Assembly: GCF_005576615.1 (NCBI RefSeq) | Contig: NZ_CP040330.1 | Coordinates: forward strand, 1,240,001 to 1,304,000 | Reading direction: 5' to 3' | Source of the DNA: Natrinema versiforme | GTDB taxonomy: Archaea; Halobacteriota; Halobacteria; Halobacteriales; Natrialbaceae | DNA: 64,000 bases | Part shown: in pieces, positions 1 through 64,000 of the stretch | Layout: each line of letters starts with the position of its first letter | Position numbering within the stretch: the first letter of the stretch is position 1 | Position numbers and translations under genes: made by a program | Notes under the pieces: generated by a model | Databases searched by the model: none | Told to the model about the DNA's origin: nothing | What the model saw: the letters and a program-made list of their open reading frames with translations, nothing else

Positions 1-815
1 AGCAGCAGTCCGAGGAAGAGCACGGACGTGATGCTCCGGGGGATCGAATACATCCCGTAGAAGATGTACATCGGGACGGAGATCAGGAGCAGACACGATA
101 GCAGCCCGACCCGCTCGTTGGGGTACACTCGGCGGGCAAAGGAGTACATCATCGGCACGCCGGCGCCGAAGGTGAGCCCGGAGAGCAGATACATCGTGGC
201 GTGGGGTGAGACCCAGTCGCCGAACACCTGCGACGTGGCTCCCGCGAGGGCGTGCCAGAGGACGAACGGCTCGTACGACGCGGGCTGTGACGGCGTCGAC
301 CCCGTTTCGACGACGAAATTCGTCATTGAGATGTGGGTCGACAGATCGGTTCGACCGACGAAGAAGTCGTAGTTGAGCGTCACGCTGAAGATCACGAGCA
401 ACAGCGCGACCGCGACGTGATAGAGGACGATCGTCCGGCTCGCACTCTCGCCGCTCGAGACGGCGAGCAGGAAACACGTCGTGTACAGCGCCCCGACGCC
501 CAGGAAGAACACCGTGGGACGAACCGCGGTGCGGGCGACGAGGAGTACGAGCGCGCTCAGGATGACGTGGAAGACGATCGAGAGGAGTCGCCAGTCGATG
601 GCCCCGAGGGAGCCGAGCTGGGTGTGGCGGGCGATTCGGTCGGTGCCGACTCGACGGACGACGAGCGGCGAGGCGACCATCGGAATCGCGACGTACAGCC
701 CCAGAACGGCGAGGTTAGATAGCCCGAGCCAGAGCGGCACGGCGAGCCCGATCACTGCTACGATCGGCAGCGCGACCATTGCGCCGACGGAGAGGGCGAC
801 AAGTCGCCGACTCAT
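1..815 (-). CDS. Polytopic membrane protein, partial (runs off the left edge)
   Basis: The reverse strand reads open from an ATG at 815 to the window edge, about 271 residues with no stop. It starts MSRRLVALSVGAMVALPIVA and contains six or more hydrophobic helices. A polar loop (TDLSTHISMTNF, roughly residues 153-164) between membrane segments has the acidic-plus-His look of the first outer loop of GT-C or GT39-type glycosyltransferases. The later part is again strongly hydrophobic. A GT-C glycosyltransferase or polysaccharide polymerase would suit the surface-polysaccharide neighbourhood, but the C-terminal half is missing and the family cannot be fixed from what is visible. Confidence 0.75.
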   Translation of the reverse strand, partial: MSRRLVALSVGAMVALPIVAVIGLAVPLWLGLSNLAVLGLYVAIPMVASPLVVRRVGTDRIARHTQLGSLGAIDWRLLSIVFHVILSALVLLVARTAVRPTVFFLGVGALYTTCFLLAVSSGESASRTIVLYHVAVALLLVIFSVTLNYDFFVGRTDLSTHISMTNFVVETGSTPSQPASYEPFVLWHALAGATSQVFGDWVSPHATMYLLSGLTFGAGVPMMYSFARRVYPNERVGLLSCLLLISVPMYIFYGMYSIPRSITSVLFLGLL

Positions 816-1179
816 CGGACCCCCTCGAGCGGACGGGTGATCGCCGGGTCGCGACGGCTCGAGCGGGCGACACACCGGTCGTTTCGTCCGGGCAGCGCTG
901 CAGTTGCTGTCGTCGCGGGCACGGATGGCTCGCCCCTACGCGGACCACTCCGGAAAAGCTATCCACCGTCGTTCGTGCGTTCGTGAACGTTACTGCCGGC
1001 CGATCTCGATCGGGGAGCCGGTCGAGCCGGAGCGGTCCGCGGGATCGGCCGTCGCTGTTCCGTTCGCGCGGGTCGTATCAGCGTAGGTTTCGATTACTCG
1101 ACCGGGACCCGCCTAATCAGAGATTCCGAACGGGCACAGTACGAACTGTATTGTCACCGGAGCCGATACCGTCGATAGA
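816..1179. other. Intergenic region between divergent genes
   Basis: This stretch of 364 bases has no convincing gene on either strand. It must hold the promoters of the leftward membrane protein and the rightward lyase-like gene. The only structure seen is a short inverted repeat, ACAGT-acga-ACTGT at 1136-1149, 31 bases before the ATG at 1180, which could be a regulator site. No clear TATA box was found. Confidence 0.5.
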
Positions 1180-2448
1180 ATGCGAACTCGACGGTCGTAT
1201 CTAAAGGGCGCGGGAGCGCTGCTGGCGGGCGTGGGGGTGGCGGTCGGTGCCGCGAGGTTCACGCCGACGGACGGCCGGACGGATCAGGGCAACGCGACCG
1301 ACGACGACGCCATCGAACCGCCCGAACAGCCGGCTGACGACGCGGCGGTGATCGACATCGATTACGACCAACACGATCGGCCGGGGGATGTCTACCGCAT
1401 CTGGACGGGCAAGGAGGGAGAGAGCTACTCGTTCGTCGATGATCGAGTGTACAACGGCGACAGCGCCATGCGCTGCCGGATCGGGAACGGCGAGAACAAC
1501 GGCAGCAACGCGACGTACTGGTTGCCCGTCAACGGCTACGGCCAACCCAGCGAGGTCTACCAGCGAGCGGTAATCTCGCTGGGCGACGACTGGGAAATGG
1601 AGGGCAAGGACGTCTGCCGGTTCTGGTGTACCGGGCTAAACGACGAGGCCGGTCCGGCCGGTTCCGGCGGCAACGGACCGCCCACCGGCGACGACGGCTG
1701 GTCGAACCTCGTGACCGTCACCACTCGCGGACCGGACGGGAACGGGACCGACGAGTACAATCTGGCCGCCTACACGTACCACATGGACCAATCGTACTCG
1801 GCCGGCGAACTCGAGGTCATCGCGGCACCGATCCCGAGCGGCGAGTGGTTCGAACTCGAGACCCACGTACGGATGAACTCGATCGTCGACGGGGAGGCGG
1901 TGCCCAACGGCGAGGTTCGGTACTGGCTGAACGGAGAACTGGTGTACGAACGGACGGACTTTCGGTGGACGACGACCGACGCGCAGGCCGTCGAACACGC
2001 CGGTCCGATCGTCCGGTACGGCGGCAGCGAGAACGCGCCGACGGATCTCCGGCTGTACTACGACGAGCATCGGCTCGTCCTCGGCGACGCCCCGCCCATC
2101 CCGTCCTACGACGAGCAAGACGGGTTCGTGAGCCCGACGGTCAGAGACGAGTACGAGGGACGGATCACGTTCGTGAGCCGGGACGAGCGGACGACGTACA
2201 CGATCCGCTGTGACGGCGAGATCGTCCACTCGGAGTGGAGCAACATCGACGGCCAGCGGGCGACGTACAACGACACCGTCTCGATTACCGACGACGGGGA
2301 GACGGTCGTCGAAGCGACGATCGTGCCCTCGAGTACGGACGGCTACTTCTATAACGGCGAAATCGTCTCGATTTCGGCGGACCCCGACCCCGCCGAGCTG
2401 TGGGTCGACGGAGACCAAGTCGATATCGACGACTACGCCGGCGAGTGA
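1180..2448 (+). CDS. Tat-exported polysaccharide-lyase-like protein (paralogue 1 of 3)
   Basis: The product is 422 residues. The N-terminus has a twin-arginine signal (TRRSYLKGAGALLAG) followed by an acidic linker. A beta-sandwich-like domain spans about residues 54-305, with landmarks GYGQPSEVYQ, GPPTGDDGWS, YTYHMD and VRYGGSENAP. The pattern resembles PL14-type (alginate or glucuronan lyase) jelly-roll proteins, but I cannot confirm catalytic residues. A second domain (about 310-420; YTIRCDGEIVHSEW, GYFYNGEIVS) recurs in paralogue 3 and is missing from paralogue 2. It probably acts outside the cell on a polysaccharide. A lyase role is inferred from domain pattern and from the neighbouring uronate-sugar operon; a carbohydrate-binding role without catalysis is also possible. 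Confidence 0.8.
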   Translation: MRTRRSYLKGAGALLAGVGVAVGAARFTPTDGRTDQGNATDDDAIEPPEQPADDAAVIDIDYDQHDRPGDVYRIWTGKEGESYSFVDDRVYNGDSAMRCRIGNGENNGSNATYWLPVNGYGQPSEVYQRAVISLGDDWEMEGKDVCRFWCTGLNDEAGPAGSGGNGPPTGDDGWSNLVTVTTRGPDGNGTDEYNLAAYTYHMDQSYSAGELEVIAAPIPSGEWFELETHVRMNSIVDGEAVPNGEVRYWLNGELVYERTDFRWTTTDAQAVEHAGPIVRYGGSENAPTDLRLYYDEHRLVLGDAPPIPSYDEQDGFVSPTVRDEYEGRITFVSRDERTTYTIRCDGEIVHSEWSNIDGQRATYNDTVSITDDGETVVEATIVPSSTDGYFYNGEIVSISADPDPAELWVDGDQVDIDDYAGE

Positions 2449-2482
2449 TCGAGGCCCCGTTCGTCTCGGCCGGCCGCGGGCC

Positions 2483-3721
2483 TCACTGGGTCCGCTCGAG
2501 GTACAGCGAGCGGCCCAACCGGTAGAGCGACCAGCCGAGTCGGGAGTACCCCGTCTCCATCTCGACCAGGGGGATCGCGTCGCCGCCGTACTTCCGTTTG
2601 AACGTGAACACCGAGTTATCGAAGTGCGAGCCGGTCCGTCCGAAACTGTACCGGTCGTCCCCCCGCTCGATCCCCCACTTGATCGCTCGTTCGTGCATGA
2701 GTTCGGACGGATGGTATTGGTAGTTCTCCGTGTCCGGAATCGCCGACAGCCAGTGGTGGAGCGTCCCGCCTTCCTCGTCGAGGAGGTAGACGTATCGGCC
2801 GACGTCGTCCCCGTCGACGACGGCCCGGAACACGCGGACCCGCTCCTCGAGCCGGTCCGCGATCGCTTCCAAGAACTCCCGGGGATGGGCGGTGCCGTTG
2901 ACGCGATCGACGTTCTTCGCGTACCACCGATACGTGGTCTCGAGGTCGTCCCCGAGCGGGTCGATCTCCACGCGGTAGTCCTGCTCGTGGGCCTTCCGGA
3001 GGTCCCGTCGGCGCTCCTTGTCCATGTTCTCGCGGATGGCCTCCCACCCGTCGCCGAGGTCGAGAACCAAGAGACAGGAGTCGAGCGTCGAGCGATAGCC
3101 CCGCGCCTCGAGGTAGCGACCGTACCGGACGTACTCCGGGTCGTACGCGCGAACGCGATGGGAGAGGATCCGCGGTCCGGCCACCGTCTCGAGGGCGTCG
3201 AACAGGAGGTCGACGGTATCGCCCTCGCTCGAGGTGACGACCGGCCCGCCGAATCCCGGATCGGCGGAGACGAGTTGCCGAACGGGCGGGGTCACCGGGA
3301 GCGCGTCGACGACGGCATCGGGCAGCGAGAGGTCGGTGACGAAGTTCGGCATGAGTCCGACTGGGTTCCCGCGTTTCTCGACGACGATGTGACACGGGTC
3401 AGAGTCGAACCCATCCTCGATCGCGCGGAGCCACTCGTACCGGTGAAACAGCGTTCCGCGGTCGGACTGGGAGACGGCGTTGTTCCACTGGTTCTCGTTG
3501 GCGCCGCTGATGGACCGGTAGCACACCGCCGAGAGCGGTGAGTCGTTCCGGTCGCCACCGCCCTCCGATCGCTCGCGGTCCCCGTTCGCCCGTGCGCCGA
3601 GCGAGCGGGCGAGTTCCCGCGGATCGAACTCCGAGAGTCGATCCTCGATCGTCGATCCGCTCGCGATACCACCGGTATCGGTACTCGCCGAGTCGCGCTG
3701 TCGGTCCTCGGTATCGGTCAT
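2483..3721 (-). CDS. FemAB/BioF2-like GNAT-fold transferase
   Basis: The product is 412 residues from the ATG at 3721; longer upstream extensions have a non-haloarchaeal composition and were rejected. After an acidic, disordered N-terminus (about 1-80), the protein has the BioF2/FemAB pattern: WNNAVSQSDRGTLFHRYEWL near the start of the fold, NMDKERRRDLRKAHE, and a C-terminal SFGRTGSHFDNSVFTFKRK. FemAB-type enzymes move an aminoacyl or acyl group to an amino group on a cell-wall precursor or polysaccharide. Similar proteins are typical members of exopolysaccharide loci. It is separate from the nine-gene operon and lies between two lyase-like genes. The substrate is unknown. Confidence 0.85.
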   Translation of the reverse strand: MTDTEDRQRDSASTDTGGIASGSTIEDRLSEFDPRELARSLGARANGDRERSEGGGDRNDSPLSAVCYRSISGANENQWNNAVSQSDRGTLFHRYEWLRAIEDGFDSDPCHIVVEKRGNPVGLMPNFVTDLSLPDAVVDALPVTPPVRQLVSADPGFGGPVVTSSEGDTVDLLFDALETVAGPRILSHRVRAYDPEYVRYGRYLEARGYRSTLDSCLLVLDLGDGWEAIRENMDKERRRDLRKAHEQDYRVEIDPLGDDLETTYRWYAKNVDRVNGTAHPREFLEAIADRLEERVRVFRAVVDGDDVGRYVYLLDEEGGTLHHWLSAIPDTENYQYHPSELMHERAIKWGIERGDDRYSFGRTGSHFDNSVFTFKRKYGGDAIPLVEMETGYSRLGWSLYRLGRSLYLERTQ

Positions 3722-4102
3722 ACGGCCAGTCCACCACCGACCTATGTGTCGTTTTGTGTTGTGGGAATGTACTGTGAAATAAGTCAAACAATCCCGTACA
3801 GGCGACGTACAGGATTGGTACAAAGACAGCTCGGTCTGTGGATGCGCGCAGGTCCTCGTGCGTGAACGGTCGCGCAACTCCGTCCCGTGTCGGTCCGCTC
3901 CGAGACGCGATCGAAACAGTTCACTCGTCGGCTGCAACTGGCGATTCAATACGTTATTACTCGACCCTCGTCCCGCGACCGTCGAACGTTCCGGAGAGAC
4001 CGAATTACTACGAGCGTTAATATTCTCCATCAAACAGTCGTATTTTCGGTACGAAGTCAGGAAACGAAGGTTGATAACGGAACAATTGATTACTCGAGTC
4101 GC
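3722..4102. other. Divergent intergenic region
   Basis: These 381 bases lie between the leftward FemAB-like gene and the rightward second lyase-like gene. The reading frames crossing them are Arg/Ser-rich shadows without haloarchaeal codon bias. The sequence is AT-richer than the genes, as expected for promoters, with runs such as AATACGTTATTACTCG (3948-3963). No repeat or RNA gene was recognised. Confidence 0.4.
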
Positions 4103-5077
4103 ATGGTCCCCAATCGGTTCTTACTCGGTGGCGACGAGTCGACGAACGGTACGGATCGGGCGTCCGACAACGCGTGTTCCCGTCGGTCGTACCTGCGAGC
4201 GACCGGTGCGGCGGTCGCGGCCGGGCTGACCGCCGGCACCGCGAGCGCATCGGCGGCCGGCGCTGACGGTGCGCCGGCGACCGGCACGTCGGACGAGGCC
4301 TCGAGCGTGATCGACATCGACTACGATCGAATCGACGCACCGTCGGACGCGTACCGCGTCTGGAACGGGAACGAAGCGAGCGCGGCGATGGGTCAGCACC
4401 CGACCCAGTCCGGGTCGCAGTCGCTTTCGATCACGGTCGGCAGCGGCAATAGCTGGGGCACGAACGCGATGTACTGGCTGTCCGAACAGGGCTACGGGCA
4501 GCCGTCGGAGGCTTACCAGCGACAGCGGGTCTCCATCAGCGACGGCTGGGAGATGGCCCCCGACGACCTCTGTCGGTTCACGGCTATCGGGTTCAACACG
4601 GAGGCCGGCAACGCGGGCTCGGGCGGGCGCGGACCGCCGACGGGCGCCGACGGCTGGTCGTCGGTCGTCTGTCTGGCGAACCGCGGGAACCCGCCCGCCG
4701 GAACGTACGGGCTGGCGACGTACACCTACCACATGGACTATCACAGCGGCTCCGGCGAGATCGAGCTCACCGACGCGGCGATCCCCATCGGCGAGTGGGT
4801 CGACCTCGAGACATACGTCCGGATGAACACGTACCAGAACGGCCGGGCGAATTCCGACGGCGTCATCCGCTACTGGCTCGACGGCGAACTCGCCTACGAA
4901 CGTGAGGATCTCCGCTTTACGACGACGGACGCGCAGGCGATCGAGTATCTCGGTCCCCGCGTCAGGTACGGCGGCAGCGAGGTCGCCCCGGCCGAGCAAT
5001 CGATTCAGTACGGCGATCACCGGATCGTCGTTGGACCCGCCGCATCCGACCGCGCGCCGTCCGCTCGGCGCTCGTAA
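4103..5077 (+). CDS. Tat-exported polysaccharide-lyase-like protein (paralogue 2 of 3, single domain)
   Basis: The product is 324 residues, starting at ATG 4103 (MVPNRFLLGG); the reading frame is open further upstream but the composition there is not coding-like. The Tat signal is SRRSYLRATGAAVAAG with an Ala-rich cleavage region. The single lyase-like domain (about 85-305) repeats the landmarks of its neighbours: GYGQPSEAYQ, GPPTGADGWS, TYTYHMD, VRYGGSEVAP. The protein stops right after this domain with a short Arg/Ser tail (DRAPSARRS), so it lacks the accessory C-terminal domain present in paralogues 1 and 3. This could be an original single-domain form or a truncation; no remnant of the missing domain is visible downstream. 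Confidence 0.8.
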   Translation: MVPNRFLLGGDESTNGTDRASDNACSRRSYLRATGAAVAAGLTAGTASASAAGADGAPATGTSDEASSVIDIDYDRIDAPSDAYRVWNGNEASAAMGQHPTQSGSQSLSITVGSGNSWGTNAMYWLSEQGYGQPSEAYQRQRVSISDGWEMAPDDLCRFTAIGFNTEAGNAGSGGRGPPTGADGWSSVVCLANRGNPPAGTYGLATYTYHMDYHSGSGEIELTDAAIPIGEWVDLETYVRMNTYQNGRANSDGVIRYWLDGELAYEREDLRFTTTDAQAIEYLGPRVRYGGSEVAPAEQSIQYGDHRIVVGPAASDRAPSARRS

Positions 5078-5394
5078 CGAGCCCCGGCGGGTCGCCGAAG
5101 GGACGGTTTCGTGCCCTGAGTTCCGCCACTGCCGGTCCGTCGCGACGAAGTTCTGTGCGGGTAATTCGGTATTACGGAAGATGTATCGCCACAGTGTGCG
5201 GTGAAGCGTTTCGCTCGAGTTGTTCATCGCCGGTAATATTATTTTACTCGCATCCGTTTTGGTATTGCATACGGAAGGAGATGAGGGTAGACAAATGGAA
5301 CCCCCGGACGGCGACGCGGCGGAATATAAGTTATCGGTACAGATAGAATATAGTTCCCAATACTAGTACTAAGATAAATATACACTCTGAAAAT
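5078..5394. other. Intergenic region with AT-rich promoter
   Basis: These 317 bases have no gene. The last 80 bases are strongly AT-rich (GGAATATAAGTTATCGG around 5328, then ACTAAGATAAATATACAC just before the next ATG), consistent with a TATA/BRE region for the gene at 5395. No repeat was found. Confidence 0.5.
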
Positions 5395-7278
5395 ATGAAC
5401 AACAATGAGTCCGGAAAAGTTTATAGCGGTATATTCTCATTACCCGGTCGAATGGCACGCGACAGATCGGTAGCGGATGACGACAGTACCGACGCCGATG
5501 GCCCACGGCGATCGACGACCGACGACGAGATCGACCGTCGTTCGTATCTGAAACTGACCGGAACGGCCGCTGCACTTGCGGCGGGCGCGGGCGCAGCGAC
5601 CGGGACAGTGAGCGCCGCGAGCGAGGTCGACTGGATCGAACTCGACTACGACCAGTACAGCAGTCCCGACGACATCTACCACTACACGTCCGGGAACGGC
5701 TCCTACGGGTTCACTCCCTCGGACAGGGACGACGGGCAGGTCCTGTCCATCCACACGGAGCGAAATCGGAATACCAACCAGAACGTCAGTTACGACATCC
5801 TACAGGACGGCTACGACGCGCCGAAAGCGGTCTACCAGTCCATCGACATCAAATGCGGTGAATCGATGACGTTCAACGCCACCGGCGACAACGTCCGCTT
5901 TCTCAACGCCGGGATCAATATCCAGTGGGGCGATGCTCACTCCGGCGTCGACGGCCCGCCGTCGGGCGACGACGGCTGGTCCGTTCGGCTCTACGTCTAC
6001 GACCACGACGGCAACTCGAGCGGGCCGTTCGGGCTGAACGTCTACAGCTACCACATGGATCGCCGGGCCTCGTCCGGCGAATCCGATGTCGTCCGGTCGG
6101 ATATCTTCCGACCCGGAGAGTGGCAGCGCGTCGAGACCTACATCGAGATGAACACGATCTCGAACGGCCAGGCGAACGCCGACGGGCTCGTCCGCGTCTG
6201 GGTCGACGGCGAGGAAGTGTACCATCGCGACGACTTCCGCTGGACGACCGAACCGCAGCAGGCCCACCAGCTACTCGGTCCCGTCATGCGCTATGGCGGC
6301 TCCGAGGTCGCCCCGCGAGATACGGATATCTACTACGATAACCACCGGATCGCGGTCGGCGGCCTGCCGGAGGACCGCGACGGCGGCAGCGGCGGCTTCG
6401 ACTACGACGCCCACGACAACGTCGTGCCTCCGAGCCAGAGCGACCAGTACGAAGAGCGCTTTTCCTTCCGAAACGGCGATTCCGCCTCGGCGTACACGCT
6501 CTACGTCGACGGCGAGATCGTCCAGTCCGACTGGGGACGAGCGAGCTACAACGAGACCGTCACCGTCAGCGAGGAAGGCGAGTACGCGGTCGTCGAAGCC
6601 ACCGCGGGCCCCGGCACGTACGACGGGTTCTACTTCAACGGCGACATCGTCGCGATGGCGTTCGATCCGTATCCCGAACGCGCGTGGCGCGGCCCGGCCG
6701 ACGGCGCCGGCGACGACGTCGTCACCTTCGACGACTATCCGGAGTCCCCGCCGGAACCCGAGGAGAGCCTCGACAACACGATCCTCATCGACGGCATCGG
6801 CACCGTCGGCGGGACCGACTACGAGTTCACCGTCAGCGGCACGGCCGAAGCGTCGAACTACAGGGGAGCGACGGTCAACGACGCCGACACCGTCGACGGC
6901 GGCACCGTCACGGGATCCGTCGGCGGCTGGCGAGACGCGTTCGTCTTCAGCGGCGAACTCGAGGACCTCAGCGTCGACGGGCCGGCGCGGGTCTCGGTCA
7001 ACGACGAGCGGGTCGATCCCGCCGAGTACGGCGACGGATCGTCGTCGACCCTGACCATCGTGGGTAACGGCACCGAGTCCGTCTACGAGATTACCGTCGA
7101 CGGCACCATCGAACCCGACGCCGACACGAGCGCGGACGTGACGAGCGACTCGGCCGACAGCGTGACCGGAACGATCGAGCGCGGGGTCCACCGGCTGCAG
7201 ATCACGGGTGAACTGGTCGATCTCACCTACGTTGAGGGCGGAACCCACACCTACCTCGACACGGAACGAATCCGATAA
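5395..7278 (+). CDS. Tat-exported polysaccharide-lyase-like protein with three accessory domains (paralogue 3 of 3)
   Basis: The product is 627 residues; ATG 5452 (MARDRSVADD) is an alternative start 19 codons later. The Tat signal is DRRSYLKLTGTAAALAAG. The lyase-like domain (about 80-325) has GPPSGDDGWS, YSYHMD and MRYGGSEVAP. The domain shared with paralogue 1 follows (about 335-450; YTLYVDGEIVQSDW, GFYFNGDIVA). Then come two tandem copies of a small beta-rich module, about 457-545 and 546-627, each with the order (L)xI(D/V)GxG, YE(F/I)TV(S/D)GT, VTG(S/T), (F/L)xxxGEL and a final D-E/T-E-R. Similar modules occur at the C-termini of other haloarchaeal secreted hydrolases and are probably for adhesion or substrate binding. 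Function as a secreted lyase is inferred. Confidence 0.85.
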   Translation: MNNNESGKVYSGIFSLPGRMARDRSVADDDSTDADGPRRSTTDDEIDRRSYLKLTGTAAALAAGAGAATGTVSAASEVDWIELDYDQYSSPDDIYHYTSGNGSYGFTPSDRDDGQVLSIHTERNRNTNQNVSYDILQDGYDAPKAVYQSIDIKCGESMTFNATGDNVRFLNAGINIQWGDAHSGVDGPPSGDDGWSVRLYVYDHDGNSSGPFGLNVYSYHMDRRASSGESDVVRSDIFRPGEWQRVETYIEMNTISNGQANADGLVRVWVDGEEVYHRDDFRWTTEPQQAHQLLGPVMRYGGSEVAPRDTDIYYDNHRIAVGGLPEDRDGGSGGFDYDAHDNVVPPSQSDQYEERFSFRNGDSASAYTLYVDGEIVQSDWGRASYNETVTVSEEGEYAVVEATAGPGTYDGFYFNGDIVAMAFDPYPERAWRGPADGAGDDVVTFDDYPESPPEPEESLDNTILIDGIGTVGGTDYEFTVSGTAEASNYRGATVNDADTVDGGTVTGSVGGWRDAFVFSGELEDLSVDGPARVSVNDERVDPAEYGDGSSSTLTIVGNGTESVYEITVDGTIEPDADTSADVTSDSADSVTGTIERGVHRLQITGELVDLTYVEGGTHTYLDTERIR

Positions 7279-7359
7279 CGGCCGCGGTGCGCCGCACCCG
7301 ACTGCGGCGTGATTCGACCGACCGATTCACAGAACGGGCCCTACCGGCCTCCGATTCGA

Positions 7360-8379
7360 TTACCGGAGCCGCCTGTAGAGACTCGAGACGGCGTTCATGA
7401 CGGGCGTTCCCCGTTCGACCTCGTAGTACGTGGCGAGGTCGGGATTGAACTTCGATTTGTACGTACAGATTCGTTTGGTGTTCGCGCCGCAGAGATCGTA
7501 GCGTTCGATGCCTCTGTCCCGCGCGTCGCGGATGATCCGCCAGTGCAGGAGGTCGTTTATCGGGAAGTCGACGTCCGGTTTTCCGCCGCCCGCCGAGTAG
7601 TAGATCGTCGACGGCCCCTCGAAGACGAGAATCCCGCTCGCGAGGTCGCCATCGACCGCCCCGACGTACGGTCTGAGCCGCCCCGCCGGCAGCGTTTCGT
7701 AGGCCTCGAGGAGGAACTCGAGGGGGACCGTGTACGTTCGGTCTTGGGCCTCGTATCTCGCGGTGACCTGCTCGTGGATGAACTCGATCGCCTCCGTACC
7801 GCGTTCCTCGATCCGGAAGCGTTCGGCGTCGTCCTCGTCGGGGTCGAGGTACCGTCGCAGCGATTTGGAGAACGACTGTTTGAGGTCCTCGGGGTCCCGG
7901 TCGATGGCGAGGACGTACGTGTGCCGGGGCGACGCATCGAACTCGTTCCACGTGAACGGCCGGGGGTCGTCGACGCCGACCGAAGTGCAGACGCGACTGT
8001 ACCGCGGCCCGATCCGCTCGTCGATCGACTCGAGACAGCCCTCGACGAAGCGCCGCAGCCGGCGTTCGGCTTTCCGGCGTTTCAGGTGGCCGTCGTTGAG
8101 CGGTGCCGGTCCCATGCTCGGGATCCCCATCCGCGGCGGCGGGGAAAAGGCCGCGGAGATCCCGCCCTTGCTGAGTTCGAAGACCGGAAACACGCCGACC
8201 GGTTCCTGTCCCTTGTAGCCGATGAACGGGTACAGGTCGGCCGACGCGTGGCGTTCGATGAGTTCGAGCATATCGAACGTGTGGAACAGCGTCCCGCCGC
8301 GAGAGGTGCGGACGTGATCGTCCCACTGCTCGCGATCGATGCGGTCGTCGGCGTCGAATTGAGTGATATCGATGCTCAT
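7360..8379 (-). CDS. FemAB/BioF2-like GNAT-fold transferase (second copy)
   Basis: The product is 339 residues. The start codon overlaps the stop of the upstream deacetylase gene in an ATGA, so the two are translationally coupled, and this is the last gene of the operon. Landmarks are RTSRGGTLFHTFDML, IGYKGQEPVGVFPVFE, KSLRRYLDP and the C-terminal RYDLCGANTKRICTYKSKFN, which match the FemAB-like group. It shares the GTLFH region with the protein at 2483-3721 but is clearly a different subfamily. The probable role is transfer of an amino-acid-like or acyl group to an amino sugar of the polysaccharide made by the operon. The acceptor is unknown. Confidence 0.85.
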   Translation of the reverse strand: MSIDITQFDADDRIDREQWDDHVRTSRGGTLFHTFDMLELIERHASADLYPFIGYKGQEPVGVFPVFELSKGGISAAFSPPPRMGIPSMGPAPLNDGHLKRRKAERRLRRFVEGCLESIDERIGPRYSRVCTSVGVDDPRPFTWNEFDASPRHTYVLAIDRDPEDLKQSFSKSLRRYLDPDEDDAERFRIEERGTEAIEFIHEQVTARYEAQDRTYTVPLEFLLEAYETLPAGRLRPYVGAVDGDLASGILVFEGPSTIYYSAGGGKPDVDFPINDLLHWRIIRDARDRGIERYDLCGANTKRICTYKSKFNPDLATYYEVERGTPVMNAVSSLYRRLR

Positions 8380-9257
8380 GCGTTGGCAGTCACCGTCTCG
8401 AGTCGGTCGTAGTACTCGCCGCAGGGGCCGACCCACGCCCCCATCGCCAGCGCTTCCTCGATCAGCCGCCGGTAGAGCCGCCGGTAACCGGGAAACTCGG
8501 CCTCGTTCATGTACCGGGGGTGCCAGAGGACGGTCGCGACGGCGTCGTTTTCCGCCGCTTCCGTCAGGAGTCGGCGGCACTCGGACCACGCGCGGTCGAT
8601 CGAGGGGGTGTTCTCTACCAACGCCGTCTCCATGATCGTCAGCGGGAAGACGACGAACTCGTCGTCAAACGGCCGAACGACGTCGTAGCGGCCGTCGAAC
8701 CCGTAGTCGTCGCTCGAGCCGAGACTCGCGTCGTAGCGCAGTCCGATCTCGCGGTGGTACCGCCACGTCCGCGGCCGATCCACGTTGAGGTAGTGTTGGC
8801 GACCGCCGACGATCTCGTGGCCCAGAATCGACTCGAGCGTCGCCTTCTCGGCGGCGAGTCGGTCGCGGTCGTCGTAGGAGTCGTAGGAGCCGTGGAGACC
8901 GATCTCCCAGCCGCCGCGATCCAGCGTCCGGATCGCGTCGACGATCTCGTCGTCGGTGATGTCGTATCTGCCGGCGTAGAGTTGCCACGCCTCGGGTCGC
9001 ACCCACTCCCGCGGCGGCTTCTCCCGGAGGGGTTTCTCGTTCAGGAAGTAAAACGACGACCGAACGCCCAACTCCGCCTCGAGGGTGCGTATCGCGTCGA
9101 ACTGCCAGTACGGCCGCTCCGCCGTCACCAGCGAGCGCAGCTGTGACGGATCGCGCTCCGTCACCGCGTAGTACGGCGCTTGGTAGGTCTTGTAGGGCCG
9201 GTCGACGTCGTGGGTCAGACACAGCGCGAACGCGGCGTCATCCGGGACCGAGGTCAC
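8376..9257 (-). CDS. Polysaccharide deacetylase (NodB/CE4-like)
   Basis: The product is 293 residues from a GTG at 9257 that overlaps the stop of the gene upstream (GTGA); the longer open frame is Arg-rich and not coding. The first conserved block is CLTHDVD near residue 13, the Asp-Asp pair used for base and metal in CE4 enzymes. A later HGSYDSY block matches the metal-binding H-x-S/G motif. FYFLNEKP and GLRYDASLGSSDDYGF match the rest of the fold. CE4 enzymes remove N-acetyl groups from GlcNAc-type sugars. There is no signal peptide, so it acts in the cytoplasm or at the inner face of the membrane. Deacetylated amino groups could be acceptors for the adjacent FemAB-like enzyme. Confidence 0.85.
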   Translation of the reverse strand: MTSVPDDAAFALCLTHDVDRPYKTYQAPYYAVTERDPSQLRSLVTAERPYWQFDAIRTLEAELGVRSSFYFLNEKPLREKPPREWVRPEAWQLYAGRYDITDDEIVDAIRTLDRGGWEIGLHGSYDSYDDRDRLAAEKATLESILGHEIVGGRQHYLNVDRPRTWRYHREIGLRYDASLGSSDDYGFDGRYDVVRPFDDEFVVFPLTIMETALVENTPSIDRAWSECRRLLTEAAENDAVATVLWHPRYMNEAEFPGYRRLYRRLIEEALAMGAWVGPCGEYYDRLETVTANA

Positions 9258-10297
9258 GCGTCGATCACCTGCTCGACGGCGTGGACGATGAACGCCGTGG
9301 TGTCGATCTTCTCCTCGAGGAGCGCTCGCCGTCGCCGTTGCCAGATCGCCGGATCCGCCGCGACGATCGTGGTGGCAAGTCGCGACAGATCCGCCGGCGT
9401 CTCCGTTTCGGATCGGGAGAACACGAGCCCGTACCGGTCTTCCAGTTCGGTCAGCACGCCGGCGGAGAACGGCGAGACGAACATCGCGGGCGTGCCGAGG
9501 AGCGCGCTCTCGATGGTCATCGTCCCGCTCTCGCCGATCAGCAGGTCGGCGTGGGACAGCAGGTCGTGTATCCGGTGTGGCGGCACGGAGACCTCCCTGT
9601 CCGCGAGCGACGGTGGAAGGGCCGCCTCGGCGCTTATCACCACCCGACAGCCGGCCGCCTCGAGTCGCTCGACGAGCGGTTCGACCTCTTGCAGCCCGTC
9701 TTTCCCCACGTCGTGTGCGGCCGTCCACGAGACCAGTCGTAACACGACCAGCGTCTCGTCCGCGTCGGCACCGATCCGGTCCAGTACCGTCGGGTCCGGA
9801 CTGAACCGGTCCGGATGGAGATACGCCAGTTCGTGGTAGCCCGAGTACCGGACGTGGTTCGAACCGAGATCGTCCCGGAACGAGTCGGGCGTACAGATGA
9901 CGTCGGAGAACGGGAACGCGAGGAGGTTCTGTACCGTCGCGTGCTCGGTGTCGGTAAACAGCACGCTCCGCCCGCCGCTGACACGCGACGCGTGCGTGAT
10001 CGACGGCTCCGCGATGGCCATCAACGCCGCGGGCTCCAACTCGCGAGTGCGTCGGATCACCTCGTACTCGTATTTCGCCTGCACCTTGGCGAGTTCGTAC
10101 AAGTTGCCGGGTTCGGCCGCGAGCGTCCGATACTCGATGTCGTAGGCCTCGAGCAGATCGCGGACGAGATCCTTCTCCCGCGCGAACACGTGCACGTCGT
10201 ATCCCCGGTCCTCGAGTTCGCCGATCGCGTTCCGAAAGAAGTGGACGTGCGCGGGGTGTTGGATCGTGCTCACGACGCGCTCGGCGGTCTCACTCAT
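9254..10297 (-). CDS. DUF354 family glycosyltransferase-like protein
   Basis: The product is 347 residues from ATG 10297 (MSETAERVVSTIQHPAHVHF). It matches archaeal DUF354 proteins, which have the GT-B / UDP-GlcNAc 2-epimerase-like two-domain fold. An N-terminal QHPAHVHFFRNAIGELE block is followed by a middle TDTEHA region, and the C-terminal half has HDLLSHADLLIGESGTMTIE, the usual donor-nucleotide site with the conserved Glu. It overlaps the neighbours on both sides (8 bases with GT2, GTGA with the deacetylase). It may be a glycosyltransferase of the polymer, or the 2-epimerase that would convert the GlcNAc-type product to the ManNAc form; the sequence alone does not decide. Confidence 0.8.
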   Translation of the reverse strand: MSETAERVVSTIQHPAHVHFFRNAIGELEDRGYDVHVFAREKDLVRDLLEAYDIEYRTLAAEPGNLYELAKVQAKYEYEVIRRTRELEPAALMAIAEPSITHASRVSGGRSVLFTDTEHATVQNLLAFPFSDVICTPDSFRDDLGSNHVRYSGYHELAYLHPDRFSPDPTVLDRIGADADETLVVLRLVSWTAAHDVGKDGLQEVEPLVERLEAAGCRVVISAEAALPPSLADREVSVPPHRIHDLLSHADLLIGESGTMTIESALLGTPAMFVSPFSAGVLTELEDRYGLVFSRSETETPADLSRLATTIVAADPAIWQRRRRALLEEKIDTTAFIVHAVEQVIDA

Positions 10298-11432
10298 AGA
10301 TTCGGTCCTCCAATGCTTCGTTCTCGCGCATGTCGAGCAGCATCGCAAAGGCCACCGAGACGCCGCCGAAGAGCGCGAGCGCCGCGCTCGTCAGGGCGTC
10401 GCGGGTTCGGCTCGCGCTCCCGCTCCTGTCCCCGCTCGAGTCCGGGTCCTCCTCTCGCGTCCGCGCGGCCGTGAAGAGCGACCAGAGGCCGCTCAGGACC
10501 CCGACGAACGCCGAGGCGACGCCGAAGAGGTAGAACAACACGAGCGGGTGGAAATCGACGACCAGATACCGCGATTTCAGCCGCCACAGGAAGTTCCGGA
10601 GGAGCATGCCGGACACCTTGGGGATGTACGTCCGGTACGTGATTCCGGACTCCTCCTCGCCGTAGACCGACGGGATCGCCACGTCGGCGACGCGCATCCG
10701 ATTGGCGTTCAGCGTCACCAGCAGGTCGTTGCAGTAGCCGTAGTACTCGTACAACTCCTCGACGGCGATGGTCTCGAGCGCGTGGCGCGAGATGGCGGTG
10801 TACCCGTTCTGGGGATCGCTCACCTTCCAGTAGCCGCTGGCGATCTTGGTGAGCAACGAGAGGACCGAGTTGCCGACGAACCGGAACGGCGGCATTTCGG
10901 CCCGGTACTCCGCGGAGAGGAGCCGGTTCCCCTTCGCGTAATCGGCTCCCTCGACGACCGGGTCGAGGAGTTTCGGCATCTGAGAGAGGTCCATCTGTCC
11001 GTCGCCGTCGACGGTCACGGTGATCTCGCTCCCGCCGTCCAATGCGGCCAGATACCCCGTCAGAATCGCCCCGCCGGCCCCCCGATTCTCCCGGTGTCGT
11101 ATCGGGACGACGCGACCGATCGGATCGCGGACCGATGCGCGCCGCTCGAGGGTGTCACTGGTGATGTCGACGGGGGCGGTTTCCGCGGAGCCACCCACGG
11201 CACCGCCGTCGGCGGTCGCCAGCCCGTCGCCGTAGGTCCCGTCGCTTCGGTTCCAGTCGGTTGCATCCGCCCGCGCGCTCGCGGTGATTTCGTCCCACGT
11301 GCGATCCGTCGACCGGTCGTCGACGACGTAGATCCGGTCGACGAACGCGGGCATCTCGCGGATCACATCGCCGACGAACCCCTCCTCGTTGTACGCCGGA
11401 ACGACGACGCCGATCGTGTGTTCTCGGTACAT
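10290..11432 (-). CDS. Family 2 glycosyltransferase with C-terminal membrane anchor
   Basis: The product is 380 residues. It opens with IGVVVPAYNEEGFVGDVI and IYVVDDRSTDRTWDE, typical of dolichyl-phosphate-mannose-synthase-like GT2 enzymes. The catalytic DGDGQMD is near residue 144 and ENRGAGGAILTGYLAALD precedes it. Two hydrophobic helices near 305-325 and 345-368 anchor the C-terminus. Between the nucleotide-binding part and RHRENRGAGG there is an insertion of about 50 residues (GDGLATADGGAVGGSAETA and around it) not usual for the family. The start overlaps the stop of the dehydrogenase upstream by one base (TAATG). The likely job is transfer of a sugar to a lipid-linked intermediate. Confidence 0.9.
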   Translation of the reverse strand: MYREHTIGVVVPAYNEEGFVGDVIREMPAFVDRIYVVDDRSTDRTWDEITASARADATDWNRSDGTYGDGLATADGGAVGGSAETAPVDITSDTLERRASVRDPIGRVVPIRHRENRGAGGAILTGYLAALDGGSEITVTVDGDGQMDLSQMPKLLDPVVEGADYAKGNRLLSAEYRAEMPPFRFVGNSVLSLLTKIASGYWKVSDPQNGYTAISRHALETIAVEELYEYYGYCNDLLVTLNANRMRVADVAIPSVYGEEESGITYRTYIPKVSGMLLRNFLWRLKSRYLVVDFHPLVLFYLFGVASAFVGVLSGLWSLFTAARTREEDPDSSGDRSGSASRTRDALTSAALALFGGVSVAFAMLLDMRENEALEDRIYE

Positions 11433-12751
11433 TATAACCGTTTGTAGCTGGAGACGAGTCCGTCCAATCGCTCTTCGAACGTTCCGTCGACGTCGACCGC
11501 GATCGGCTCCTCGCTCATGGCCGACACGATCGCCTCGAAGTCGAGGTCGTCGAAGGCGCTGTGTGGCGTTCCGATCACGATGCCGTCGGCCCCGTCGGGC
11601 GAAACCGTCGATCGAACCTCGATCCCGAACTCGTCGCGGACGGCGTCGTCGTCGGCGATCGGATCGACCCCGACGACCGACACGCCGAACTCCTCGAGGG
11701 ATTCGATCACCCCATCGATCGCGGACGTTCTGATGTCGCCGACATCGGGCTTATACGCCAACCCGAGCACCAGAACGGTGCTGTCTCGAAGGACGTTTCC
11801 GCCGTCGTTGAGCGCCTTCATCGTCATGTTGGCGACGTGCTCCGGAACGTAGCTGTTGACCTCCCGCCCCTTCCGGATGAGTTCCGGCGAGAAGCCGTTC
11901 CGTTCCGTTTCGTAGATCAGGTAGAACGGGTCGACCGGAATGCAGTGGCCGCCGACAAGTCCCGGCTCGTACTCGTGGAAGTTCCACTTCGTGCCCGCCG
12001 CCTCGAGGACGGCGCTCGTGTCCAGGCCCAAGTGACTGCACGCGATCGCCAGCTCGTTGACGAGGGCGATGTTCAGGTCCCGTTGGACGTTCTCGATGCA
12101 CTTGGCCGTCTCGGCGGCCTCGATCGTCGGCGTTTCGTGGACGTCAGCGTCGACGACGGTTTCGAACAGTGACGCGAGTTCGGCCCGCGTCCCCTCGGTC
12201 AGTCCGCTGACGAGCTTGGTGACGGTTCGGATCGTGTGCTCTCGATCGCCCGGCACGACCCGCTCCGGGGCGTATCCCACGCCGAACTCCTCGCCGGCGG
12301 TCATCCCCGAGTGCTGCTCGATCGCCGGCGCGAACACCGACCGTGTCCCGCCCGGATAGACGGTCGACTCGAGGGCCGCGATCGACCCGGGCTGAATGTG
12401 CCGGCCGATGATCCGCCCGGCGTCGGCGACGAACGAGAGGTCCGGCTTCTCGGAGCCGTCGACGGGCGTGGGAACGGTGACGATGACGTATTCGACGTCG
12501 GCGATCACGCTCGCGTCGCTCGTGAACTCGATCGAACTGGTCGCGATCTCGCGGTCGCCGATATCGTCCGTCGGGTCCGTCCCCGACTCGAGGGTTTCGA
12601 CTTTTGCCGGGTCGATGTCGAACCCCCATACCTCGTGGCCCGCGGCGTCGAACTCGTAGGCCAAGGGGAGCCCGACGTAGCCGAGTCCGACGATGCAGAT
12701 CCGCGCCTCGTCCGCGCCGAGGTCGGGCGTCGCGTACTGGGAATCACTCAT
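11432..12751 (-). CDS. Nucleotide-sugar dehydrogenase (UDP-GlcNAc/ManNAc 6-dehydrogenase type)
   Basis: The product is 439 residues from ATG 12751 (MSDSQYATPD); a GTG three codons earlier is possible. ICIVGLGYVGLPLAYEF is the NAD-binding loop, TVPTPVD and STVYPGGT are the next conserved blocks, and VGGHCIPVDPFYL carries the catalytic Cys with its usual Asp. The C-terminal domain has LGLAYKPDVGDIRTSA. The family oxidises C6 of a UDP-hexosamine or UDP-hexose to the uronic acid in two NAD-dependent steps. It overlaps the preceding dehydrogenase by 8 bases. The intact active site makes this the safer candidate for the WbpA-like first step of the pathway. Confidence 0.92.
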   Translation of the reverse strand: MSDSQYATPDLGADEARICIVGLGYVGLPLAYEFDAAGHEVWGFDIDPAKVETLESGTDPTDDIGDREIATSSIEFTSDASVIADVEYVIVTVPTPVDGSEKPDLSFVADAGRIIGRHIQPGSIAALESTVYPGGTRSVFAPAIEQHSGMTAGEEFGVGYAPERVVPGDREHTIRTVTKLVSGLTEGTRAELASLFETVVDADVHETPTIEAAETAKCIENVQRDLNIALVNELAIACSHLGLDTSAVLEAAGTKWNFHEYEPGLVGGHCIPVDPFYLIYETERNGFSPELIRKGREVNSYVPEHVANMTMKALNDGGNVLRDSTVLVLGLAYKPDVGDIRTSAIDGVIESLEEFGVSVVGVDPIADDDAVRDEFGIEVRSTVSPDGADGIVIGTPHSAFDDLDFEAIVSAMSEEPIAVDVDGTFEERLDGLVSSYKRL

Positions 12752-14156
12752 CGGTCTCACCCCCGATGACGATCACTCGGTGGTCGGTCTCCGCGACCGT
12801 TTCGTCTTCCAGTGCCGCCCGGCCGTCGACGACGACGAGTCGGCCGCCCTCGCGCTCGAGGTCGTCCCACCGGATCGCGTCGAACTCCTCGTGGGGCGTG
12901 ACCAGCACTGCGCCGTCGACGGGTCGGTCATACAGGTCCTCGAGCGAGACGGGGGTCACCCCCCGCTCCTCGAACGGTTCGAACGAGTCGAGGACCGGAT
13001 CGACGCCGTAGACCTCGGCCCCGAACGCCGCGAGTCGGTCGGCGATCCCGAGCGCCGGCGACGCCCGAGTCTCCTCGACGCCGGGGCGGTAGGTGAGTCC
13101 GAGGAGTGCGATCGCGGTATCGGCCAACTCGGTTCGCTCCGTGGCGAACGCCTCGCGGAGCGTATCGACCGTGTACGACGGCATCGAGTCGTTGACCGCT
13201 CGAGCGGTCCGCAACAGCGGCGCGTCCGTCTCGAAGGGCTCGATGACGAAGTAGGGGTAGAACGGAATGCAGTGGCCGCCGACGCCGGGTCCGGGGTCGT
13301 GGATATTGCAGTAGGGCTGCGTGTTGGCGACCTCGATCGCATCCCTGACGTCGATACCGAAGTCGTCGGTGAACGTCGCCAGTTCGTTCGCGAGCGCGAT
13401 GTTGACGTCCCTGTAGAGCCCTTCGAAGACCTTCACGGCCTCCGCCGTCGCGGTGTCGGCGACCGCGATCACGCCCTCGTCGTTGATCGTCTCGTAGACC
13501 GCCGTCGCCGCGCGGGTGCTCTCGGCGTCGACGCCGCCGACGACCTTGGGGTACGCGCCGCGGATGTCCGCGAGCGCCCGACCGCTCGCGGTCCGCTCCG
13601 GACAGAACGCCAGTCCGAACTCGCCGCGGTCGAGCCCCGACGCGTCCTCGAGTGCGGGCAGCACCCGGTCGCTCGTCGTCCGCGGCGGGACGGTGCACTC
13701 GACGAGGACGAGGTCCCCAGCATCCAGCCCGGCACCGATCGCCTCGGTGACGGCGTCGAGGACCGAGAGGTCGGGTTCGTTCTCGTCGGTGATCGGCGTC
13801 GGGACGATGACGACGTGGACCGACGCCCGCTCGGCGGCCTCGCGCGGACTCGTCGTCGCGGACAGTGCGTCGTCGGCGACCGTCTCGCCGACGAGCGACG
13901 GGAGTCCCGGCTCCCGCTTTAGGTGGCAGTTACCGTCGTTGATCGACGCGACGACATCCGGGTCGATGTCGGCTCCGCGGACGTTCCCCGTCGTCTCCGC
14001 GAACACCGCCGCCACGGGAAGCCCCATCTTGCCGAGCCCGTAGACGGCGACCGGAATCGCCCCGCTCGCGAACGCGTCCCGCTGTCGGGCTGATGGTCGA
14101 TCGACCCCGTACAGGCGGTCGCCGTCGCGGTCGCGTCGGTGGCGCTGCTCAGTCAT
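12744..14156 (-). CDS. Nucleotide-sugar dehydrogenase paralogue with altered active-site motif
   Basis: The product is 470 residues. It has the same family blocks as its neighbour: VAVYGLGKMGLPVAAVF, VIVPTPITD, VECTVPPRTTSDRV and LGLTYRPGVEETRAS. The catalytic block reads GVGGHCIPFYPYF, so Cys is kept but the Asp that usually follows (GGHCIPVDP) is Tyr; I checked this at nucleotide level around 13240-13285. The N-terminus is extended by about 33 polar residues (RHRRDRDGDR). It overlaps the Gfo/Idh gene upstream and the second dehydrogenase downstream by 8 bases each. It may act on a different sugar, or the Tyr may be normal in a haloarchaeal subfamily. Confidence 0.9.
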   Translation of the reverse strand: MTEQRHRRDRDGDRLYGVDRPSARQRDAFASGAIPVAVYGLGKMGLPVAAVFAETTGNVRGADIDPDVVASINDGNCHLKREPGLPSLVGETVADDALSATTSPREAAERASVHVVIVPTPITDENEPDLSVLDAVTEAIGAGLDAGDLVLVECTVPPRTTSDRVLPALEDASGLDRGEFGLAFCPERTASGRALADIRGAYPKVVGGVDAESTRAATAVYETINDEGVIAVADTATAEAVKVFEGLYRDVNIALANELATFTDDFGIDVRDAIEVANTQPYCNIHDPGPGVGGHCIPFYPYFVIEPFETDAPLLRTARAVNDSMPSYTVDTLREAFATERTELADTAIALLGLTYRPGVEETRASPALGIADRLAAFGAEVYGVDPVLDSFEPFEERGVTPVSLEDLYDRPVDGAVLVTPHEEFDAIRWDDLEREGGRLVVVDGRAALEDETVAETDHRVIVIGGETDE

Positions 14157-15138
14157 GTGCGACCTCCACGCCCGCGGCGGTTCGATCGCTCTCTCCCTGC
14201 GCCTCGATCCGCTTTGCGATCGCGAGAGCGGCGAGCCCGTCGTCGACCGTCACCCGCGGCGGCTCGCCCGAGGCGGCCGTCTCGAGGAACGCCGCGAGTT
14301 CGTTGCGAAGCGGTTCCTCGTTCGGGACGCGGGGTCGTTCGACGAGGCTCTCGTGTCTGAACCGGACGTCGCCGTTCTCTTCGACGTACTCGGGGACCGA
14401 GCGGCGGTGGATCTCGATCGACTGGTCGATGTAATCGACTTCGACGAGACACTCCTCGGCGGTCACCTCGAGCGTCCGCACCTTCCGCTGGGTCAATCGA
14501 CTGGCCGTCAGCGAGGCCATCGCGCCGGAGTCGAACTCGAGGAGCGCCGCGGCGTGTCGGTTGTCACTGACGCCACTGCTCTGTATCGCAGTAGGCTCTG
14601 CATCAAGCAGGGAGCGCACGATATCGATATCGTGAATCATCAGGTCGAGGACCGCACTGTCGTCGATGGCGCGGTCCGGCGGCGGGCCGAGCCGCTCGGC
14701 CGAAATACCGACGACCGACAGGTCGGCGATCATCGACTCGAGCGTCTCCACGGCGGGATTGAACCGTTCGATGTGCCCGATCTGGACCGGAACGGCCGCC
14801 GCGTTCGCCGCCGATCGGAGTTTCCGCCCCGTCTCGAGGTCCTCGGCGACGGGTTTCTCGACGAGGGTCGCGACGCTGGCCTCGAGACAGTCCGTCGCCA
14901 CGTCGTAGTGGTGTGCGGTGGGGACGACGACCGAGACGGCATCGACGGACGCGAGGAGGTCATCGAGTCCCATCGGGGACGCGCCGTACTCGGTCGCGAC
15001 GGCCGTCGCGCGGTCCGCGTCGATGTCGAAGACGCCGACGAGGTTCGCGTCGGGGAGCCCGTGGTACACTCGCGCGTGGTTTCGCCCCATCGAGCCGACG
15101 CCGACGACGCCGACATCGAGTTGCCGTTCAGGCGGCAT
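14149..15138 (-). CDS. Gfo/Idh/MocA oxidoreductase, WlbA/WbpB-like UDP-sugar 3-dehydrogenase
   Basis: The product is 329 residues. VGVVGVGSMGRNHARVY is the Rossmann NAD-binding start, LVEKPVAEDLETG contains the family EKP motif near residue 95, and IGHIERFNPAVE carries the region of the catalytic Lys/His. Placement between an aminotransferase and a UDP-uronate-forming dehydrogenase matches the WlbA/WbpB step: oxidation of UDP-GlcNAcA at C3 to the 3-keto sugar. It overlaps the aminotransferase gene by 11 bases and the next gene by 8. The fold assignment is firm; the substrate is inferred from the gene order. Confidence 0.9.
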   Translation of the reverse strand: MPPERQLDVGVVGVGSMGRNHARVYHGLPDANLVGVFDIDADRATAVATEYGASPMGLDDLLASVDAVSVVVPTAHHYDVATDCLEASVATLVEKPVAEDLETGRKLRSAANAAAVPVQIGHIERFNPAVETLESMIADLSVVGISAERLGPPPDRAIDDSAVLDLMIHDIDIVRSLLDAEPTAIQSSGVSDNRHAAALLEFDSGAMASLTASRLTQRKVRTLEVTAEECLVEVDYIDQSIEIHRRSVPEYVEENGDVRFRHESLVERPRVPNEEPLRNELAAFLETAASGEPPRVTVDDGLAALAIAKRIEAQGESDRTAAGVEVAHD

Positions 15139-16201
15139 AGTCGGCGATCACCCCCGTAATGCGGTCGATATCGTCGGCGGAGACGTTCGGGTGGACCGGG
15201 ATCGACAGCACCTCGGCGGCCGCTCGCTCCGCCGCCGGCGCGTCGTGGGTCACGCCGTCGTAGGCCGGTTGCTCGTGGATACAGGCGGGGTAATAGACGC
15301 CGGCCCCCACGTCGTGTGCCGCGAGGTGGTCCCGCATCGCCCGCCGATCGTCCGTCCGAACGGTATACTGATGATACGCGTGTCGCGTGTGTGCCGGTTC
15401 GGTCGGCAGCGACAGCGACGTTCCGGCGAGCCCGTCGGTCAGCCGAGCGGCGTTCTCCCGCCGCCGCTCGAGGAACGTCGGTAACCGCTCGAGTTGCGCG
15501 CGGCCGATCGCGGCCGCGAGCGACGTCATCCGGAAGTTGTGACCGACCGACGCGTGAGTCCCCTCGTCCGTGCGACCGTGATCGACGAACCGCTCGACCC
15601 CGGCCGCGACGTCGCGGCGGTCGGTCAGGACGATCCCGCCCTCGCCGGTCGTCATGTTCTTCGTCGGATAGAACGAGAAGCAGGCGGCGTCCCCGAACGA
15701 CCCGATCCGCTCGCCGCGGTACGTCGCACCGTGGGCCTGTGCGCAATCCTCGATCAGCGGCACCTCGAGTTCGGCGGCGAGGTCGACGAAGGCGTCTAGC
15801 TCGGCCGGACAGCCGTACAGGTGAACGACGAGGATCGCGTCGATGTCGTCCGTCCGCGCGACCTCGCGGGCCGCGGCCGGATCGAGGTTGTACGTGGCCG
15901 GCTCGATATCGGCGAAGACCGGCTCCGCGCCGGCGTGTCTGATGGCGTTCGCCGTCGCGACGAACGAAAACGGCGTGGTGAGCACGCGGTCGCCCGCGCC
16001 GATGCCGAGTCCCTCGAGCGCGGCGTGGAGCGCCGCCGTTCCGTTCGCCGTCGCGACGCCGAATTCGGTGTCGCAGTAGTCGGCGAACTCCCGTTCGAAC
16101 GCCCGAACCTCGTCCCCGTCGGCGAGCATCCCGCTCTCGAGAACGGCCGAGACGCGGTCGGTCTCTCGCTCGCCCAGTTCGGGGTTCGCGATCGGAATCA
16201 C
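15128..16201 (-). CDS. DegT/DnrJ/EryC1/StrS aminotransferase, WbpE-like
   Basis: The product is 357 residues. The start chosen is the GTG at 16201, which overlaps the stop of the acyltransferase gene (GTGA) and gives [13 protein letters not shown], a good family N-terminus. Conserved blocks are [41 protein letters not shown] (PLP Asp) and [15 protein letters not shown] with the PLP Lys. [17 protein letters not shown] and the C-terminal [10 protein letters not shown] also fit. These PLP enzymes aminate keto-sugar nucleotides; here the probable substrate is the 3-keto UDP-uronate made by the Gfo/Idh enzyme. Confidence 0.92.
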
Positions 16202-16773
16202 CGGTCGTTCCCCCCGCAAAGCGACTCCGGCAGCGGCTCGTGGCTCGCCGGCGCGCCGACCGCCAGCGTCCGCTCCGGAACGTCGTCCGTCACGACGGCG
16301 CCGGCGGCGACGAACGATTCCCGGCCGACGGTTACGCCCGGAAGGATCGTCGCGTTCGCGCCGACCGAGACGTGATCCTCGAGAACCGGCCCCTCGAGAT
16401 CCGTCTCCCGCCGGAGCGGATACGGATCGTTCGTCAGGACGGCGTGTGGCCCGAGAAAGACGTGATCGCCGATCGTACTCTCCGCGGGAACGTACGCACC
16501 CGTCTGGAGGCTCACGCTCGAGCCGATCGTCGTGGTGCCGTCGACGACCGCGTTCGTTCCGACGAGGACATCGTCACCGATCTCCGTTCCCTCACGAACG
16601 AGCGCGAAGTGGCCGGTATCGAACCGGTCACCGATGACGACATCGTTGTAAATAATCGTTCCCGGTCTGATCGTCGGATCGGCCCCGATAACCGGTTTCC
16701 GGCTCTCTTCGTCGTATTCGTATCCGATCGTCTCCGTCCCTCTTGTAGTCATGTCTGGTACCCCCGTGCTCAT
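16198..16773 (-). CDS. Left-handed beta-helix acyltransferase, WbpD/WlbB-like
   Basis: The product is 191 residues from ATG 16773; ATG 16752 ([13 protein letters not shown]) is the alternative. I prefer 16773 because a TATA-like element lies about 30 bases upstream, allowing a leaderless message. The sequence is a run of hexapeptide repeats ([59 protein letters not shown]), with the [10 protein letters not shown] block typical of sugar N-acetyltransferases. WbpD-type enzymes acetylate the new 3-amino group to give UDP-2,3-diacetamido-uronate. It is the first gene of the nine-gene operon. Confidence 0.9.
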
Positions 16774-16794
16774 GCTCTCGGTCCCGACATGGCC

Positions 16795-16810
16795 ACTGTA
16801 TTTCAAAAGC
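16795..16810 (-). promoter_or_regulatory. TATA-like promoter element of the polysaccharide operon
   Basis: On the reverse strand the sequence GCTTTTGAAATACAG lies about 25-35 bases before the ATG at 16773. This is the normal distance for a haloarchaeal TATA/BRE in front of a leaderless gene. It is the only such element seen ahead of the nine overlapping genes, which suggests one main promoter for the operon. Confidence 0.4.
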
Positions 16811-17261
16811 AAGAGAGATCGTTTCAGCGGTAAACAGCCGTAGAACCGCGGATTCGAGACAGCGGTCACATCCCGCCGTCTATCACGCCGTTTCTCGACG
16901 ATGACAATGGCTACTAGTGAATAGTGGGACTGCTCGGAGCCAAGATCGTGTTTCCGGGACGAAACGCGGACCGGTGAGTCGACATCCCCGCGCGCGAAAA
17001 CCGCGGTGACGGCCTCGTTTCGAGTAGCGCGGTCGTCGGTCTCGAAAAAGTTTCTTGGCGTACATCTAGTCGAAATTACCTCCTCTCAGAAAGGGGAGAA
17101 TCGGTGCAGTATCGCGGTTCGAAATCGATTCGCGTCGCTCTCGAGCGCGTCTCGTTTCGACCGGATTGAGAGGACAGTATCCGAACCCGTCCCCGATCAC
17201 GACACCGGTCGGCGAGCGATCGGGTATCGAAGCGCCGGGAAAACCGCGTTCTGAAATCGCG
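16811..17261. other. Intergenic region without recognised gene
   Basis: About 450 bases between the polysaccharide operon and the repeat protein. Short frames on both strands are Arg-rich and lack haloarchaeal composition. No RNA gene, repeat or insertion-sequence remnant was recognised. Confidence 0.4.
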
Positions 17262-17302
17262 AACGAAGAAACAAAAGGAACGACGCTACCGGTCACGCCG
17301 GT
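17262..17302 (-). terminator. Probable transcription terminator of the repeat-protein gene
   Basis: Downstream of the leftward gene ending at 17336, the reverse strand has a short hairpin (ACCGG-CGTGA-CCGGT, 17288-17302) followed by a T-rich run (TTCCTTTTGTTTCTTC, 17265-17280). Archaeal termination depends mainly on such T-rich stretches. Confidence 0.45.
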
Positions 17303-17335
17303 CGGAAATCGACCGTGTGGCGGACGTAGCGAATA

Positions 17336-18907
17336 TTACGCTTCGACCCAAGTGTTCGTCGCGGAGACGGACGTGAGCTGGACGTTCTCGTTCTCCTGCA
17401 GACTGATCTGCGAGCTGCCGGCACTGCCACCGTCTTCGGCGACTGCGACGGAGGTGTGCTGCTCGTTCAGGTTCTCCTGGGTGATGATCTGACTCTGTTC
17501 GATCGCTGCGCTTGCGGTCTGTTCCGCGTCGTTCGTCTGCGTGGCGTTGCCGGCATAGTCGTACGACGTGCCGGGGGTAGCCGTGCCCGCGTTCCCGTCG
17601 ACCGTGACGGTGGTACTCGAAGTCCGCGTGACGTCGTCGGAGACGTAGCCCGGACTCGCGTAGACGTTGATCGCGTCGGCGTACGCGACCTGGGCGTTGT
17701 AGTTCTGCTGGTAGGCCAGCTGGATCGCGGTGGACTCGCTGTCGTTCTGTGCGATGGCCATGGCGGTGTTCTGCAGGTTGATGTTCTGCTGTTCGACCTC
17801 TTGGCCCTGTGCCACGCCGGCGGTCGCGGTCTGCTCGCCGTCGATGTCGTCTTGCTTCTTGTCCTTCTTGTCGGGCTCGTGAACCTCGGTCTCGGACGAG
17901 AGGACATCGCCGCTGACGTTACCCGCGGTCGCGACGTCCATCCCGGCGGCCGACGCCATCAGGTTCGAGGCGGAGGCGCTACCGATCTGCTCGTTGAGGT
18001 TGCTCTGGTCGGTGAACTGGATCGCCGTGGCGGTGCTGCCCTCGCCAATTGCGATGGCGACCGCACCGTCCTGTTCGTTGACGTTCGTCTGCGTGACATC
18101 CTGTGACTGCTCGAGCAGCGCGTCGGCGCTCTGGCCCGCGCTCGAGCCGGCACCGTGATCGCCCGTCTTGTCCTTCTTGTGACCGAACTTGCCGTCACCG
18201 AGGTAGACGTTGGATGCGTTTGCCATCCCCTCCTGGAGGTTCTCGTTTCGCTGGTAGGACTGCTGGAGGGCGGTCGCATCGCTCTCGTTCACTGCGAGCG
18301 CAAACGCGGTGCTCTGGTTGTTGTAGTTGACCTGTCCGACCGACTGGGCCTGGCTCACGCCAGCGACGGCTTCCTGCGTGACCGTCTTGTCGCCCTTCTT
18401 GTCTTTGACAGCCCAACCGTCGAACTGCTGGTCGCCGCCGTCGCCGACGATGATGTTGACATCGCCGACGTTCTCGAACTGCGTTTCCGCGCTGCGCACG
18501 TCGCGGCTCTCGGCGGTCACCTCACCGCTCTGGACGTTGTCGTTCTCCTGGTTCGATTCCTGAATGGCGGTCGCGTCACCGCCGTCGATCGCGATCGACA
18601 CCGCAGTTCCCTGCTCGTTGATGTTGACCTGATCGACGTCTTGGTGCTGGATGATCTCGGCGGAGGTACCGCTCGAGTCGTCGGCGTGTTCGTCGACGTA
18701 CTCCTCGAGCGACTGCCCGTCGAGGTCGGCACCGAAGACGAGATACAGTTCCTCCCCGTCCTCGAGCGCGTGTATCGTTCCTGCGTCCAGTTCCCCTTCC
18801 CCGCCTGCGGTGGCTGCCGGCACGCCGGCTGCGATCATCGACAGGGCAACCATACAGGCCATAAGGAGTGTCGTAGTTCGTGAGCGTCTCGTTGTGTTGG
18901 AATTCAT
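17336..18907 (-). CDS. Secreted Asn/Gln-rich repeat protein, curlin-like (possible matrix amyloid)
   Basis: The product is 523 residues from ATG 18907. A Sec-type signal peptide (TTLLMACMVALSMIAAGVPAA, cleavage near residue 34) is followed by an acidic segment and five diverged repeats at about 85-127, 185-228, 265-312, 365-413 and 469-518. Each repeat has the pattern V-x-Q-x-N-x-N-x-Q-x5-A-(I/L/V)-A and then A-T-A-(I/L)-Q-x3-Q-x-N-x-N-x-Q, for example TQTNVNEQDGAVAIAI and ATAIQESNQENDNVQ. Regularly spaced Gln and Asn in beta-prone units recall CsgA/CsgB curlin repeats, though the Gly positions differ. Spacers are acidic or Lys/Asp-rich (HKKDKTGDHG). It lies beside a polysaccharide operon, suggesting an extracellular matrix or surface fibre role. 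This is inference; there is no catalytic motif. Confidence 0.85.
   Translation of the reverse strand: MNSNTTRRSRTTTLLMACMVALSMIAAGVPAATAGGEGELDAGTIHALEDGEELYLVFGADLDGQSLEEYVDEHADDSSGTSAEIIQHQDVDQVNINEQGTAVSIAIDGGDATAIQESNQENDNVQSGEVTAESRDVRSAETQFENVGDVNIIVGDGGDQQFDGWAVKDKKGDKTVTQEAVAGVSQAQSVGQVNYNNQSTAFALAVNESDATALQQSYQRNENLQEGMANASNVYLGDGKFGHKKDKTGDHGAGSSAGQSADALLEQSQDVTQTNVNEQDGAVAIAIGEGSTATAIQFTDQSNLNEQIGSASASNLMASAAGMDVATAGNVSGDVLSSETEVHEPDKKDKKQDDIDGEQTATAGVAQGQEVEQQNINLQNTAMAIAQNDSESTAIQLAYQQNYNAQVAYADAINVYASPGYVSDDVTRTSSTTVTVDGNAGTATPGTSYDYAGNATQTNDAEQTASAAIEQSQIITQENLNEQHTSVAVAEDGGSAGSSQISLQENENVQLTSVSATNTWVEA
17354..18655 (-). repeat. Five protein-level tandem repeats in the curlin-like gene
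   Basis: Five units of about 43-50 codons encode the Gln/Asn repeats. They are separated by unequal spacers of about 35-60 codons and have diverged, so they are visible in protein but weakly in DNA. Core lines are DQVNINEQGTAVSIAI, GQVNYNNQSTAFALAV, TQTNVNEQDGAVAIAI, EQQNINLQNTAMAIAQ and TQENLNEQHTSVAVAE. Confidence 0.8.
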
Positions 18908-19243
18908 TGAGCGTTTGATCTGTATCGTGATGGTCTTTCGTTTCTGAGTCTCTGCGACGCAAACCATCCTATCCGCAAGAGTACCTTTGTTATCGACAGG
19001 TTGGGAACCGTATGAACCGGCCTATGGAACCGAAGGCGACTGCTTACCGAGAGAAATCAGTGACTTCGGCGGGGTGTCCCGGAACTATGGGCCGCGACCG
19101 AAACCATCTTATATCTGATCCGTTCCGATCGTACCGACAGATAACTAAACCAGTCCGGACGGTCGCGGATCGATTACCGTTTCGGGAATCGAAGTCAAGT
19201 ATTAGCGGCTCATAGCCGATCAGCAACCGTTTCACAGCAGACA

Positions 19244-19280
19244 TTTCGGGGACGGTGGGCCGAACGGTGGGCCCCTGAAA
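19244..19280. repeat. Direct repeat framed by an inverted repeat
   Basis: ACGGTGGGCC occurs at 19252-19261 and again at 19264-19273, two bases apart. The pair is framed by TTTCGGGG (19244-19251) and CCCCTGAAA (19272-19280), nearly inverted copies of each other. It could be a regulator binding site in the long divergent intergenic region. Confidence 0.4.
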
Positions 19281-19516
19281 CCGCAGGCCATCGACTCAAT
19301 AGGGTCGTCGAAACGACGACAGTTTCCGCCGACAGTCAGTGAACGATCCGCCTGAGTCGATAAGCGGTCCGATCAGGCCCTCTAATGCCGCGATTCGCCT
19401 CGAAACCGTTTGCCGGGTTCAAATGGGATACTGGTATGAGTAGCGACTGGGCAACGCGCCACAGCGGGAGACCGGGAGGAGACAGCCAGTCTCGTGCCGA
19501 GCGATCGGCTGTCAGA

Positions 19517-19535
19517 CGAGGAGGTTCCCTCCTCG
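19517..19535 (+). promoter_or_regulatory. Hairpin ahead of the small secreted protein gene
   Basis: CGAGGAGG-ttc-CCTCCTCG is a perfect 8-bp stem with a 3-base loop, ending 64 bases before the ATG at 19600. If it is transcribed it would form a stable leader hairpin; as DNA it could be an operator. The strand and role are not known. Confidence 0.4.
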
Positions 19536-19599
19536 AGGGGTCCTCTCGTTGTGGTTGACACGCGTGGTGCCCGACTGCAACACGGTGACCGAAACCAAT

Positions 19600-20127
19600 A
19601 TGAAACGCGCACTCACGCTCGCACTGACGGTAGCAGTGATCGGCGGCCTCGCCTTTATGGGGGCTGCTGGAACAGCGGCGGCACAGGCAAACGAAACTGA
19701 CGACGGGTTCGATTACGATCCGGACTTCGACGTCGATCAAGACGCCGACGCGGACACGACGATAACCAACGAGCAGAGCAACAGTAACTCGCAGACGCAG
19801 GCCGCGTCCTCCTACAGCAGCTCGGACAAGAGCACCGCTGAGACGTCCGCCGTGCAGAGCCAGGACGTCTCACAGGCGAACTCCAACAGCGTCGAGGACG
19901 TGGAGACGACCGCCTCGAACGATAACGAGATCGATGCTGACGTTGAGGACGTCAACACCGGCGACACCGATGTCAACGTCGGCGCCGGCGACGACGGTGC
20001 TGACGGGAACGCCACTGATGGCGACAACGGCAACGTGACCGACGATGACGATCTGACCGACATCAGTGACACCCTCGATAGCATCCTTGGGGAGCTCGAA
20101 GCGGGCCTCAACGTCACCCTGGGTTAA
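19600..20127 (+). CDS. Small secreted acidic Asn/Gln/Ser-rich protein
   Basis: The product is 175 residues from ATG 19600, with GGTGA 11 bases upstream. The signal peptide is MKRALTLALTVAVIGGLAFM followed by GAAGTAAAQA, cleavage near residue 30. The mature part is acidic and rich in Asn, Ser, Gln and Thr, and ends with an amphipathic segment (LDSILGELEAGLNVTLG). One block, VQSQDVSQANSNSVED, closely resembles EQSQDVTQTNVNEQD in the large repeat protein on the other side of the intergenic region, and NEQSNSNSQTQ is similar. A partner or nucleator of the repeat protein, in the way CsgB partners CsgA, is a reasonable but unproven idea. No known family was recognised. Confidence 0.75.
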   Translation: MKRALTLALTVAVIGGLAFMGAAGTAAAQANETDDGFDYDPDFDVDQDADADTTITNEQSNSNSQTQAASSYSSSDKSTAETSAVQSQDVSQANSNSVEDVETTASNDNEIDADVEDVNTGDTDVNVGAGDDGADGNATDGDNGNVTDDDDLTDISDTLDSILGELEAGLNVTLG

Positions 20128-20147
20128 TTAATCTGCTTCAGTAATTC

Positions 20148-20166
20148 CGTTCTACTTTTTTCGCGA
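20148..20166 (+). terminator. Poly-T terminator
   Basis: A run of six T residues (CTACTTTTTTCGCG) follows about 27 bases after the stop of the small secreted protein gene. This is typical of archaeal transcription termination. Confidence 0.45.
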
Positions 20167-20240
20167 TCACGTCCCGTACTCAACGACGAACTGTCTCGAG
20201 TTCGATTTCTGGCAGTATCATGGCTGGCACACTGAGTCCA

Positions 20241-21614
20241 TTATCCAGTGAGCGAGGAGTTCACGACTCGCTCAGCCTCGCGAAGTACATCTCGAGTCGC
20301 TAATTCCGTCTCTCGAGCGACCGCTTTTGCATCGTCGTACTCCGCGCTCACGTCGTAGACCTCGCCGTCGGCGTCGCTGGCGATCTTCACGGTGACCTCG
20401 TACCCCTCGCCGTCGATCTCGAGTGTCGCGGTCTCAAATTCACGATTCGCGATCCAGCGATGCGTAACACCGGCGTCACGGACCCCGAGCGTCCCGGTCT
20501 CCTCGGCCAGCGCTCGAGCGACCCGCTCTCGGTCCGCCGGCTTGCAGATAACCTTCACGAGGTGGCCCGGGCGGGACTTTTTCATCGTCGCGGGGAGGAT
20601 CGAAACGTCTCGCGCGCCTGCGTCCGCGAGCGTGTCGTGAAGTCCACCCAGCACTTCGGGGGTCGCGTCGTCGAGGTTCGTCTCGAGGACCGCGATATCG
20701 TCCTCGACCAGTTCCCCGCCGCTCTCGGCGCTTCCCACCAAGACGCGGAGCACGTTCGGGTGGGGATCGAGGTCGTAGCCGCCCGCGCCGTTGCCCGCAG
20801 CCTCGAGGTCCAGTGCGGGCAGCGAGTCGACGCCGTCGGCGATGTGACCCAGAATCGCCGCACCGGTGGGAGTCAGGAGTTCCGCATCGACCGGGCCGCC
20901 GCACAGCGACCAGTCGGCCCGCTGTGCGATCTCGACGACCGCCGGCGTCGGCACGGGGTACTCGCCGTGGCTCATCGTCACCGTTCCGCCGCCGGTCGAC
21001 AGCGGCGTGGTGACGACGCGGTCGGGCCCGATGTCGTGGAGCAACGCGACGGCACCGACCACGTCCGCGATCGCGTCGTCGGCCCCGACCTCGTGGAAGT
21101 GGATCTCCTCGAGATCCTCGCCGTGAACGCTGGCTTCGGCCTCGCCGAGCAGTTCGAAGACGGCGAGCGCGTCGCGTTCGACCGCCGGCTCGAGGTCCAT
21201 CTCCGTGACGATGTCGCAGACCTCGAGGTAGCTGCGGTGGGGCCCGTGGCCTTCAGCGGGGACCTCGTCGCCGTGCTGGTGAGTATCGTGGTTGTGGTCG
21301 TGGTCTCCATCGTGGTCGTGACTGTGGCCGTTCTCGTCGTGACTGTGGTCGTGGCCACCCTCGGATTCCTCGCGTGCGTGCTCGGTGTCTGAACCGTCGC
21401 CATCGTTCCCGCCGTCGACGTCCGCGTCCGTCAGGACCACGTCGACCGCCGTCGCGGCGATACCGCTCTTGTCGGCCGCGTCGATTCGATACTCCACCTC
21501 GAGGGCGTCGGTGACGGACTCTAAGGCGTCGGGGTCGGCACCGGCGTCGAGGAGGGCAGCGAGGATCATGTCACCGCTCGCACCCATTCGGCCGTCGAAG
21601 GCGAGGACTCGCAT
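20241..21614 (-). CDS. larC: LarC, nickel-pincer cofactor nickel insertase
   Basis: The product is 457 residues from ATG 21614 (MRVLAFDGRMGASGDM), the typical LarC N-terminus; upstream frame extension was rejected. FHEVGADDAIADVVGA, GTVTMSHGEYPVPTPA and the C-terminal ETNLDDATPEVLG all match the family. A His/Asp-rich loop (roughly residues 85-125, with repeated H-D-H) is a probable nickel-binding segment and varies between LarC proteins. LarC inserts nickel into the pyridinium dithio-acid mononucleotide that serves lactate racemase and related enzymes. LarB and LarE are not in this window. A nickel transporter and NikR occur 15 kb away in a separate islet. Confidence 0.92.
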   Translation of the reverse strand: MRVLAFDGRMGASGDMILAALLDAGADPDALESVTDALEVEYRIDAADKSGIAATAVDVVLTDADVDGGNDGDGSDTEHAREESEGGHDHSHDENGHSHDHDGDHDHNHDTHQHGDEVPAEGHGPHRSYLEVCDIVTEMDLEPAVERDALAVFELLGEAEASVHGEDLEEIHFHEVGADDAIADVVGAVALLHDIGPDRVVTTPLSTGGGTVTMSHGEYPVPTPAVVEIAQRADWSLCGGPVDAELLTPTGAAILGHIADGVDSLPALDLEAAGNGAGGYDLDPHPNVLRVLVGSAESGGELVEDDIAVLETNLDDATPEVLGGLHDTLADAGARDVSILPATMKKSRPGHLVKVICKPADRERVARALAEETGTLGVRDAGVTHRWIANREFETATLEIDGEGYEVTVKIASDADGEVYDVSAEYDDAKAVARETELATRDVLREAERVVNSSLTG

Positions 21615-21830
21615 ACCTCCGTTCCGGAGCGGAAGACGCAAAAAGCCACCTGTCCTAGTCCCCACGGACGCGGTGTCGATAGGGCCAAAACCAACCGATG
21701 CCGGTACATCTTTGTAGCGTCCGGTCCTACCCATGTGTGATAGCTACTAGCACAGGAAATGACTCACCCTAGCAAAAAACCTATCCGCGCACGTATCGGA
21801 GTCATTGACATCGCCGTCCATCCCTAAATC

Positions 21831-24062
21831 ATGAACGAAGTCCAACTGGAGGTTGCGAAGGCATACCCGAACGACTCGGGTCGTGGTATCGCCCGACTCG
21901 ACCCGGACACGCTGTTGCATTTGAAGCTGAGTCCGGGCGACATCATCGAGATCGAGGGTGCAGATACGACTGCTGCGAAGGTCTGGCGTGCAGACCGGCA
22001 GGACTGGAACACCGACACCGTCCGCATCGACGGCTTCACCCGCCAGAACGCGGATGTCGGTATCGGCGAGCGGGTCACGATCCGCAAGGCCGAAGCGACG
22101 AAAGCGGACAAGCTCACGCTCGCACCGCCGGAGGAGGCGTCGGTCCAGTTCGGCTCCGACGCCGCCGGCATGGTGAAACGCCAGATCCTCAAGCGCCCGG
22201 TCGTCGGCCGCGACATCGTTCCCGTGATGTCCTCGACGAACCATCCGTTCATGCGGTCGCCGGGGCAGGCGATTCCGCTGATCGCCGTCGAAACCGAACC
22301 CGAAGGGGTCGTCCTCATCACGGAAGACACCGATGTCGAACTCCGCGAGGAACCCATCTCGGGCTTCGAGAAGACCGGAGGCGGGATCACATACGAGGAT
22401 ATCGGTGGCCTGCAAAACGAGATCCAGCGGGTCCGGGAGATGGTCGAACTCCCGATGAAGCATCCGCAGATCTTCAAGAAGCTCGGCATCGAGCCGCCAC
22501 AGGGCGTGCTCCTGCACGGCCCGCCGGGCACCGGGAAAACCCTGCTCGCCAAGGCCGTCGCCAACGAGACCTCCGCCAGTTTCTTCTCTATCGCTGGCCC
22601 GGAGATCATCTCGAAGTACTACGGCGAGTCCGAACAGCAACTCAGGGAGATCTTCGAGGACGCCACCGAGGAGTCGCCGTCGATCATCTTCATCGACGAA
22701 CTCGACTCCATCGCGCCCAAACGCGAAGACGTCACCGGCGAGGTCGAACGCCGCGTCGTCGCCCAACTGCTGACGATGATGGACGGCCTCGAGTCCCGGG
22801 GACAGGTCATCGTCATCGCCGCGACGAACCGCGTCGATTCGGTCGACCCCGCACTGCGCCGCCCCGGCCGCTTCGACCGCGAGATCGAGATCGGCGTGCC
22901 GGACGAGACCGGCCGCGAGGAGATCCTGCAGATCCACACCCGCGGCATGCCGCTTTCCGACGATGTCAGCCTCGGACACCTCGCCGACGAGACCCACGGC
23001 TTCGTCGGTGCCGACATCGAGAGCCTGACCAAGGAGGCCGCGATGAAGGCGTTGCGACGCTACCTCCCCGAGATTGATCTCGACGAGGAGGACATCCCGC
23101 CGAGTCTGATCGATCGGATGATCGTCAAGCGCGAGGACTTCAGCGGCGCGTTGAACGAAGTCGAGCCCTCGGCGATGCGCGAGGTCCTCGTCGAACTCCC
23201 GAAGATTTCGTGGGACGACGTCGGCGGCCTACAGGATGCCAAAGACCAGGTTCAGGAGTCCGTCGAGTGGCCGCTCTCGAACCCAGAGCGGTTCGAGCGG
23301 CTGGGCGTCGATCCGCCGGCCGGCGTGTTGCTGTACGGCCCGCCGGGGACCGGGAAGACGCTGATGGCGAAGGCCGTCGCCAACGAGACCAACGCGAACT
23401 TCATCTCCGTGCGCGGCCCGCAGCTGCTCTCGAAGTGGGTCGGGGAGTCGGAGAAGGCCATTCGCCAGACCTTCCGCAAGGCCCGGCAGGTCTCGCCGAC
23501 GGTCATCTTCTTCGACGAGCTCGACGCGCTCGCGCCGGGCCGGGGCGGTGAAACCGGCTCGAACGTCTCCGAGCGGGTCGTCAACCAGCTCCTGACCGAA
23601 CTCGACGGCCTCGAGGAGATGGGCAACGTGATGGTCATCGGCGCAACCAACCGGCCGGACATGATCGACCCCGCACTGCTGCGCTCGGGCCGGTTCGACC
23701 GGCTGGTCATGATCGGCGAACCCGACGTCGACGGCCGCGAGCGCATCCTCGATATCCACACGCAGGACACGCCGCTGGCCGCGGACGTCACGCTACGGGA
23801 AATCGCCGAGATCACGGACGGCTACGTCGGCAGCGACCTCGAGTCGATCGCGCGCGAGGCGGCCATCGAGGCGCTGCGCGAGGACGAGGAGGCCGACATC
23901 GTCGAGATGCGTCACTTCCGGCAGGCCATGGAGAACGTCCGGCCGACCATCACCGACGACATCCTCGACTACTACGAGCAGATCGAAGAGGAGTTCCAGG
24001 GCGGTACGAGCGGCGGTCCGGACCCGTCGGGTCGCCGCGGCAGTCGTATCGGCTTCCAGTAG
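21831..24062 (+). CDS. CDC48/VCP-like AAA+ ATPase
   Basis: The product is 743 residues, the normal archaeal CDC48 length. The N-terminal substrate or adaptor domain (about 1-180) is followed by two AAA modules. D1 has GPPGTGKT at 230-237 and IIFIDELDS near 285; D2 has GPPGTGKT near 503 and VIFFDELDA near 558. Both have the arginine-finger region (RRPGRFDRE and LRSGRFDRL). The end is acidic followed by a basic, Gly-rich tail ([10 protein letters not shown]). These hexamers unfold protein substrates using ATP and probably feed the proteasome. It is divergent from larC with about 215 bases between. A T-rich terminator follows. Confidence 0.97.
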
Positions 24063-24092
24063 TCGCAGGGATACGCGATCGTCTATCGCCGG

Positions 24093-24136
24093 TTCGATTT
24101 CGGTTTTCCGTTTTCAGTTTCCCGTTTTCGCTGCCG
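24093..24136 (+). terminator. T-rich terminator after the CDC48 gene
   Basis: The 90 bases between the convergent CDC48 and HerA-like genes contain four short T runs (GATTTCGGTTTTCCG, GTTTTCAGTTTCCCG, TTTTCG). This is the T-rich pattern of archaeal terminators, on the + strand. Confidence 0.5.
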
Positions 24137-24154
24137 AGTAATCGTTCGTCCGTG

Positions 24155-25219
24155 TCATCCGCCACCGGACGCGCTGTCGCTCGCGCTCGGACTGTCGCCT
24201 CCGTGTGGCGTGTCGCGGGCCCGAATCCGTGCCGCGTGAACCGTCTCCGTCGCGTCGTCGATCACGACGACATCACCCGGAGACTCGGGCAAACGGTCCG
24301 CATCGGCCAGCGAGCCGTTCATGTACGTCGGCTGGGCGCTCTCGAGGGCCGCCAGATCCGCTCGAGCGGTCAGCCGGTGCGAGACGAGGATGTCCGACTG
24401 GGAGATGCCGACCTCGGGGACGGCGCTCGGGCGCTGTGTCGCGGCGACGAGACTGACACCGGGCGCGCGGCCGCGCGTGAGGATCGTCTCGAGGGCGGGT
24501 TCGGCGACGCCGTCGAAGAAGGTGTGGGCCTCGTCGAGCAGGAGCCACGGCAACCGATCGATCGACCGGCGGATCCGGGCGCGGTACAGCGTCTCCGCGA
24601 TCCCGCGACAGACGGCGTTCATCGGCGCGTCCGCAAGTCCCGAGACGTCGACGACTGTTACTTCCGCAGTCGCGAGATCGGCGGCCGCGAGTCCGTCGGC
24701 ATCGAAGACGCCCCACGACTCGGCGAGGCGGAGGTGGTTTTCCGCGGCGCGCGTCGCGGCGCTCGAGGCGTCGGCCGACTCGAGGTGTGTCCGCATGCCG
24801 TCGATGGTCGATTCGGCCTGTGCGGCCTGCCAGAGCAGTCCGCCAGCGCCGCTCTCCGGCGAGAGCCCGAGCAGCGTACACCACGATCGGGGATCGAGCG
24901 AGTCGGGCGCGACGGCCGGGTCGTCGATCACGCGTGCGGGGACCGCGTCGCCGGTAGCAGGCTGTGACAGCGTGTCGAACGCACCCATCGGATCGACGAT
25001 CACGGGTGCGACGCCGCGCGATCGCGCGAGCCCTTCTGCGATGACGCCCATCGTGTAGGATTTCCCGTAGCCGCGCTTGCCGACGAGCAACACCGCGTGG
25101 GGGGAGTCCAGATCGAGGTGGATGGCCGCGCCGTCGCTCCCGTCGAGCGCGCGGTAGGCGCCGAGGCGACAGATCGGTCCGTCGGCGGGGGCGGCGTCGC
25201 GACCGAGTACGAAACTCAC
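24155..25219 (-). CDS. HerA-like P-loop ATPase (DUF87-type)
   Basis: The product is 354 residues starting from GTG 25219 (VSFVLGRDAAPADG). Walker A is VGKRGYGKSYT near residue 50, Walker B is LPWLLLDEAHTFFDG near 236, and LVAATQRPSAVPEVGISQSD is the sensor region, as in HerA/VirB4-type ATPases. These are motors for DNA or for unknown macromolecular transfer. No NurA nuclease is nearby, so a direct end-resection role is not supported by context. The tail is Ser/Asp/Gly-rich. It is divergent from a small membrane protein gene and shares the GTTTAA motif region near 25263. Confidence 0.85.
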   Translation of the reverse strand: MSFVLGRDAAPADGPICRLGAYRALDGSDGAAIHLDLDSPHAVLLVGKRGYGKSYTMGVIAEGLARSRGVAPVIVDPMGAFDTLSQPATGDAVPARVIDDPAVAPDSLDPRSWCTLLGLSPESGAGGLLWQAAQAESTIDGMRTHLESADASSAATRAAENHLRLAESWGVFDADGLAAADLATAEVTVVDVSGLADAPMNAVCRGIAETLYRARIRRSIDRLPWLLLDEAHTFFDGVAEPALETILTRGRAPGVSLVAATQRPSAVPEVGISQSDILVSHRLTARADLAALESAQPTYMNGSLADADRLPESPGDVVVIDDATETVHAARIRARDTPHGGDSPSASDSASGGG

Positions 25220-25293
25220 GGGCCGACTTCCCGCGGCTTCGTATTTGAACCCGCGATCCAACGTTTAAGACGGAAGGCGGGGCCAAGCGGGGC

Positions 25294-25806
25294 GTGACTT
25301 CGAAACGGACCGACTCGGATTCGACGGACAGGAGGGACGGCTCGCGGTCGTTCGCTCGAGATGACCGCGCGATCGAGGGGTTGCCGATTCGGCTGGTGAT
25401 CGCACTGGTCGTCGGCGTCGCGGCGCTGGCGATCATGCTGAACATGCTCGGCGGGATCGGCAGCGTCGGTGACACGGAGGTAACCGTGAAAATCGCCGAC
25501 GACGATCAGGTGATCGAGGCCGACGCCACCGGATCGAGCGCGGAAGTGAACGCGTACGCGATCGACGAAAACGGCAACAACGTCTCGGACGCGACGATCG
25601 TTGCCACCGCCGATTCCGCACAGCTCGACGGCGTGCTCGACGAATCCACCGGTGACGATAATCACGCGGCACTGGATTTCGACGGCAGCCAGAGCCTCCG
25701 CGCGGACCAGGACATGGGAGCGATCCAGTTGGAGGTCATCCCGCCCTCGGACAGCAACTACATCGACGAACAACCGAACCCGGACATCCGCGTCGTCTCC
25801 CGCTGA
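25294..25806 (+). CDS. Small single-span membrane protein (DUF7382-like)
   Basis: The product is 170 residues and starts with GTG 25294; a TTTAA box about 27 bases upstream supports leaderless initiation there. A basic and acidic cytoplasmic start is followed by GLPIRLVIALVVGVAALAIM, one helix at about residues 36-58. The outside part is acidic and beta-prone (TEVTVKIADDDQVIEADAT, then DENGNNVSDATIVATAD), like a short Ig-type domain. The IEGLPIRLVIALVVG segment resembles the hydrophobic start of archaeal type IV pilin-like proteins, but no clear peptidase site is seen. It is followed by two TrkA-C proteins on the same strand, so it may belong to that potassium-related unit. Confidence 0.75.
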   Translation: MTSKRTDSDSTDRRDGSRSFARDDRAIEGLPIRLVIALVVGVAALAIMLNMLGGIGSVGDTEVTVKIADDDQVIEADATGSSAEVNAYAIDENGNNVSDATIVATADSAQLDGVLDESTGDDNHAALDFDGSQSLRADQDMGAIQLEVIPPSDSNYIDEQPNPDIRVVSR

Positions 25807-25917
25807 GACCGTGACGCCACGCTATTCAGCCGCGATCGCGGTCCGGCGTACCGCACCGCGCCGACACCGAACGCCGGGTCGACGCCGAACGCACCGCCGC
25901 CGCGGGCTCGAGCGACC

Positions 25918-27228
25918 ATGATCGGGACGACGACCGAACTCATCACCGGACTGGCGTTCGGGCTGGTCTTCGGCATCGGCCCCGCGATCATCGTCGGACT
26001 CCTCGGGGCCGCGTTTCACCATCGCGGATCGACGCTTCCGTGGCCCGGCACCGTCGCGATCGCGCTGTCGCTGACCGGACTCAACGCCGCCGTCGCGGGT
26101 GTGCTCGAGACCAGCGCACGATCATCGGCGCGGCTGGCGATCGGGGCCGCCGCGGTCTGTCTGCTCGCAGTGTACGCCGTCAGTCAGGGCGAACGCGCCG
26201 CGACGGAGCTACCGATCGGAATCGAACGGCCGGTCCTCCGGCGGCGAGCCCTCTCCGCCGAAGCTATCGATTCGATCGACGCGACGGGACAGGTGACGAT
26301 CCGCACGACGGGGGCGGTTCGCAGTCTGGACGGCTACCCGTCGCTCTCGCCCGACTTGCGGGCGACGCTCGAGGCGGACTCGTGGCGGCTCCCCGCTGAC
26401 CTCCCGCTCTCGGCGATCGAGACCCGACTCGAGACGCGGCTCCGAACCGAGTACGCACTGGCCGCGGTCTCGGTGTCGATCGACGGCCGCGGTCGGGCGA
26501 CCGTCGCCGCGGCACCGCCCTCGGGCGGCGATTCGACGGCCGTCCCCGACGGGTGGCGCGCCGTCTCGATCGACGCGCTCCTGCCGACGGGACTGGCACC
26601 CGGCGACGATGTCGCGGTTCACGTTCCGGACGAGGCAGTTCGGGGGACGGTTCTGAGCAGTGATCGGAGGGGTCCGACGGGACCCGGCGGCCGGACCGAG
26701 ACCGAACCGGGAGTCGAGCGCGGCACGCGGCTCGACGCGAGGGGGCGACCGACCGCCGAAACGGCCGGCGGCGACGGGCGCGTCACCGTCGCCGTTCCGT
26801 CCGCCGGCGCCGACGCGTTGCTCGCCGCCGAGCGCGCTCGAATCGTCGTCCCCGCCGGCGGTACGGACGCCGACCGCGAGGCGATCTCTCGACTCGAGCG
26901 GGCCGACTACTCGATCCGTCGCGCCTCGTTCGGAGCGATCGAGACGGCCCTCGAGTCAGTCGATGACGTGACCGACGACGAACTCCATATCCTCGCGGCG
27001 ACCCGTCGCACCGAGATCGAAATCGATACCGAGGAAACGGCAGCGACGAGTGCCGAGACGATAGCCGACCGCGAGACGTGGGCCGTTGACCCCGAGGAAG
27101 AGGACCTCGAGGACGGGGACGACGTGTTCGTCGCCGGCGAGCGAACGACGGTGAAACGAGCGCTCGACGCGGCTCGCGACTCGAAGTCGGGTCCGAACAC
27201 GACTGTGGAGACGGAGGTGCGACCGTGA
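25918..27228 (+). CDS. Membrane protein of the haloarchaeal TrkA-C pair, first member
   Basis: The product is 436 residues. Three hydrophobic helices lie in the first 95 residues (LITGLAFGLVFGIGPAIIVG, TVAIALSLTGLNAAVAGVL, LAIGAAAVCLLAVYAVS). The rest is cytoplasmic, with alpha/beta segments like RCK/TrkA regulatory domains: VRSLDGYPSLSPDLRATLEAD is repeated in similar form in the next protein. It ends with an acidic tail and a TrkA-C-like DGDDVFVAGERTTV. Its stop overlaps the GTG start of the second member (GTGA). A Pro/Gly/Thr-rich insert near residues 245-285 carries a small inverted repeat. A role in potassium channel gating is inferred from the fold only. Confidence 0.8.
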   Translation: MIGTTTELITGLAFGLVFGIGPAIIVGLLGAAFHHRGSTLPWPGTVAIALSLTGLNAAVAGVLETSARSSARLAIGAAAVCLLAVYAVSQGERAATELPIGIERPVLRRRALSAEAIDSIDATGQVTIRTTGAVRSLDGYPSLSPDLRATLEADSWRLPADLPLSAIETRLETRLRTEYALAAVSVSIDGRGRATVAAAPPSGGDSTAVPDGWRAVSIDALLPTGLAPGDDVAVHVPDEAVRGTVLSSDRRGPTGPGGRTETEPGVERGTRLDARGRPTAETAGGDGRVTVAVPSAGADALLAAERARIVVPAGGTDADREAISRLERADYSIRRASFGAIETALESVDDVTDDELHILAATRRTEIEIDTEETAATSAETIADRETWAVDPEEEDLEDGDDVFVAGERTTVKRALDAARDSKSGPNTTVETEVRP

Positions 27229-28397
27229 CGGGAGTCGTCGTTTTGCAGGCGGTCGTGACCGAGTGGACCGAAACGGCGCTGGTCAACGTTCTCGGGTTCG
27301 CCCTGCTCGCCGGCATCACGGCGACGATAGTCGCGTTCGGCTACCGCGCCACCAGCGCTCGAGTCGCCCCGGTCGGCGCCGGCGTCTTCGCCGGCCTCGC
27401 CGTCGTCGCGGGTTGGCTCAACGCAGTCGGTCTCGGGCACGCGACGGTTATCGACCAGACGCCGCTCGTCCATCACGCGACCGCCGCGTACTTCCTCGGT
27501 GCGATCGCCGTCAGTGCGGGAACCGCCGAGGGCGGGCGTCGGATCGGCGACCGGTTCGCCTGCGACGTCTTCGATATCGATCGACTGGCGGCCGCTGGCG
27601 AGGGCGCGTCACTCGTCCGATCGGCGCGGCGACCGACGCCGATCGAGTTACCCGAACGGATCGGCGATGTCGACGGCTATCCGGCCGCCGACGCGGCGAC
27701 CAAACGCGACCTCGCCGGGCGGACGGTGCTGGTTCCCCAGTACCGCGACGCGTCGACCCTCAAGTCGCGGCTCTCGAGCCGCCTCGAGCGGGATTACGAC
27801 ATCGACCACGTCTCGATCACGGTCGGAGACGACGGCGGGATCGAGCGCCTTGCGGTCGGTCGACAGCGAACCGGACTCGGGTCGACGCTTCCGGACGGCA
27901 CTGCCGCCACCGCGATCCGCGCCACTCCGTCGCCGACCGCCAGCGCCGGCGATCCGATCGAGGTCTGGGCGGCCGGGGACGACGGCGACTCGAGTCGGCT
28001 CGTCGCAACTGGGACGCTGCGGGCCGCGACCGGTGCCGTCGCGACGATAACCGTCGATGCCGACGCTGTCGACGAGTTCGGAGGCGGATTCGGAGCCGAC
28101 TCGAGGTATCGCCTGGCGACGCGGTCGGTGTCGCCGGACGACGGCTACGGATTCGTGTCCGTGCTCCGCGCCGCCGACGAGACGGTGCGCTCGGTGACGG
28201 TCGCAGAAGATGACCCGATCGACAACGAGTTCGTCGGCTGGCTCTCGGGGACCGTCCTCCTCGCGGTACGCGACGGCAACGCGATCCCGTTTCCGAACGA
28301 AAACGAGACCGTGCAGGACGGCGACCGGCTCTTTGTCATGGGCACCCCCGCAGAACTGGAGCCGCTGTCGGCGAACGAGCCGGGGTCGGCAGCGTAA
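27225..28397 (+). CDS. TrkA-C (RCK) domain membrane protein, second member
   Basis: The product is 390 residues and starts at a GTG inside the stop of the first member. Three hydrophobic segments in the first 110 residues are followed by a cytoplasmic part with IGDVDGYPAADAATKRDLAG, matching a block in its partner. The C-terminus is a clear RCK-C domain: VRSVTVAEDDPIDNEFVGW, then VLLAVRDGNAIPFPNENE and QDGDRLFVMGTPAELEPL. RCK-C domains bind nucleotides or ions and gate K+ channels or transporters. Translational coupling suggests the two proteins form one complex. No K+ channel pore is present in the window. Confidence 0.87.
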   Translation: MTGVVVLQAVVTEWTETALVNVLGFALLAGITATIVAFGYRATSARVAPVGAGVFAGLAVVAGWLNAVGLGHATVIDQTPLVHHATAAYFLGAIAVSAGTAEGGRRIGDRFACDVFDIDRLAAAGEGASLVRSARRPTPIELPERIGDVDGYPAADAATKRDLAGRTVLVPQYRDASTLKSRLSSRLERDYDIDHVSITVGDDGGIERLAVGRQRTGLGSTLPDGTAATAIRATPSPTASAGDPIEVWAAGDDGDSSRLVATGTLRAATGAVATITVDADAVDEFGGGFGADSRYRLATRSVSPDDGYGFVSVLRAADETVRSVTVAEDDPIDNEFVGWLSGTVLLAVRDGNAIPFPNENETVQDGDRLFVMGTPAELEPLSANEPGSAA

Positions 28398-28427
28398 TAG
28401 ATCCGGACGAGTGCCGAATCGGCTGTG

Positions 28428-30677
28428 TCAGGCCCGATTCACGTCATCCGTCTCGTCTCGAGCGGCCTCGATGTGATGGCGCTCGATGCGAACCGTCGAC
28501 GCCTTCTCGTTGGCCGCTTCGGGACCGTACTCGCTCGCGACCTCGCGGATCGCCCGCATCGAGGCGTTCCTGATCAGGGCCTCGAGGTCGGCCCCGGTGT
28601 AGCCCTCGAGTTCGCCCGCGAGTTCGGCGATGTCGACATCGTCGTCGAGCGGTTTCCCCTGTGCGTGGACCTCGAGGATCTTCTCGCGGGCCTCGAGATC
28701 GGGCTCGCCGACGAAGACGTGGGTATCGAGCCGACCGGGCCGGAGCAGCGCGGGATCGATCTGGTCCTTGCGGTTGGTCGCGGCCAGCACGACGAGGTTG
28801 GGGTTCTCCCGCATCCCGTCGAGTTCAGTCAGAAGCTGCGAGACGACGCGTTCGGTGACCTCGTGGCCGTCGCCTCGAGCGGCCGCGATGGCGTCGATCT
28901 CGTCGAAGAAGACGATCGACGGGGCCGACTGGCGGGCGCGCTCGAACACCTCGCGGATCGCCTTCTCGCTCTCACCGACGTAGCGGTCGACGATCTCGGG
29001 ACCGTCGACGCGGACGAAGTTAACGTCGGTTTCGCCCGCGAGTGCGCGTGCGAGTAACGTTTTTCCGGTTCCGGGCGGGCCGTACAGGAGGACGCCGGAC
29101 GGCGGATCGGTGTTCGTCTCCTCGAAGAGCCGGTCGTAGGTCAGCGGCCACTCGACCGACTCGCGGAGCGTCTGTTTAGCCGTCTCCAAGCCCCCGACAT
29201 CGGAGAAATCGGTGGTCGGGGACTCGGCGACGTACTCGCGCATGGCCGAGGGTTCGACGGCCGCGAGCGCGGTATCGAAGTGGGTTTTCCGAACCATCGG
29301 ATTCCGGTTCCACGTTCGCTGCTCATCGGTATCGGTCGGCCGGTCGCGAATCGCGGCCATCGCGGCCTCGCTCGCGACGGCGTCGAGATCCGCCCCGACG
29401 AAGCCGTGGGTTCGCCGCGCAATTGCGTCGATGTCCACGTCGTCGGCCAGTGGCATCCCGCGAGTGTGTACCTCGAGGATCTCTCGGCGACCCTCCTCGT
29501 CGGGGACGCCGATCTGGATCTCGCGGTCGAACCGGCCGCCCCGGCGGAGCGCGGGATCGATCGCGTCGACGCGGTTGGTCGCGCCGATGACGATGACCTC
29601 GCCGCGGGCGTCGAGACCGTCCATCAGGGTCAGCAGTTGGCCGACGATCCGGTTTTCGGCGTCACCCTCGTCGTCGCGGGTGCCGGCGATCGAGTCGATC
29701 TCGTCGAAGAAGATGATCGTCGGCGCGTTCGCTTCGGCCGTCTCGAACACGTCGCGGAGCCGCTCCTCGCTCTCCCCCTTGTACTTCGACATGATCTCCG
29801 GTCCCGAGATCGTCTCGAAGCGGGCATCGACCTCGTTGGCGACCGCGCGGGCGATCAAGGTCTTGCCCGTGCCCGGCGGGCCGTACAGGAGGACGCCCGA
29901 CGGCGGTTCGACGCCGAGTCGCCGGAACAGTTCCGGCTCCGACAGCGGGAGTTCGATCATCTCGCGGACCTGCTCGAGTTCCTCGTCTAACCCGCCGATG
30001 TCCTCGTAGGTGACTCCGGAGCTCGGACTGGGTTCGGGCTCGTCGGCCGCGACCTCGGAGCCGGAGTCGGTCGCGGTCGGCGTACCCGTCGATTCGCTCG
30101 ATCGATGGCTGCGGCCGCCGGCTCCGGAGCCACTCGAGGTCGCGGTGTCGCCCGGTCCGACTTCGGCGTCGACGATGCGGATCGTCGTCGCGTCCGTGAT
30201 TCGAACGTCGCCGTCCGGGTCCGTGTCGGTCACCCTGAACGGCTGTTGATCGATCCCCTCGATCCGGACCTGTTCGCCGGCGCGAACCGGCCGGTTGCGC
30301 AGTTTCTCCGTCGCTTCGCTCTCGGCGGCTCGCCGCTGGCGATCGGGGAGCCCCGGCGGCGCGACCAGCGTGACCCGGTCGGCGTCGGTAATGGTCGACT
30401 TGTCTTTCGCTCTGACGGAGACCGTATCGCCGACGTGGACGCCGGCATTGGCCCGCGTGTCTCCGTCTATCTGTACCGCGTTCTCGGGGACCGACTGGTC
30501 TGCGGGCCACATCTTGGCGACGGTCGTCTCGTCGCCCTCGATCACGACGGTATCGCCGCTGAGAATACCGAGCTGTCGCCGCGCCGGTTCGGGGATCCGC
30601 GCGACGCCCCGGCCGGCGTCTCCCTTCTCCGCAGCCCGAACCGACAGCGTCACGCCGTCCGATTCCGACGAACTCAT
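28428..30677 (-). CDS. CDC48-like AAA+ ATPase, second paralogue
   Basis: The product is 749 residues from ATG 30677 ([13 protein letters not shown]); the longer frame upstream is not coding. The N domain (about 1-170) is joined to D1 by a low-complexity Ser/Gly/Asp linker (about 175-220) that the first CDC48 lacks. D1 has GPPGTGKT at 266-273 and [10 protein letters not shown]2 repeats the P-loop and IVFFDEIDA with arginine-finger regions. The C-terminal tail lacks the Gly/Arg ending of the paralogue. Haloarchaea commonly carry several CDC48 copies. The different linker suggests a different adaptor or substrate set. Confidence 0.95.
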
Positions 30678-30778
30678 ACCCGTTCCTTTCGCGTCGGTCG
30701 CCTTGAGAATTGTCCCATCGCCGGCGGTCGGCACTCGTCGGGAGCGTTTGCCGACGATCGAGACCGGACTCGAGTCGA

Positions 30779-31411
30779 TTACAGCGCGTTCTCGAGGAGC
30801 CGATCGATGCCGCGTCGCAGCCGTTCGGAGGCCGAGGGTGCCGAAATCCCCAACCGGTCGCCGATGTCTTCGGTCGACGCTGCCCGCGGAACCTCGAAAT
30901 AACCCGCTTCGCGGGCCGCGACCAGCGCATCGTACTGCTCGCGGGTGAGTCCGAACGGCGGGTCGTCCGACGACGATTCCCGGGTGAGTCGCTCGAGTTT
31001 GAACGTTCCGCCCCGGTCCGTACAGAACGCGCGGTACTCCGCGAGCGCCTCCCTGTCCGGGAACCGCGCCCGCGCCCACCAACCGTCGACGGTCACGACC
31101 CCGCCCAGCGGCGTCGTTCCGAGTTCGACGTACTTCCGATAGATCGGCAGCGGCGGGTCCCGGAGCCTGATCCGATACATCGTGCCCTCGGCTCGCTCGT
31201 CTATCCGCCGATAGGTCTCGACCGTCGGATCGTCCGCGAGCGCCGCGGTGAAGCCGTCGGCACGCTCTGCGGTCCGGCAGAGAACGACCGGGCGGTCGGG
31301 ATCGACGACGAGGATCCGTTCGATGTAGAGTGTGATGTCGGGAACGGCCGACACCGCGTCCGTCAACGGTAGATCCGGAGAGTTGAGCTGGAACTCCGCG
31401 ATGAGGCCCAT
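30779..31411 (-). CDS. Bat-like HTH-10 transcriptional regulator
   Basis: The product is 210 residues. The N-terminal half (MGLIAEFQLNSPDLPLTDAV) is the bacterio-opsin-activator-associated domain, and the C-terminal half is HTH-10: LTREQYDALVAAREAGYFEVPR, then STEDIGDRLGISAPSASERLRRG as the helix-turn-helix. A GTTTAAG element at about 31434-31441 sits 25-30 bases before the ATG, so the message is probably leaderless. Targets are unknown; the neighbours are a CDC48 gene and an R2-like gene. Confidence 0.92.
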   Translation of the reverse strand: MGLIAEFQLNSPDLPLTDAVSAVPDITLYIERILVVDPDRPVVLCRTAERADGFTAALADDPTVETYRRIDERAEGTMYRIRLRDPPLPIYRKYVELGTTPLGGVVTVDGWWARARFPDREALAEYRAFCTDRGGTFKLERLTRESSSDDPPFGLTREQYDALVAAREAGYFEVPRAASTEDIGDRLGISAPSASERLRRGIDRLLENAL

Positions 31412-31497
31412 ACGTTCCCTTTCGTGCGACGGGACTTAAACACCCTTATGGATTAGATACAGGTTGATCGGGAACCGGCGCATATGTTCGGCTAAGC

Positions 31498-32400
31498 ATG
31501 GACCCCGACGACCAGCCACCGATGCAACTCGAGACGACGGTTCGATCGTACAACTACTACCGCAACGCGGTCGAGAAACACTGGGATCCACACGAGGTCG
31601 ACCTCGAGGCGGACCGCGAGGGGGTCACCGACCTCCCCGAGCCGGCCTTTCGGGGACTCAAGCAGTCGCTCGCGCTGTTCGGCGCGGGCGAGGAGTCGGT
31701 GACGGAGGACCTCTCGCCGCTGGCTGTCGTCCTCGAGGACATCGGCGATCAGATGTTCATCACGACGCAGCTCTACGAGGAGTCCAAACACACCGACTTC
31801 TTCGACCGCTACTGGCGCGAGGTGGTCCGTCCGGAAGAACAACGTCGCGGGCAGGACCTCACCTCGCCGACCGACGAGGCGTGGTTCAACGAGCCCTACG
31901 ACGAACTGTTCGAGCGCAACGAGCGGGCGATGGCGCGACTCCTCGAGGAGGACACGCCGGAGAACCGCGCGAGGGCCTACTGTCACTACCACCTGACGAT
32001 CGAAGGGATCCTGGCCCAGACCGGCTACTACGGGCTCACCCTCGCCTACGGTGAGAACGAACCCGAACTGCCCGATCTGCCGGGACTGGTCGAGGGGCTC
32101 AAACTGGTCCGCAGCGACGAGGGACGCCACGTCGGCTTCGGGATGGCGAAACTCAAGTCGCTCGTCAGCGAGGGCGAGGTCGACCCCGACCTGCTCCGCG
32201 AGACGATCGACGAACTGGTGCCGCTCGTCCAGGAGAGCCTGGCCGGCGACGACGGGGCCAGCACCGAGGCGGGGCCCGGCCCGAGCCCGTCCGATCTGGC
32301 CGACTACGCGTACACGAAACACGAACAGCGGATGCAACAGATCACCAGCGCGAGCGAGGCGATTCCGGACGTCGAGGAACTGACCGAACTCGACGCCTGA
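31498..32400 (+). CDS. R2-like diiron protein (ribonucleotide reductase beta / R2-like oxidase)
   Basis: The product is 300 residues. Carboxylate and His ligands follow the ferritin-like R2 pattern: E70, E95-x-x-H98 (EESKHTDFF), E169 (HLTIEGILAQTG) and E208-x-x-H211 (SDEGRHVGFG). The first ligand is Glu, not Asp, and the position of the radical Tyr (four after the first His) is Phe102. Both traits match class Ic R2 and R2-like ligand-binding oxidases more than class Ia R2. No ribonucleotide reductase alpha subunit is nearby. A role in DNA precursor synthesis or as a stand-alone oxidase cannot be separated here. Confidence 0.85.
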   Translation: MDPDDQPPMQLETTVRSYNYYRNAVEKHWDPHEVDLEADREGVTDLPEPAFRGLKQSLALFGAGEESVTEDLSPLAVVLEDIGDQMFITTQLYEESKHTDFFDRYWREVVRPEEQRRGQDLTSPTDEAWFNEPYDELFERNERAMARLLEEDTPENRARAYCHYHLTIEGILAQTGYYGLTLAYGENEPELPDLPGLVEGLKLVRSDEGRHVGFGMAKLKSLVSEGEVDPDLLRETIDELVPLVQESLAGDDGASTEAGPGPSPSDLADYAYTKHEQRMQQITSASEAIPDVEELTELDA

Positions 32401-32401
32401 C

Positions 32402-32425
32402 GACGGCGGTTCGCGACGCGCCGTC
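32402..32425 (+). terminator. Hairpin after the R2-like gene
   Basis: GACGGCG and CGCCGTC form a 7-bp stem around a 10-base loop starting two bases after the stop of the R2-like gene. There is no T run immediately after it, so it may stabilise the mRNA end and not terminate by itself. Confidence 0.3.
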
Positions 32426-32517
32426 GGACTCGATCACAGACGGCTCCAACTCGAGGGTCGACCTCGGCTGCAGCGACCGGAGAAACGCCTTTTGTCGTCC
32501 GTGTACCATCGTCTAGC

Positions 32518-32652
32518 ATGGTAGTCCAGACAGAACGCGACGACACTACCTGGTACGAGTGTGAGACCTGCGGACTACTCTTCGACGAGCAGTCGGAGGC
32601 GTCCGAACACGAACAGCGGTGTGACGGCTCCGATCCGACGTACATTCAGTGA
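32518..32652 (+). CDS. Small zinc-finger protein (DUF7128-like)
   Basis: The product is 44 residues, beginning MVVQTERDDTTWYECETCG. Cys pairs C-x2-C (ECETCG) and H-x3-C (HEQRC) can bind one zinc ion. A CGCCTTTTGTCG element lies about 30 bases before the ATG, so it is probably expressed leaderless. Small zinc-finger proteins of this kind are common and conserved in haloarchaea, and their roles are mostly unknown. It is too short to be picked up by length filters. Confidence 0.75.
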   Translation: MVVQTERDDTTWYECETCGLLFDEQSEASEHEQRCDGSDPTYIQ

Positions 32653-32685
32653 GCCGACCGACCCCGACCCCACCCCGCGAGCCGG

Positions 32686-32931
32686 TCACTCGAGTCGCTC
32701 GCGGTGCTCGTCGGCGAGTTCGCTGGCCTGCTCGAGCGTATGTGTCTCCGTCCAGCGGACGCGGTCGCCGTCGCCGTAGGCCAGCGCGGTCTTGAGTTCG
32801 TCCCGGAGGACGCCGTGGTCGACCGCGAGCACCGTCCCTGATCCGTCGCCGAGTTCGTAGACGCCGGGCCGGTCCGGCGCGGCGGCGACCGTCTCCCGAT
32901 TGAGGTCGCGCCAGGGTTTCTGTAACGGCAT
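32686..32931 (-). CDS. Small conserved haloarchaeal protein (DUF7508-like)
   Basis: The product is 81 residues: a basic and aromatic start (MPLQKPWRDLNRETVAAAPD), then RPGVYELGDGSGTVLAVDHG, which resembles the first strand of the GIY-YIG fold, then helices rich in Glu and Leu. Its start overlaps the stop of the DUF5796-like gene by one base (TGATG), so the pair is co-translated. No catalytic residues are evident. Function is unknown. Confidence 0.75.
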   Translation of the reverse strand: MPLQKPWRDLNRETVAAAPDRPGVYELGDGSGTVLAVDHGVLRDELKTALAYGDGDRVRWTETHTLEQASELADEHRERLE

Positions 32932-33362
32932 CAGTCGGCGCTCTCGACGAGTTCGTAGGCGTGCTCGCTCATCTCGTCCTCCGCGAAGACGAAGACGCGG
33001 CCGTCGACGAGCGAGAGGTCGGCCTCGACGCGGATCGAATAGGCCTCCGTGGCGACGGTCACGCCCGGGAACAGTTCCTCCTCGTCGTCGCGATCGAGCA
33101 TCACGCGACCGACGCCGGTCGTCTCGAGGATGTCGTCGTGGGTGTTCCGGTCGTTTACGTAGGTCATGACGCCCTCGACGCCGTCGGGATCGGTGACGAG
33201 GACGTGGACTTCCTTGCCCGGCGGGGTCGAGAGGGAACCATCGACGGGTTCGGGCGGTCCGTGGTAGAATACCTCCCGGCCGTCGTGGTACTCGACGACC
33301 ACGCCACCGTCGACGAAGTCGACGCCGATCGTACTGGGGGCGACGTTGTTGCGCGCGCTCAT
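32931..33362 (-). CDS. Conserved haloarchaeal protein (DUF5796-like)
   Basis: The product is 143 residues, mostly beta strands: STIGVDFVDGGVVVEYHDGR, EVHVLVTDPDGVEG, LFPGVTVATEAYSIRVEADL, then a short acidic C-terminal helix (AYELVESAD). It has no signal peptide or membrane helix. It forms a two-gene unit with the following 81-residue protein. The family is widespread in Halobacteria and has no known function. Confidence 0.78.
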   Translation of the reverse strand: MSARNNVAPSTIGVDFVDGGVVVEYHDGREVFYHGPPEPVDGSLSTPPGKEVHVLVTDPDGVEGVMTYVNDRNTHDDILETTGVGRVMLDRDDEEELFPGVTVATEAYSIRVEADLSLVDGRVFVFAEDEMSEHAYELVESAD

Positions 33363-33523
33363 GTGCGTTCGTTCGGTCGGATCGGGGAAAAGCGGTGTGT
33401 TCCAGTCGCCGGTTCGTCTGTTATCTGATCGAGTCGTTTGCCGTCGCCCGCGGACCGTAACGCCCGGCGACCCGATTCGCCGAGACCGTCAGCCGTAAAT
33501 ACGCGGTCTGAGTCGCTTGTGGT

Positions 33524-34396
33524 ATGGATGGCCGTGCTGTCGCCCCCGCAGCCGGGACGATACTCAACGCGCTCGCGACCGGCACCGGGTCGGCCTTCGC
33601 GATCGACCTCGAGACGACGGCAACCGTCGAACTCACGAGTGACAGCGATATCGTCGGTGACATCGCCGGCCGGCCCGACGCCGACGCGACGCTCATCGAG
33701 CGCTGCGTCGAACTGACGGTCTCGGAGTACGCCGACGCGGCCGGACTGGACGAGACGGACGTGGGCGCTCGCGTCCGCACCGAAAGCGAGATTCCGATGG
33801 CCGCCGGCCTGAAGAGTTCGAGCGCCGCGGCCAACGCGACGGTGCTCGCGACGCTTTCCGCCCTCGAGGTCGCCGACTCGGTCGAGCGGATCGAGGCCTG
33901 CCGACTCGGCGTCCGGGCCGCTCGCGACGCCGGCGTAACCGCCACCGGCGCGTTCGACGACGCCAGCGCGAGCATGCTCGGCGGCGTGACGGTGACCGAC
34001 AACGCGACCGACGCGTTGCTCGCCCGCGAGGAGATCGACTGGACGGCGTTAGTCTACACCCCGCCCGAACAGTCCTACAGCGCCGACGCGGACGTGTCGG
34101 CCTGCAAGCGCGTCGCCCCGATGGCCCGACTCGTCGAGGAACTCGCGCTCGACGGCCGCTACGGCGAGGCGATGACCGTCAACGGCTTCGCCTTCTCGGC
34201 CGCACTCGAGTTCCCGACCGGGCCGATGATCGAGGCCCTGCCCGACGTCGCCGGCGTCTCGCTGTCCGGAACCGGACCGAGCTACGTGGCCGTCGGGGAG
34301 CGGGAATCGCTCGAGGCAGTCGAGCGACGGTGGGACGAACGCGACGGAACGACACGATTACTGCAGACGCGAACGGACGGTACCCAAACGACATGA
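33524..34396 (+). CDS. aroK: Archaeal shikimate kinase (GHMP superfamily)
   Basis: The product is 290 residues. It has GHMP kinase motifs: MAAGLKSSSAAANATV near residues 87-102 as the ATP-binding loop, GAFDDASASMLGG and the C-terminal SLSGTGPSYVAVG. This is the archaeal type of shikimate kinase, unrelated to the bacterial P-loop enzyme, and it phosphorylates shikimate at C3 in the chorismate pathway. A CGTAAATACG element about 25 bases before the ATG supports a leaderless start. The stop overlaps the chorismate mutase start (ATGA), so the two aromatic-pathway genes are coupled. Confidence 0.95.
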   Translation: MDGRAVAPAAGTILNALATGTGSAFAIDLETTATVELTSDSDIVGDIAGRPDADATLIERCVELTVSEYADAAGLDETDVGARVRTESEIPMAAGLKSSSAAANATVLATLSALEVADSVERIEACRLGVRAARDAGVTATGAFDDASASMLGGVTVTDNATDALLAREEIDWTALVYTPPEQSYSADADVSACKRVAPMARLVEELALDGRYGEAMTVNGFAFSAALEFPTGPMIEALPDVAGVSLSGTGPSYVAVGERESLEAVERRWDERDGTTRLLQTRTDGTQTT

Positions 34397-34728
34397 CTCG
34401 AGAGCCAACGGACACAGCGACGGACGGTGGAATCGACGAGGAGGAACGCACGCCTGAGGAGATGGACCTCGACGAACTGCGCGAGGAGATCCGGACGATC
34501 GATCAGGAGATCGTCGAACTGATCGCCCAGCGAACGTACGTCGCGGACACGATCGCGGCGGTCAAGGACGAACAGGGGCTGCCGACGACCGACGAGAAAC
34601 AGGAACAGCAGGTCATGGACCGGGCGGGCGACAACGCCGAACAGTTCGACGTCGACGCGAATCTGGTCAAGGCGATCTTCCGGCTGTTGATCGAACTGAA
34701 CAAAGTAGAGCAAAGGGATAGTAGATAG
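34393..34728 (+). CDS. Chorismate mutase (AroQ class) with islet-derived 3' end
   Basis: The product is 111 residues from ATG 34393, overlapping the aroK stop. The helical AroQ fold is seen in LDELREEIRTIDQEIVELIA, QRTYVADTIAAVKDE and LVKAIFRLLIELNKVEQRDSR with the expected Arg and Lys residues. It converts chorismate to prephenate. The last 10 codons (LNKVEQRDSR) and stop also appear at 36090-36120 (LNKVEQRNKR) and 37605-37632 (LNKVEQRENR). This indicates the present 3' end was supplied by an inserted element and the original end was moved 2.9 kb downstream. The protein remains intact. Confidence 0.93.
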   Translation: MTREPTDTATDGGIDEEERTPEEMDLDELREEIRTIDQEIVELIAQRTYVADTIAAVKDEQGLPTTDEKQEQQVMDRAGDNAEQFDVDANLVKAIFRLLIELNKVEQRDSR

Positions 34729-34734
34729 CACTAA
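34697..34734 (+). repeat. Chorismate mutase 3'-end repeat, copy 1 (att-like, left)
   Basis: Begins with the 16-base core TGAACAAAGTAGAGCA (34697-34712) and ends AGATAGCACTAA (34723-34734). It forms the real end of the chorismate mutase gene. Downstream of the core it matches copy 2 (about 30 of 37 bases) but not copy 3. Confidence 0.85.
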
Positions 34735-34922
34735 GCGAGTTTCTGAGCGCGTTTAACGCCCGACAAGCGATTAGAACTCTTCCGGTTGCTGTTCAGTTGG
34801 TTTGTATCGAATAGTTTGAGCAGTGGACCGATCACCGGAGCGAGTGGACACTACACGTGTTAATGTAGCGATGCGTTCTGTGGGTAGGAAAACATATGTG
34901 CGCACAGTCTGTGATCTTTCTT
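34735..34922. other. Left end of islet A
   Basis: No gene was seen. TTGCTGTTCAGTTGGTTTGT at 34786-34805 matches 16 of 20 bases with 36175-36194, at nearly the same distance from the att-like repeat in islet B. This indicates the two islets have related left ends of at least 100 bases. Confidence 0.55.
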
Positions 34923-35327
34923 ATGAATCAGACCTCCACTGAGAAGCACCCGTTACTGGGTGCTGACGAGTGGGCACGGATTCTTCGGTCGTTTCTGTTT
35001 TCGCTCGCTCTAACCCCGACATTGCTGTTGATTGAGCCTGCCCGACGGATTGTTTCGCTTGAGGCAACGCTAGCGGCTATTACAGTAGGTCTATTTCTCG
35101 GAATTGTGGCCGCCATTGGACTGGCCGATATCAACCATCAAGATGCCAACAGCGTGACGGCATCAATTGTAACCCTTGTTTGTATCTGTGGGGCCACCAT
35201 CGCTGTGTGGTTGATTTTGCCCCACCAACATATCGGGACATTCCTTCAGTTTACAGTCGCGTTCATCTGGGCGATGCCCATTACTGAACTGTTGTATCAT
35301 CGCCTCTTGGCACCCGAACCCAGCTAA
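34923..35327 (+). CDS. Unknown four-helix membrane protein of islet A
   Basis: The product is 134 residues from ATG 34923 (MNQTSTEKHPLLG); ATG 34896 would add nine residues. Four hydrophobic helices are visible: ILRSFLFSLALTPTLLLIE, LAAITVGLFLGIVAAIGLA, SIVTLVCICGATIAVWLIL and FLQFTVAFIWAMPITELLY. Base composition and codon use are AT-richer than the genome. I recognise no family. It is alone on the + strand and convergent with the toxin-antitoxin pair. Confidence 0.65.
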   Translation: MNQTSTEKHPLLGADEWARILRSFLFSLALTPTLLLIEPARRIVSLEATLAAITVGLFLGIVAAIGLADINHQDANSVTASIVTLVCICGATIAVWLILPHQHIGTFLQFTVAFIWAMPITELLYHRLLAPEPS

Positions 35328-35407
35328 GGGCACGATCACCTTCCTGATACACCCACACCCTATACTGAACGATACGTGCTTCACCTATACTGATCGCTGC
35401 AGATACG

Positions 35408-35761
35408 TCAGTTCAGTCCGAGGCTCAGTTTCAACGCTTCGTCCACTGCCTCCATCGACTCTCTATCGAGACTTCCAAGCACCGAGTGAATCCGTTTTTC
35501 GATGGAGACGACACGAATTTGATCGAGGCGAATCGAGGAATCTTTCTCGAACGGCGAGTCCACTGCTTCAATGAGAATCTCGAACGGATACCCCCGATAT
35601 GTCCCCGTCGCAGGTGCAACGATAGTCGTACTAGCATTTTTATTCCCAACGTCGTTCTGGACGACTACCGCAGGACGAGTTTTCTTCATCTCGTGCCCTT
35701 CCGCAGGATCAAGCCGAACGATAACAACGTCGCCGCGACGAATTTCCGAGTCCTCGCTCAT
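35408..35761 (-). CDS. MazF/PemK-type toxin
   Basis: The product is 117 residues. RRGDVVIVRLDPAEGHEMKK and TRPAVVVQND are the typical PemK/MazF opening strands with the conserved Arg, and TTIVAPATG follows with the catalytic Thr/Ser region. Family members are ribosome-independent or ribosome-linked mRNA endonucleases. Its ATG overlaps the stop of the antitoxin gene (ATGA), the usual antitoxin-first order. In an islet it may help retention by addiction. Confidence 0.9.
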   Translation of the reverse strand: MSEDSEIRRGDVVIVRLDPAEGHEMKKTRPAVVVQNDVGNKNASTTIVAPATGTYRGYPFEILIEAVDSPFEKDSSIRLDQIRVVSIEKRIHSVLGSLDRESMEAVDEALKLSLGLN

Positions 35762-35997
35762 TTATCCAGCCCGTCCCACGCCTCGTCCGACGCGTCGTCC
35801 CACTCTTCTGCAAGTTCTTCTGCACTCCCAGAAGCTTCGCGGTAGGCGGCGGCCAGTTCGTCTTCGTTGGGATGGTCAGATTCTACCTCAACGACGGCGA
35901 CGGTCACACGCTTGTTCGCGTACTCCGTTCCGAGATAGATTCGACCTCGGTCATCGGTCTCGTTAGTTCGTAGGTCCCGAGCATCCACTTTCGTCAT
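35758..35997 (-). CDS. Antitoxin partner of the MazF/PemK-type toxin
   Basis: The product is 79 residues. The start (MTKVDARDLRTNETDDRGRIYLG) resembles AbrB/MazE-type antitoxins, where RGRIYLG forms the DNA-binding strand. The C-terminal half is acidic and helical (EELAEEWDDASDEAWDGLDK), suitable for wrapping the toxin. A CATTTATTC element about 30 bases upstream of the ATG is a likely TATA box, and TTACCCAC-like repeats around it (36030-36047) may be the autoregulatory operator. Confidence 0.82.
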   Translation of the reverse strand: MTKVDARDLRTNETDDRGRIYLGTEYANKRVTVAVVEVESDHPNEDELAAAYREASGSAEELAEEWDDASDEAWDGLDK

Positions 35998-36073
35998 GTT
36001 ACCGACTTGGACCTACTGCTGAATAAATGTTACCCACTATTACCCACGACGGATATTTTCTGTGACTCGTACC

Positions 36074-36127
36074 ATGGATTTCATCTACCTGAACAAGGTC
36101 GAGCAAAGGAACAAGAGATAGCACTAA
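36074..36127 (+). repeat. Chorismate mutase 3'-end repeat, copy 2 (between the islets)
   Basis: Core TGAACAAGGTCGAGCA at 36090-36105 (14 of 16 bases as copies 1 and 3), then AGATAGCACTAA at 36116-36127. It still encodes LNKVEQRNKR-stop in frame. Upstream of the core (ATCTACC) it resembles copy 3; downstream it resembles copy 1. This is what a right end of islet A joined to a left end of islet B should look like. Confidence 0.85.
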
Positions 36128-36198
36128 CCGGGTTACTACCACTTCTACCGGACGATATTGGGAGTAACATTCAATTGCTGTGTAGCTGGTTCGTGGGT

Positions 36199-36594
36199 TT
36201 ACAACCCACTATCACGGATGACCATCACCTTCACGCGGCGCACACCATCGAAATCACGGAGACGGTACGTCAGTTCATGGACCCGCTCGGCAGAGCCTCG
36301 GCAGAATAGTGACTCGAGACACCACTCGCCTTGGTGAGTATGACTCGTATTGAGAATCACGTCCTGATACCCGTGCTGGACGGCGTGGAGTTCCTGTATC
36401 ACTTCGTGGTGTCGATAATCGAAAGCGACGAGGGCAACGACCTCGCCAGTTGTCTCTTCGAGGCGAGTATGGGATTCGATATACTCCAGCATCGCCTCTC
36501 GGACGGCCCGCGACCGATTTTCGATTCCCTGTTCCGTCCACACCCGATCGAACTCCTCGACTACCTCGTCTGGGATGTTGAAACTCGTTCGCAC
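36199..36594 (-). CDS. nikR: NikR nickel-responsive repressor
   Basis: The product is 131 residues. The N-terminal ribbon-helix-helix (MRTSFNIPDEVVEEFDRVW, then NRSRAVREAMLEYI) binds DNA. The C-terminal ACT-like domain has the nickel ligands expected from the E. coli protein: His74 (AVQHGYQDV), His85 and His87 (SHTHQG) and Cys92 (EWCLES). It should repress the divergent transporter gene when nickel is plentiful. The gene ends only about 70 bases from the left end of islet B. Confidence 0.93.
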   Translation of the reverse strand: MRTSFNIPDEVVEEFDRVWTEQGIENRSRAVREAMLEYIESHTRLEETTGEVVALVAFDYRHHEVIQELHAVQHGYQDVILNTSHTHQGEWCLESLFCRGSAERVHELTYRLRDFDGVRRVKVMVIRDSGL

Positions 36595-36697
36595 GGCTAC
36601 TGATTCGTCCTTCTTCTACAAGAGGGCCCGCGTATGACGATTCGTCCGATTCGGTATTAACAACCGTTATTCGCGTCCTCGGCGGAGTTCTCCGTAG
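36595..36697. promoter_or_regulatory. nikR-transporter divergent promoter region
   Basis: This 103-base region must contain the promoters of nikR and the nickel transporter. GATTCGTCC occurs twice (36602-36610 and 36639-36647). A GTATGA half-site resembling the E. coli NikR operator is at 36632-36637, but its matching TCATAC half is not present. Which of these is the NikR site is not clear. Confidence 0.4.
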
Positions 36698-37561
36698 ATG
36701 TTACACGATGACGCGCTCGGGCTTCTCCTCGGGGCGGTCGCACTCGGTGCCGTTCACGGCATCGAACCGGGTCATGGCTGGCCCGTTGCCGCATCCTATG
36801 CGCTCGACCAAACGAACAAGTGGGCATACGGGTTCGCGGCGAGTTTCATCCTCGGCGTTGGCCATCTCGTCAGCAGTATTGCGATGGTCGGAGTGTTCTT
36901 CTACGCGAAGGAGTACTTCAATATCACACAAGTCAACGAGCCGATTACGATTCTCGGTAACATTCAAATCGGTGGCCCAGTTAGTCTCGTGGCTGGTGGC
37001 TTACTCATCGCGCTCGGCATTCGTGAGTACTCCCACGGACATTCTCACGGTAGCCACGATGCTAACCACGACTCCGATCACCACAACTCCGACCACGGAC
37101 ACTCGCATGACCACGAACACAACTCGGACGGGCACCACAGTCGCTCGCAGGAGCAAGGCCATTCACATGGTCACGGCCACGAGCACGATACCAGTGGACT
37201 GATTTCTCGGCTGAAGGGGATCGTTCCACTCGTCGGTGGGCACTCTCACTCCCACGATAACCACGACGAGGCCGCCGACCGGGGCCTCCTCGGTATCGCG
37301 TGGTTCGCTTTCGTTCTCGGGTTCGCCCACGAGGAGGAGTTCGAGATCATCGCGCTCTGTGCCGGGTCGAACTACTGCCTCGAACTGATGAGTGCATACG
37401 CCATCACCGTTATCGTGGGTATCGTCGGTCTGACGATGCTGTTGATTGCGGGCTATCAGCACTCCGAGGAGAAAGTCGAGCAGTATACGCCATACCTCCC
37501 GGCGTTCTCCGCAACCGTCCTCATCATCATGGGTGTCGGATTTATCAGTGGTCTATTCTAA
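36698..37561 (+). CDS. Nickel/cobalt transporter, NicO/RcnA type
   Basis: The product is 287 residues. HGIEPGHGWPVAASYA near residue 20 is the metal-binding motif in the first helix. A cytoplasmic or outer loop of about 85 residues (108-195) is very rich in His, Asp, Ser and Gly (SHGHSHGSHDANHDSDHHNS) and should bind nickel. Six hydrophobic helices are visible, with FVLGFAHEEEFEIIALCAG in the second half. Divergent pairing with nikR supports nickel as substrate. RcnA-type members export and others import; direction cannot be decided from sequence. NikR control suggests either import shut-off or detoxification. Confidence 0.9.
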   Translation: MLHDDALGLLLGAVALGAVHGIEPGHGWPVAASYALDQTNKWAYGFAASFILGVGHLVSSIAMVGVFFYAKEYFNITQVNEPITILGNIQIGGPVSLVAGGLLIALGIREYSHGHSHGSHDANHDSDHHNSDHGHSHDHEHNSDGHHSRSQEQGHSHGHGHEHDTSGLISRLKGIVPLVGGHSHSHDNHDEAADRGLLGIAWFAFVLGFAHEEEFEIIALCAGSNYCLELMSAYAITVIVGIVGLTMLLIAGYQHSEEKVEQYTPYLPAFSATVLIIMGVGFISGLF

Positions 37562-37588
37562 GGTCAAATCGTTCCATCTGTCTCTCTG

Positions 37589-37660
37589 GTGGAGATCACC
37601 TACTTGAACAAAGTAGAGCAGCGCGAGAACCGATCCGCCGTTGGGACTCGAGTCGCCTAG
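37589..37660 (+). repeat. Chorismate mutase 3'-end repeat, copy 3 (displaced original gene end)
   Basis: Core TGAACAAAGTAGAGCA at 37605-37620 is identical to copy 1. The frame continues YLNKVEQRENRSAVGTRVA to a TAG at 37658-37660, whose bases overlap the stop of the convergent RND gene. Codon use here (CAGCGCGAGAACCGA) is GC-rich like the host genome, unlike copies 1 and 2 (CAAAGG, AGATAG). This suggests it is the ancestral end of the chorismate mutase gene. Confidence 0.8.
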
Positions 37661-40188
37661 TTCTTCCCTGTCAAGGAACGAACCGACTCCCGCCACTGAA
37701 TCTCTCCGAGCGGGCCGAACCGCCGCTCGAGGCGGTCCCAGACGACGATCGTCGACGGGAGCAGGAAGATCGACGTGAGATAGGCGTAGAAGATCCCCAG
37801 CGCGAGCAGGAGTCCGAACTCCATGATCATGGGGATCAACGCGAGGTACAACACGCCGAGTCCGCAGACGGTAGTGAGCATACTGCCGGTCAGGGCACCG
37901 CCGGTGCCGCGGACAGTCACCTGCAGGGCCTCGTGGACGTCGGCTCCCGCCTCGTATTCGTCGACGAACCGGTGCATGAAGTGGACCGTGTAGTCGACGC
38001 CGAGCCCGATCGAGATCGACAGGATCGGGGTGTTGATCGGCGACAGCGCGATTCCAAACAGGCGCATCGAGCCCGCCAGCATCGCGACGGTCACGAGGAC
38101 CGGAACGAGGTTGATCACGCCGTAGACCATCCGCCCCTCGAGCCACCAGTACGACAGCATCAGGAAGACCGCAGTGAGGAGGAACGCGACGACCAGACTC
38201 TTGATCGCCGAGTCGCCGATGCGGTCGATGACAGCCTGATTGACTACCAATTCGCCCGTCGCCGTCGCGTCCATCTCCATCTCGTCTGCGACCGCCTGGG
38301 CGGCGTGGGTCGCGTCCGTCTGGTCAGCGTCGGAGTCGACCTGATACACGATGCGGGTCGAACTACGGTCGCTCGTGACGTACTGCTGGGCGGACTCTTC
38401 TTCGAGCAGTTCGTCGTAGACCCGGTCGATATCCCGGTTTGGAAGCCCATCGTGGTCCGAGTCGGTTTGCTTGACCGTTGCCGCGAACTCGGGGTCGGTC
38501 GACTTGCGCTGCTCGATCGTGCCGACGACGCTGTCCGCCTCCGCGCGCCGGTCGGTTTCCTTGAACGTCTCGGGCGGATTGGTAAGCGCCCGGTCGATGT
38601 CGCGGAGTCCGGCGGCCGATCTCACGTCCGGATCGTCAACATAGACGGTTACCGACCCCACGAGCCCCTGATCGAAGTCTTCCTCGAGGTAGTCGAGTAC
38701 AGTCATGAACGTGTACTGACTGGGTGCGAGCGGTTCGGGAAACTGTTCGTACTGGGCGAGCCGATCCTCGTCCGGGAAGAACGCCTCCTGCGAGAACTCC
38801 GAATCGACGCCCGTGCCGTAGCCGGCTGCTGCCGCGCCGAAGACGAGCGCGCTCACGAGGATGATCGCGGGCGCGATCCGCGCGAGCGTTACCCCAACCG
38901 GAAGGATCCGACCGAGGACGGAGTCTTCGTTCCCCATCGGGCTCGTGCCGAACTTCGGGAATCGAGTCCCGTCGCGGAGCCGATCCAGTCCGACCTTCCC
39001 GGCCGGGAGGAAGACGCCGAAGATGAGGAAGGTAAACAGGATACCAACCCCGGCGACGATACCGAAGTCACGGAGCTGACCTATCGAACTCGTCAGGTTC
39101 GAGGCGAAGCCGATTACGGTCGTCATCGTGACGATCAGGAACGCACCCGTGAGCTGGCGCGTCGTGATACCCATGGCGTCGCCGATCGCCGCACCCGTCG
39201 CTCGCTCCTCGCGATAGCGGTTGATGATGTGGATTCCGAAGTCGATCCCGACGGCCAGCAGGAGCGGGAAGACCGTGATCATCATATCCGAGAACGGAAT
39301 GCCAGCATAGCCCATGAACCCGAACGTCCAGAGCATCGTCATCATCAGCGCGGCCAGCCCGAGGGCGAGATCGATCGGGTCGCGGTAGGCGACGATCAGG
39401 AAGAACAGGATCAACACGAGCGCCGCCGGGAAGACGACGATCGCGGTGTCACCGAGCAACTGCAGCATCTCCTCTTCGATGATCGCGCTACCGAACACCT
39501 CGACGTTCTCGCCCGTTTCGTAGCCGTCGATATCGTTGGCTAACGCGGCCGTTTCCGACTGTAGCTCGGCCGTGTCGTCCGTGTCCGCGTTCGGCGGCGT
39601 ATCGTAGGTGACCGCGATCTGAGCGACGTCTGCCTGTGCCGACTCACGGGTGAAGTCCGTACTCACCGGCAGCCCGGCGGCCTCGTCGGCGTCCGCGATA
39701 GCCCCTTCTAACTGCCGCTGAGAGGCGCGTTCGATGGCGCGTCGCTGCGTTTCGGGCGTGTCCGCCTCCGGATCGAGTTGCTGAGCGACGAGCGAGGCCG
39801 GACTCGTCGACGACTCGACCCTGAGCCCCGCATCGTTTTCCGCACGCTCCTGAAACTCGAGCATCCGGAGGAGGCTCTGCTTCGAGAGGGTGTTGCGTTC
39901 CTCGATGAACAAGCTCGCGGTCGAGCCGCCGCCCTCGCGGCCCTCCCGGGCGAAGTCGTCTTGCATGTCCTCGAGGGCCTGCTGTTCTTCTATCCCCTCC
40001 GTGAACTGGTCGGTTCCGGCCTGTTGCTCGCCGCCGCCGATTCCACCGACGAATAGGACGGTAACGACGGCAAAGGCGAGGACGACCCGCAACGGGTGGT
40101 CGGTGATCGCCGTATTGAGACGATCGGGAAGGGAGCGATCGCTCACCGCGGCGTCGTCCCGGTCGCGGATCTCATCGATATCGGGCAT
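37657..40188 (-). CDS. RND superfamily exporter (MmpL/HAE3-like)
   Basis: The product is 843 residues. It has the twofold RND layout: one N-terminal helix near 33-50, a large outside domain (about 60-255), a bundle of five helices (DTAIVVFPAALVLILFFLIV, PLLLAVGIDFGIHIINRY, VTMTTVIGFASNLTSSIGQL), then a second outside domain and a second bundle (LTAVFLMLSYWWLEGRMVYG, ISIGLGVDYTVHFMHRF). GIDFGIHI and GVDYTVHF hold the Asp residues of the proton path. Substrates of HAE3 members include lipids and hydrophobic compounds. It is transcribed with the secreted COG1361-like protein 3 bases upstream and sits next to a TetR regulator. Confidence 0.93.
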   Translation of the reverse strand: MPDIDEIRDRDDAAVSDRSLPDRLNTAITDHPLRVVLAFAVVTVLFVGGIGGGEQQAGTDQFTEGIEEQQALEDMQDDFAREGREGGGSTASLFIEERNTLSKQSLLRMLEFQERAENDAGLRVESSTSPASLVAQQLDPEADTPETQRRAIERASQRQLEGAIADADEAAGLPVSTDFTRESAQADVAQIAVTYDTPPNADTDDTAELQSETAALANDIDGYETGENVEVFGSAIIEEEMLQLLGDTAIVVFPAALVLILFFLIVAYRDPIDLALGLAALMMTMLWTFGFMGYAGIPFSDMMITVFPLLLAVGIDFGIHIINRYREERATGAAIGDAMGITTRQLTGAFLIVTMTTVIGFASNLTSSIGQLRDFGIVAGVGILFTFLIFGVFLPAGKVGLDRLRDGTRFPKFGTSPMGNEDSVLGRILPVGVTLARIAPAIILVSALVFGAAAAGYGTGVDSEFSQEAFFPDEDRLAQYEQFPEPLAPSQYTFMTVLDYLEEDFDQGLVGSVTVYVDDPDVRSAAGLRDIDRALTNPPETFKETDRRAEADSVVGTIEQRKSTDPEFAATVKQTDSDHDGLPNRDIDRVYDELLEEESAQQYVTSDRSSTRIVYQVDSDADQTDATHAAQAVADEMEMDATATGELVVNQAVIDRIGDSAIKSLVVAFLLTAVFLMLSYWWLEGRMVYGVINLVPVLVTVAMLAGSMRLFGIALSPINTPILSISIGLGVDYTVHFMHRFVDEYEAGADVHEALQVTVRGTGGALTGSMLTTVCGLGVLYLALIPMIMEFGLLLALGIFYAYLTSIFLLPSTIVVWDRLERRFGPLGEIQWRESVRSLTGKN

Positions 40189-40191
40189 CGA

Positions 40192-41802
40192 TCAGTGCTG
40201 TCGCCACCAGAGGCCGACTCCGATACCGCTCACGGCGAGAGCAGCGAGTATCCCGACGATAGCCGACGGGAACCCGCTACCGTCATCGCCGCCGGCTTCG
40301 ACCTCGATCGGGTACTGGTAGACATCCGAGAGGACCGTCTCGCCGCGTGCGGTGTCGTACTCGAAGTCGAGCTCTACGGGGTGGGTTTCGACGCTCGCGT
40401 CTTCCGACGCCGAGACCTCGAAGGGAATTTCGGCCGACTCTCCCGGCTCGAGTTCGTCGACGAACGCCTCGTCGTCGGGCGCGTCGAGCGGACTATCGGT
40501 GTAGAGTCTCGCGTCGATGTTCGACAGCGTCTCCGGGCGCTCGTTCGTGATCTCGAGGACGAGGTCACCCGAGTCGCCCTGCCGGACCGACACCCCGTCG
40601 TCGCTGAGCGAGAACTCATCGGTTCGTTCGTCGACCACGACTCGTTCGGAGATCGGACCGTCCTGCAGGGTCGTGTCTCCGCTCCCGGTGTACTCGACGG
40701 TAAAGCGGAGTTGCCGGGCACCAGCATCGGCCTGCCCGCTGACGTCCGTCGAGTAGGCGAACGTCGCGGCTTCTCCCTGTTTCAGTTCGGGGAGCGCGTA
40801 GCGGGTGTCCTCGACGAACAGCGAGTCACTCATCGGCTCGATGACCAGCACTGCGTCGTCGACGGGTCGCGGTCCGTCGTTGACGACTTCGCCGGTTACC
40901 CTCCCCTCGTATCCGACCGAGAGGGTCTCCTCAAGGTTTCGGACCGAGAACGATTGTTCGGCTGTCGGCGACAGCGCCGTTCGCACGGAGTCGGCGGTCC
41001 GGTCGATTCCGGAGCCGTCCTCGTAGGTGAACGCTACCTCGATGGGTTTGTTCACCGCGCCGGTCGATTCGGCCATCGTCGCCTCGACGGTCGTCGTCGT
41101 CGACTCGTTGGGTGCGAGGTCGCCGATGGCGTTCTGGCTCGTTCCCCCGTCGATCGTCACGCCACCGAAGCCGGTGACGGATACCCGCGTGTGATTCGCG
41201 GGTTCGGCTCCCGTGTTTTCGATTTCCATCGTCACGTCCCCGCTCGAACCGGGCGAGACATCGGTTACGACGTTCGAAACAGTAAAGCGCGGTTCGTCCG
41301 GAACCGTCACTCGATACTCGAGGGACTCGGTCTTCGTGAGTCGCTGCTGGGAGCCCGAGGCGTCCGAGACGCGGTTCGTATAGGAGTACTTGACGTCGAC
41401 TTCGATCTCGTACGTTCCCGGGTCGACGTCTTCGGGCACTTCGATCGCGAGTGGTGCCGTCGCGATCGCACCATCCTGAATCGGGCCGACCGCCACTTCG
41501 CCCGAGGCCGACTCGAAGGGACCGGCATCGTCGATTTCGGCGGTCACGCCACGAGCCGTGAGCACCCTATCGGCCCGGGATCCGGTATGAAGGTCGCCGT
41601 CGTTCTTGATGTCTACCTCGAGCGTAGCTTCGGTCCCCGGCGTCACGTCCGGGTTCGAATCGACGAGATCGAGGTCCGGTTCGCCGCGGGTCAACTCGCC
41701 GCTGGCCTGCTGTGCCAGCGCCCCCGCGGCACCGAAGGGGGCTACGAACCCGACGACGGTGACGGCTGCGAGGACGAGGGCGACGGTCCGACGGCGGGTC
41801 AC
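40192..41802 (-). CDS. Exported multi-domain COG1361-like protein, RND partner
   Basis: The product is about 536 residues from GTG 41802; GTG 41811 is an alternative. A signal peptide (VALVLAAVTVVGFVAPFGAA) is followed by a series of Ig-like or NEW3-type beta domains (VTPGTEATLEVDIKNDGDL, VSPGSSGDVTMEIENTG, VRQGDSGDLVLEITNERPE) and a single C-terminal helix (AIVGILAALAVSGIGVGLWW). It is anchored outside by this helix. Its gene is 3 bases from the RND gene, and such pairs are common, so it probably acts as a periplasm-like or surface accessory of the exporter. Confidence 0.87.
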   Translation of the reverse strand: MTRRRTVALVLAAVTVVGFVAPFGAAGALAQQASGELTRGEPDLDLVDSNPDVTPGTEATLEVDIKNDGDLHTGSRADRVLTARGVTAEIDDAGPFESASGEVAVGPIQDGAIATAPLAIEVPEDVDPGTYEIEVDVKYSYTNRVSDASGSQQRLTKTESLEYRVTVPDEPRFTVSNVVTDVSPGSSGDVTMEIENTGAEPANHTRVSVTGFGGVTIDGGTSQNAIGDLAPNESTTTTVEATMAESTGAVNKPIEVAFTYEDGSGIDRTADSVRTALSPTAEQSFSVRNLEETLSVGYEGRVTGEVVNDGPRPVDDAVLVIEPMSDSLFVEDTRYALPELKQGEAATFAYSTDVSGQADAGARQLRFTVEYTGSGDTTLQDGPISERVVVDERTDEFSLSDDGVSVRQGDSGDLVLEITNERPETLSNIDARLYTDSPLDAPDDEAFVDELEPGESAEIPFEVSASEDASVETHPVELDFEYDTARGETVLSDVYQYPIEVEAGGDDGSGFPSAIVGILAALAVSGIGVGLWWRQH

Positions 41803-41897
41803 GGGGACCACCCGTCAGGGCTCTCGAGAGCGGGCGACGCGACGGTCGGCGAGTTCGCCTTCCACGAAACGTGTTCGGCGAAGTGACAATCGCTCAT
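41799..41897 (-). CDS. Possible 32-residue leader ORF of the RND operon
   Basis: An ATG at 41897 opens a frame of 32 residues (MSDCHFAEHVSWKANS and so on), whose TGA stop overlaps the GTG start at 41802 (GTGA). A TATA-like GTTATACC is about 25-30 bases before this ATG, so a leaderless transcript would begin near it. This makes translation of the short frame, coupled to the next gene, plausible. It could also be chance in a GC-rich leader. Confidence 0.35.
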   Translation of the reverse strand: MSDCHFAEHVSWKANSPTVASPALESPDGWSP

Positions 41898-41918
41898 TAC
41901 CTACTGTCTGGGAAGTGG

Positions 41919-41951
41919 GGGGTATAACTCTTTTGAATAAACGTTCAATCA
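41919..41951 (-). promoter_or_regulatory. Candidate TetR operator with TATA box
   Basis: TGAATAAACGTTCAATCA at 41934-41951 is an 18-base quasi-palindrome (14 of 18 positions symmetric around AACGTT), the style of TetR/AcrR sites. On the reverse strand it lies just upstream of GTTATACC (about 41920-41927), so a bound repressor would block TBP/TFB access to the RND operon promoter. The tetR-type gene is divergent and only about 120 bases away. Confidence 0.55.
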
Positions 41952-42070
41952 AACCCGTTATGGTACCGCGATGCGATTGACCGGTATGAATTCGACTGCA
42001 TCGCTCGTTTCGTCAGTGGCCGTTCGAGCGAGACCCGACACAGTCCAGTACAACGTCGAGGTGACTGGTC

Positions 42071-42673
42071 GTGACTGACGGCGTGTTCGAGGATCCGGCG
42101 AATACGCGCGAAGAAATCCTGGCCGCCACCTATCGCTGTCTTAGAAAATACGGCTACGCCGATCTGACGATGCAGAAGATCGGCAACGAACTCGAGCAGA
42201 GTCCGTCGCTGGTCTATCACCACTACGAGAACAAGGACGCGCTAGTGATCGCGTGTCTCGAGTACCTACTCGAGCACTTCGAGGACGAGCTTGGTCGCGG
42301 ACGGGTCGACGATCCGCGGGACCGACTCGAGGAGATGCTCGACTGGTGGTTCGCAACGGATGTCGACGACGACTGGCACGCGTTCCTGACGACGGTCCTC
42401 GAACTCCGAGCGCAGGCGGTTCACGATCCGGACTACCGAGAGCACTTCACCCGAAGCGACCGCGTGTTCAAACAGTCGCTCGCGGCGGCCCTCCGCACGG
42501 GGATCGATGCCGGGCTCTTTCAAGAGTGCGATCCGGACGCCGTCGCCGAGACCCTCCAAACGATACTCATCGGCGCGGTCCTTCGGCGCTCGAGTACCGA
42601 TGCCGATGCGTGGCTTGAGGAAGTCCACAGTGAACTGGAGCGGTATCTCGAGTCGCGCGTGTACAAGAACTAA
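42071..42673 (+). CDS. TetR/AcrR family regulator
   Basis: The product is 200 residues from GTG 42071. The N-terminal helix-turn-helix is NTREEILAATYRCLRKYGYA with LTMQKIGNELEQSPSLVYHHYENKDAL, a strong TetR match. The C-terminal part is helical (LEEMLDWWFATDVDDDWHAF), as in ligand-binding domains. It is divergent from the RND operon, and a quasi-palindrome lies between them, so it likely controls the exporter and maybe itself. An alternative frame of about 35 codons (41971-42078) overlaps its start. Confidence 0.93.
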   Translation: MTDGVFEDPANTREEILAATYRCLRKYGYADLTMQKIGNELEQSPSLVYHHYENKDALVIACLEYLLEHFEDELGRGRVDDPRDRLEEMLDWWFATDVDDDWHAFLTTVLELRAQAVHDPDYREHFTRSDRVFKQSLAAALRTGIDAGLFQECDPDAVAETLQTILIGAVLRRSSTDADAWLEEVHSELERYLESRVYKN

Positions 42674-42990
42674 TTCGTAACTCGAATCGAACTCTCTCCG
42701 CTTCTTTGGGTGAGCACCATTGCTGGTCGCGGCTCGTAAGTTCGTCTTACTGTTGCGTTCGGATTTTTCTCTCGTGATCGGTGGGCATACTCACTCGAGG
42801 ATACCAGACTGAGGTCGGCCAGGGGAGCCTCAAACCACGTAATAATATTTTATAACGACTGTCGTTGTGCCGTACTATTTAGGGCCTGTTTCGGCGGTAT
42901 ACCGTCTCACTCGAGCGGTTAAGAGACTTTTACCGATCAACGACAGAGATCTATGCTTCCAGAAAGCTTATTACTAAATCCTTAATACCA
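42674..42990 (+). promoter_or_regulatory. Upstream promoter region of the S-layer gene
   Basis: This region has no gene. Several TATA-like boxes point rightward: ATATTTTATAAC (about 42844-42855), GACTTTTACC (about 42926-42935) and CTTATTACTAAATCC (about 42967-42981). A small palindrome ACGAC-t-GTCGT (42855-42865) follows the first box, and a perfect 10-base palindrome CGGTATACCG is at 42895-42904. S-layer genes of haloarchaea are known to use more than one promoter, and the pattern fits that. Confidence 0.5.
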
Positions 42991-43110
42991 ATGAAACACC
43001 CCTACCCGGTGCGAGTCCCCCAAGCCGGGATCGATGCGGTATCGGCGATGACTCGCACTCCAGGTGAATCGCTCGATAACCAACCGAAACACAACCATAA
43101 CACAACATAA
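42991..43110 (+). CDS. Possible 39-residue leader ORF of the S-layer gene
   Basis: An ATG at 42991 opens a frame (MKHPYPVRVPQAGIDAVSAM and onward) that ends in TAA at 43108-43110, directly touching the S-layer ATG at 43111. The exact abutment allows reinitiation by the same ribosome. The first half contains the arm of a 9-bp stem. There is no proof of translation; the sequence may simply be the long structured leader. Confidence 0.35.
   Translation: MKHPYPVRVPQAGIDAVSAMTRTPGESLDNQPKHNHNTT
43009..43058 (+). promoter_or_regulatory. Stem-loop in the S-layer mRNA leader
   Basis: GTGCGAGTC (43009-43017) pairs perfectly with GACTCGCAC (43050-43058), enclosing 32 bases which can form a smaller CGAT/ATCG stem. 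It lies 52 bases before the S-layer start codon and inside the probable mRNA leader, so it may affect stability or translation of this very abundant message. Confidence 0.55.
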
Positions 43111-45738
43111 ATGACAGACGACGCAACCTATCGCGAAAAGGGACGTGCAGTAGTCCTGGCCGCGCTTATGGTTCTTTCCGTTGTCGCCATGTCCGCAGCG
43201 TTTGTGGGCGGGGCGGCAGCATCGAATGTGGACGATGATAGTGACGTTAATCAACTTGACAAACCGTTTACTCACGACAACCGATATTACGAAGGGCAGA
43301 TCGGTGTAATTGTCGTGGGTGATGACGGTGATGACTTTAGCACTGGTCTTGACGCCACTAACACTGTCGACCTAGTGAATAACGACACGGACAACATCGC
43401 ACAAGAACTCGAAGTCTACGCCGCAGGTGACGTTGACAGCGAGTTCGATGATGTCGGTGACGTTACTGCTTTCAATGGTATCGACAGTGACGATTATGTC
43501 GTCGTGACTGACACTGAAGGCCTCGAAACGAACGAATACTACCTCGATTACGAGTTTACCGAGGACACTGGGAGTATCCACGGTGGCACTCTCAGCGGTG
43601 ACGAGATCCGATTCGACATCGCAGTGCAGGATCTCAGCACCTCGTTCGACGATGACTCGGTAGCAAACACCGAGGGTACGAACGCAGAGACCGAACTCGA
43701 GATCGACTCGAAGATCCGCGCAGACTTCACCGCGAACGTCAGCGCTGACGGTCTCGATGCTGAAGAACTCTGGTCGATCTTCGGTGACGACGGTGCGGCC
43801 ACTACCGACGACGATCTCAGTACCTACGGCTCCGACTCGAACGTCAACTACGTTGACACCGAGGAGGACGTGATCGTTCTCGATGCTCGTGGTGACTTCA
43901 CCGCGAACTTCTCGGAGATCGACGCCGGTGACTACCAGTTCGATGTCGAAGCCAGCGACACCAGCGCTTCCGACAACGCAACGATCACCGTCACCGACGA
44001 CGACACTGACCGCTCGTTCACCGAAGGTACCTTCGTTGAAGAGCGAGGCAGTCTCGCGAACATCACCATCGATATGGACAACACCGACGAGGCAGCACTC
44101 CAGATCGGTGAATACGATGATGTTGCATACGAAGCTGGCCTGATCATCGACGCGTCGGACTACGACGGTGACGAGGTCACTGTCCAAGTCAACACGCACA
44201 AGGCCGGTAACGGTACCACCTTCAGCGATGAAGATGAATACTACACCGCACCTGGCAACGATGATGTCGATGTCAACCTTCAGTACATCAACGTCAGCGA
44301 GAACACGGTCTACAGTGGCGACTTCAGTGCTGACGCACTCAACAAGCCGCTCGCAACTGGAGACTACGAACTCATCATCGGTGACTCGTGGAACACCACC
44401 AACTCGGCCGTTCCCGAAGTCGTCAACAGTCAGGACTCCGCATACCTGACGCTCGAGGACCGCCAGCCAGCCGGCGACATCGCCACGCACACGGCGCCCG
44501 CCGACGCTAGCATGGACGACCTCGAGGACTACGAAGACGCAACCGTCACTGAGACGGAACTGTTCGCCGAGGACGACCACATGCTGGTCACCCTCGATGA
44601 CTTCGGTGCAACCGGCTTCCTTGACTCGGTTGACTCCTCGAACGTCAGCAGCGACTTCGCTGACGCGAACATGACCCTCGAGATCGAAGAGGCAGACCCG
44701 CGCGCCAACCAGGATGCGCAGGTCTGGAACTCCAGCCCGACGACTGGCGACAACAACCTCACGATGGAATTCGTCAACGCGGGCGACTACGAGGGCGATC
44801 AGCTGATCCTCCTCGTCACCGCCGCTGACGGCGACTTCAACTACGACAGCAAGGACTACGACGTCTCCTTCCAGATCACTGAGGACAACGTCTACGTCGA
44901 AGACGAAGACGCCGAAACTAACCACGAAACCACGTTCACCCTCGAGGAACGCGACCTTGAGTGGGACGACAGCGCTGCAGAAGTCAACGCAGTCAACAAC
45001 GCAACCGCACAGGGCTCGACCAACCTCGCGCCCGGTACGGAAATCAGTACGCGTGCAGCGGCCTCGGGTACGTTCGTCGAAAATGACGATCCCGCTGTCG
45101 AACTCGTCGACGGCGAGCGGACCTTCGAGTCCACCTTCAACTTCGGTGACTACGACGCTGGCACCGAGTTCACCCTCGAAGCCAACAACAACGACGGCAG
45201 CAAGGTCTCTGACGAGATCGACTCCGTCCTCATCGAGGGGACTGAAGCTCAGCCGTTCAACTACGACGTCACGTTCGACCCCGCCGAGCCCGCAGTCGGC
45301 GACAACGTCTCCGTGACGATCGACGTCGAAAACTCCAACGACCGCACGGCCTCCGAGAACGTCCACTTCGACTTTGACGGCGAGACCGTCATCGACGAAG
45401 AGGTCGAACTCGAAGCTGGCGGCTCCACCACGCTCGAAGCGACCCTCCTCGAGAACGCTGAGAAGGGCGACTACGACTACGAGCTCATCACGGACGATGA
45501 GTCGAACGACTCTGGCACGCTGACTGTCGGTGACGAAGGCGACGGTTCCGACGGCTCCGACGGCTCCGACGGCTCCGACGGATCTGACGGCTCCGACGGT
45601 TCCGACGGCTCCGACGGATCTGACGGCTCCGACGGCTCCGATGACGGCGACGACGACGGTACGCCCGGCTTCGGTGTCGGCGTCGCCCTCGTCGCGCTGC
45701 TCGGCGCTGCCATGCTGGCACTCCGCCGCCAGAACTAA
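43111..45738 (+). CDS. S-layer glycoprotein with PGF-CTERM anchor
   Basis: The product is 875 residues. The Sec signal peptide (AVVLAALMVLSVVAMSAAFV) is cleaved near residue 34. The mature protein is very acidic with long beta domains and at least a dozen N-x-S/T sequons (NVS, NFS, NAT, NIT, NGT, NTT, NMT, NLT, NDS), targets of AglB. Near the C-terminus is a stretch of repeated Gly-Ser-Asp, then GTPGFGVGVALVALLGAAM and LALRRQN, a PGF-CTERM signal cut by archaeosortase A and replaced by lipid. This is the main cell-envelope protein. In other haloarchaea a Thr-rich O-glycosylated stretch takes the place of the Gly-Ser-Asp repeats. Confidence 0.96.
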   Translation: MTDDATYREKGRAVVLAALMVLSVVAMSAAFVGGAAASNVDDDSDVNQLDKPFTHDNRYYEGQIGVIVVGDDGDDFSTGLDATNTVDLVNNDTDNIAQELEVYAAGDVDSEFDDVGDVTAFNGIDSDDYVVVTDTEGLETNEYYLDYEFTEDTGSIHGGTLSGDEIRFDIAVQDLSTSFDDDSVANTEGTNAETELEIDSKIRADFTANVSADGLDAEELWSIFGDDGAATTDDDLSTYGSDSNVNYVDTEEDVIVLDARGDFTANFSEIDAGDYQFDVEASDTSASDNATITVTDDDTDRSFTEGTFVEERGSLANITIDMDNTDEAALQIGEYDDVAYEAGLIIDASDYDGDEVTVQVNTHKAGNGTTFSDEDEYYTAPGNDDVDVNLQYINVSENTVYSGDFSADALNKPLATGDYELIIGDSWNTTNSAVPEVVNSQDSAYLTLEDRQPAGDIATHTAPADASMDDLEDYEDATVTETELFAEDDHMLVTLDDFGATGFLDSVDSSNVSSDFADANMTLEIEEADPRANQDAQVWNSSPTTGDNNLTMEFVNAGDYEGDQLILLVTAADGDFNYDSKDYDVSFQITEDNVYVEDEDAETNHETTFTLEERDLEWDDSAAEVNAVNNATAQGSTNLAPGTEISTRAAASGTFVENDDPAVELVDGERTFESTFNFGDYDAGTEFTLEANNNDGSKVSDEIDSVLIEGTEAQPFNYDVTFDPAEPAVGDNVSVTIDVENSNDRTASENVHFDFDGETVIDEEVELEAGGSTTLEATLLENAEKGDYDYELITDDESNDSGTLTVGDEGDGSDGSDGSDGSDGSDGSDGSDGSDGSDGSDGSDDGDDDGTPGFGVGVALVALLGAAMLALRRQN
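45541..45639 (+). repeat. Eleven 9-base repeats coding Asp-Gly-Ser in the S-layer gene
   Basis: Eleven copies of the 9-mer GACGGCTCC (with GACGGTTCC and GACGGATCT variants) run without gaps and encode (DGS)n just before the C-terminal anchor. Copy number of such repeats can change by slippage, which would change the length of the wall-spanning stalk. Confidence 0.95.
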
Positions 45739-45751
45739 GCTGTAACAACTA

Positions 45752-45790
45752 CCGGCTCACGCCGGCCCTAACTTCCGCGGCTTTCTTTTA
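45752..45790 (+). terminator. Terminator after the S-layer gene
   Basis: CCGGC-tcac-GCCGG (45752-45765) forms a 5-bp stem 14 bases after the stop, and CTTTCTTTTA (45781-45790) is the T-rich stretch expected for archaeal termination. Confidence 0.5.
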
Positions 45791-45818
45791 TCGCACACTA
45801 CACCCACCAGCGACGGGT

Positions 45819-46084
45819 ATGGATCGTCTCGAGTCGATACAACGACACAGGGATAGCTGCGACTGTCTCCGCTCGGCTGCGAGAACCGACGGAGTCGTCG
45901 GGGACACCTGCGTTGCACTCGAGACACTGAAGCCACCGGCTCGTTTGAAGAGGCGTGTGGCTACCTATTGTCGACCGATACAAGTCCGAAACGACACTGG
46001 TCGCTCACAGACCAGTTGCTCGAACACGCTCGAGCGATTGCCCAACTGATCGCGTTCGAACTGTCTCGCGGAGATCAAGACTAG
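45819..46084 (+). pseudogene. Frameshifted small helical protein gene
   Basis: The frame from ATG 45819 reads MDRLESIQRHRDSCDCLRSA and then GDTCVALETL. At about 45927-45932 the coding pattern moves to another frame, giving EATGSFEEACGYLLSTD, SPKRHWSLTDQLLEHARAIA and QLIAFELSRGDQD to a TAG at 46082-46084. One missing base (CTGGAAGCC becoming CTGAAGCC) would restore a continuous acidic helical protein of about 88 residues. It may be a real pseudogene or an error in the sequence. I do not recognise the family. Confidence 0.5.
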
Positions 46085-46313
46085 GCCAACGCCGCCGACG
46101 AGACAGTACGTTCCGATGCGCTCGAGACCGACGCCGTCCGTACGATTTCACGCTCGCCTCGAGTCTGCGAGTTGATTACAGGTCCGACATCACTGTGCCA
46201 GACTATGCAATTCTGCCAGTGTAACTCGAGAAGACAAAACGATGCGTCGCAACAAAGACCGAGACAGTCGGTTCAGTCAGAGAGACAACGCGCTGTGCAG
46301 CCGCTGAAACCGA
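46085..46313. other. Intergenic region without recognised feature
   Basis: Between the frameshifted gene and the convergent grx-trxR gene. No gene, RNA or repeat was seen. Confidence 0.4.
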
Positions 46314-47690
46314 TCAGTCGTCCGCCGCGGCCGGTTCGACCTCTTCGATGCTCGAGTCGGCTCGCTCGAGGTCCTCGAGGTACTCGTCCGCATCCAGTGC
46401 GGCCTTCGAGCCCATGCCGGCGGCGGTGACGGCCTGCTGGTAGTGGTAGTCGACGACGTCGCCGGCACCGAAGATGCCGGGGACGTGGGTTTCGGTCTGG
46501 CCGCCGCCCTCGCCGCCTTTGGTCTTCAGGTAGCCATCGGCGTCCATCTTCACGTCGGTGCCCTCGAGGTAGTCGGTGTTGGGCGTGTGGCCGATGGCGA
46601 AGAAGACGGCTCCCACGTCGAAGTCGAACTCCTCGGTTTCGGGGTCCTCGAGGCGGTCGGTGGGGTGGCCCTTGTCGTTTTCAACGAGGGTGACGTGGTC
46701 GACGCCCTCCTCTTGGGAGCCGTGGATCTCGATCAGTTCGGTGTTTTTCATGATCTCGATGTCGCCGTCTTCGACCTTCTCCTCGACGCGGTCGACCCAG
46801 TAGTCCTCCGCGCGGAACTCCTCGCGGCGGTGGGCGATGTAGACGGTGTCGGCGAACTTCGTGAGGAAGGTGGCCTCCTCCATGGCGGCGTCGCCGCCGC
46901 CGACGACGAGCATGTCCTCGCCGCGGAAGAACGCGCCGTCACAGGTCGCACACGTCGAGAGGCCGTAGCCCATGAGTTCGTCCTCGCCGGGAATCTCGAG
47001 CGTGCGGGCGCTGGCACCCGAGGCGGCGATGACGGCGTCGGCGGTGTAGACGTCGCCGTCTTTCATCTCGACGCGGAAGGGACGGCTCGAGTCGTCACCA
47101 GAACGCGACGCGTTCTGGTTTGCAGTCGAGCTTTGCTCGACGCGCTCGACGGACTCGATGATGCCGTTTTTCAGGTCGGCGCCGAACTGTTTGGCCTGCT
47201 CTTTCATGTTGTTGACCAGTTCCGGGCCGCCGATACCCTCGGGGAAGCCGGGGTAGTTGGCGACGTCGGTGGTCAGGGTGAGCTGGCCGCCGGGTTCGTC
47301 GCCCTCGATGACCAGTGGCTCGTTGTTCGAGCGGCCGGCGTAGATCGCGGCGGTTAGCCCGCCGATGCCGGTGCCGGCGATGATGAGTTTGCGGTGTTCG
47401 ACGACCTCGTCATCGTCGTCGGTCGCGATGCCGAGTTTCTCGTCGAGTTCGCCGGTCTCGTTGAGCGCGCTGGTGTCGTCCCAGCCGCCGATCAGTTCGT
47501 CGTCGATGAATACTTCGGGGGCGGTCTTTCGGCCGTCCGCACGCTCGACCATCTCCTCGAAGAGATCGTCGTCGTCGGTGACGTTGTACGTCTCGTACTC
47601 GATTCCCTTGCTGTCGAAGAGGTCCTTGGCCTTCTCGCAATACGGGCAGTCAGTCTTCGTATAAATCTCGACGCGTGGCTGGTCGCTCAT
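46314..47690 (-). CDS. Glutaredoxin-thioredoxin reductase fusion protein
   Basis: The product is 458 residues from ATG 47690 (MSDQPRVEIYTKTD). Residues 1-85 are a glutaredoxin domain with CPYC at 15-18 and the cis-Pro region TAPEVFIDDELIGG. The rest is a thioredoxin-reductase-like flavoprotein: IIAGTGIGGLTAAIYAG for FAD, STCATCDGAFF with the redox Cys pair, VVGGGDAAMEEATFL for NADPH and VPGIFGAGDVVDYHYQQAV. The fusion should pass electrons from NADPH to the attached glutaredoxin. A peptide (EQSSTANQNASRSGDDSSRP, about residues 187-206) is an insertion coded by a palindromic DNA element. GGTTTAGG about 24 bases upstream of the ATG may be its own promoter. Confidence 0.93.
   Translation of the reverse strand: MSDQPRVEIYTKTDCPYCEKAKDLFDSKGIEYETYNVTDDDDLFEEMVERADGRKTAPEVFIDDELIGGWDDTSALNETGELDEKLGIATDDDDEVVEHRKLIIAGTGIGGLTAAIYAGRSNNEPLVIEGDEPGGQLTLTTDVANYPGFPEGIGGPELVNNMKEQAKQFGADLKNGIIESVERVEQSSTANQNASRSGDDSSRPFRVEMKDGDVYTADAVIAASGASARTLEIPGEDELMGYGLSTCATCDGAFFRGEDMLVVGGGDAAMEEATFLTKFADTVYIAHRREEFRAEDYWVDRVEEKVEDGDIEIMKNTELIEIHGSQEEGVDHVTLVENDKGHPTDRLEDPETEEFDFDVGAVFFAIGHTPNTDYLEGTDVKMDADGYLKTKGGEGGGQTETHVPGIFGAGDVVDYHYQQAVTAAGMGSKAALDADEYLEDLERADSSIEEVEPAAADD
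47098..47141 (-). repeat. In-frame palindromic insertion in grx-trxR
   Basis: 47098-47118 is a perfect odd palindrome with 10-base arms CCAGAACGCG and CGCGTTCTGG around a single A. 47125-47141 is a second hairpin, GTCGAGC-ttt-GCTCGAC. In coding direction the small hairpin comes first, then 6 bases, then the long palindrome. The same arrangement and a shared core occur in the nnr gene at 56098-56140. The insert keeps the reading frame. Confidence 0.75.
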
Positions 47691-48464
47691 GTAACAAGGT
47701 ATGGATAGAGCGCCTAAACCCCTTGCGCTCTCAGCAATCGCCCCCTCTTGTGACGACGGCTGTGGGTCCTCGTCCGCCGATGTCGCACCGTCGACGAACT
47801 CGATGGAGACCGTCATCTCTCGATCGGTTCGCGCCTCGAGGGCCGTCTCGAGTCGGTCGACGAGGCTGGGATAGGGGTGGTCGGCGGGCCGCTGGACGAC
47901 GACTGTCACGCTCGTCTCGTCGCTGACGACGCCCCCGTCGTTGAACTCGGTTCGGACTTCGACTAGCTCGAGGCGGGTATACTCGTCGTCGTCCAGGACG
48001 GTTCTGACCCGTCGTTGATCGTTCTCGAACGCGACGTGGTGGCCGAGGACGAGCACGACGGCGAGGGTTCCGATCCAGTCCCGAGAGACGTTTCCGCGGA
48101 GCGTCCCCATCGTCCAGCCCGCCGGCCGGTAGCCGAGGTACCAGAAGACGGCGAGTCCCGATAATAGGATCGACGCGGCGTTGACGGCGACTAGGACGAA
48201 GGTATCGATGGCGACGGTCGCGTGGCTCCACGCCAGCCCAATACCGACCGCGGCCGCGGCGGGGATCAGTGCAACGGCGATCATCACGCCCGCGAGCGAC
48301 ACGGGAATCGCCGTCGCGAGACCGAACGCGCCCGCGGCCCCGGCACAGACGCCGACGATGAGCGCGAGCAGTCCCGGCGAAATCCGATTCTGGACCTGCG
48401 AGATGGCAGTGATGTCGATCGCCGACGGAACGGCACCGCTGGACGGGTGAAACGTATGTGGTAG
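47691..48464 (-). pseudogene. 5'-truncated DUF389 membrane protein remnant
   Basis: The reverse strand encodes the C-terminal half of a DUF389 (TIGR00341) protein: ISPGLLALIVGVCAGAAGAF, LAGVMIAVALIPAAAAVGIG, VNAASILLSGLAVFWYLGYR and a C-terminal acidic domain. The N-terminal domain and first helices are missing; the frame begins at a stop codon at 48465-48467 with no good start. At the 3' end the frame has no stop of its own and runs in frame into the ATG of grx-trxR, while a TGA sits one frame away near 47731. It is likely a decaying gene. Transcripts from it could in principle read into grx-trxR. Confidence 0.7.
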
Positions 48465-48523
48465 TTACTCCGGCGGCCGACTACGGACGACGCACTTACG
48501 GGCCCGAGCGACGAGGAACGATC

Positions 48524-48811
48524 ATGGGCGCTGATCTCGAGGAGAAAACGAACCGGTACGGCGAGTTGCTCGCGGCGGCACTCGAGGAGGCGTCGATCGC
48601 GCCGCCCGAGGGGACCCCGATGGCCGAGGCGGCTGCCGACTGCTACGAGATGGCCGCGTCCTATCTCGAGGACGGCAATCACTTTCGAGAGCAGGATGAC
48701 CTCGTCAACGCGCTGGCATCGTTTTCGTACGGGCACGCGTGGCTCGACGCCGGTGCCCGCGTCGGATTGTTCGATGTCCCGACGGAGGGTCACCTCTTCA
48801 CCGTCGAGTAG
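48524..48811 (+). CDS. DUF357 family protein
   Basis: The product is 95 residues from ATG 48524 (MGADLEEKTNRYGELLAAAL). It is all-helical with the archaeal DUF357 pattern: AEAAADCYEMAASYLEDGNHF, then LVNALASFSYGHAWLDAGAR. The function is not known. An N-terminal extension of 22 residues in the same frame is Arg-rich and was rejected. Confidence 0.85.
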   Translation: MGADLEEKTNRYGELLAAALEEASIAPPEGTPMAEAAADCYEMAASYLEDGNHFREQDDLVNALASFSYGHAWLDAGARVGLFDVPTEGHLFTVE

Positions 48812-48870
48812 GTCCGGGTTCAGCGACGTGAATCTGGGCCTTGCCATCCCAAACGATTAATCACCATGTA

Positions 48871-48932
48871 ACCGGAACATATATACCAATTTTCGCGGTT
48901 AGTTTATAAAGTAGGCGGAACATTTATATGGA
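48871..48932 (+). promoter_or_regulatory. Tandem repeated promoters of tfb
   Basis: CGGAACATATATACC (48873-48887) and CGGAACATTTATATG (48916-48930) are near-identical BRE plus TATA units 43 bases apart. A third TATA-like GTTTATAAAG lies between them (48902-48911). The second unit is about 90 bases before the tfb start codon, so the message has a leader of about 60 bases. Confidence 0.65.
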
Positions 48933-49019
48933 TTACGGCCTTACTCTATGTTAGCTGAGGCGACCGGGTTTCTTCTGGTTACCCCACCCGGGAGCCCCGA
49001 GTAACCCACCCGATACACC

Positions 49020-50000
49020 ATGACAGACACCAGCATCCGAACCTATACGAACGAGCGAGAGACCGAGACGGAGGAGGAGACCACGGCGGTATCCGACGAG
49101 CAGGAACACTGTCCGGAGTGTGGCGGTCGGCTGGTCTCCGACGACGAGCACGCCGAGACCGTCTGTGCTGACTGCGGACTCGTCGTCGAGGAAGACGAGA
49201 TCGATCGCGGCCCCGAATGGCGAGCCTTCGACGCCGCCGAGAAAGACGAGAAGTCCCGCGTCGGTGCGCCCACGACGAACATGATGCACGACCAGGGCCT
49301 CTCGACGAACATCGGCTGGCAGGACAAGGACGCCTACGGCCGCTCGCTCTCGAGTCGCCAGCGCCAGAAGATGCAGCGTCTCCGCACGTGGAACGAGCGC
49401 TTCCGCACCCGCGACTCCAAGGAGCGCAACCTCAAGCAGGCGCTCGGCGAGATCGACCGAATGGCGAGCGCGCTCGGCCTTCCCGAGAACGTCCGCGAGA
49501 CCGCATCGGTCATCTACCGCCGCGCGCTCGAGGAGGACCTGCTGCCGGGCCGATCGATCGAAGGCGTCGCGACCGCGTCGCTGTACGCCGCCGCCCGTCA
49601 GGCCGGCACGCCGCGCAGCCTCGACGAGATCTCGGCGGTTTCCCGCGTCGAGAAGATGGAGCTGACCCGCACGTACCGCTACATCATTCGGGAACTCGGC
49701 CTCGAGGTCAAGCCGGCCGACCCCGAACACTACGTGCCGCGGTTCGTCAGCGACCTCGATCTCTCGGACGAGACCGAGCGCATGGCCCGCGAACTGCTCG
49801 AGTCGGCCCGCCAGGAGGGCGTCCACAGCGGCAAGTCGCCGGTCGGCCTCGCGGCCGCCGCGGTCTACGCCGCCGCGCTCCTGACCAACGAGAAGGTCAC
49901 CCAAAACGAGGTCAGCGAAGTCGCGAGCATCTCCGAAGTAACCATCCGCAACCGGTACAAGGAACTGCTCGAGGCCTCGGACACTGCCGCGCCCGCCTAA
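49020..50000 (+). CDS. tfb: Transcription initiation factor TFB
   Basis: The product is 326 residues, the normal TFB length. A zinc ribbon with Cys31, Cys34, Cys49 and Cys52 (HCPECGG and CADCGLV) is followed by the B-finger (DRGPEWRAFD) and linker. Two cyclin-like repeats (about 125-210 and 220-310) have LPENVRETASVIYRRALEE and SVIYRR-like counterparts, plus SPVGLAAAAVYAAALL; the end includes TIRNRYKELLE, which reads the BRE. TFB recruits RNA polymerase to TBP-bound promoters. Haloarchaea have several TFBs, and which one this is cannot be told here. Tandem promoters upstream suggest regulated supply. Confidence 0.97.
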   Translation: MTDTSIRTYTNERETETEEETTAVSDEQEHCPECGGRLVSDDEHAETVCADCGLVVEEDEIDRGPEWRAFDAAEKDEKSRVGAPTTNMMHDQGLSTNIGWQDKDAYGRSLSSRQRQKMQRLRTWNERFRTRDSKERNLKQALGEIDRMASALGLPENVRETASVIYRRALEEDLLPGRSIEGVATASLYAAARQAGTPRSLDEISAVSRVEKMELTRTYRYIIRELGLEVKPADPEHYVPRFVSDLDLSDETERMARELLESARQEGVHSGKSPVGLAAAAVYAAALLTNEKVTQNEVSEVASISEVTIRNRYKELLEASDTAAPA

Positions 50001-50109
50001 AGCGGTCGGCATCGGCGGCTGTCATCTGTCGTCCCGCTGACGCGGGTGGTCTTTTCGGTCGAGCGGAACTGCGGCAACGTTTTTCACCGCTCATGTGAAA
50101 GTGTGTGAC

Positions 50110-50289
50110 ATGGATAGAACGACCGTCCAACTGTTGTGTCCAGAATGTGCGAAAGACTGGCAGGTTTCTCCGGACGAATTACCCGCGCCCGCCGAGATGT
50201 TTCACTGTCCGAACTGTCACGCCTCTCATCGGACGGCCGAGTTCATGCGGACGGATCGCGATCTGCAGACCCTGAAACAGCTCGGGTAG
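50110..50289 (+). CDS. Small zinc-ribbon protein (DUF7836-like)
   Basis: The product is 59 residues from ATG 50110 (MDRTTVQLLCPECAKDW). Two Cys pairs, LCPEC and HCPNC, separated by about 24 residues form a zinc ribbon. The C-terminal part is helical and charged (TAEFMRTDRDLQTLKQLG). It lies just downstream of tfb on the same strand with its own short spacer. No function is known. Confidence 0.82.
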   Translation: MDRTTVQLLCPECAKDWQVSPDELPAPAEMFHCPNCHASHRTAEFMRTDRDLQTLKQLG

Positions 50290-50578
50290 CCAGCGGTTGG
50301 CGGCGATTTTCGTTTCGGCGAAACGCCAGGTGTCCGACCATCGTTCCAGCAGTAGCCACGTTTTAACTCTCCAGAATCTGCGTATCGGAAACTGGAACGA
50401 AAGAACTCATTACGCCGATAAATAAAATAGTAACTACGCGTCATCCCGCTGTTTTCCTCGCGTAGGGAGTGCATTCGAATCGTCCCGAGCAGTGACAGAC
50501 CAGCCAGTCAACACGGGTCTCGTGTTAACGCGACTCAAGATAATAATATAACCCTGCAGTGGGTAGGAGTGGATGGTT

Positions 50579-50815
50579 ATGAAGAAACAGGAGCTCATTC
50601 ACCTTCACGGCCTTCTGGCGGAGGTATCGAACCAGTGTGCAGAGTGGAACGACTGTCAGATCGACCTCGAGAAGTACGAGTCGAAGGGGATCCGGCCGAC
50701 ATCGATTCACAAGTCGAAGACTGATCACAAAGCCGCTGTTTTTGCGATCGCCGAGGGAATTACGACGAACATGCGGGAAGAGGAGCAGGAAGCAGTCGCC
50801 GCCACTGCGGACTGA
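50579..50815 (+). CDS. UPF0058 family protein
   Basis: The product is 78 residues from ATG 50579 (MKKQELIHLHGLLAEVSNQC); ATG 50573 would add two residues. It is a small helical protein with the family pattern KKQELIHLHGLLAEV, then HKSKTDHKAAVFAIAEGIT. A TAATATAACC element about 28 bases before the start indicates a leaderless or nearly leaderless message. The function is not established. Confidence 0.92.
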   Translation: MKKQELIHLHGLLAEVSNQCAEWNDCQIDLEKYESKGIRPTSIHKSKTDHKAAVFAIAEGITTNMREEEQEAVAATAD

Positions 50816-50973
50816 GCAACTCGTCGCATCCTCCGATCGATCACAGTCCCTACTGGCGAGACTCGTTTCTGGATGGAGACGTATCGACTACGGGATCAGT
50901 TACTCATCGCGGGTCGGATTCTCGAAAGCGGAAGACGGCAAGCAGGGACCGGTCGTGAGTCAACAGCTGCGGA

Positions 50974-51462
50974 TTACTCGACGAGGTCTTCGAACTCCGG
51001 CAGGATTTCTTCGTCGTCCTCGTCGTCGGCCCCGGCATCCGAGTCGCTCGCCGCCTCGGCCCGGTCGTCCGCCTGCTCGGCGTCCGGTGATTCGTCTGTT
51101 TCGTCCGACTCCTCGTCGTCTTCCTCGTCTTCGAGGACGTCGATCTGCGTGACCTCGAGCGGGATGTTCTCGAGGCGTTGGCCGATCTCTTTGCGCGCGA
51201 TGCGCGAGGCGTGTTCCTCGCGCTCGACGTTGAAAACGGTCATCTCCAACTCGAGCGCGACGAGCGCTTCGTCGGCCGCGATGAACGCGGGCGGAAGCTC
51301 CTCTCCTGATGGGGAGGTTCGCTCGCCCATGTTGATCTCGACGTAATTGAGGTCAGGGTTCAACATCTCGCCCGTCTTCGAGATGGCGATCCGGATCGCC
51401 TCGTCTTCCGTTTCAACGTCGAATACCGGCACGGCAGCTTCGACGACGACCCTGCAATCCAT
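50974..51462 (-). CDS. UPF0212 (DUF555) family protein
   Basis: The product is 162 residues. The conserved part is MDCRVVVEAAVPVFDVETED and EAIRIAISKTGEMLNPDLNY, followed by EREEHASRIARKEIGQRLEN. This family is found across Euryarchaeota with unknown function. The C-terminal 50 residues are almost only Asp, Glu, Ala and Ser (EDEEDDEESDETDESPDAEQ), a haloarchaeal acidic tail. Confidence 0.92.
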   Translation of the reverse strand: MDCRVVVEAAVPVFDVETEDEAIRIAISKTGEMLNPDLNYVEINMGERTSPSGEELPPAFIAADEALVALELEMTVFNVEREEHASRIARKEIGQRLENIPLEVTQIDVLEDEEDDEESDETDESPDAEQADDRAEAASDSDAGADDEDDEEILPEFEDLVE

Positions 51463-51606
51463 ACACAGACGTTGTATGGCCTACAGTAAGAAGGTTCGCC
51501 CGACGACGGACGAACTGCACCGTGTCGGCCACCGGAACGCGACCGTGCGACGCGACGCCTGGGCAGTTCGAAAGGCAAAAGCCCGCGCCCCCGAAGGCTC
51601 GAACGA

Positions 51607-52488
51607 ATGGAGACGGGGACGATCCCACTCGACGACCTCGCCGGCGGACTCGACCTGTATCGCACGCTCGAGAGCGGTCAGAGCTACCTCTGGCGGCGCG
51701 ACGACGGCGAGATGTACAGCGAGACGCCCGCACCCGGCGCGTGGTACTCGACCGTCGTCGAGGGGGACGTGATCCGCGTCAGGACCCGCGACGGCCGCCT
51801 CGAGTGGGAGTCGACGGCCGACGCCGAACCGATCGTGCGCCGGCTGTTGCGCCTCGACGACGACCTCGAGGCGATCGTTGCGGCCGGGCCGGACGACCAA
51901 TTGCTCCGCGAGGCCTACGAGGCCCACCGCGGGATGCGCCTCGTTCGGGATCCGCCCTTTGGCTGTCTGATCTCGTTTATTTGCTCGGCCCAGATGCGAG
52001 TCGGGCGCATTCACACGATGGTGAAGACGTTGGCCAGCGAGTACGGCGACGAAATCGTCTTCGACGGCGAGACCTATCACGCGTTCCCGACGCCGGAGCA
52101 ACTCGCGACGGCGACCGAAACGGAGCTTCGCGAACTGGGACTCGGCTACCGCGCCCCCTACGTCGTCCGAACCGCCGAGATGGTCGCCAGCGGCGAAGCG
52201 CATCCGGAAGACGCGCGCGACCTCGAGTACGAAGCCGCGCGGGAGTACCTCACCAAATTCGTCGGGGTCGGCGACAAGGTTGCCGACTGCGTGCTCCTCT
52301 TCTCGCTCGAGTTCGACGAGGCCGTGCCGCTCGATACGTGGATCAAGTCGGCGATCGAGGACTACTTTCCCGACTGCGACCGCGGGTCCTACGCCGCGAC
52401 CGCTCGAGCGCTCCGCGAACGGCTGGGCGGCGAGTACGCCGGCTACGCCCAGACGTACGTCTTCCACCATCTTCGAACCGGGGAGTAA
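51607..52488 (+). CDS. 8-oxoguanine DNA glycosylase-like (OGG1/HhH-GPD)
   Basis: The product is 293 residues. The helix-hairpin-helix is LTKFVGVGDKVADCVLLFSL with the catalytic Lys224, and the essential Asp243 is in AVPLDTWIKSAI; these match Lys249 and Asp268 of human OGG1. The N-terminal domain (LDLYRTLESGQSYLWRRDDG) matches the OGG N domain with its Gln/Ser/Tyr/Trp block. The bifunctional enzyme removes 8-oxoguanine and nicks the AP site. It is divergent from the UPF0212 gene. Confidence 0.92.
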   Translation: METGTIPLDDLAGGLDLYRTLESGQSYLWRRDDGEMYSETPAPGAWYSTVVEGDVIRVRTRDGRLEWESTADAEPIVRRLLRLDDDLEAIVAAGPDDQLLREAYEAHRGMRLVRDPPFGCLISFICSAQMRVGRIHTMVKTLASEYGDEIVFDGETYHAFPTPEQLATATETELRELGLGYRAPYVVRTAEMVASGEAHPEDARDLEYEAAREYLTKFVGVGDKVADCVLLFSLEFDEAVPLDTWIKSAIEDYFPDCDRGSYAATARALRERLGGEYAGYAQTYVFHHLRTGE

Positions 52489-52551
52489 CGGCCGTCGGTC
52501 CGGGCGGCTCGCCGCGGAACGATTTTGTGAATGGATTGTCAATATCCTCGT

Positions 52552-52869
52552 ATGGCCACCGAATCGGTCCTCCCGCTCCTCGCAACCGCGGGGGCCCTCG
52601 GTGCACTGGGGATCCTGATCAAGTGGTTCGGAATGGTCCGACTGATCGCGGGCTACGATCCGGATCAGGTCGCCGACGAGGAGGGGCTGGCGGATTTCGT
52701 CGGCACTAACACGCTGTACGTCGCGGCGCTCGTCCTACTGGTTGCCGTCGTCGAATACGCGGAGCCGTTCGCGGGCACCGAGGCGGTCTGGCTCGCGTTC
52801 GCCGTCGGCGTCCTCGCGCTCACCGCCCGAATGATCGTCGGCGCTCGCCGCTACGAGGAGCCGACGTGA
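52552..52869 (+). CDS. DUF3784-like small membrane protein
   Basis: The product is 105 residues from ATG 52552 (MATESVLPLLATAGALGALG). Three hydrophobic helices: the first near 6-24, then TLYVAALVLLVAVVEYAEPF and VWLAFAVGVLALTARMIVG. The motif RLIAGYDPDQVADEEGLADF between helices 1 and 2 matches DUF3784. Function is unknown. It follows the glycosylase gene by 63 bases. Confidence 0.75.
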   Translation: MATESVLPLLATAGALGALGILIKWFGMVRLIAGYDPDQVADEEGLADFVGTNTLYVAALVLLVAVVEYAEPFAGTEAVWLAFAVGVLALTARMIVGARRYEEPT

Positions 52870-52894
52870 GCGCGGGATTCTCGACGCTCGAGTC

Positions 52895-53140
52895 TCACTC
52901 GTAATCGTCGCGACCGGCCATGGCCCAGTAGGCCTGCGAGAGGAGCGTGATCGCGAAGACCACGACGAGGATTCCCGCGACCCAGAGCGCGATCCGTTGG
53001 CCGAGCAGGTAGTACGTCAGCGCGCTCGCGCCGACGACGAACAGCACCGCGCCGACGAGCAACTCGAGTAGCTCCCGAAGCGATGCACGGGTGCTCGAGA
53101 CATCGACGTACTCGTCTTCGAAGCGGTCGATGATTCCCAT
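52895..53140 (-). CDS. Small two-helix membrane protein
   Basis: The product is 81 residues: a charged start (MGIIDRFEDEYVDVSSTRAS), then LLELLVGAVLFVVGASALTY and ALWVAGILVVVFAITLLSQA as membrane helices. Its ATG overlaps the stop of the metallo-beta-lactamase gene by one base (TGATG), so they are co-translated. No family was recognised. Confidence 0.78.
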   Translation of the reverse strand: MGIIDRFEDEYVDVSSTRASLRELLELLVGAVLFVVGASALTYYLLGQRIALWVAGILVVVFAITLLSQAYWAMAGRDDYE

Positions 53141-54156
53141 CAGCGGAACTCACCCAGCGTCGTCTGGTTTCGCTTCAGCGGCTGTGCCCGATAGCCGTAT
53201 TCGGTCGCGAGGGTGTCGGCGAACGCCTCGTCGGAGCCGTGGGTGGTGTAGACGATCTCGGGGTCGATCGCGCGCACCGTCGCGACGAGTTCGTCGAAGT
53301 CGCAGTGATCGGTCAGCGGGAAGGTGACATCGTAGTTCCCCCGGTATCGGAAGGAGTCGTCGACGGCCCAGCCCGAAAAGCCCGCCTTGAGTCCGTCCTC
53401 ACGCTCGACGGCGGTTTCGACCCAGTCGGCTCGCGCCTGATTCGACGGGAGGATCACGATCTCGTCGGTCAGCCCGCGGAGCGAGTCGTATCGCCGACCC
53501 GGAAACGCGAGGTCGCCCTCCGTCGCGGTCTCGATGGCGTCGTTTACGTCTCGAATCGACGCCGAGACGAGTATCTCACGGTCGGCGTCGCCGGTCGCGT
53601 CCCGGGCGAGCCACTGGAGTTTCTGGGAGCGACCCAGCGAGTAGCCGAACAGGAACAGCGGGCGGTCGTCGTTGTCACGAATCCAGTCCGTAATCGCGGC
53701 CTCGAGGTCGTCCTGTGCCGGAAACCGATACTTCGGGAGTCCATAGGTAGTCTCCATGATGAGCGCGTCCGCATCGACGGCGCGGGGGTCGAACCCCTCG
53801 AGGTAGCACCGATCGCGGGTGGAGAAGTCGCCGGTGTAGCAGTAGCGCCGAGGGCCGCCGTCGGCGTCCGGGAGGTCGATGATCGCTGCGCGGGAACCGA
53901 CGACGTGGCCGGCGGGAATGAGGTCGATACCGGGCGCGGACTCGACGAACTCGAAGCCGGTGCCGGTGCGGGCCTCGGCGATCGCCGCCGTTTCGGCCGA
54001 GCAGACGACGGTCTCCGGCGTCGTTCGGAACGTGTGATCGGCGTGGGCGTGGCTCACCACGTTGACCGCGCCGACGGCGCTCCGGGCGTCGGCGACGACC
54101 CGCGGCTCCCCGCCCTCGCGTTCGAAGTGAATGCCGTCTCGGTGCCGTATCGTCAC
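53140..54156 (-). CDS. Metallo-beta-lactamase-fold exonuclease, CPSF/mRNA 3'-processing type
   Basis: The product is 338 residues from GTG 54156 (VTIRHRDGIHFEREGG); the longer frame is Arg-rich and rejected. The metal site is VVSHAHADHTF (HxHxDH), with CYTGDFSTRD, METTYGLPKYRFP and FPLTDHCDFDELVA as later blocks, and the C-terminal YTTHGSDEAFADTL. This is the COG1236 type, exo- or endonucleases of RNA 3' ends, or DNA-ligase-associated exonucleases. A deaminated role cannot be chosen. It is followed by a co-translated small membrane protein. Confidence 0.87.
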   Translation of the reverse strand: MTIRHRDGIHFEREGGEPRVVADARSAVGAVNVVSHAHADHTFRTTPETVVCSAETAAIAEARTGTGFEFVESAPGIDLIPAGHVVGSRAAIIDLPDADGGPRRYCYTGDFSTRDRCYLEGFDPRAVDADALIMETTYGLPKYRFPAQDDLEAAITDWIRDNDDRPLFLFGYSLGRSQKLQWLARDATGDADREILVSASIRDVNDAIETATEGDLAFPGRRYDSLRGLTDEIVILPSNQARADWVETAVEREDGLKAGFSGWAVDDSFRYRGNYDVTFPLTDHCDFDELVATVRAIDPEIVYTTHGSDEAFADTLATEYGYRAQPLKRNQTTLGEFR

Positions 54157-54249
54157 TGGGAGGGCTAGGGGCTCGAGGCACCTCCCGTTGTCGCTTCCGC
54201 CCGGTCTCTCGGAGCCGGATTTTTGGCGGTCGCGGTCGAGGGCTCGCAC

Positions 54250-54528
54250 ATGGCAGAGCGAATCCGCGCACACGTCTTCGTTTCGGGGACGGTACAGGGC
54301 GTCTACTATCGTGCGAACACTCGCGACACGGCCCGCGAGGCTGGCGTCGACGGCTGGGTGAAGAATTTAGACGACGGCCGCGTCGAGGCGGTCTTCGAGG
54401 GACCCGAGGACGTCGTCGAGGAACTGATCGAGTGGTGTCACACCGGAAGTCCAGCAGCCGAAGTCGAGAGCGTCGAGACCGAGTACGAAGACCCGCAGGG
54501 CGAGGACGGGTTCGAAATTCGGTACTGA
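54250..54528 (+). CDS. acyP: Acylphosphatase
   Basis: The product is 92 residues from ATG 54250. GTVQGVYYRANTRDTAREAG contains the catalytic Arg of the VQGVxYR motif and GWVKNLDDGRVEAVFEG the catalytic Asn. It hydrolyses acyl phosphates. It is divergent from the metallo-beta-lactamase gene with about 90 bases between. Confidence 0.96.
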   Translation: MAERIRAHVFVSGTVQGVYYRANTRDTAREAGVDGWVKNLDDGRVEAVFEGPEDVVEELIEWCHTGSPAAEVESVETEYEDPQGEDGFEIRY

Positions 54529-54547
54529 TCCGCGCTCGCGAATCGTC

Positions 54548-54706
54548 TCAGCGAAACAGCGTTCGAACGGCGATATCGACGTATTCGAGGAACGAGGCCG
54601 TCGGCGTCCCCGGCAGATAGAGTTCGGGTTCGGACTGCTCGAGCGGCAGGTCGGGGTAGTCAGCGGGAGCGGTTTCGAGAGTATTGTCGGATTCGAGTGC
54701 GTCCAT
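54548..54706 (-). CDS. Small acidic hypothetical protein
   Basis: The product is 52 residues (MDALESDNTLETAPADYPDL, then a short Pro-rich segment and TASFLEYVDIAVRTLF). The acidic composition is haloarchaeal. A CATAAATAGACG element about 20-27 bases before the ATG is a good TATA box for a leaderless transcript, which argues that it is expressed. No family was recognised. It is convergent with acyP. Confidence 0.55.
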   Translation of the reverse strand: MDALESDNTLETAPADYPDLPLEQSEPELYLPGTPTASFLEYVDIAVRTLFR

Positions 54707-54848
54707 GACCCGCCTACGAACTGCGTCTATTTATGAACTCAGAAATATAGTTTCGGCGTTACGAACTAACAATCGTGATTGAGTAACCGTCGCACGGGGC
54801 GCGGAACCACGGACCTGACGACTCGAGCAGCGATTGTCGATCCGATTC

Positions 54849-55193
54849 TCACGGACTGAACCGGTTCGTTCGATAGCTGTCGCTTTCGTCACCGTCCTTT
54901 CTATCGTCTCCCCGTGCGTCGGTTTCGTCGTCTCCACTCCGCTCGCCGCGCTCGTCGTCGTAGATATCGATGTGGTGGATCGCGTGCGGCGAGAGCAGGC
55001 GCTCGCCCTCGAGTTCGATCCAGCCGTTGGCGTGGACGACGATCGGCCCTTCGTAGAGGACATCGTTCGAGTCGGCGTCGCCGTAGATGACGACATCCCG
55101 GTAGGCCTGCGTAAGGGGGTTCACACTGTCCGTAACGATCGAGTCGCGACCGGCGATCGGCGGAAACATCGGTGGGTCGAATGAGAATTTCAT
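54849..55193 (-). CDS. Conserved-looking hypothetical protein with acidic tail
   Basis: The product is 114 residues from ATG 55193 (MKFSFDPPMFPPIAGRDSIV). The first 75 residues look like a folded beta-rich unit (YRDVVIYGDADSNDVLYEGP, IVVHANGWIELEGERLLSPH), and the rest is an Asp/Glu/Arg-rich tail. A TTATATG box lies only about 8 bases before this ATG; if that is the TATA box, transcription would start near 55177 and ATG 55169 (MFPPIAGRD) would be the start. I recognise no family. Confidence 0.65.
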   Translation of the reverse strand: MKFSFDPPMFPPIAGRDSIVTDSVNPLTQAYRDVVIYGDADSNDVLYEGPIVVHANGWIELEGERLLSPHAIHHIDIYDDERGERSGDDETDARGDDRKDGDESDSYRTNRFSP

Positions 55194-55289
55194 ATCATAT
55201 AAGCATACCGTGCTCGAGAGCAATGCCGATCGACACCGCTACCACTGGCTTCGTGAGGGATCGAGAGCATCACGGTTCGACCGAGAAAA

Positions 55290-55787
55290 TCACCCGGGCT
55301 GGGGCAAATACGCCTCGAGCCACGGCGGCTCCTCGGTGTACTGCCACTCCGCCCAGTCGGCCTTCTCGCCGGCGTAGTAGGCGCGGTAGGCGGCGACCGG
55401 GTCGTCGGGGCGTTTGTACTCGTCGGGCATGGTCTGTGGACGCGGCGTCGGCTCCTCGGCGGGGAACGCAATCTCGTCGGGGTCAATACGGTCGATGACT
55501 TCCCAACTCGCGTGGTCGCCGTCTTTGTCGTAGCGCTCGACGAACTCCGCGTTGAGCGCCTCGGCGTGATCCCGCAGTCGGAGCCAGTTCGCCCGCGAGT
55601 CCGTCGCCCACTTCGTCACGGGGTGATCGACGTGGGTCGGCTTGTAGAGAAAGTCCGCCTCGTAACCGTTCTCGCGGGCCGCAGTACACAGCACCTGCGC
55701 GGCCTCGAGCAGCAGTTTGTTGACATGCTGGTCGCAGTGATAGCGCGCAGCGAGCCGCGGGTCCTCGTCGAGCCAGAAGACGTTCAC
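55290..55787 (-). CDS. Pyrimidine-dimer DNA glycosylase-like protein
   Basis: The product is 165 residues from GTG 55787 (VNVFWLDEDPRLAARYHCDQ). The start, with HCDQHVNKLLLEAAQVLCTA, resembles the endonuclease V / Pyr_excise family, where the N-terminal residue and an early Glu act. Further blocks are HPVTKWATDSRANWLRLRDH and the C-terminal KADWAEWQYTEEPPWLEAY, rich in Trp. A role in UV damage repair fits a sunlit brine organism, but the halophile subgroup has not been shown to be active as far as I can tell from sequence. Confidence 0.78.
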   Translation of the reverse strand: MNVFWLDEDPRLAARYHCDQHVNKLLLEAAQVLCTAARENGYEADFLYKPTHVDHPVTKWATDSRANWLRLRDHAEALNAEFVERYDKDGDHASWEVIDRIDPDEIAFPAEEPTPRPQTMPDEYKRPDDPVAAYRAYYAGEKADWAEWQYTEEPPWLEAYLPQPG

Positions 55788-55892
55788 GGCGGCGATAGGG
55801 ATTCGATCGGATTGGCTCTGTGGCCTAACGATGTTGTGTTTCCCGACACGGGGTCCGCAACGTTGAACGGACGGCCCGTCGAACCCTCGAGC

Positions 55893-57371
55893 ATGATTAC
55901 AGGCGAGCGAATGGCCGCCGTCGACGCGAACGCCGCGGCGCTGGGCGCGCCGCGAAAGCAGTTGATGGAATCGAGCGGGAACGCCGTCGCCCGCGCGGTC
56001 CGCGAGGCGGCCGACCCCGGCGCTCGAGTCGCCATCGTCGCCGGCCGCGGGAACAACGGCGGGGACGCGTTCGTCGCCGCCCGTTTCCTCGATGGTACCG
56101 AACGTCATTCGGCATCAGACCGAGACGCGTCGCGTCTCGGGCGTGAGTACGACGTTACCACATTGCTGCTCGGGCGCGCCGCGAACATCGGCACGGACAT
56201 CGCCCGCGAGAACTGGGACGCCCTCGAGCAGGCGGAGTACGATACGCGAGAGATCACGGACTCGAGCGAGTTCGCCCTCCCCGACGCGGACGTGATCGTC
56301 GACGCGATGCTCGGAACGGGGATCAGCGGCGACCTTCGAGAGCCCGCCGCGACCGCGGCCGACGCGATCAACGACGCCGACGCCACCGTGGTCGCGGTCG
56401 ACGTGCCCTCGGGCTTCGACGCCGACGCGGGCGACCACGCGGCAAACGGCGTCGAGGCCGACCGGGTCGTCACCTTCCACGACACGAAGCCGGGACTCGA
56501 GGAACTCGCGGCCGACGTGACGGTCGCGGACATCGGAATTCCGGCCGCTGCGGAGCGGTTCGCCGGCCCCGGCGATGTCGACCTCGCTCGCCCCGAAAGC
56601 CGCGACGGCCGCGCGTTCGTCATCGGCGGCGGTCCCTACACCGGCGCGCCGGCGCTCGCCGCGCAGGCGGCGCTCCGTGCCGGCGCGGAACTCTCCTTCG
56701 TCGCCGCGCCCGACTCCGTCGCCGGCGAGATCCAGGGCTACGCCGAGGACCTCATCGTCCAGCCCTACGAGCACGACCGGCTCACCCCGGAGCAGGTCGA
56801 CGGCCTCGTCGATACGGCCGAGCGCCACGACGATATCGTCGTCCTCGGTCCGGGTCTCGGCACCGCCGACGAAACCCTCGAGGCCGCCCGCGCGTTCCTC
56901 GAGTCCTATACCGGGCCGGCGGTCGTCGACGCCGACGCGCTCGAGGTCGTTCCCGACCTCGAGACGGACGCGACGCTGGTCTGTACGCCCAACCGCCGCG
57001 AACTCGCCCGCATGGGCGGCCCGGATACCGACTCGCTCCGGGACGCGGTCGACGAAATCGAGTCCTTTGCAGCCGAACTGGGCCACGTCGTGCTCGCGAA
57101 GGGCGTCGACGACGTGGCGACCGACGGCGAACGGACCCGGATCAGCCGCGCCGGCGCGCCCGGCATGAAAGTCGGCGGCACCGGCGACACGCTCGCCGGC
57201 ATCGTCGCGGCGCTGCTCGAGCACGCCGACCCGTTCGACGCGGCGACGGCGGGCGCGTACGTCAACGGACTCGCCGGCGAGCGACTCGCCGAGACCGAGG
57301 CGAACGGGCTCCTCGCGTCGGATATGCTGGACGAAATTCCGGCGGCCCTGTGGGGTGATGCTGATGAGTGA
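55893..57371 (+). CDS. nnr: Bifunctional NAD(P)HX epimerase/dehydratase
   Basis: The product is 492 residues from ATG 55893 (MITGERMAAVDANAAALG). The N-terminal epimerase domain (about 1-220) has AGRGNNGGDAFVAARFL and VDVPSGFDADAG; the C-terminal ADP/ATP-dependent dehydratase domain has LAAQAALRAGAELSFVAAP, LGPGLGT, CTPNRRELARM and GAPGMKVGGTGDTLAGI. The enzyme repairs hydrated NADH/NADPH. Residues about 70-88 (GTERHSASDRDASRLGRE) interrupt the usual epimerase alignment and are coded by a palindromic insert. The stop overlaps the moaC start by 8 bases. Confidence 0.95.
   Translation: MITGERMAAVDANAAALGAPRKQLMESSGNAVARAVREAADPGARVAIVAGRGNNGGDAFVAARFLDGTERHSASDRDASRLGREYDVTTLLLGRAANIGTDIARENWDALEQAEYDTREITDSSEFALPDADVIVDAMLGTGISGDLREPAATAADAINDADATVVAVDVPSGFDADAGDHAANGVEADRVVTFHDTKPGLEELAADVTVADIGIPAAAERFAGPGDVDLARPESRDGRAFVIGGGPYTGAPALAAQAALRAGAELSFVAAPDSVAGEIQGYAEDLIVQPYEHDRLTPEQVDGLVDTAERHDDIVVLGPGLGTADETLEAARAFLESYTGPAVVDADALEVVPDLETDATLVCTPNRRELARMGGPDTDSLRDAVDEIESFAAELGHVVLAKGVDDVATDGERTRISRAGAPGMKVGGTGDTLAGIVAALLEHADPFDAATAGAYVNGLAGERLAETEANGLLASDMLDEIPAALWGDADE
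56098..56140 (+). repeat. In-frame palindromic insertion in nnr
   Basis: 56098-56112 is CCGAA-cgtca-TTCGG. After 7 bases, 56120-56140 is a perfect odd palindrome with 10-base arms CCGAGACGCG and CGCGTCTCGG around a single T. This matches the layout of the insert in grx-trxR (small hairpin, 6-7 bases, 10-1-10 palindrome), with the same core ACGCG-T-CGCGT in coding direction. Encoded peptides are similar: ERHSASDRDASRLG and EQSSTANQNASRSG. Confidence 0.75.
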
Positions 57372-57909
57372 GAACGACGACGCGCGCGACGAGTCAAACA
57401 CCGATGCGGTCGACGCGAGCGACGGCGAACGCGCGGCCGACGATCTCACACATACCACCGACGAGGGCGACGTCCAGATGGTCGACGTCGGCGACAAACC
57501 CGACAGCGAGCGTCGCGCGGTCGCGGCCGGGGAAATTCACCTTCGGCCCGCCACCGTCGAGGCGATCCGCGAGGACGAGGTCGGCAAAGGTGACGTGCTC
57601 GCGACCGCCCGCATCGGCGCGATTCAGGCCGTCAAGCACACGTGGGAGACGATCCCGATGTGCCACCAGATCCCGATCACGAACGTCGACACCGAGTTCT
57701 CGCTCGCCGAGGACCGGGTCGAGGTCCGGGTCGGCGTCGAGACCACCGGCAAGACGGGCTGCGAGATGGAGGCCCTCGAGGGCGTGACGACCAGCCTGAA
57801 CGTCGTCTGGGATATGGTCAAAGCGGTCGAGAAAGACGACGACGGCCAATACCCCGAGACGGGCATCGAGAACGTCCGCGTGCTCGATAAGGAAAAACGG
57901 CAGGCATGA
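57364..57909 (+). CDS. moaC: MoaC, cyclic pyranopterin monophosphate synthase
   Basis: The product is 181 residues from ATG 57364. After an acidic N-terminal extension (about 35 residues), the MoaC blocks are RRAVAAGEIHLRPATVEAIR, AVKHTWETIPMCHQIPIT and TGKTGCEMEALEGVTTSLNV. It catalyses the second half of the GTP to cyclic pyranopterin step of molybdenum cofactor synthesis. It overlaps nnr by 8 bases upstream and the following gene by an ATGA. Confidence 0.96.
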   Translation: MSENDDARDESNTDAVDASDGERAADDLTHTTDEGDVQMVDVGDKPDSERRAVAAGEIHLRPATVEAIREDEVGKGDVLATARIGAIQAVKHTWETIPMCHQIPITNVDTEFSLAEDRVEVRVGVETTGKTGCEMEALEGVTTSLNVVWDMVKAVEKDDDGQYPETGIENVRVLDKEKRQA

Positions 57910-58976
57910 GCGGTGAGACGAAGCTCCGGACGCCGCTCTGTGAGACACTCGGGATCGAGTACCCGATCGTGCAGGCTCCGATCGGGAGCGCGACGACGCC
58001 CGACCTCGCGGCCGCCGTCTCGAACGCCGGCGGGCTCGGCCACCTCGCGGTCACGTGGCGTGATCTCGAGGAGACTCGCCGGGTGATCCGCGACACGCGC
58101 GAGCGGACCGACGAGCCGTTCGCGGTCAACCTCGTCCTCGACGACGCGACGACGGTCGTCGACACGGACGAGCACCTCGAGACGATCCTCGAGGCGGGCG
58201 TCGATGTGGTCACCTTCTCGTTCGGCGAGGCCGCCCCCTACGTCGATCGGATTCACGACGCGGGCGCGGTCGTCGCTCAGACCGTCGGCAGCGCCGAGGG
58301 GGCCCGCGCGGCCGTCGATGCCGGCGTCGACGCGATCGTCACGCAGGGTCTCGAGGCGGGCGGCCACGTCCAGAGCGAGGTGGCGACGACGGCGCTCGTC
58401 CCTCGCGTCGCGGATACGGTAGGCGGTGAGGTCCCGATCGTCGCAGCCGGCGGGATCGCTGACGGTCGAGGGATCGCGGCTGTGTTGGCCCTCGGCGCTG
58501 ACGGCGCGTGGCTCGGCACCCGGTTCGTCGCGACCGAGGAGGCGGCCGTCCACGACGAGTACCAGCGGCGACTCCGCGAGAGCGACGAGACCGCAACCGA
58601 GTACACGACTCTCTTCGACAAGGGCTGGCCCGGAACACCACATCGTGTGTTGCGAAACGAGACGCTCGAGCGCTGGGACCGCGAGGGTCGGCCGCCCGCC
58701 GGGGAACGGCCGGGGGAGACCGACGTTATCGCTCGGATCGACGACGGTGACGGTCGCGGTGAGCCGATCGAGCGCTACGACGAGGCGCTCGCGACGCCGG
58801 CCGTCGACGGCGAGATCGAGGCGATGGCGCTGTTCGCCGGCCAGAGCGTCGGCCTTACCGACGAGGTGCGACCAGCCGGTGCGCTGCTCGAGGATCTCGT
58901 CACGGAGACGCGGACGGCTATTTCGGGATTGCCGGGTCGACGCTCGGGAGGCGGGCGCGGACAGGACCTCGAGTAA
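57906..58976 (+). CDS. Nitronate monooxygenase (2-nitropropane dioxygenase) family flavoprotein
   Basis: The product is 356 residues. PLCETLGIEYPIVQAPIGSA is the FMN-binding start of the barrel, followed by NAGGLGHLAVTW, GADAIVTQG-like VDAIVTQGLEAGGHVQSEVA and PIVAAGGIADGRGIAAVLAL. GADGAWLGTRFVATEEA is the phosphate loop. The family oxidises nitroalkanes or acts as enoyl reductase-like FMN enzymes. It is coupled to moaC by ATGA. Confidence 0.93.
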   Translation: MSGETKLRTPLCETLGIEYPIVQAPIGSATTPDLAAAVSNAGGLGHLAVTWRDLEETRRVIRDTRERTDEPFAVNLVLDDATTVVDTDEHLETILEAGVDVVTFSFGEAAPYVDRIHDAGAVVAQTVGSAEGARAAVDAGVDAIVTQGLEAGGHVQSEVATTALVPRVADTVGGEVPIVAAGGIADGRGIAAVLALGADGAWLGTRFVATEEAAVHDEYQRRLRESDETATEYTTLFDKGWPGTPHRVLRNETLERWDREGRPPAGERPGETDVIARIDDGDGRGEPIERYDEALATPAVDGEIEAMALFAGQSVGLTDEVRPAGALLEDLVTETRTAISGLPGRRSGGGRGQDLE

Positions 58977-59095
58977 GAGCTGCTTTCTCACAGCGAGCTA
59001 GCACGTCCCGCCGAACGCCGGGGAACTCGAGAGCCGGTGACGGACGGAAAGCCGAGCCACAAAACTAATAGTAGTGTCTTACTGTCACTCTCGAC

Positions 59096-60277
59096 ATGAG
59101 TATTCGTTCTGCGGTGGTCCTCGCGGCGGGCGAGGGATCCCGTCTGCGGCCGCTGACGAAGCATCGACCCAAGCCGATGCTTCCCGCGGCGACCAAACCC
59201 ATTCTCGAGTACGTTTTCGATGCGCTCGTCGACGCCGGGATCACGGAAATCACCGTCGTCGTCGGCTACGGTCACACGCACGTCCAATCGCACTTCGGGT
59301 CGACGTACCGCGACGCCTCTCTGGAGTACGTCGTCCAGGACAAGCAACTCGGTAGCGGCCACGCGCTGCTGGCGGCCGAGTCCGCGGTTTCGGAGCCGCG
59401 GCTCGTCCTCAACGGCGACCAGCTCGTCGCCGGACAGATCGTTGAGGACGTCTGCAACGCCCACGAGAGCGCGGACGACGCGATTGCGACGCTCGGGCTC
59501 ATTCGGCACGCGAACGTCGGCGAGTACGGCGGCGTGATCTGCGAGGACGACGGCACCGTCGAGACCATCGTCGAGCATCCCCGCGACGACCGCTCCTATC
59601 AGCTCAACGCGGGCGTCTACGCGTTCGATCCGGAACTCTTCGACTATCTCCACGGACCGGAGCCACACCTGAACGAGTACTCGCTCGTCGACGGCATCGC
59701 GAACGCCATCGACGCCGAGGAGACCGTCCGCGGCGTCACGTCCGACGGGATCTGGATCGACGCGACGTATCCGTGGGACTTACTCGAGGTCGCGGAGACC
59801 CTCTTCGAGAGCGCGGACGGCATCGAGAGCACGGTGTCGTCGACCGCGCGGGTCCACGGCTCAGCGACGATCGTCGAACCGGTCGCGATTTCGGCGGACT
59901 GCGTCGTCGGCCCCGGGGCCGTCGTCGGACCCAACGTCGCGCTCGGTGAGAACGTGACGGTCGGCGCGAATGCCGTCATCGAACGCAGCGTCGTCGACGC
60001 CGACACGCGCGTCGGCTCGGGGGCGGCGCTCGTCGACTGTGTCACCGGCCGTAACGTCCGGGTCGGAACCGGGTCGACCGTCGTCGGCGGCCCCGGCGAC
60101 GTCCGCGTCGGCGACCGCGTCCACGAGGGCGAGCGACTGGGCGCGCTGCTGGCGGACCGCGTTCGCGACGATGGCGGCGCGACCTACGCGCCGGGAACGA
60201 TCGTCGGCTCCGACGCCGTCATCAACGCCGGAACGACCGTTCGCGGGACGGTCGACGACGGAACCGAGGTGCAGTAA
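59096..60277 (+). CDS. Sugar-1-phosphate nucleotidyltransferase / acetyltransferase (GlmU-like)
   Basis: The product is 393 residues. Nucleotidyltransferase part (about 1-225): AVVLAAGEGSRLRPLTKHRP, PMLPAATKPILEYVFD, LNGDQLV and NAGVYAFDP. The C-terminal part (about 240-393) is a left-handed beta-helix (VEPVAISADCVVGPGAVVGP, NVTVGANAVIERSVVDAD). This matches archaeal bifunctional enzymes that acetylate GlcN-1-P and make UDP-GlcNAc. The position 2 bases before glmS supports this role. AAAACTAATAG about 28 bases before the ATG is a likely TATA box. Confidence 0.93.
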   Translation: MSIRSAVVLAAGEGSRLRPLTKHRPKPMLPAATKPILEYVFDALVDAGITEITVVVGYGHTHVQSHFGSTYRDASLEYVVQDKQLGSGHALLAAESAVSEPRLVLNGDQLVAGQIVEDVCNAHESADDAIATLGLIRHANVGEYGGVICEDDGTVETIVEHPRDDRSYQLNAGVYAFDPELFDYLHGPEPHLNEYSLVDGIANAIDAEETVRGVTSDGIWIDATYPWDLLEVAETLFESADGIESTVSSTARVHGSATIVEPVAISADCVVGPGAVVGPNVALGENVTVGANAVIERSVVDADTRVGSGAALVDCVTGRNVRVGTGSTVVGGPGDVRVGDRVHEGERLGALLADRVRDDGGATYAPGTIVGSDAVINAGTTVRGTVDDGTEVQ

Positions 60278-60279
60278 CG

Positions 60280-62082
60280 ATGTGCGGAATCGTCGGCTAC
60301 GTCGGAGCCGCCAGCGGGGACGACGCCGTGGACGTGGTCCTCGATGGCCTCTCGACGCTCGAGTACCGCGGCTACGACTCCGCGGGACTGGCCGTACCGA
60401 CACCCACAATGGCGGTCCACAAAGCCGCCGGTGAACTCTCGGCCCTCGAGGGGGCAGTTCCGCGAGGCGACCTCGCGGGCGAGTCGGTCGGGATCGGCCA
60501 CACGCGCTGGAGCACCCACGGCGCGCCGACGGACGCCAACGCACACCCCCACAGCGACGAGGCGGGGCGCGTCGCCGTCGTCCACAACGGGATCATCGAG
60601 AACTACCAGCGGCTGCGCGACGACCTCGCCGACGCGGGCGTCGCGTTCCGGAGCGAGACCGACACCGAAGTGGTGCCCCACCTGATCGGGCGCTACCTCG
60701 ACCGCGGCGCGGACGCCGAAGCGGCGTTCCGGCTGGCGATCGACCAACTCGAGGGCAGCTACGCGATCGCCGCGGTTTTCGAGGGATCGGAGACGGTGTA
60801 CGCGGCCCGGCAGGACTCCCCGCTCGTCGTCGGCCTCGGCGAGACCGGCACGTACCTCGCGAGCGACGTCCCCGCGTTCGTCGACCGCACCGACCGCGTC
60901 TGCTACCTCGAGGACGGCGACTTCGTCCGGCTGACCGCCGACGGCGCGGTCGTCACCGACGAGACGGGGGAGACAGTCGACCGGCCGATCGAAACGGTCG
61001 CGTGGGATCCCGAAGACGCGGAGAAGAGCGGCTATGATCACTACATGCTCAAGGAGATCCACGAGCAGCCGTCCTCGCTGCGACAGTGTCTCCGCGGCCG
61101 GATCGACGAACTCGAGGGGACAGTCAATCTCGAGGAACTGGCGGAAATCGACCACGACGGGCCGGTCCAGTTCGTCGCCTGCGGCACCTCCTATCACGCG
61201 GCGATGTTCGGCGCGGAGCGGCTTCGTGCCGGCGGCGTGAGCGCGCAGGCGTTCCTCGCCAGCGAGTACGCGAGCGATCGCGTCCCCGTCGACGGCGATA
61301 CGCTCGTCGTCGGCGTCACCCAGAGCGGCGAGACCGCCGACACGTTGCGCGCCCTGCGCGAGGCCGCCCGGGCCGGGGCGACAACGCTCGCGGTGACGAA
61401 CACCGTCGCGAGTTCGGCCGCGCGGGAGTGCGATCACGCCCTCTATATCCGGGCCGGTCCCGAGATCGGCGTCGCCGCGACGAAGACGTTCGCGAGCCAG
61501 CAACTCGCGCTCGCGATGCTGGCGTTCGAACTCGGCGACGATCCGACCCGCGCGGAACTCGAGGCGCTCCGGGACGTTCCCGGGCAGGTCCAGACCGTCC
61601 TCGAGACGACCGAGGCCAAGGCGGTCGCCGAGGCGTTCGTCGACGCGGACGCGTACTTCTCCATCGGACGGGGCTACCACTACCCGGTCGCACTCGAGGG
61701 CGCGCTGAAGATGAAAGAGATCACCTACCGGCACGCGGAGGGGTTCGCGGCCGGCGAACTCAAACACGGCCCGCTCGCGCTCGTGACCGAGAACACACCG
61801 GTGTTCGCGATCGTCACCGGCGACGGCGAGACGGCCCGAAAGACGATCGGGAACGTCAAAGAGGTCGAAGCCCGCGATGCGCCCGTCGTGGCGATCACCG
61901 ACGGCGAGTCCGACGTGACTCGGTACGCCGATCACGTCCTCGAGATCCCCGCCGTCGACGACCTCAGTGCATCGGTGCTGGCGAACGTGCAGTTACAGCT
62001 GGTGGCCTACTGGGTCGCGAACCTGCTCGGCCGGTCGATCGACAAGCCGCGGAATCTGGCCAAGAGCGTGACGGTCGAATGA
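60280..62082 (+). CDS. glmS: Glutamine-fructose-6-phosphate aminotransferase
   Basis: The product is 600 residues. The N-terminal amidotransferase has the catalytic Cys2 (MCGIVGYVG), TLEYRGYDSAGLAV and GHTRWSTHGAP. Two SIS domains follow (VACGTSYHAAMFGAERLRAG, GVTQSGETADTLRAL, GRGYHYPVALEGALKMKEIT), and the end is DKPRNLAKSVTVE with the conserved Lys. It makes glucosamine-6-phosphate and commits carbon to UDP-GlcNAc. It forms an operon with the GlmU-like gene, feeding N-glycan and matrix amino sugars. Confidence 0.97.
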   Translation: MCGIVGYVGAASGDDAVDVVLDGLSTLEYRGYDSAGLAVPTPTMAVHKAAGELSALEGAVPRGDLAGESVGIGHTRWSTHGAPTDANAHPHSDEAGRVAVVHNGIIENYQRLRDDLADAGVAFRSETDTEVVPHLIGRYLDRGADAEAAFRLAIDQLEGSYAIAAVFEGSETVYAARQDSPLVVGLGETGTYLASDVPAFVDRTDRVCYLEDGDFVRLTADGAVVTDETGETVDRPIETVAWDPEDAEKSGYDHYMLKEIHEQPSSLRQCLRGRIDELEGTVNLEELAEIDHDGPVQFVACGTSYHAAMFGAERLRAGGVSAQAFLASEYASDRVPVDGDTLVVGVTQSGETADTLRALREAARAGATTLAVTNTVASSAARECDHALYIRAGPEIGVAATKTFASQQLALAMLAFELGDDPTRAELEALRDVPGQVQTVLETTEAKAVAEAFVDADAYFSIGRGYHYPVALEGALKMKEITYRHAEGFAAGELKHGPLALVTENTPVFAIVTGDGETARKTIGNVKEVEARDAPVVAITDGESDVTRYADHVLEIPAVDDLSASVLANVQLQLVAYWVANLLGRSIDKPRNLAKSVTVE

Positions 62083-62163
62083 CCCCGCTGGACGGAGTCG
62101 CGCGATTCGGCCGCCGATCCGAATCGCGGTCATTTAAGTGATAGCGATGGCGCAGGGATACCA

Positions 62164-62991
62164 GTGAGTCGTGTCGACCTGATCGTCGCGATCCTCGCCG
62201 GGATCGTCCAAGGGATCGTCGAGTGGCTCCCCGTCTCGAGCCAGGGCAACCTCTCGCTGTTTCTGACGCTCGCGGGGACCGACCCCGCGGTCGCAGTGCA
62301 GTTGGCGCTGTTCCTGCAGGTCGGGACGACGCTCTCGGCGGCGACCTACTATCGTGACGACATCGCGACGGCCGTCCGCGCGGTGCCCGGTTGGCGGCCC
62401 GGCGATGCATACCGCGGCGAGAACGCCATCCCGTCGTACGTCGTCGTCGCCACGCTGATGACCGGACTCGTCGGCATCCCGTTGTACGTCTACGCGGTCG
62501 ACCTCGCCGGCCAGCTCACCGGCGGCGTCTTCATCGCGGTCATCGGCGTCCTGTTGGTACTGACGGGGGTCCTCCAACTCGGCTCGGAATCGGTGTCGAT
62601 GGGCGTCCGCGACGCGCCGACGCTGCCGGACTCGATCCTCGTCGGCGCTGTTCAAGGCGTTGCGATCCTTCCAGGTATCTCGCGGTCGGGTGTGACGACC
62701 AGTGCGTTGCTGTTCCGCAGCTACGATCCGCCGGCGGCCTTCCGGCTCTCGTTCCTGCTGTCGATTCCCGCGAGCCTCGGCGCGGCCGCACTCACCGTCG
62801 CCGGTGCCGGCGGCCTCCCCGGTATCGATCCCGCCCCAGCGGCGGTCGCGCTCGGGCTGAGTGCGATCGTCGGCTATCTCACCATCGACGCGCTCATGCG
62901 AGTCGTCGATCGCGTGCCGTTCTGGCTCGTCTGTTTCGGTCTCGGTGGCCTCGCGATCGTCGGCGGTGGCGTCGTTTCCATCGTCGTGTGA
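62164..62991 (+). CDS. uppP: Undecaprenyl-diphosphatase family protein (UppP/BacA)
   Basis: The product is 275 residues from GTG 62164. GIVQGIVEWLPVSSQGNL near residue 15 and GISRSGVTTSALLFRSYDPP near 170 are the two conserved catalytic blocks, with about seven to eight hydrophobic helices. In bacteria it recycles undecaprenyl diphosphate. In archaea a polyprenyl (dolichyl) diphosphate or monophosphate carrier is the likely substrate, which fits its place between glmS and an AglB-like gene. Confidence 0.92.
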   Translation: MSRVDLIVAILAGIVQGIVEWLPVSSQGNLSLFLTLAGTDPAVAVQLALFLQVGTTLSAATYYRDDIATAVRAVPGWRPGDAYRGENAIPSYVVVATLMTGLVGIPLYVYAVDLAGQLTGGVFIAVIGVLLVLTGVLQLGSESVSMGVRDAPTLPDSILVGAVQGVAILPGISRSGVTTSALLFRSYDPPAAFRLSFLLSIPASLGAAALTVAGAGGLPGIDPAPAAVALGLSAIVGYLTIDALMRVVDRVPFWLVCFGLGGLAIVGGGVVSIVV

Positions 62992-63088
62992 AACGATCAG
63001 TCGACGACCGGTCCGGGAACCGTCTCGGCGGGATCGCATTTCTCCGTCCAGAAAAGTTATAACAGACTCCTGACTTGGTGTCGAATAG

Positions 63089-63253
63089 ATGCAACTAACG
63101 GACGACGCCGCTACTGGACGGTCCGTCCTCGATGCGCTCGAGGGGGACGGGTGCTCGTATTGCGAGGACGGGACGCTCGTTCGTGAACGGTACCACGGAA
63201 ACGCGGCGGTCGTCTGCGACGACTGCCACACGCCCGGCGCACAGGTGTGGTAA
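63089..63253 (+). CDS. Small zinc-finger protein (HVO_A0556-like)
   Basis: The product is 54 residues: a helical start (MQLTDDAATGRSVLDALEGD), then two Cys pairs, CSYCEDGTLV and VCDDCHTPGAQVW. It fits the haloarchaeal small CPxCG-like zinc fingers, one of which is known as HVO_A0556. An AGTTATAAC box about 30 bases before the ATG supports a leaderless transcript. No function is known for this copy. Confidence 0.78.
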   Translation: MQLTDDAATGRSVLDALEGDGCSYCEDGTLVRERYHGNAAVVCDDCHTPGAQVW

Positions 63254-63321
63254 CGCGGGCCGGCGATCGACGGCTCTCGGGAACGAAAACGTGATAGCCC
63301 CGTACACTCACCTGAGTCACA

Positions 63322-64000
63322 ATGCCTACTGACGGCGACTCGAGCCGACTCGCCGACGCGACGGCGACCTTTCTCGAAGACCGCGAGGACGGCGAGCGCG
63401 CGCTCGAGGCCGTCCTTACTGTCGACACCGAACACGACACCTGGACCTTCGACGATATCGATCTGGATTCGGGAACGTTCGGGGAACTCGTGTCGAGCGG
63501 CATCGTTGAGAAGGTCGACGGTGCGTATCGGGTTGCAGACCCCGAGGCCGTCGACGCAGTGATCGCAGGCGAGGAGGTCCAAACGGACTCGCGTTCAGTA
63601 CCTGCCGACCGCGATTTCGATCTCGAACGGTTCCGGACCATTGATCCTCGAGCGGCGATCGCGTTAGTCGGGGCGCTGATCGCCGTCGCCGGTGCGCGGA
63701 TGACGGCGTTTCGGTCGGTCTTTCAGCAGGGCTACGTCGTCTCGCCCGCGAACGATCCCTACTACTTCCGGTACTGGATGGAGGAGTTGCTTGGACGATC
63801 CTCGGGGCCCACGGACTTTGGTGTTCTTACGGATCCGTCAGGTGCTGTCTTCGGGACACGGCCGTTCGCCCACGCGACAAACTGGTTTCTCGCCGAACTA
63901 CTCGGCGGCGGACATGGCGCGGCCGAGACAGTCGCAGCGTGGCTGCCGATCGTCGCGTCCGTCGCGCTCGGGCTCGCGATTTACAAGCTCACCGTCCTGC
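63322..64000 (+). CDS. aglB: AglB/STT3-like oligosaccharyltransferase, partial (runs off right edge)
   Basis: About 226 residues are visible, with no stop. The first ~110 residues are soluble, with a helix-turn-helix-like look (ERALEAVLTVDTEHDTWTFD, LDSGTFGELVSSGIVEKVDG, AYRVADPEAVDAVIAG). A membrane helix follows (AAIALVGALIAVAGARMTAF) and then GYVVSPANDPYYFRYWMEEL, the first outer loop acidic motif (metal and acceptor binding) of STT3 enzymes. Another helix region starts near the edge. AglB transfers the lipid-linked glycan to N-x-S/T, for instance on the S-layer protein in this window. The catalytic WWDYG motif lies outside. Confidence 0.82.
   Translation, partial: MPTDGDSSRLADATATFLEDREDGERALEAVLTVDTEHDTWTFDDIDLDSGTFGELVSSGIVEKVDGAYRVADPEAVDAVIAGEEVQTDSRSVPADRDFDLERFRTIDPRAAIALVGALIAVAGARMTAFRSVFQQGYVVSPANDPYYFRYWMEELLGRSSGPTDFGVLTDPSGAVFGTRPFAHATNWFLAELLGGGHGAAETVAAWLPIVASVALGLAIYKLTVL

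Follow-up and report, generated by a model that had tools for sequence, protein, structure and literature searches.

A candidate structured mRNA leader of haloarchaeal S-layer genes and its clade-specific form in Natrinema versiforme

Background

The gene of an S-layer protein in Natrinema versiforme is preceded by a leader that holds two conspicuous features: a short open reading frame ending at the very base before the start codon, and a strong stem. The original prediction saw in either of them a possible control of the most abundant protein of the cell. Which of the two, if any, belongs to the working leader, and does the same arrangement occur before S-layer genes of other haloarchaea? 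These questions are addressed here by comparison of the leader with those of its relatives. The whole stretch of DNA analyzed, 64,000 nucleotides, is referred to as the window.

Bacterial S-layer mRNAs, for example that of Lactobacillus slpA, have structured or stabilising 5' UTRs. In Halobacterium, the csg mRNA starts with a leader of about 111 nt. The mostly open-access literature searched offers no description of how an S-layer mRNA leader works.

In a report on Haloquadratum walsbyi, csg heads the listed genes in expression (PMC5496347). Termination-reinitiation couples genes in Haloferax volcanii, with 4- or 1-nt overlaps being the commonest (PMC6728339, PMC10666635), and a distance of about 20 nt nearly abolishes the coupling (PMC10666635). 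No description of the S-layer leader was found in PMC5496347, PMC6523106, PMC6728339, PMC8640222 and PMC10666635.

Results

S-layer gene and its promoter

The gene behind the leader (43111-45738, forward strand) codes for an S-layer-type surface glycoprotein of 875 amino acids. In profile searches, it matches the signal peptide profile TIGR04207 with 40.2 bits (cut-off 24.6), the PGF-CTERM anchor with 43.1 bits (cut-off 24.5) and NF045517 with 52.5 bits (cut-off 40). TIGR04207 and PGF-CTERM together identify it as a haloarchaeal S-layer glycoprotein gene; the whole-protein equivalog NF041335 (ArtA-dependent S-layer glycoprotein) gives 68.9, below its cut-off of 1100. TIGR04207 has a single match at E 1e-6 in the genome of the window and matches 185 of 194 haloarchaeal genomes; the places used were the best-scoring among the matches listed, so that weak signal peptides are under-sampled.

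DNA similar to the leader region was found in 27 of 29 same-genus genomes, the two others being G003 and G005. The 30 genus leaders (window and loci L002-L031) share a TATA-like box, a 5' motif, a predicted hairpin and an A/C-rich tail. The proximal core promoter AGAAAGCTTATTAC (BRE/TATA; 42961-42974, forward strand) occupies the same place throughout the genus leaders, and its center lies about 27 nt 5' of A42998. Judged by its distance from the TATA box and by the conservation of the sequence that begins with it, this A is the presumed +1 of the S-layer mRNA. The 5'-terminal motif ACCCCTACCC (42998-43007, forward strand) is conserved in all 30 genus loci found by DNA similarity, in the form ACCCCTA[C/T]CC except in L028, where G replaces the first A (GCCCC). 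Among 38 genus DNA alignments, four begin at 42960, at the proximal promoter box, and four exactly at 42998; besides the window itself, four extend further upstream. TATA-like boxes upstream, proposed to give several transcript starts, do exist, but the comparison lends no support to multiple starts, since only the position 42961-42974 is common to the relatives.

The arrangement extends far beyond the genus. To the 30 genus leaders 109 from the class were added, and a TATA-like sequence starts 28-33 nt before CCCC (allowed range 22-34) in 124 of these 139 S-layer leaders, a count that includes L094, probably a false match with the motif lying 5' of the TATA box. The 15 leaders without the motif were dropped from the later counts of upstream frames (uORFs). 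A larger set of 161 leaders includes 37 taken from matches of the covariance model R1 described below; as these were chosen by the model, the rate of the motif is given for the 139 only. In the 161 leaders, A/T runs peak at about -30 to -24 relative to the first A of the motif, +1 is A in 149 and -1 is T in 132. In this set, for which leaders had been chosen with R1 or with a less strict version of the motif, genus-weighted conservation at motif positions +2 to +10 is 91-100%. Of 194 genomes, 19 contain the pattern CATTTA-N17-24-ACCCCTACCC; it has 20 places in total, each before an S-layer-type gene (17 coincide by coordinate with R1 matches and three were read directly).

Several loci depart from this picture. 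L065 and L072 (g39) as well as L052 and L122 (g46) have S-layer-type genes and a TATA box with another 5' sequence; L065 and L072 carry AACGTGAACCGTCAGTCCCGTCTACCACTGG in place of the motif, possibly a different type of leader. TTA...GTACCCCTACCC occurs once more in the genome of the window, with GC-rich sequence after it (L035, G000:C2:2118436-2118472); no S-layer gene is visible behind this site, and it was rejected as a second leader, being perhaps a chance occurrence.

Hairpin of the leader

The original prediction named a perfect 9-bp stem, and this stem is present: GTGCGAGTC (43009-43017) pairs with GACTCGCAC (43050-43058) within the predicted fold. With the G-U pair 43008/43059 counted, the outer stem (43008-43017/43050-43059) reaches 10 bp and encloses a hairpin at 43008-43059 of the forward strand, with inner stems 43024-43028/43042-43046 and 43030-43033/43037-43040 that are predicted only. 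An A/C-rich tail (43086-43110, forward strand) leads to the S-layer ATG; over the 161 leaders, the last 25 nt contain 44% A and 31% C, compared with 20% A and 27% C in the leader body.

Neither feature stands out within the window. The length of the open reading frame means little, because 94 frames of at least 30 amino acids overlap the surrounding 10 kb, and the folding energy of the leader has a z of -1.6, with 13 of 200 shuffles folding at least as well. As frames of this size are common and the fold is only modestly better than the shuffles, comparison had to decide.

The 16 leaders closest to that of the window (13 of the genus and three from other genera of the family) keep the outer stem paired in 95.9% of cells, compared with 29-60% when the arms are slid and 92.3% after shuffling; none of 500 shuffles reached the observed value. 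Cells changed on both sides number 7 as against 2.5 in shuffles. Two pairs are changed on both sides, which 127 of 500 shuffles equal, and the number of further pair types in this clade is reached by 161 of 500. U-A/C-G exchanges at columns 19/58 occur in six of the 16 leaders. The predicted fold and this covariation suggest that the stem is a real signal of the leader, as the open reading frame apparently is not: conservation of both among relatives had been the proposed check, and the stem is kept in the 16 related leaders, with the frame interrupted even in the closest relative examined. The comparison supports selection on a stem in the S-layer leader, and a hairpin stands in this place class-wide in changed sequence.

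S-layer-type genes of one genome can differ clearly in their leader hairpins, as do L004 and L030, about 3.5 kb apart on one contig (G020:C11), and L007 and L029 (G017:C1); within each pair the promoters are similar and the 5' motif is shared.

Leader element common to the class

Across the class, the leader follows one layout: a TATA box, 5'-ACCCCUACCC at the presumed +1, a P1 helix, an AGUA/GAA internal loop, the A/C-rich tail and the S-layer AUG. The RNA element itself runs from 5'-ACCCCUACCC through the P1 helix, AGUA opposite GAA and the P2 helix to the 3' arm of P1. By a loose rule, AGTA with a later GAA is found in 61 of 76 motif-bearing leaders outside the family of the window, and the class-wide form also exists within its genus (for example L019, L022 and L025). 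Alignment A1 comprises 43 hand-picked rows from 79 leaders with AGTA and GAA, so the letters AGUA/GAA are conserved in it by construction. Pairing of P1/P2 in A1 amounts to 77.5% of cells, compared with 34-54% slid and 65.0% shuffled, for a structure written by hand from the same rows on which it was scored. Cells changed on both sides number 88 (41.8 in shuffles); of 500 shuffles, 14 have as many pairs changed on both sides and 32 have as many further pair types.

Searched with the covariance model R1, 103 of 194 haloarchaeal genomes gave a match. The association of R1 with S-layer genes was checked on 40 matches from outside the leader set: judged by eye, 39 of the 40 lie directly 5' of S-layer-type signal-peptide genes, and the remaining one (L203) is a partial match (E 0.0074) with no S-layer-type gene behind it. 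L203 was left out of the statistics as not S-layer, together with L197 and L217, which contain N in an apparent duplication; at this place (G134:C50) the leader is nearly duplicated in tandem around the N before two S-layer-type genes, probably an artefact of an assembly gap. L063, for which no start was obtained, was also omitted. Among 79 named loci R1 has 45 matches; 28 of the 79 gave no leader, in many cases because the stretch stops short of the start. R1 does match at least four of the leaderless loci (L226, L230, L279, L297). The starts of L247 and L302 in the named set were moved by hand to a downstream MT.

In a draw of 196 genomes from the phylum, 17 match R1, 16 of them within the order of the window; the match outside the order (G218; E 0.006, short and weak) was taken as chance. 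A search of window positions 42600-43400 with 4227 Rfam families found none at its gathering score, only RF01064 appearing with 19.9 of 72 bits, and leaders of 20 relatives likewise matched no family at the gathering cut-off.

The leader of the window belongs to this element in part. It has the 5' ACCCCUACCC at promoter spacing (42998-43007). P1 and the AGUA/GAA loop are absent and a different hairpin occupies their place; R1 has no match at E 0.01 in the genome of the window, and run on the window alone it gives 17.8 bits (E 0.0037), in an alignment to the model that leaves most of P1 unpaired. We regard the 113 nt from A42998 to the ATG as the candidate 5' leader of the S-layer mRNA and a clade-specific form of a structured haloarchaeal leader, a reading which, taken as a whole, is our best explanation and to which we give an even chance. 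Its evidence is a fixed arrangement of promoter and 5' end, a covarying hairpin after it, an A/C-rich tail, a near-exclusive association with S-layer genes among the examined matches and, in many other lineages, an early AUG, usually at +11, with a frame that commonly stops at the S-layer start or 4 nt inside it. The larger find would be the leader RNA common to haloarchaeal S-layer genes, which lies below every Rfam cut-off.

Upstream frame in other lineages

The idea of a leader frame coupled to the S-layer gene has support outside the clade of the window, with a different start. An early AUG (+10 to +15) is present in 88 of 161 leaders, at +11 in 81 of them. In 74 of the 88, the stop of its frame is no more than 14 nt away from the S-layer start, and in 38 the two overlap by exactly 4 nt (AUGA); the length from early AUG to S-layer ATG is 2 mod 3 in 58. 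Weighted by genus, of 31, 22.1 are in phase, 26.0 end within 14 nt and 16.7 have the 4-nt overlap. The 77 of 88 leaders with both anchors were compared with shuffles of the inner loop and the tail in which motif arms and lengths were fixed. Near-ends were seen in 25.0 of 29 genera against 15.6±1.8 (0 of 1000 shuffles) and 4-nt overlaps in 15.8 against 11.8±1.6 (1 of 1000), and randomizing the frame as well lowers near-ends to 9.1±2.0; genera were treated as independent though they are related, so these nulls overstate significance. Among 23 named leaders not identical to earlier ones, 18 end within 14 nt, 20 within 16 nt and six in the exact overlap, many of the 23 being from Haloarcula and thus not independent.

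The peptide itself is not conserved. Within genera, differences are spread evenly over codon positions (38/43/39), so that the conserved peptide expected of a peptide-dependent attenuator or arrest leader is not seen, and GC3 is not raised in the early-AUG frames. In the variable parts, stops are no rarer in frame 0 (0.012) than in frame 1 (0.0103), although a stop rate as low as that of frame 0 occurs in only 10 of 1000 shuffles of it. Since the stop position exceeds the nulls and the codon positions are even, the end-point of the uORF looks selected and its peptide does not. The early AUG is missing in 73 of 161 leaders, including 43 of 53 in the family of the window. L046 and L047 (g35, the genus of several Haloferax records) have leaders of 77-78 nt that start with ACCCCTGCCC and lack it; the uORF is thus not present in every lineage.

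The same observations bear on another account, in which the hairpin is a passive 5' structure that stabilises the mRNA, and the RNA motif brings the early AUG and its frame along as a by-product in other lineages. R1 still matches leaders without the AUG (ACCCCT[A/G]CCC followed by ACGG, AAGG or AGGG), and neither a codon-position signal nor a shortage of stops in frame 0 relative to frame 1 betrays a translated frame. A by-product of the motif, however, would not place the stop beyond nulls in which the motif is fixed, nor set the length to the ATG at 2 mod 3 in so many leaders, and we hold this account possible but doubtful.

Alternatively, the conserved block could act mainly as promoter DNA, made up of TATA and the initially transcribed ACCCCTACCC, with the hairpin secondary. 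The fixed distance of the motif from TATA and the restriction of the promoter-plus-motif pattern to S-layer-type genes at all its places would fit; helices that stay paired despite sequence change are not what promoter function predicts, and such a reading appears very unlikely.

Frame abutting the S-layer gene in the window

The open reading frame pointed out in the original prediction is there as described: 39 codons (39 amino acids) on the forward strand from ATG 42991 to a TAA that ends at 43110, directly before ATG 43111. In the genus it is not conserved. TAA immediately 5' of the S-layer ATG is seen in 13 of 30 genus leaders, whose tails are A-rich, and an ATG at -120 only in the window and L003. 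L003 is the closest relative examined, 86% identical to the leader of the window, and it has an internal stop in this frame. ATG 42991 lies 7 nt 5' of A42998, and with the +1 at this A it would be outside the transcript.

An in-frame GTG follows at 43009 (+12). TGA comes immediately after this GTG in 11 of the 16 closest leaders, and the GTG frame stops within 14 nt of the S-layer ATG in only four of them: window (0), L007 (0), L009 (+4) and L071 (0). In L010, L013, L071 and L134 a GTG frame reads past the S-layer ATG and is still open 60 nt further on. The conserved frame expected of a coupled uORF, which would close at the main start or overlap it, is thus not found in the clade of the window, where the frame is present without being conserved. 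That the 39 codons are translated in Natrinema versiforme and their termination beside the ATG controls translation of the S-layer gene is highly improbable: the frame stays open to TAA-ATG and its GTG stands one base off the AUG place of other lineages, but its ATG precedes the presumed transcript start, the nearest relative interrupts it and few GTG frames end near the ATG. Control by a leader peptide from this frame is accordingly not borne out, and 42991-43110 is most likely a chance frame or a relict, chance being favored.

Discussion

We propose that haloarchaeal S-layer genes have a dedicated mRNA leader, made of a hairpin and, in many lineages, uORF-coupled re-initiation, with only the hairpin retained in the clade of the window; we consider this proposal evenly balanced between right and wrong. 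The leader would act at the RNA level and support very high S-layer output. Its hairpin near the 5' end may protect the mRNA, with the unstructured tail at the start codon kept open for ribosomes to land. In lineages that have the early AUG, translation would begin near the 5' end and proceed across the hairpin; termination at the overlapping stop would then be followed by re-initiation at the S-layer start codon. The clade of the window would have lost the AUG together with the AGUA/GAA loop and kept the 5' end, hairpin and tail.

A more elaborate version of this leader, which we think unlikely, is a two-state switch. A factor, for instance a protein, bound to the P1/AGUA-GAA hairpin would mask the +11 AUG and silence the mRNA; in the free state, ribosomes beginning at +11 would unfold the hairpin and then initiate again at the S-layer AUG. 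The factor would report the status of the cell surface or of secretion, and the clade of the window would have swapped the bound loop for a hairpin of its own.

Parts of the proposed leader resemble known systems. As in the termination-reinitiation of H. volcanii, an upstream frame and a main gene of haloarchaea meet in a 4-nt ATGA overlap (PMC6728339, PMC10666635). Unlike there, the upstream frame is about 20-50 codons long, unconserved in sequence and runs through a conserved hairpin, and it belongs to lineages other than that of the window.

With AGUA opposite GAA between two helices, the class-wide form is similar to an internal loop of the loop E or bulged-G (sarcin-ricin) type, a likeness of sequence only and one that the variant of the window does not share. 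In another domain of life, the very abundant S-layer transcript of Lactobacillus slpA likewise begins with a long, structured leader, a likeness of general description. We know of no bacterial S-layer counterpart of the AGUA/GAA loop combined with the ACCCCUACCC 5' end. Closer to home, L076, the signal peptide of which we take to resemble that of Halobacterium csg, measures 111 nt from A(CCCC) to ATG.

Conclusions

Few haloarchaeal genes are expressed as strongly as that of the S-layer glycoprotein, and a leader RNA of the kind proposed here makes the control of this gene directly testable in tractable haloarchaea. The S-layer leader could also serve as a 5' leader in expression vectors.

Follow-up and report, generated by a model that had tools for sequence, protein, structure and literature searches.

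The insert in the gene nnr probably belongs, at odds of about three in four, to a haloarchaeal family of mobile DNA elements that are short and non-autonomous and have a mode of life like that of the Rickettsia palindromic elements (RPE). The gene was identified on the forward strand of the window, the 64,000-nucleotide stretch of Natrinema versiforme DNA that was analyzed, as an open reading frame at 55893 to 57371 with YjeF_N (PF03853) and NAD(P)H-hydrate dehydratase (PF01256, Carb_kinase) domains. A sequence-only reading had put the insert at about 18 codons; it measured 51 bp, or 17 codons, at 56094 to 56144 on the same strand, where it encodes GTERHSASDRDASRLGR, in frame between FLD and EYDVTTLLLG. 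The hairpin, the 7-base spacer and the perfect 10+1+10 palindrome described in that reading were all located: the left hairpin, CCGAA-CGTCA-TTCGG, spans 56098 to 56112 (+), the spacer 56113 to 56119, and the right hairpin, CCGAGACGCG-T-CGCGTCTCGG, recovered by a palindrome scan, 56120 to 56140 (+). Both stems co-vary in the family.

In a sister genome (G077), which is 95% identical in DNA over nnr, FLD is joined directly to EYDVTTLLLG and the insert is absent. Among the nnr regions read from fetched orthologues, three carry the insert, namely the window genome (G000) and two genomes from two other genera (G041 and G080), in which the 51-bp insert occupies the identical codon junction. The other relatives read at this site lack it; of the 30 loci fetched, roughly half were read here at the sequence level, and the remaining genomes were judged by match length and the absence of strong model matches. 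The peptide is missing from nearly all relatives and is not a general feature of haloarchaeal Nnr.

A second copy lies on the reverse strand in grx-trxR, a glutaredoxin-thioredoxin reductase fusion gene recognized by its translation and by PF00462 and PF07992 (46400 to 47690, the gene extending further). This 51-bp element (47094 to 47144, −) is likewise in frame and encodes RVEQSSTANQNASRSGD; its left hairpin, TCGAGC-AAA-GCTCGA, was assigned from sequence and structure at 47126 to 47140 (−), and its right hairpin, with 11-bp arms around one base, from a palindrome scan at 47097 to 47119 (−). The nnr and trxR copies give a gapless 51-column alignment and share one reading frame. The common layout is 4 nt, a stem of 6 with a loop of 3, 7 nt, a stem of 10 with a loop of 1, and 4 nt. 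Across nine mutually related sequences, 15 doubly changed stem cells were counted versus 4.6 in shuffles, a figure that is not to be read as a probability. A covariance model of nine copies (R1) scored the trxR copy at 76.1 bits and the nnr copy at 60.4 bits (E = 4e-15, nnr being in the training set). A model trained without either copy, on 45-bp units only (R2), ranked trxR first (E = 6e-4) and nnr second (E = 1e-3) in the 64 kb, and because this ranking was obtained out of sample, both places belong to the family.

The sequence-only reading had also given the two copies a common layout and a common core. The layout held, since the two-hairpin model is significant and the 51 columns align, but the core ACGCGNCGCGT alone is not significant: three sites were observed in the window versus 1.3 expected, and the third, at 9983, is not a family member. 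We rejected the core as a family marker, as two of its 19 sites in the genome are members. Separately, 19 sites in 4.67 Mb compare with about 96 expected from window shuffles (about 1.3 per 64 kb), with 0 sites for a backward control pattern; this scarcity may reflect avoidance of CGCG-rich palindromes.

The trxR insert was found in G076, G080, G081, G063, and G104 and is missing from G077 and most of the genus, while G084, G094, and G089 have diverged forms. In a further three genomes (G057 to G059; loci L091, L086, and L090), 12 extra bases (VERVEQ...) stand in place of the 51-bp unit of relatives, as if an older insertion had lost its interior through a deletion that kept the frame.

Scans for more copies with R1, R2, and pattern searches recovered many, far above chance. 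The units are 45, 51, or 57 bp long with two hairpins each. The 45-bp type, reached by a peptide-guided pattern, has an AGC-like start, a stem of 8 with a loop of 3, a linker, a stem of 7 with a loop of 3, and a terminal GAC, and its stem pairing is accompanied by compensatory changes in the alignment. R1 located additional in-frame copies, for instance in a DUF255/DsbH protein (L106) and adenylosuccinate synthetase (L107). R2 matched 117 of 125 family genomes at an E value of ≤0.01, with 0 to 22 copies per genome and best E values down to 7e-14. In the phylum sample, at an E value of ≤1e-4, it had matches in 26 of the 33 Halobacteriales genomes and in none of the roughly 164 other genomes, and the bare hairpin pattern matched 49 of 393 phylum genomes, all of the same order, with 0 control matches. 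The family is confined to Halobacteriales. Its constant part, CANNCAGAACGCNNNGCGTTCTGNKGAY, had at least 120 matching stretches, and the matches listed are haloarchaeal save one titled "Euryarchaeota archaeon." One 63-base consensus of the 57-bp type had no match in haloviruses, and no Rfam family matches the unit itself.

Head-to-tail arrays occur at a 45-bp pitch and also at a 57-bp pitch (L256), and some tandem pairs reach about 110 bp; arrays of three to four units at a 45-bp pitch are present in G175 and G287. Copies are found outside genes as well. In Halorubrum (L127 to L246; e.g., L127, L128, and L147), many apparently noncoding copies share a downstream GACGACGTAAGCACCGCAGGGAGCGA... 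within a larger repeat, which may be a separate composite element. At five loci from several genera (L306, L314, L315, L369, and L374), a near-identical noncoding copy has very similar flanks (GACGACGGCTGGTTAT...), and four of the five have a stop in the coding frame.

Within genes, the units are almost always read in the same frame. A six-frame scorer placed 67 of 70 copies judged coding, representing about 29 unrelated gene sites when grouped by flanking peptide, in one orientation and frame, and 11 of 12 copies of the CAGAACGC type use the equivalent frame. Usually five or six of a unit's six frames are free of stops, so chance would scatter the copies over the frames. Unit lengths are divisible by three, and the preferred frame encodes a hydrophilic peptide, e.g., SEERSSSSSRTQSDD, or ...NQNASRSGD in the longer types, so that insertion adds about 15 to 19 amino acids to the host protein. 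Because the preferred frame yields a hydrophilic peptide, the same-frame bias is best read as selection after insertion. The hosts include PolX, PurA, phosphoglucose isomerase (PGI), orotidine-5'-phosphate decarboxylase (PyrF), an aminotransferase, a luciferase-like monooxygenase, a cupin, and CNNM/CBS, and also the N-box of histidine kinases, in which tandem units give NAVEHGSTSNRTESGDAVEHGSTSNQTESGDAVEH. Such tandem N-box units, each remaking NAVEHG, were seen in L289 and L302 (both G013), L307, L365, L366, L384, and L386. The genome that the window comes from has further in-frame copies, or relatives that have diverged, in genes for a cupin (L333, C2:3256687), phosphoglucose isomerase (L334, 448720), OMP decarboxylase (L335, 906494), an aminotransferase (L343, 2645198), and a luciferase-like monooxygenase (L344, 302540), the last two being weak model matches (E of about 0.03).

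Junctions were resolved by empty sites. Several orthologous sites in the window genome are empty by exactly one unit length, in a comparison that covered about 2.06 Mb of the 3.75-Mb chromosome. For example, polX reads FDVS-SEALRASSSRTESDD-DIEDPES in G077 and FDVS-EIEDPES in the window genome, a difference of exactly 45 bp. An RWC codon precedes the unit at 25 of 28 nontandem sites (background, 18%; P = 7e-16), this codon is GAC at 15 of the 28 (P = 3e-10), and a G follows at 24; these statistics derive from 45-bp copies, and the 51-bp copies fit them loosely. No consistent target duplication was seen in the empty-site comparison (e.g., at the polX, L312, and L398 sites). The right end of the 45-bp unit is GAC, matching the left-flank target, and since the unit thereby carries its own target, this can explain the head-to-tail arrays. 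The trxR unit is preceded by GAG. The nnr copy has lost the terminal GAC and ends in GGGCGT, and the codon 5' of it is GAC in G041 and G080 and GAT in the window genome. No very recent insertion between strains of one species was caught. The copies demonstrate repeated copying to many sites, with a target motif, no duplication, conserved pairing, and filtering by reading frame.

Units also interrupt the ends of transposons. In Halorientalis, an IS200/IS605 element has its left-end palindrome split by 57-bp units, and in Natronomonas such units split a similar sequence (left-end sequence in L253, L254, and L252). At the right ends of IS1341-type tnpB elements (L174 and L225), 51-bp units are inserted: the window genome has uninterrupted right ends in which GGGAATCCTC runs directly into GCCCTTCAGGGCGGGGAGGATGTCAA, and L174 has the same sequence with 51 bp between, so the unit is an insertion there. 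In L174 (6242 to 6489), the unit directly follows a stretch matching Rfam sot0042, a guide-RNA-like sotRNA, with a score below the gathering threshold. This adjacency to an RNA, together with the co-varying stems, would suit a functional RNA or regulatory hairpin, e.g., one related to the TnpB guide RNA, that is translated incidentally. We rejected the unit as itself part of a TnpB guide RNA because uninterrupted ends exist, however, and the unit lacks an Rfam match while most of the examined 45-bp copies sit inside unrelated genes, which leaves this explanation with little probability. Still harder to credit is the idea that the unit is spliced out of the mRNA as a small intron. The unit is structured, and some archaeal introns are spliced through helical motifs; however, the coding copies keep a strict frame and a multiple-of-three length and contain no stop, versus a coding-frame stop in four of six noncoding 45-bp copies. 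Such stop-free, strictly framed copies are expected only if the unit is translated.

The history of the two window sites bears on whether the family still moves. The nnr tree places the three carriers on isolated tips and requires 3 changes; on the trxR tree, which is rougher and includes two rows without the right-hand anchor, at least 7 are needed. As the nnr-type unit was found in nnr only, three separate insertions at nnr are no more likely than recombination having spread the filled allele, or than repeated loss. An alternative is an old, now immobile family, without current transposition, in which ancient insertions were often lost or filled alleles recombined between species. It would account for trxR inserts that diverge roughly in step with their flanks, for the 12-bp remnants, for the identical trxR inserts of G000 and G076 within flanks that are 93% identical, and for a unit confined to nnr on three isolated tips with 3 changes, which fits transfer of one allele. 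We consider it unlikely, given the abundance of lineage-specific sites and of tandem arrays, a polX site occupied in G077 but vacant in its sister, and a copy number that ranges from 0 to 22 within one family. It is very improbable that the inserts are ordinary hypervariable protein loops, Ser-rich or acidic linkers alike by composition whose palindromes arise by chance in GC-rich DNA. Haloarchaeal linkers are generally acidic, and the loop that holds the trxR insert does vary in length, with some forms diverged and some partly deleted, but composition would not yield covariance-model E values down to 7e-14 with co-varying stems, copies in noncoding DNA and transposon ends, exact 45-bp differences, and 0 control matches.

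Returning to a mobile family, we compared unit copy number with IS200-type TnpA (PF01797, Y1) in 57 genomes and found no correlation (rho = −0.06). The 20 genomes without detected TnpA have as many copies as TnpA-bearing ones, and genomes with up to 22 copies include some without detected Y1. The copy numbers thus do not support IS200 TnpA as the present mobilizer; no mobilizing enzyme was found, and it may have been lost in many lineages. A unit comprises a subterminal left hairpin, a short linker, a second, right hairpin, and a terminal GAC. The 45-bp units lie exactly 3' of RWC, usually GAC or ATC, with no target duplication wherever an empty site leaves clean junctions, and can be stacked head to tail. 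In the proposed mechanism, the units would move as single strands, recognized through their hairpins and cut on either side at a site resembling GAC, by analogy with minimal IS200/IS605 or PATE elements. A filled allele would then pass between species by homologous recombination and later decay or be deleted, and hairpin pairing would be maintained by structural selection or hairpin-templated correction. The unit would be selfish DNA that the host protein can accommodate, probably within its surface loops.

RPE and the coding palindromes of Wolbachia are repeated palindromic DNAs found in frame in many unrelated genes and also between genes (PMC2229807, PMC10969869), and this is the likeness to the haloarchaeal units. 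The resemblance to RPE suggested at the outset stands for the use of one preferred frame in many unrelated genes (67 of 70) and fails for size and the single palindrome: RPE measure 105 to 150 bp and have a single long stem-loop as well as terminal inverted repeats, whereas the haloarchaeal units are 45 to 57 bp with two separate hairpins, belong to a different clade, and have an RWC target, a comparison made by description. Likewise, the idea that these elements land inside coding sequences describes many copies but not those outside genes or inside IS605/IS1341 palindromes. Palindromic repeats fused into protein genes are also known in an archaeon of another class, Methanocaldococcus jannaschii (Suyama 2005, as cited in PMC2229807), compared here through the description in that citation.

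Among haloarchaeal elements, the palindrome-associated transposable elements (PATE) of Haloquadratum, whose terminal-only 52-bp forms are suspected to move according to the main text of PMC3119063, share near-terminal palindromes, a lack of terminal inverted repeats and of target duplication, and a length too short for a transposase; that main text describes no in-frame insertion in genes, and the fit to PATE is one of description. The units interrupt IS605-type ends, the end type that PATE ends resemble. SMR-A, also of Haloquadratum and as described in the same text, lies inside near-terminal palindromes of IS605-type transposons without target duplication, but is about 110 bp long with prominent inverted terminal repeats, which the 45- to 57-bp units lack. 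REP elements are short hairpins with a conserved tag for which Y1 single-strand mobilization by RAYT has been proposed (PMC3733652); they lie mostly outside genes and carry GTAG or CGTC tags, whereas the haloarchaeal units are often coding, end in GAC, and have a copy number independent of Y1 genes. With elements mobilized by IS200/IS605, the units share a fixed short left-flank target (RWC) that recurs at the right end (GAC) and the absence of duplication; they differ in a copy number that does not follow Y1 (PF01797). In open-access papers, we found no report of in-frame palindromes in haloarchaea and none of this family. The mode of life is already known from RPE; the haloarchaeal family departs from RPE in size and layout and from SMR-A in size and ends, and by description it fits PATE.

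Most known examples of selfish DNA residing in translated genes come from Rickettsia and Wolbachia. An order-wide archaeal family with a target motif, empty sites in close relatives, and copies in core enzymes (PyrF, PGI, and PurA) would make the question of movement testable in cultivable archaea. A bolder and more doubtful proposal is that Halobacteriales might harbor an undescribed mobility system, in which codon-sized double hairpins would be inserted after RWC by an unknown enzyme, leaving genes intact and one frame translatable; it could act as a lineage-wide maker of protein loops, including the tandem arrays that rebuild the histidine kinase N-box. Mobile insertions may also underlie many of the indels in haloarchaeal proteins on which phylogenetic and structural studies draw.
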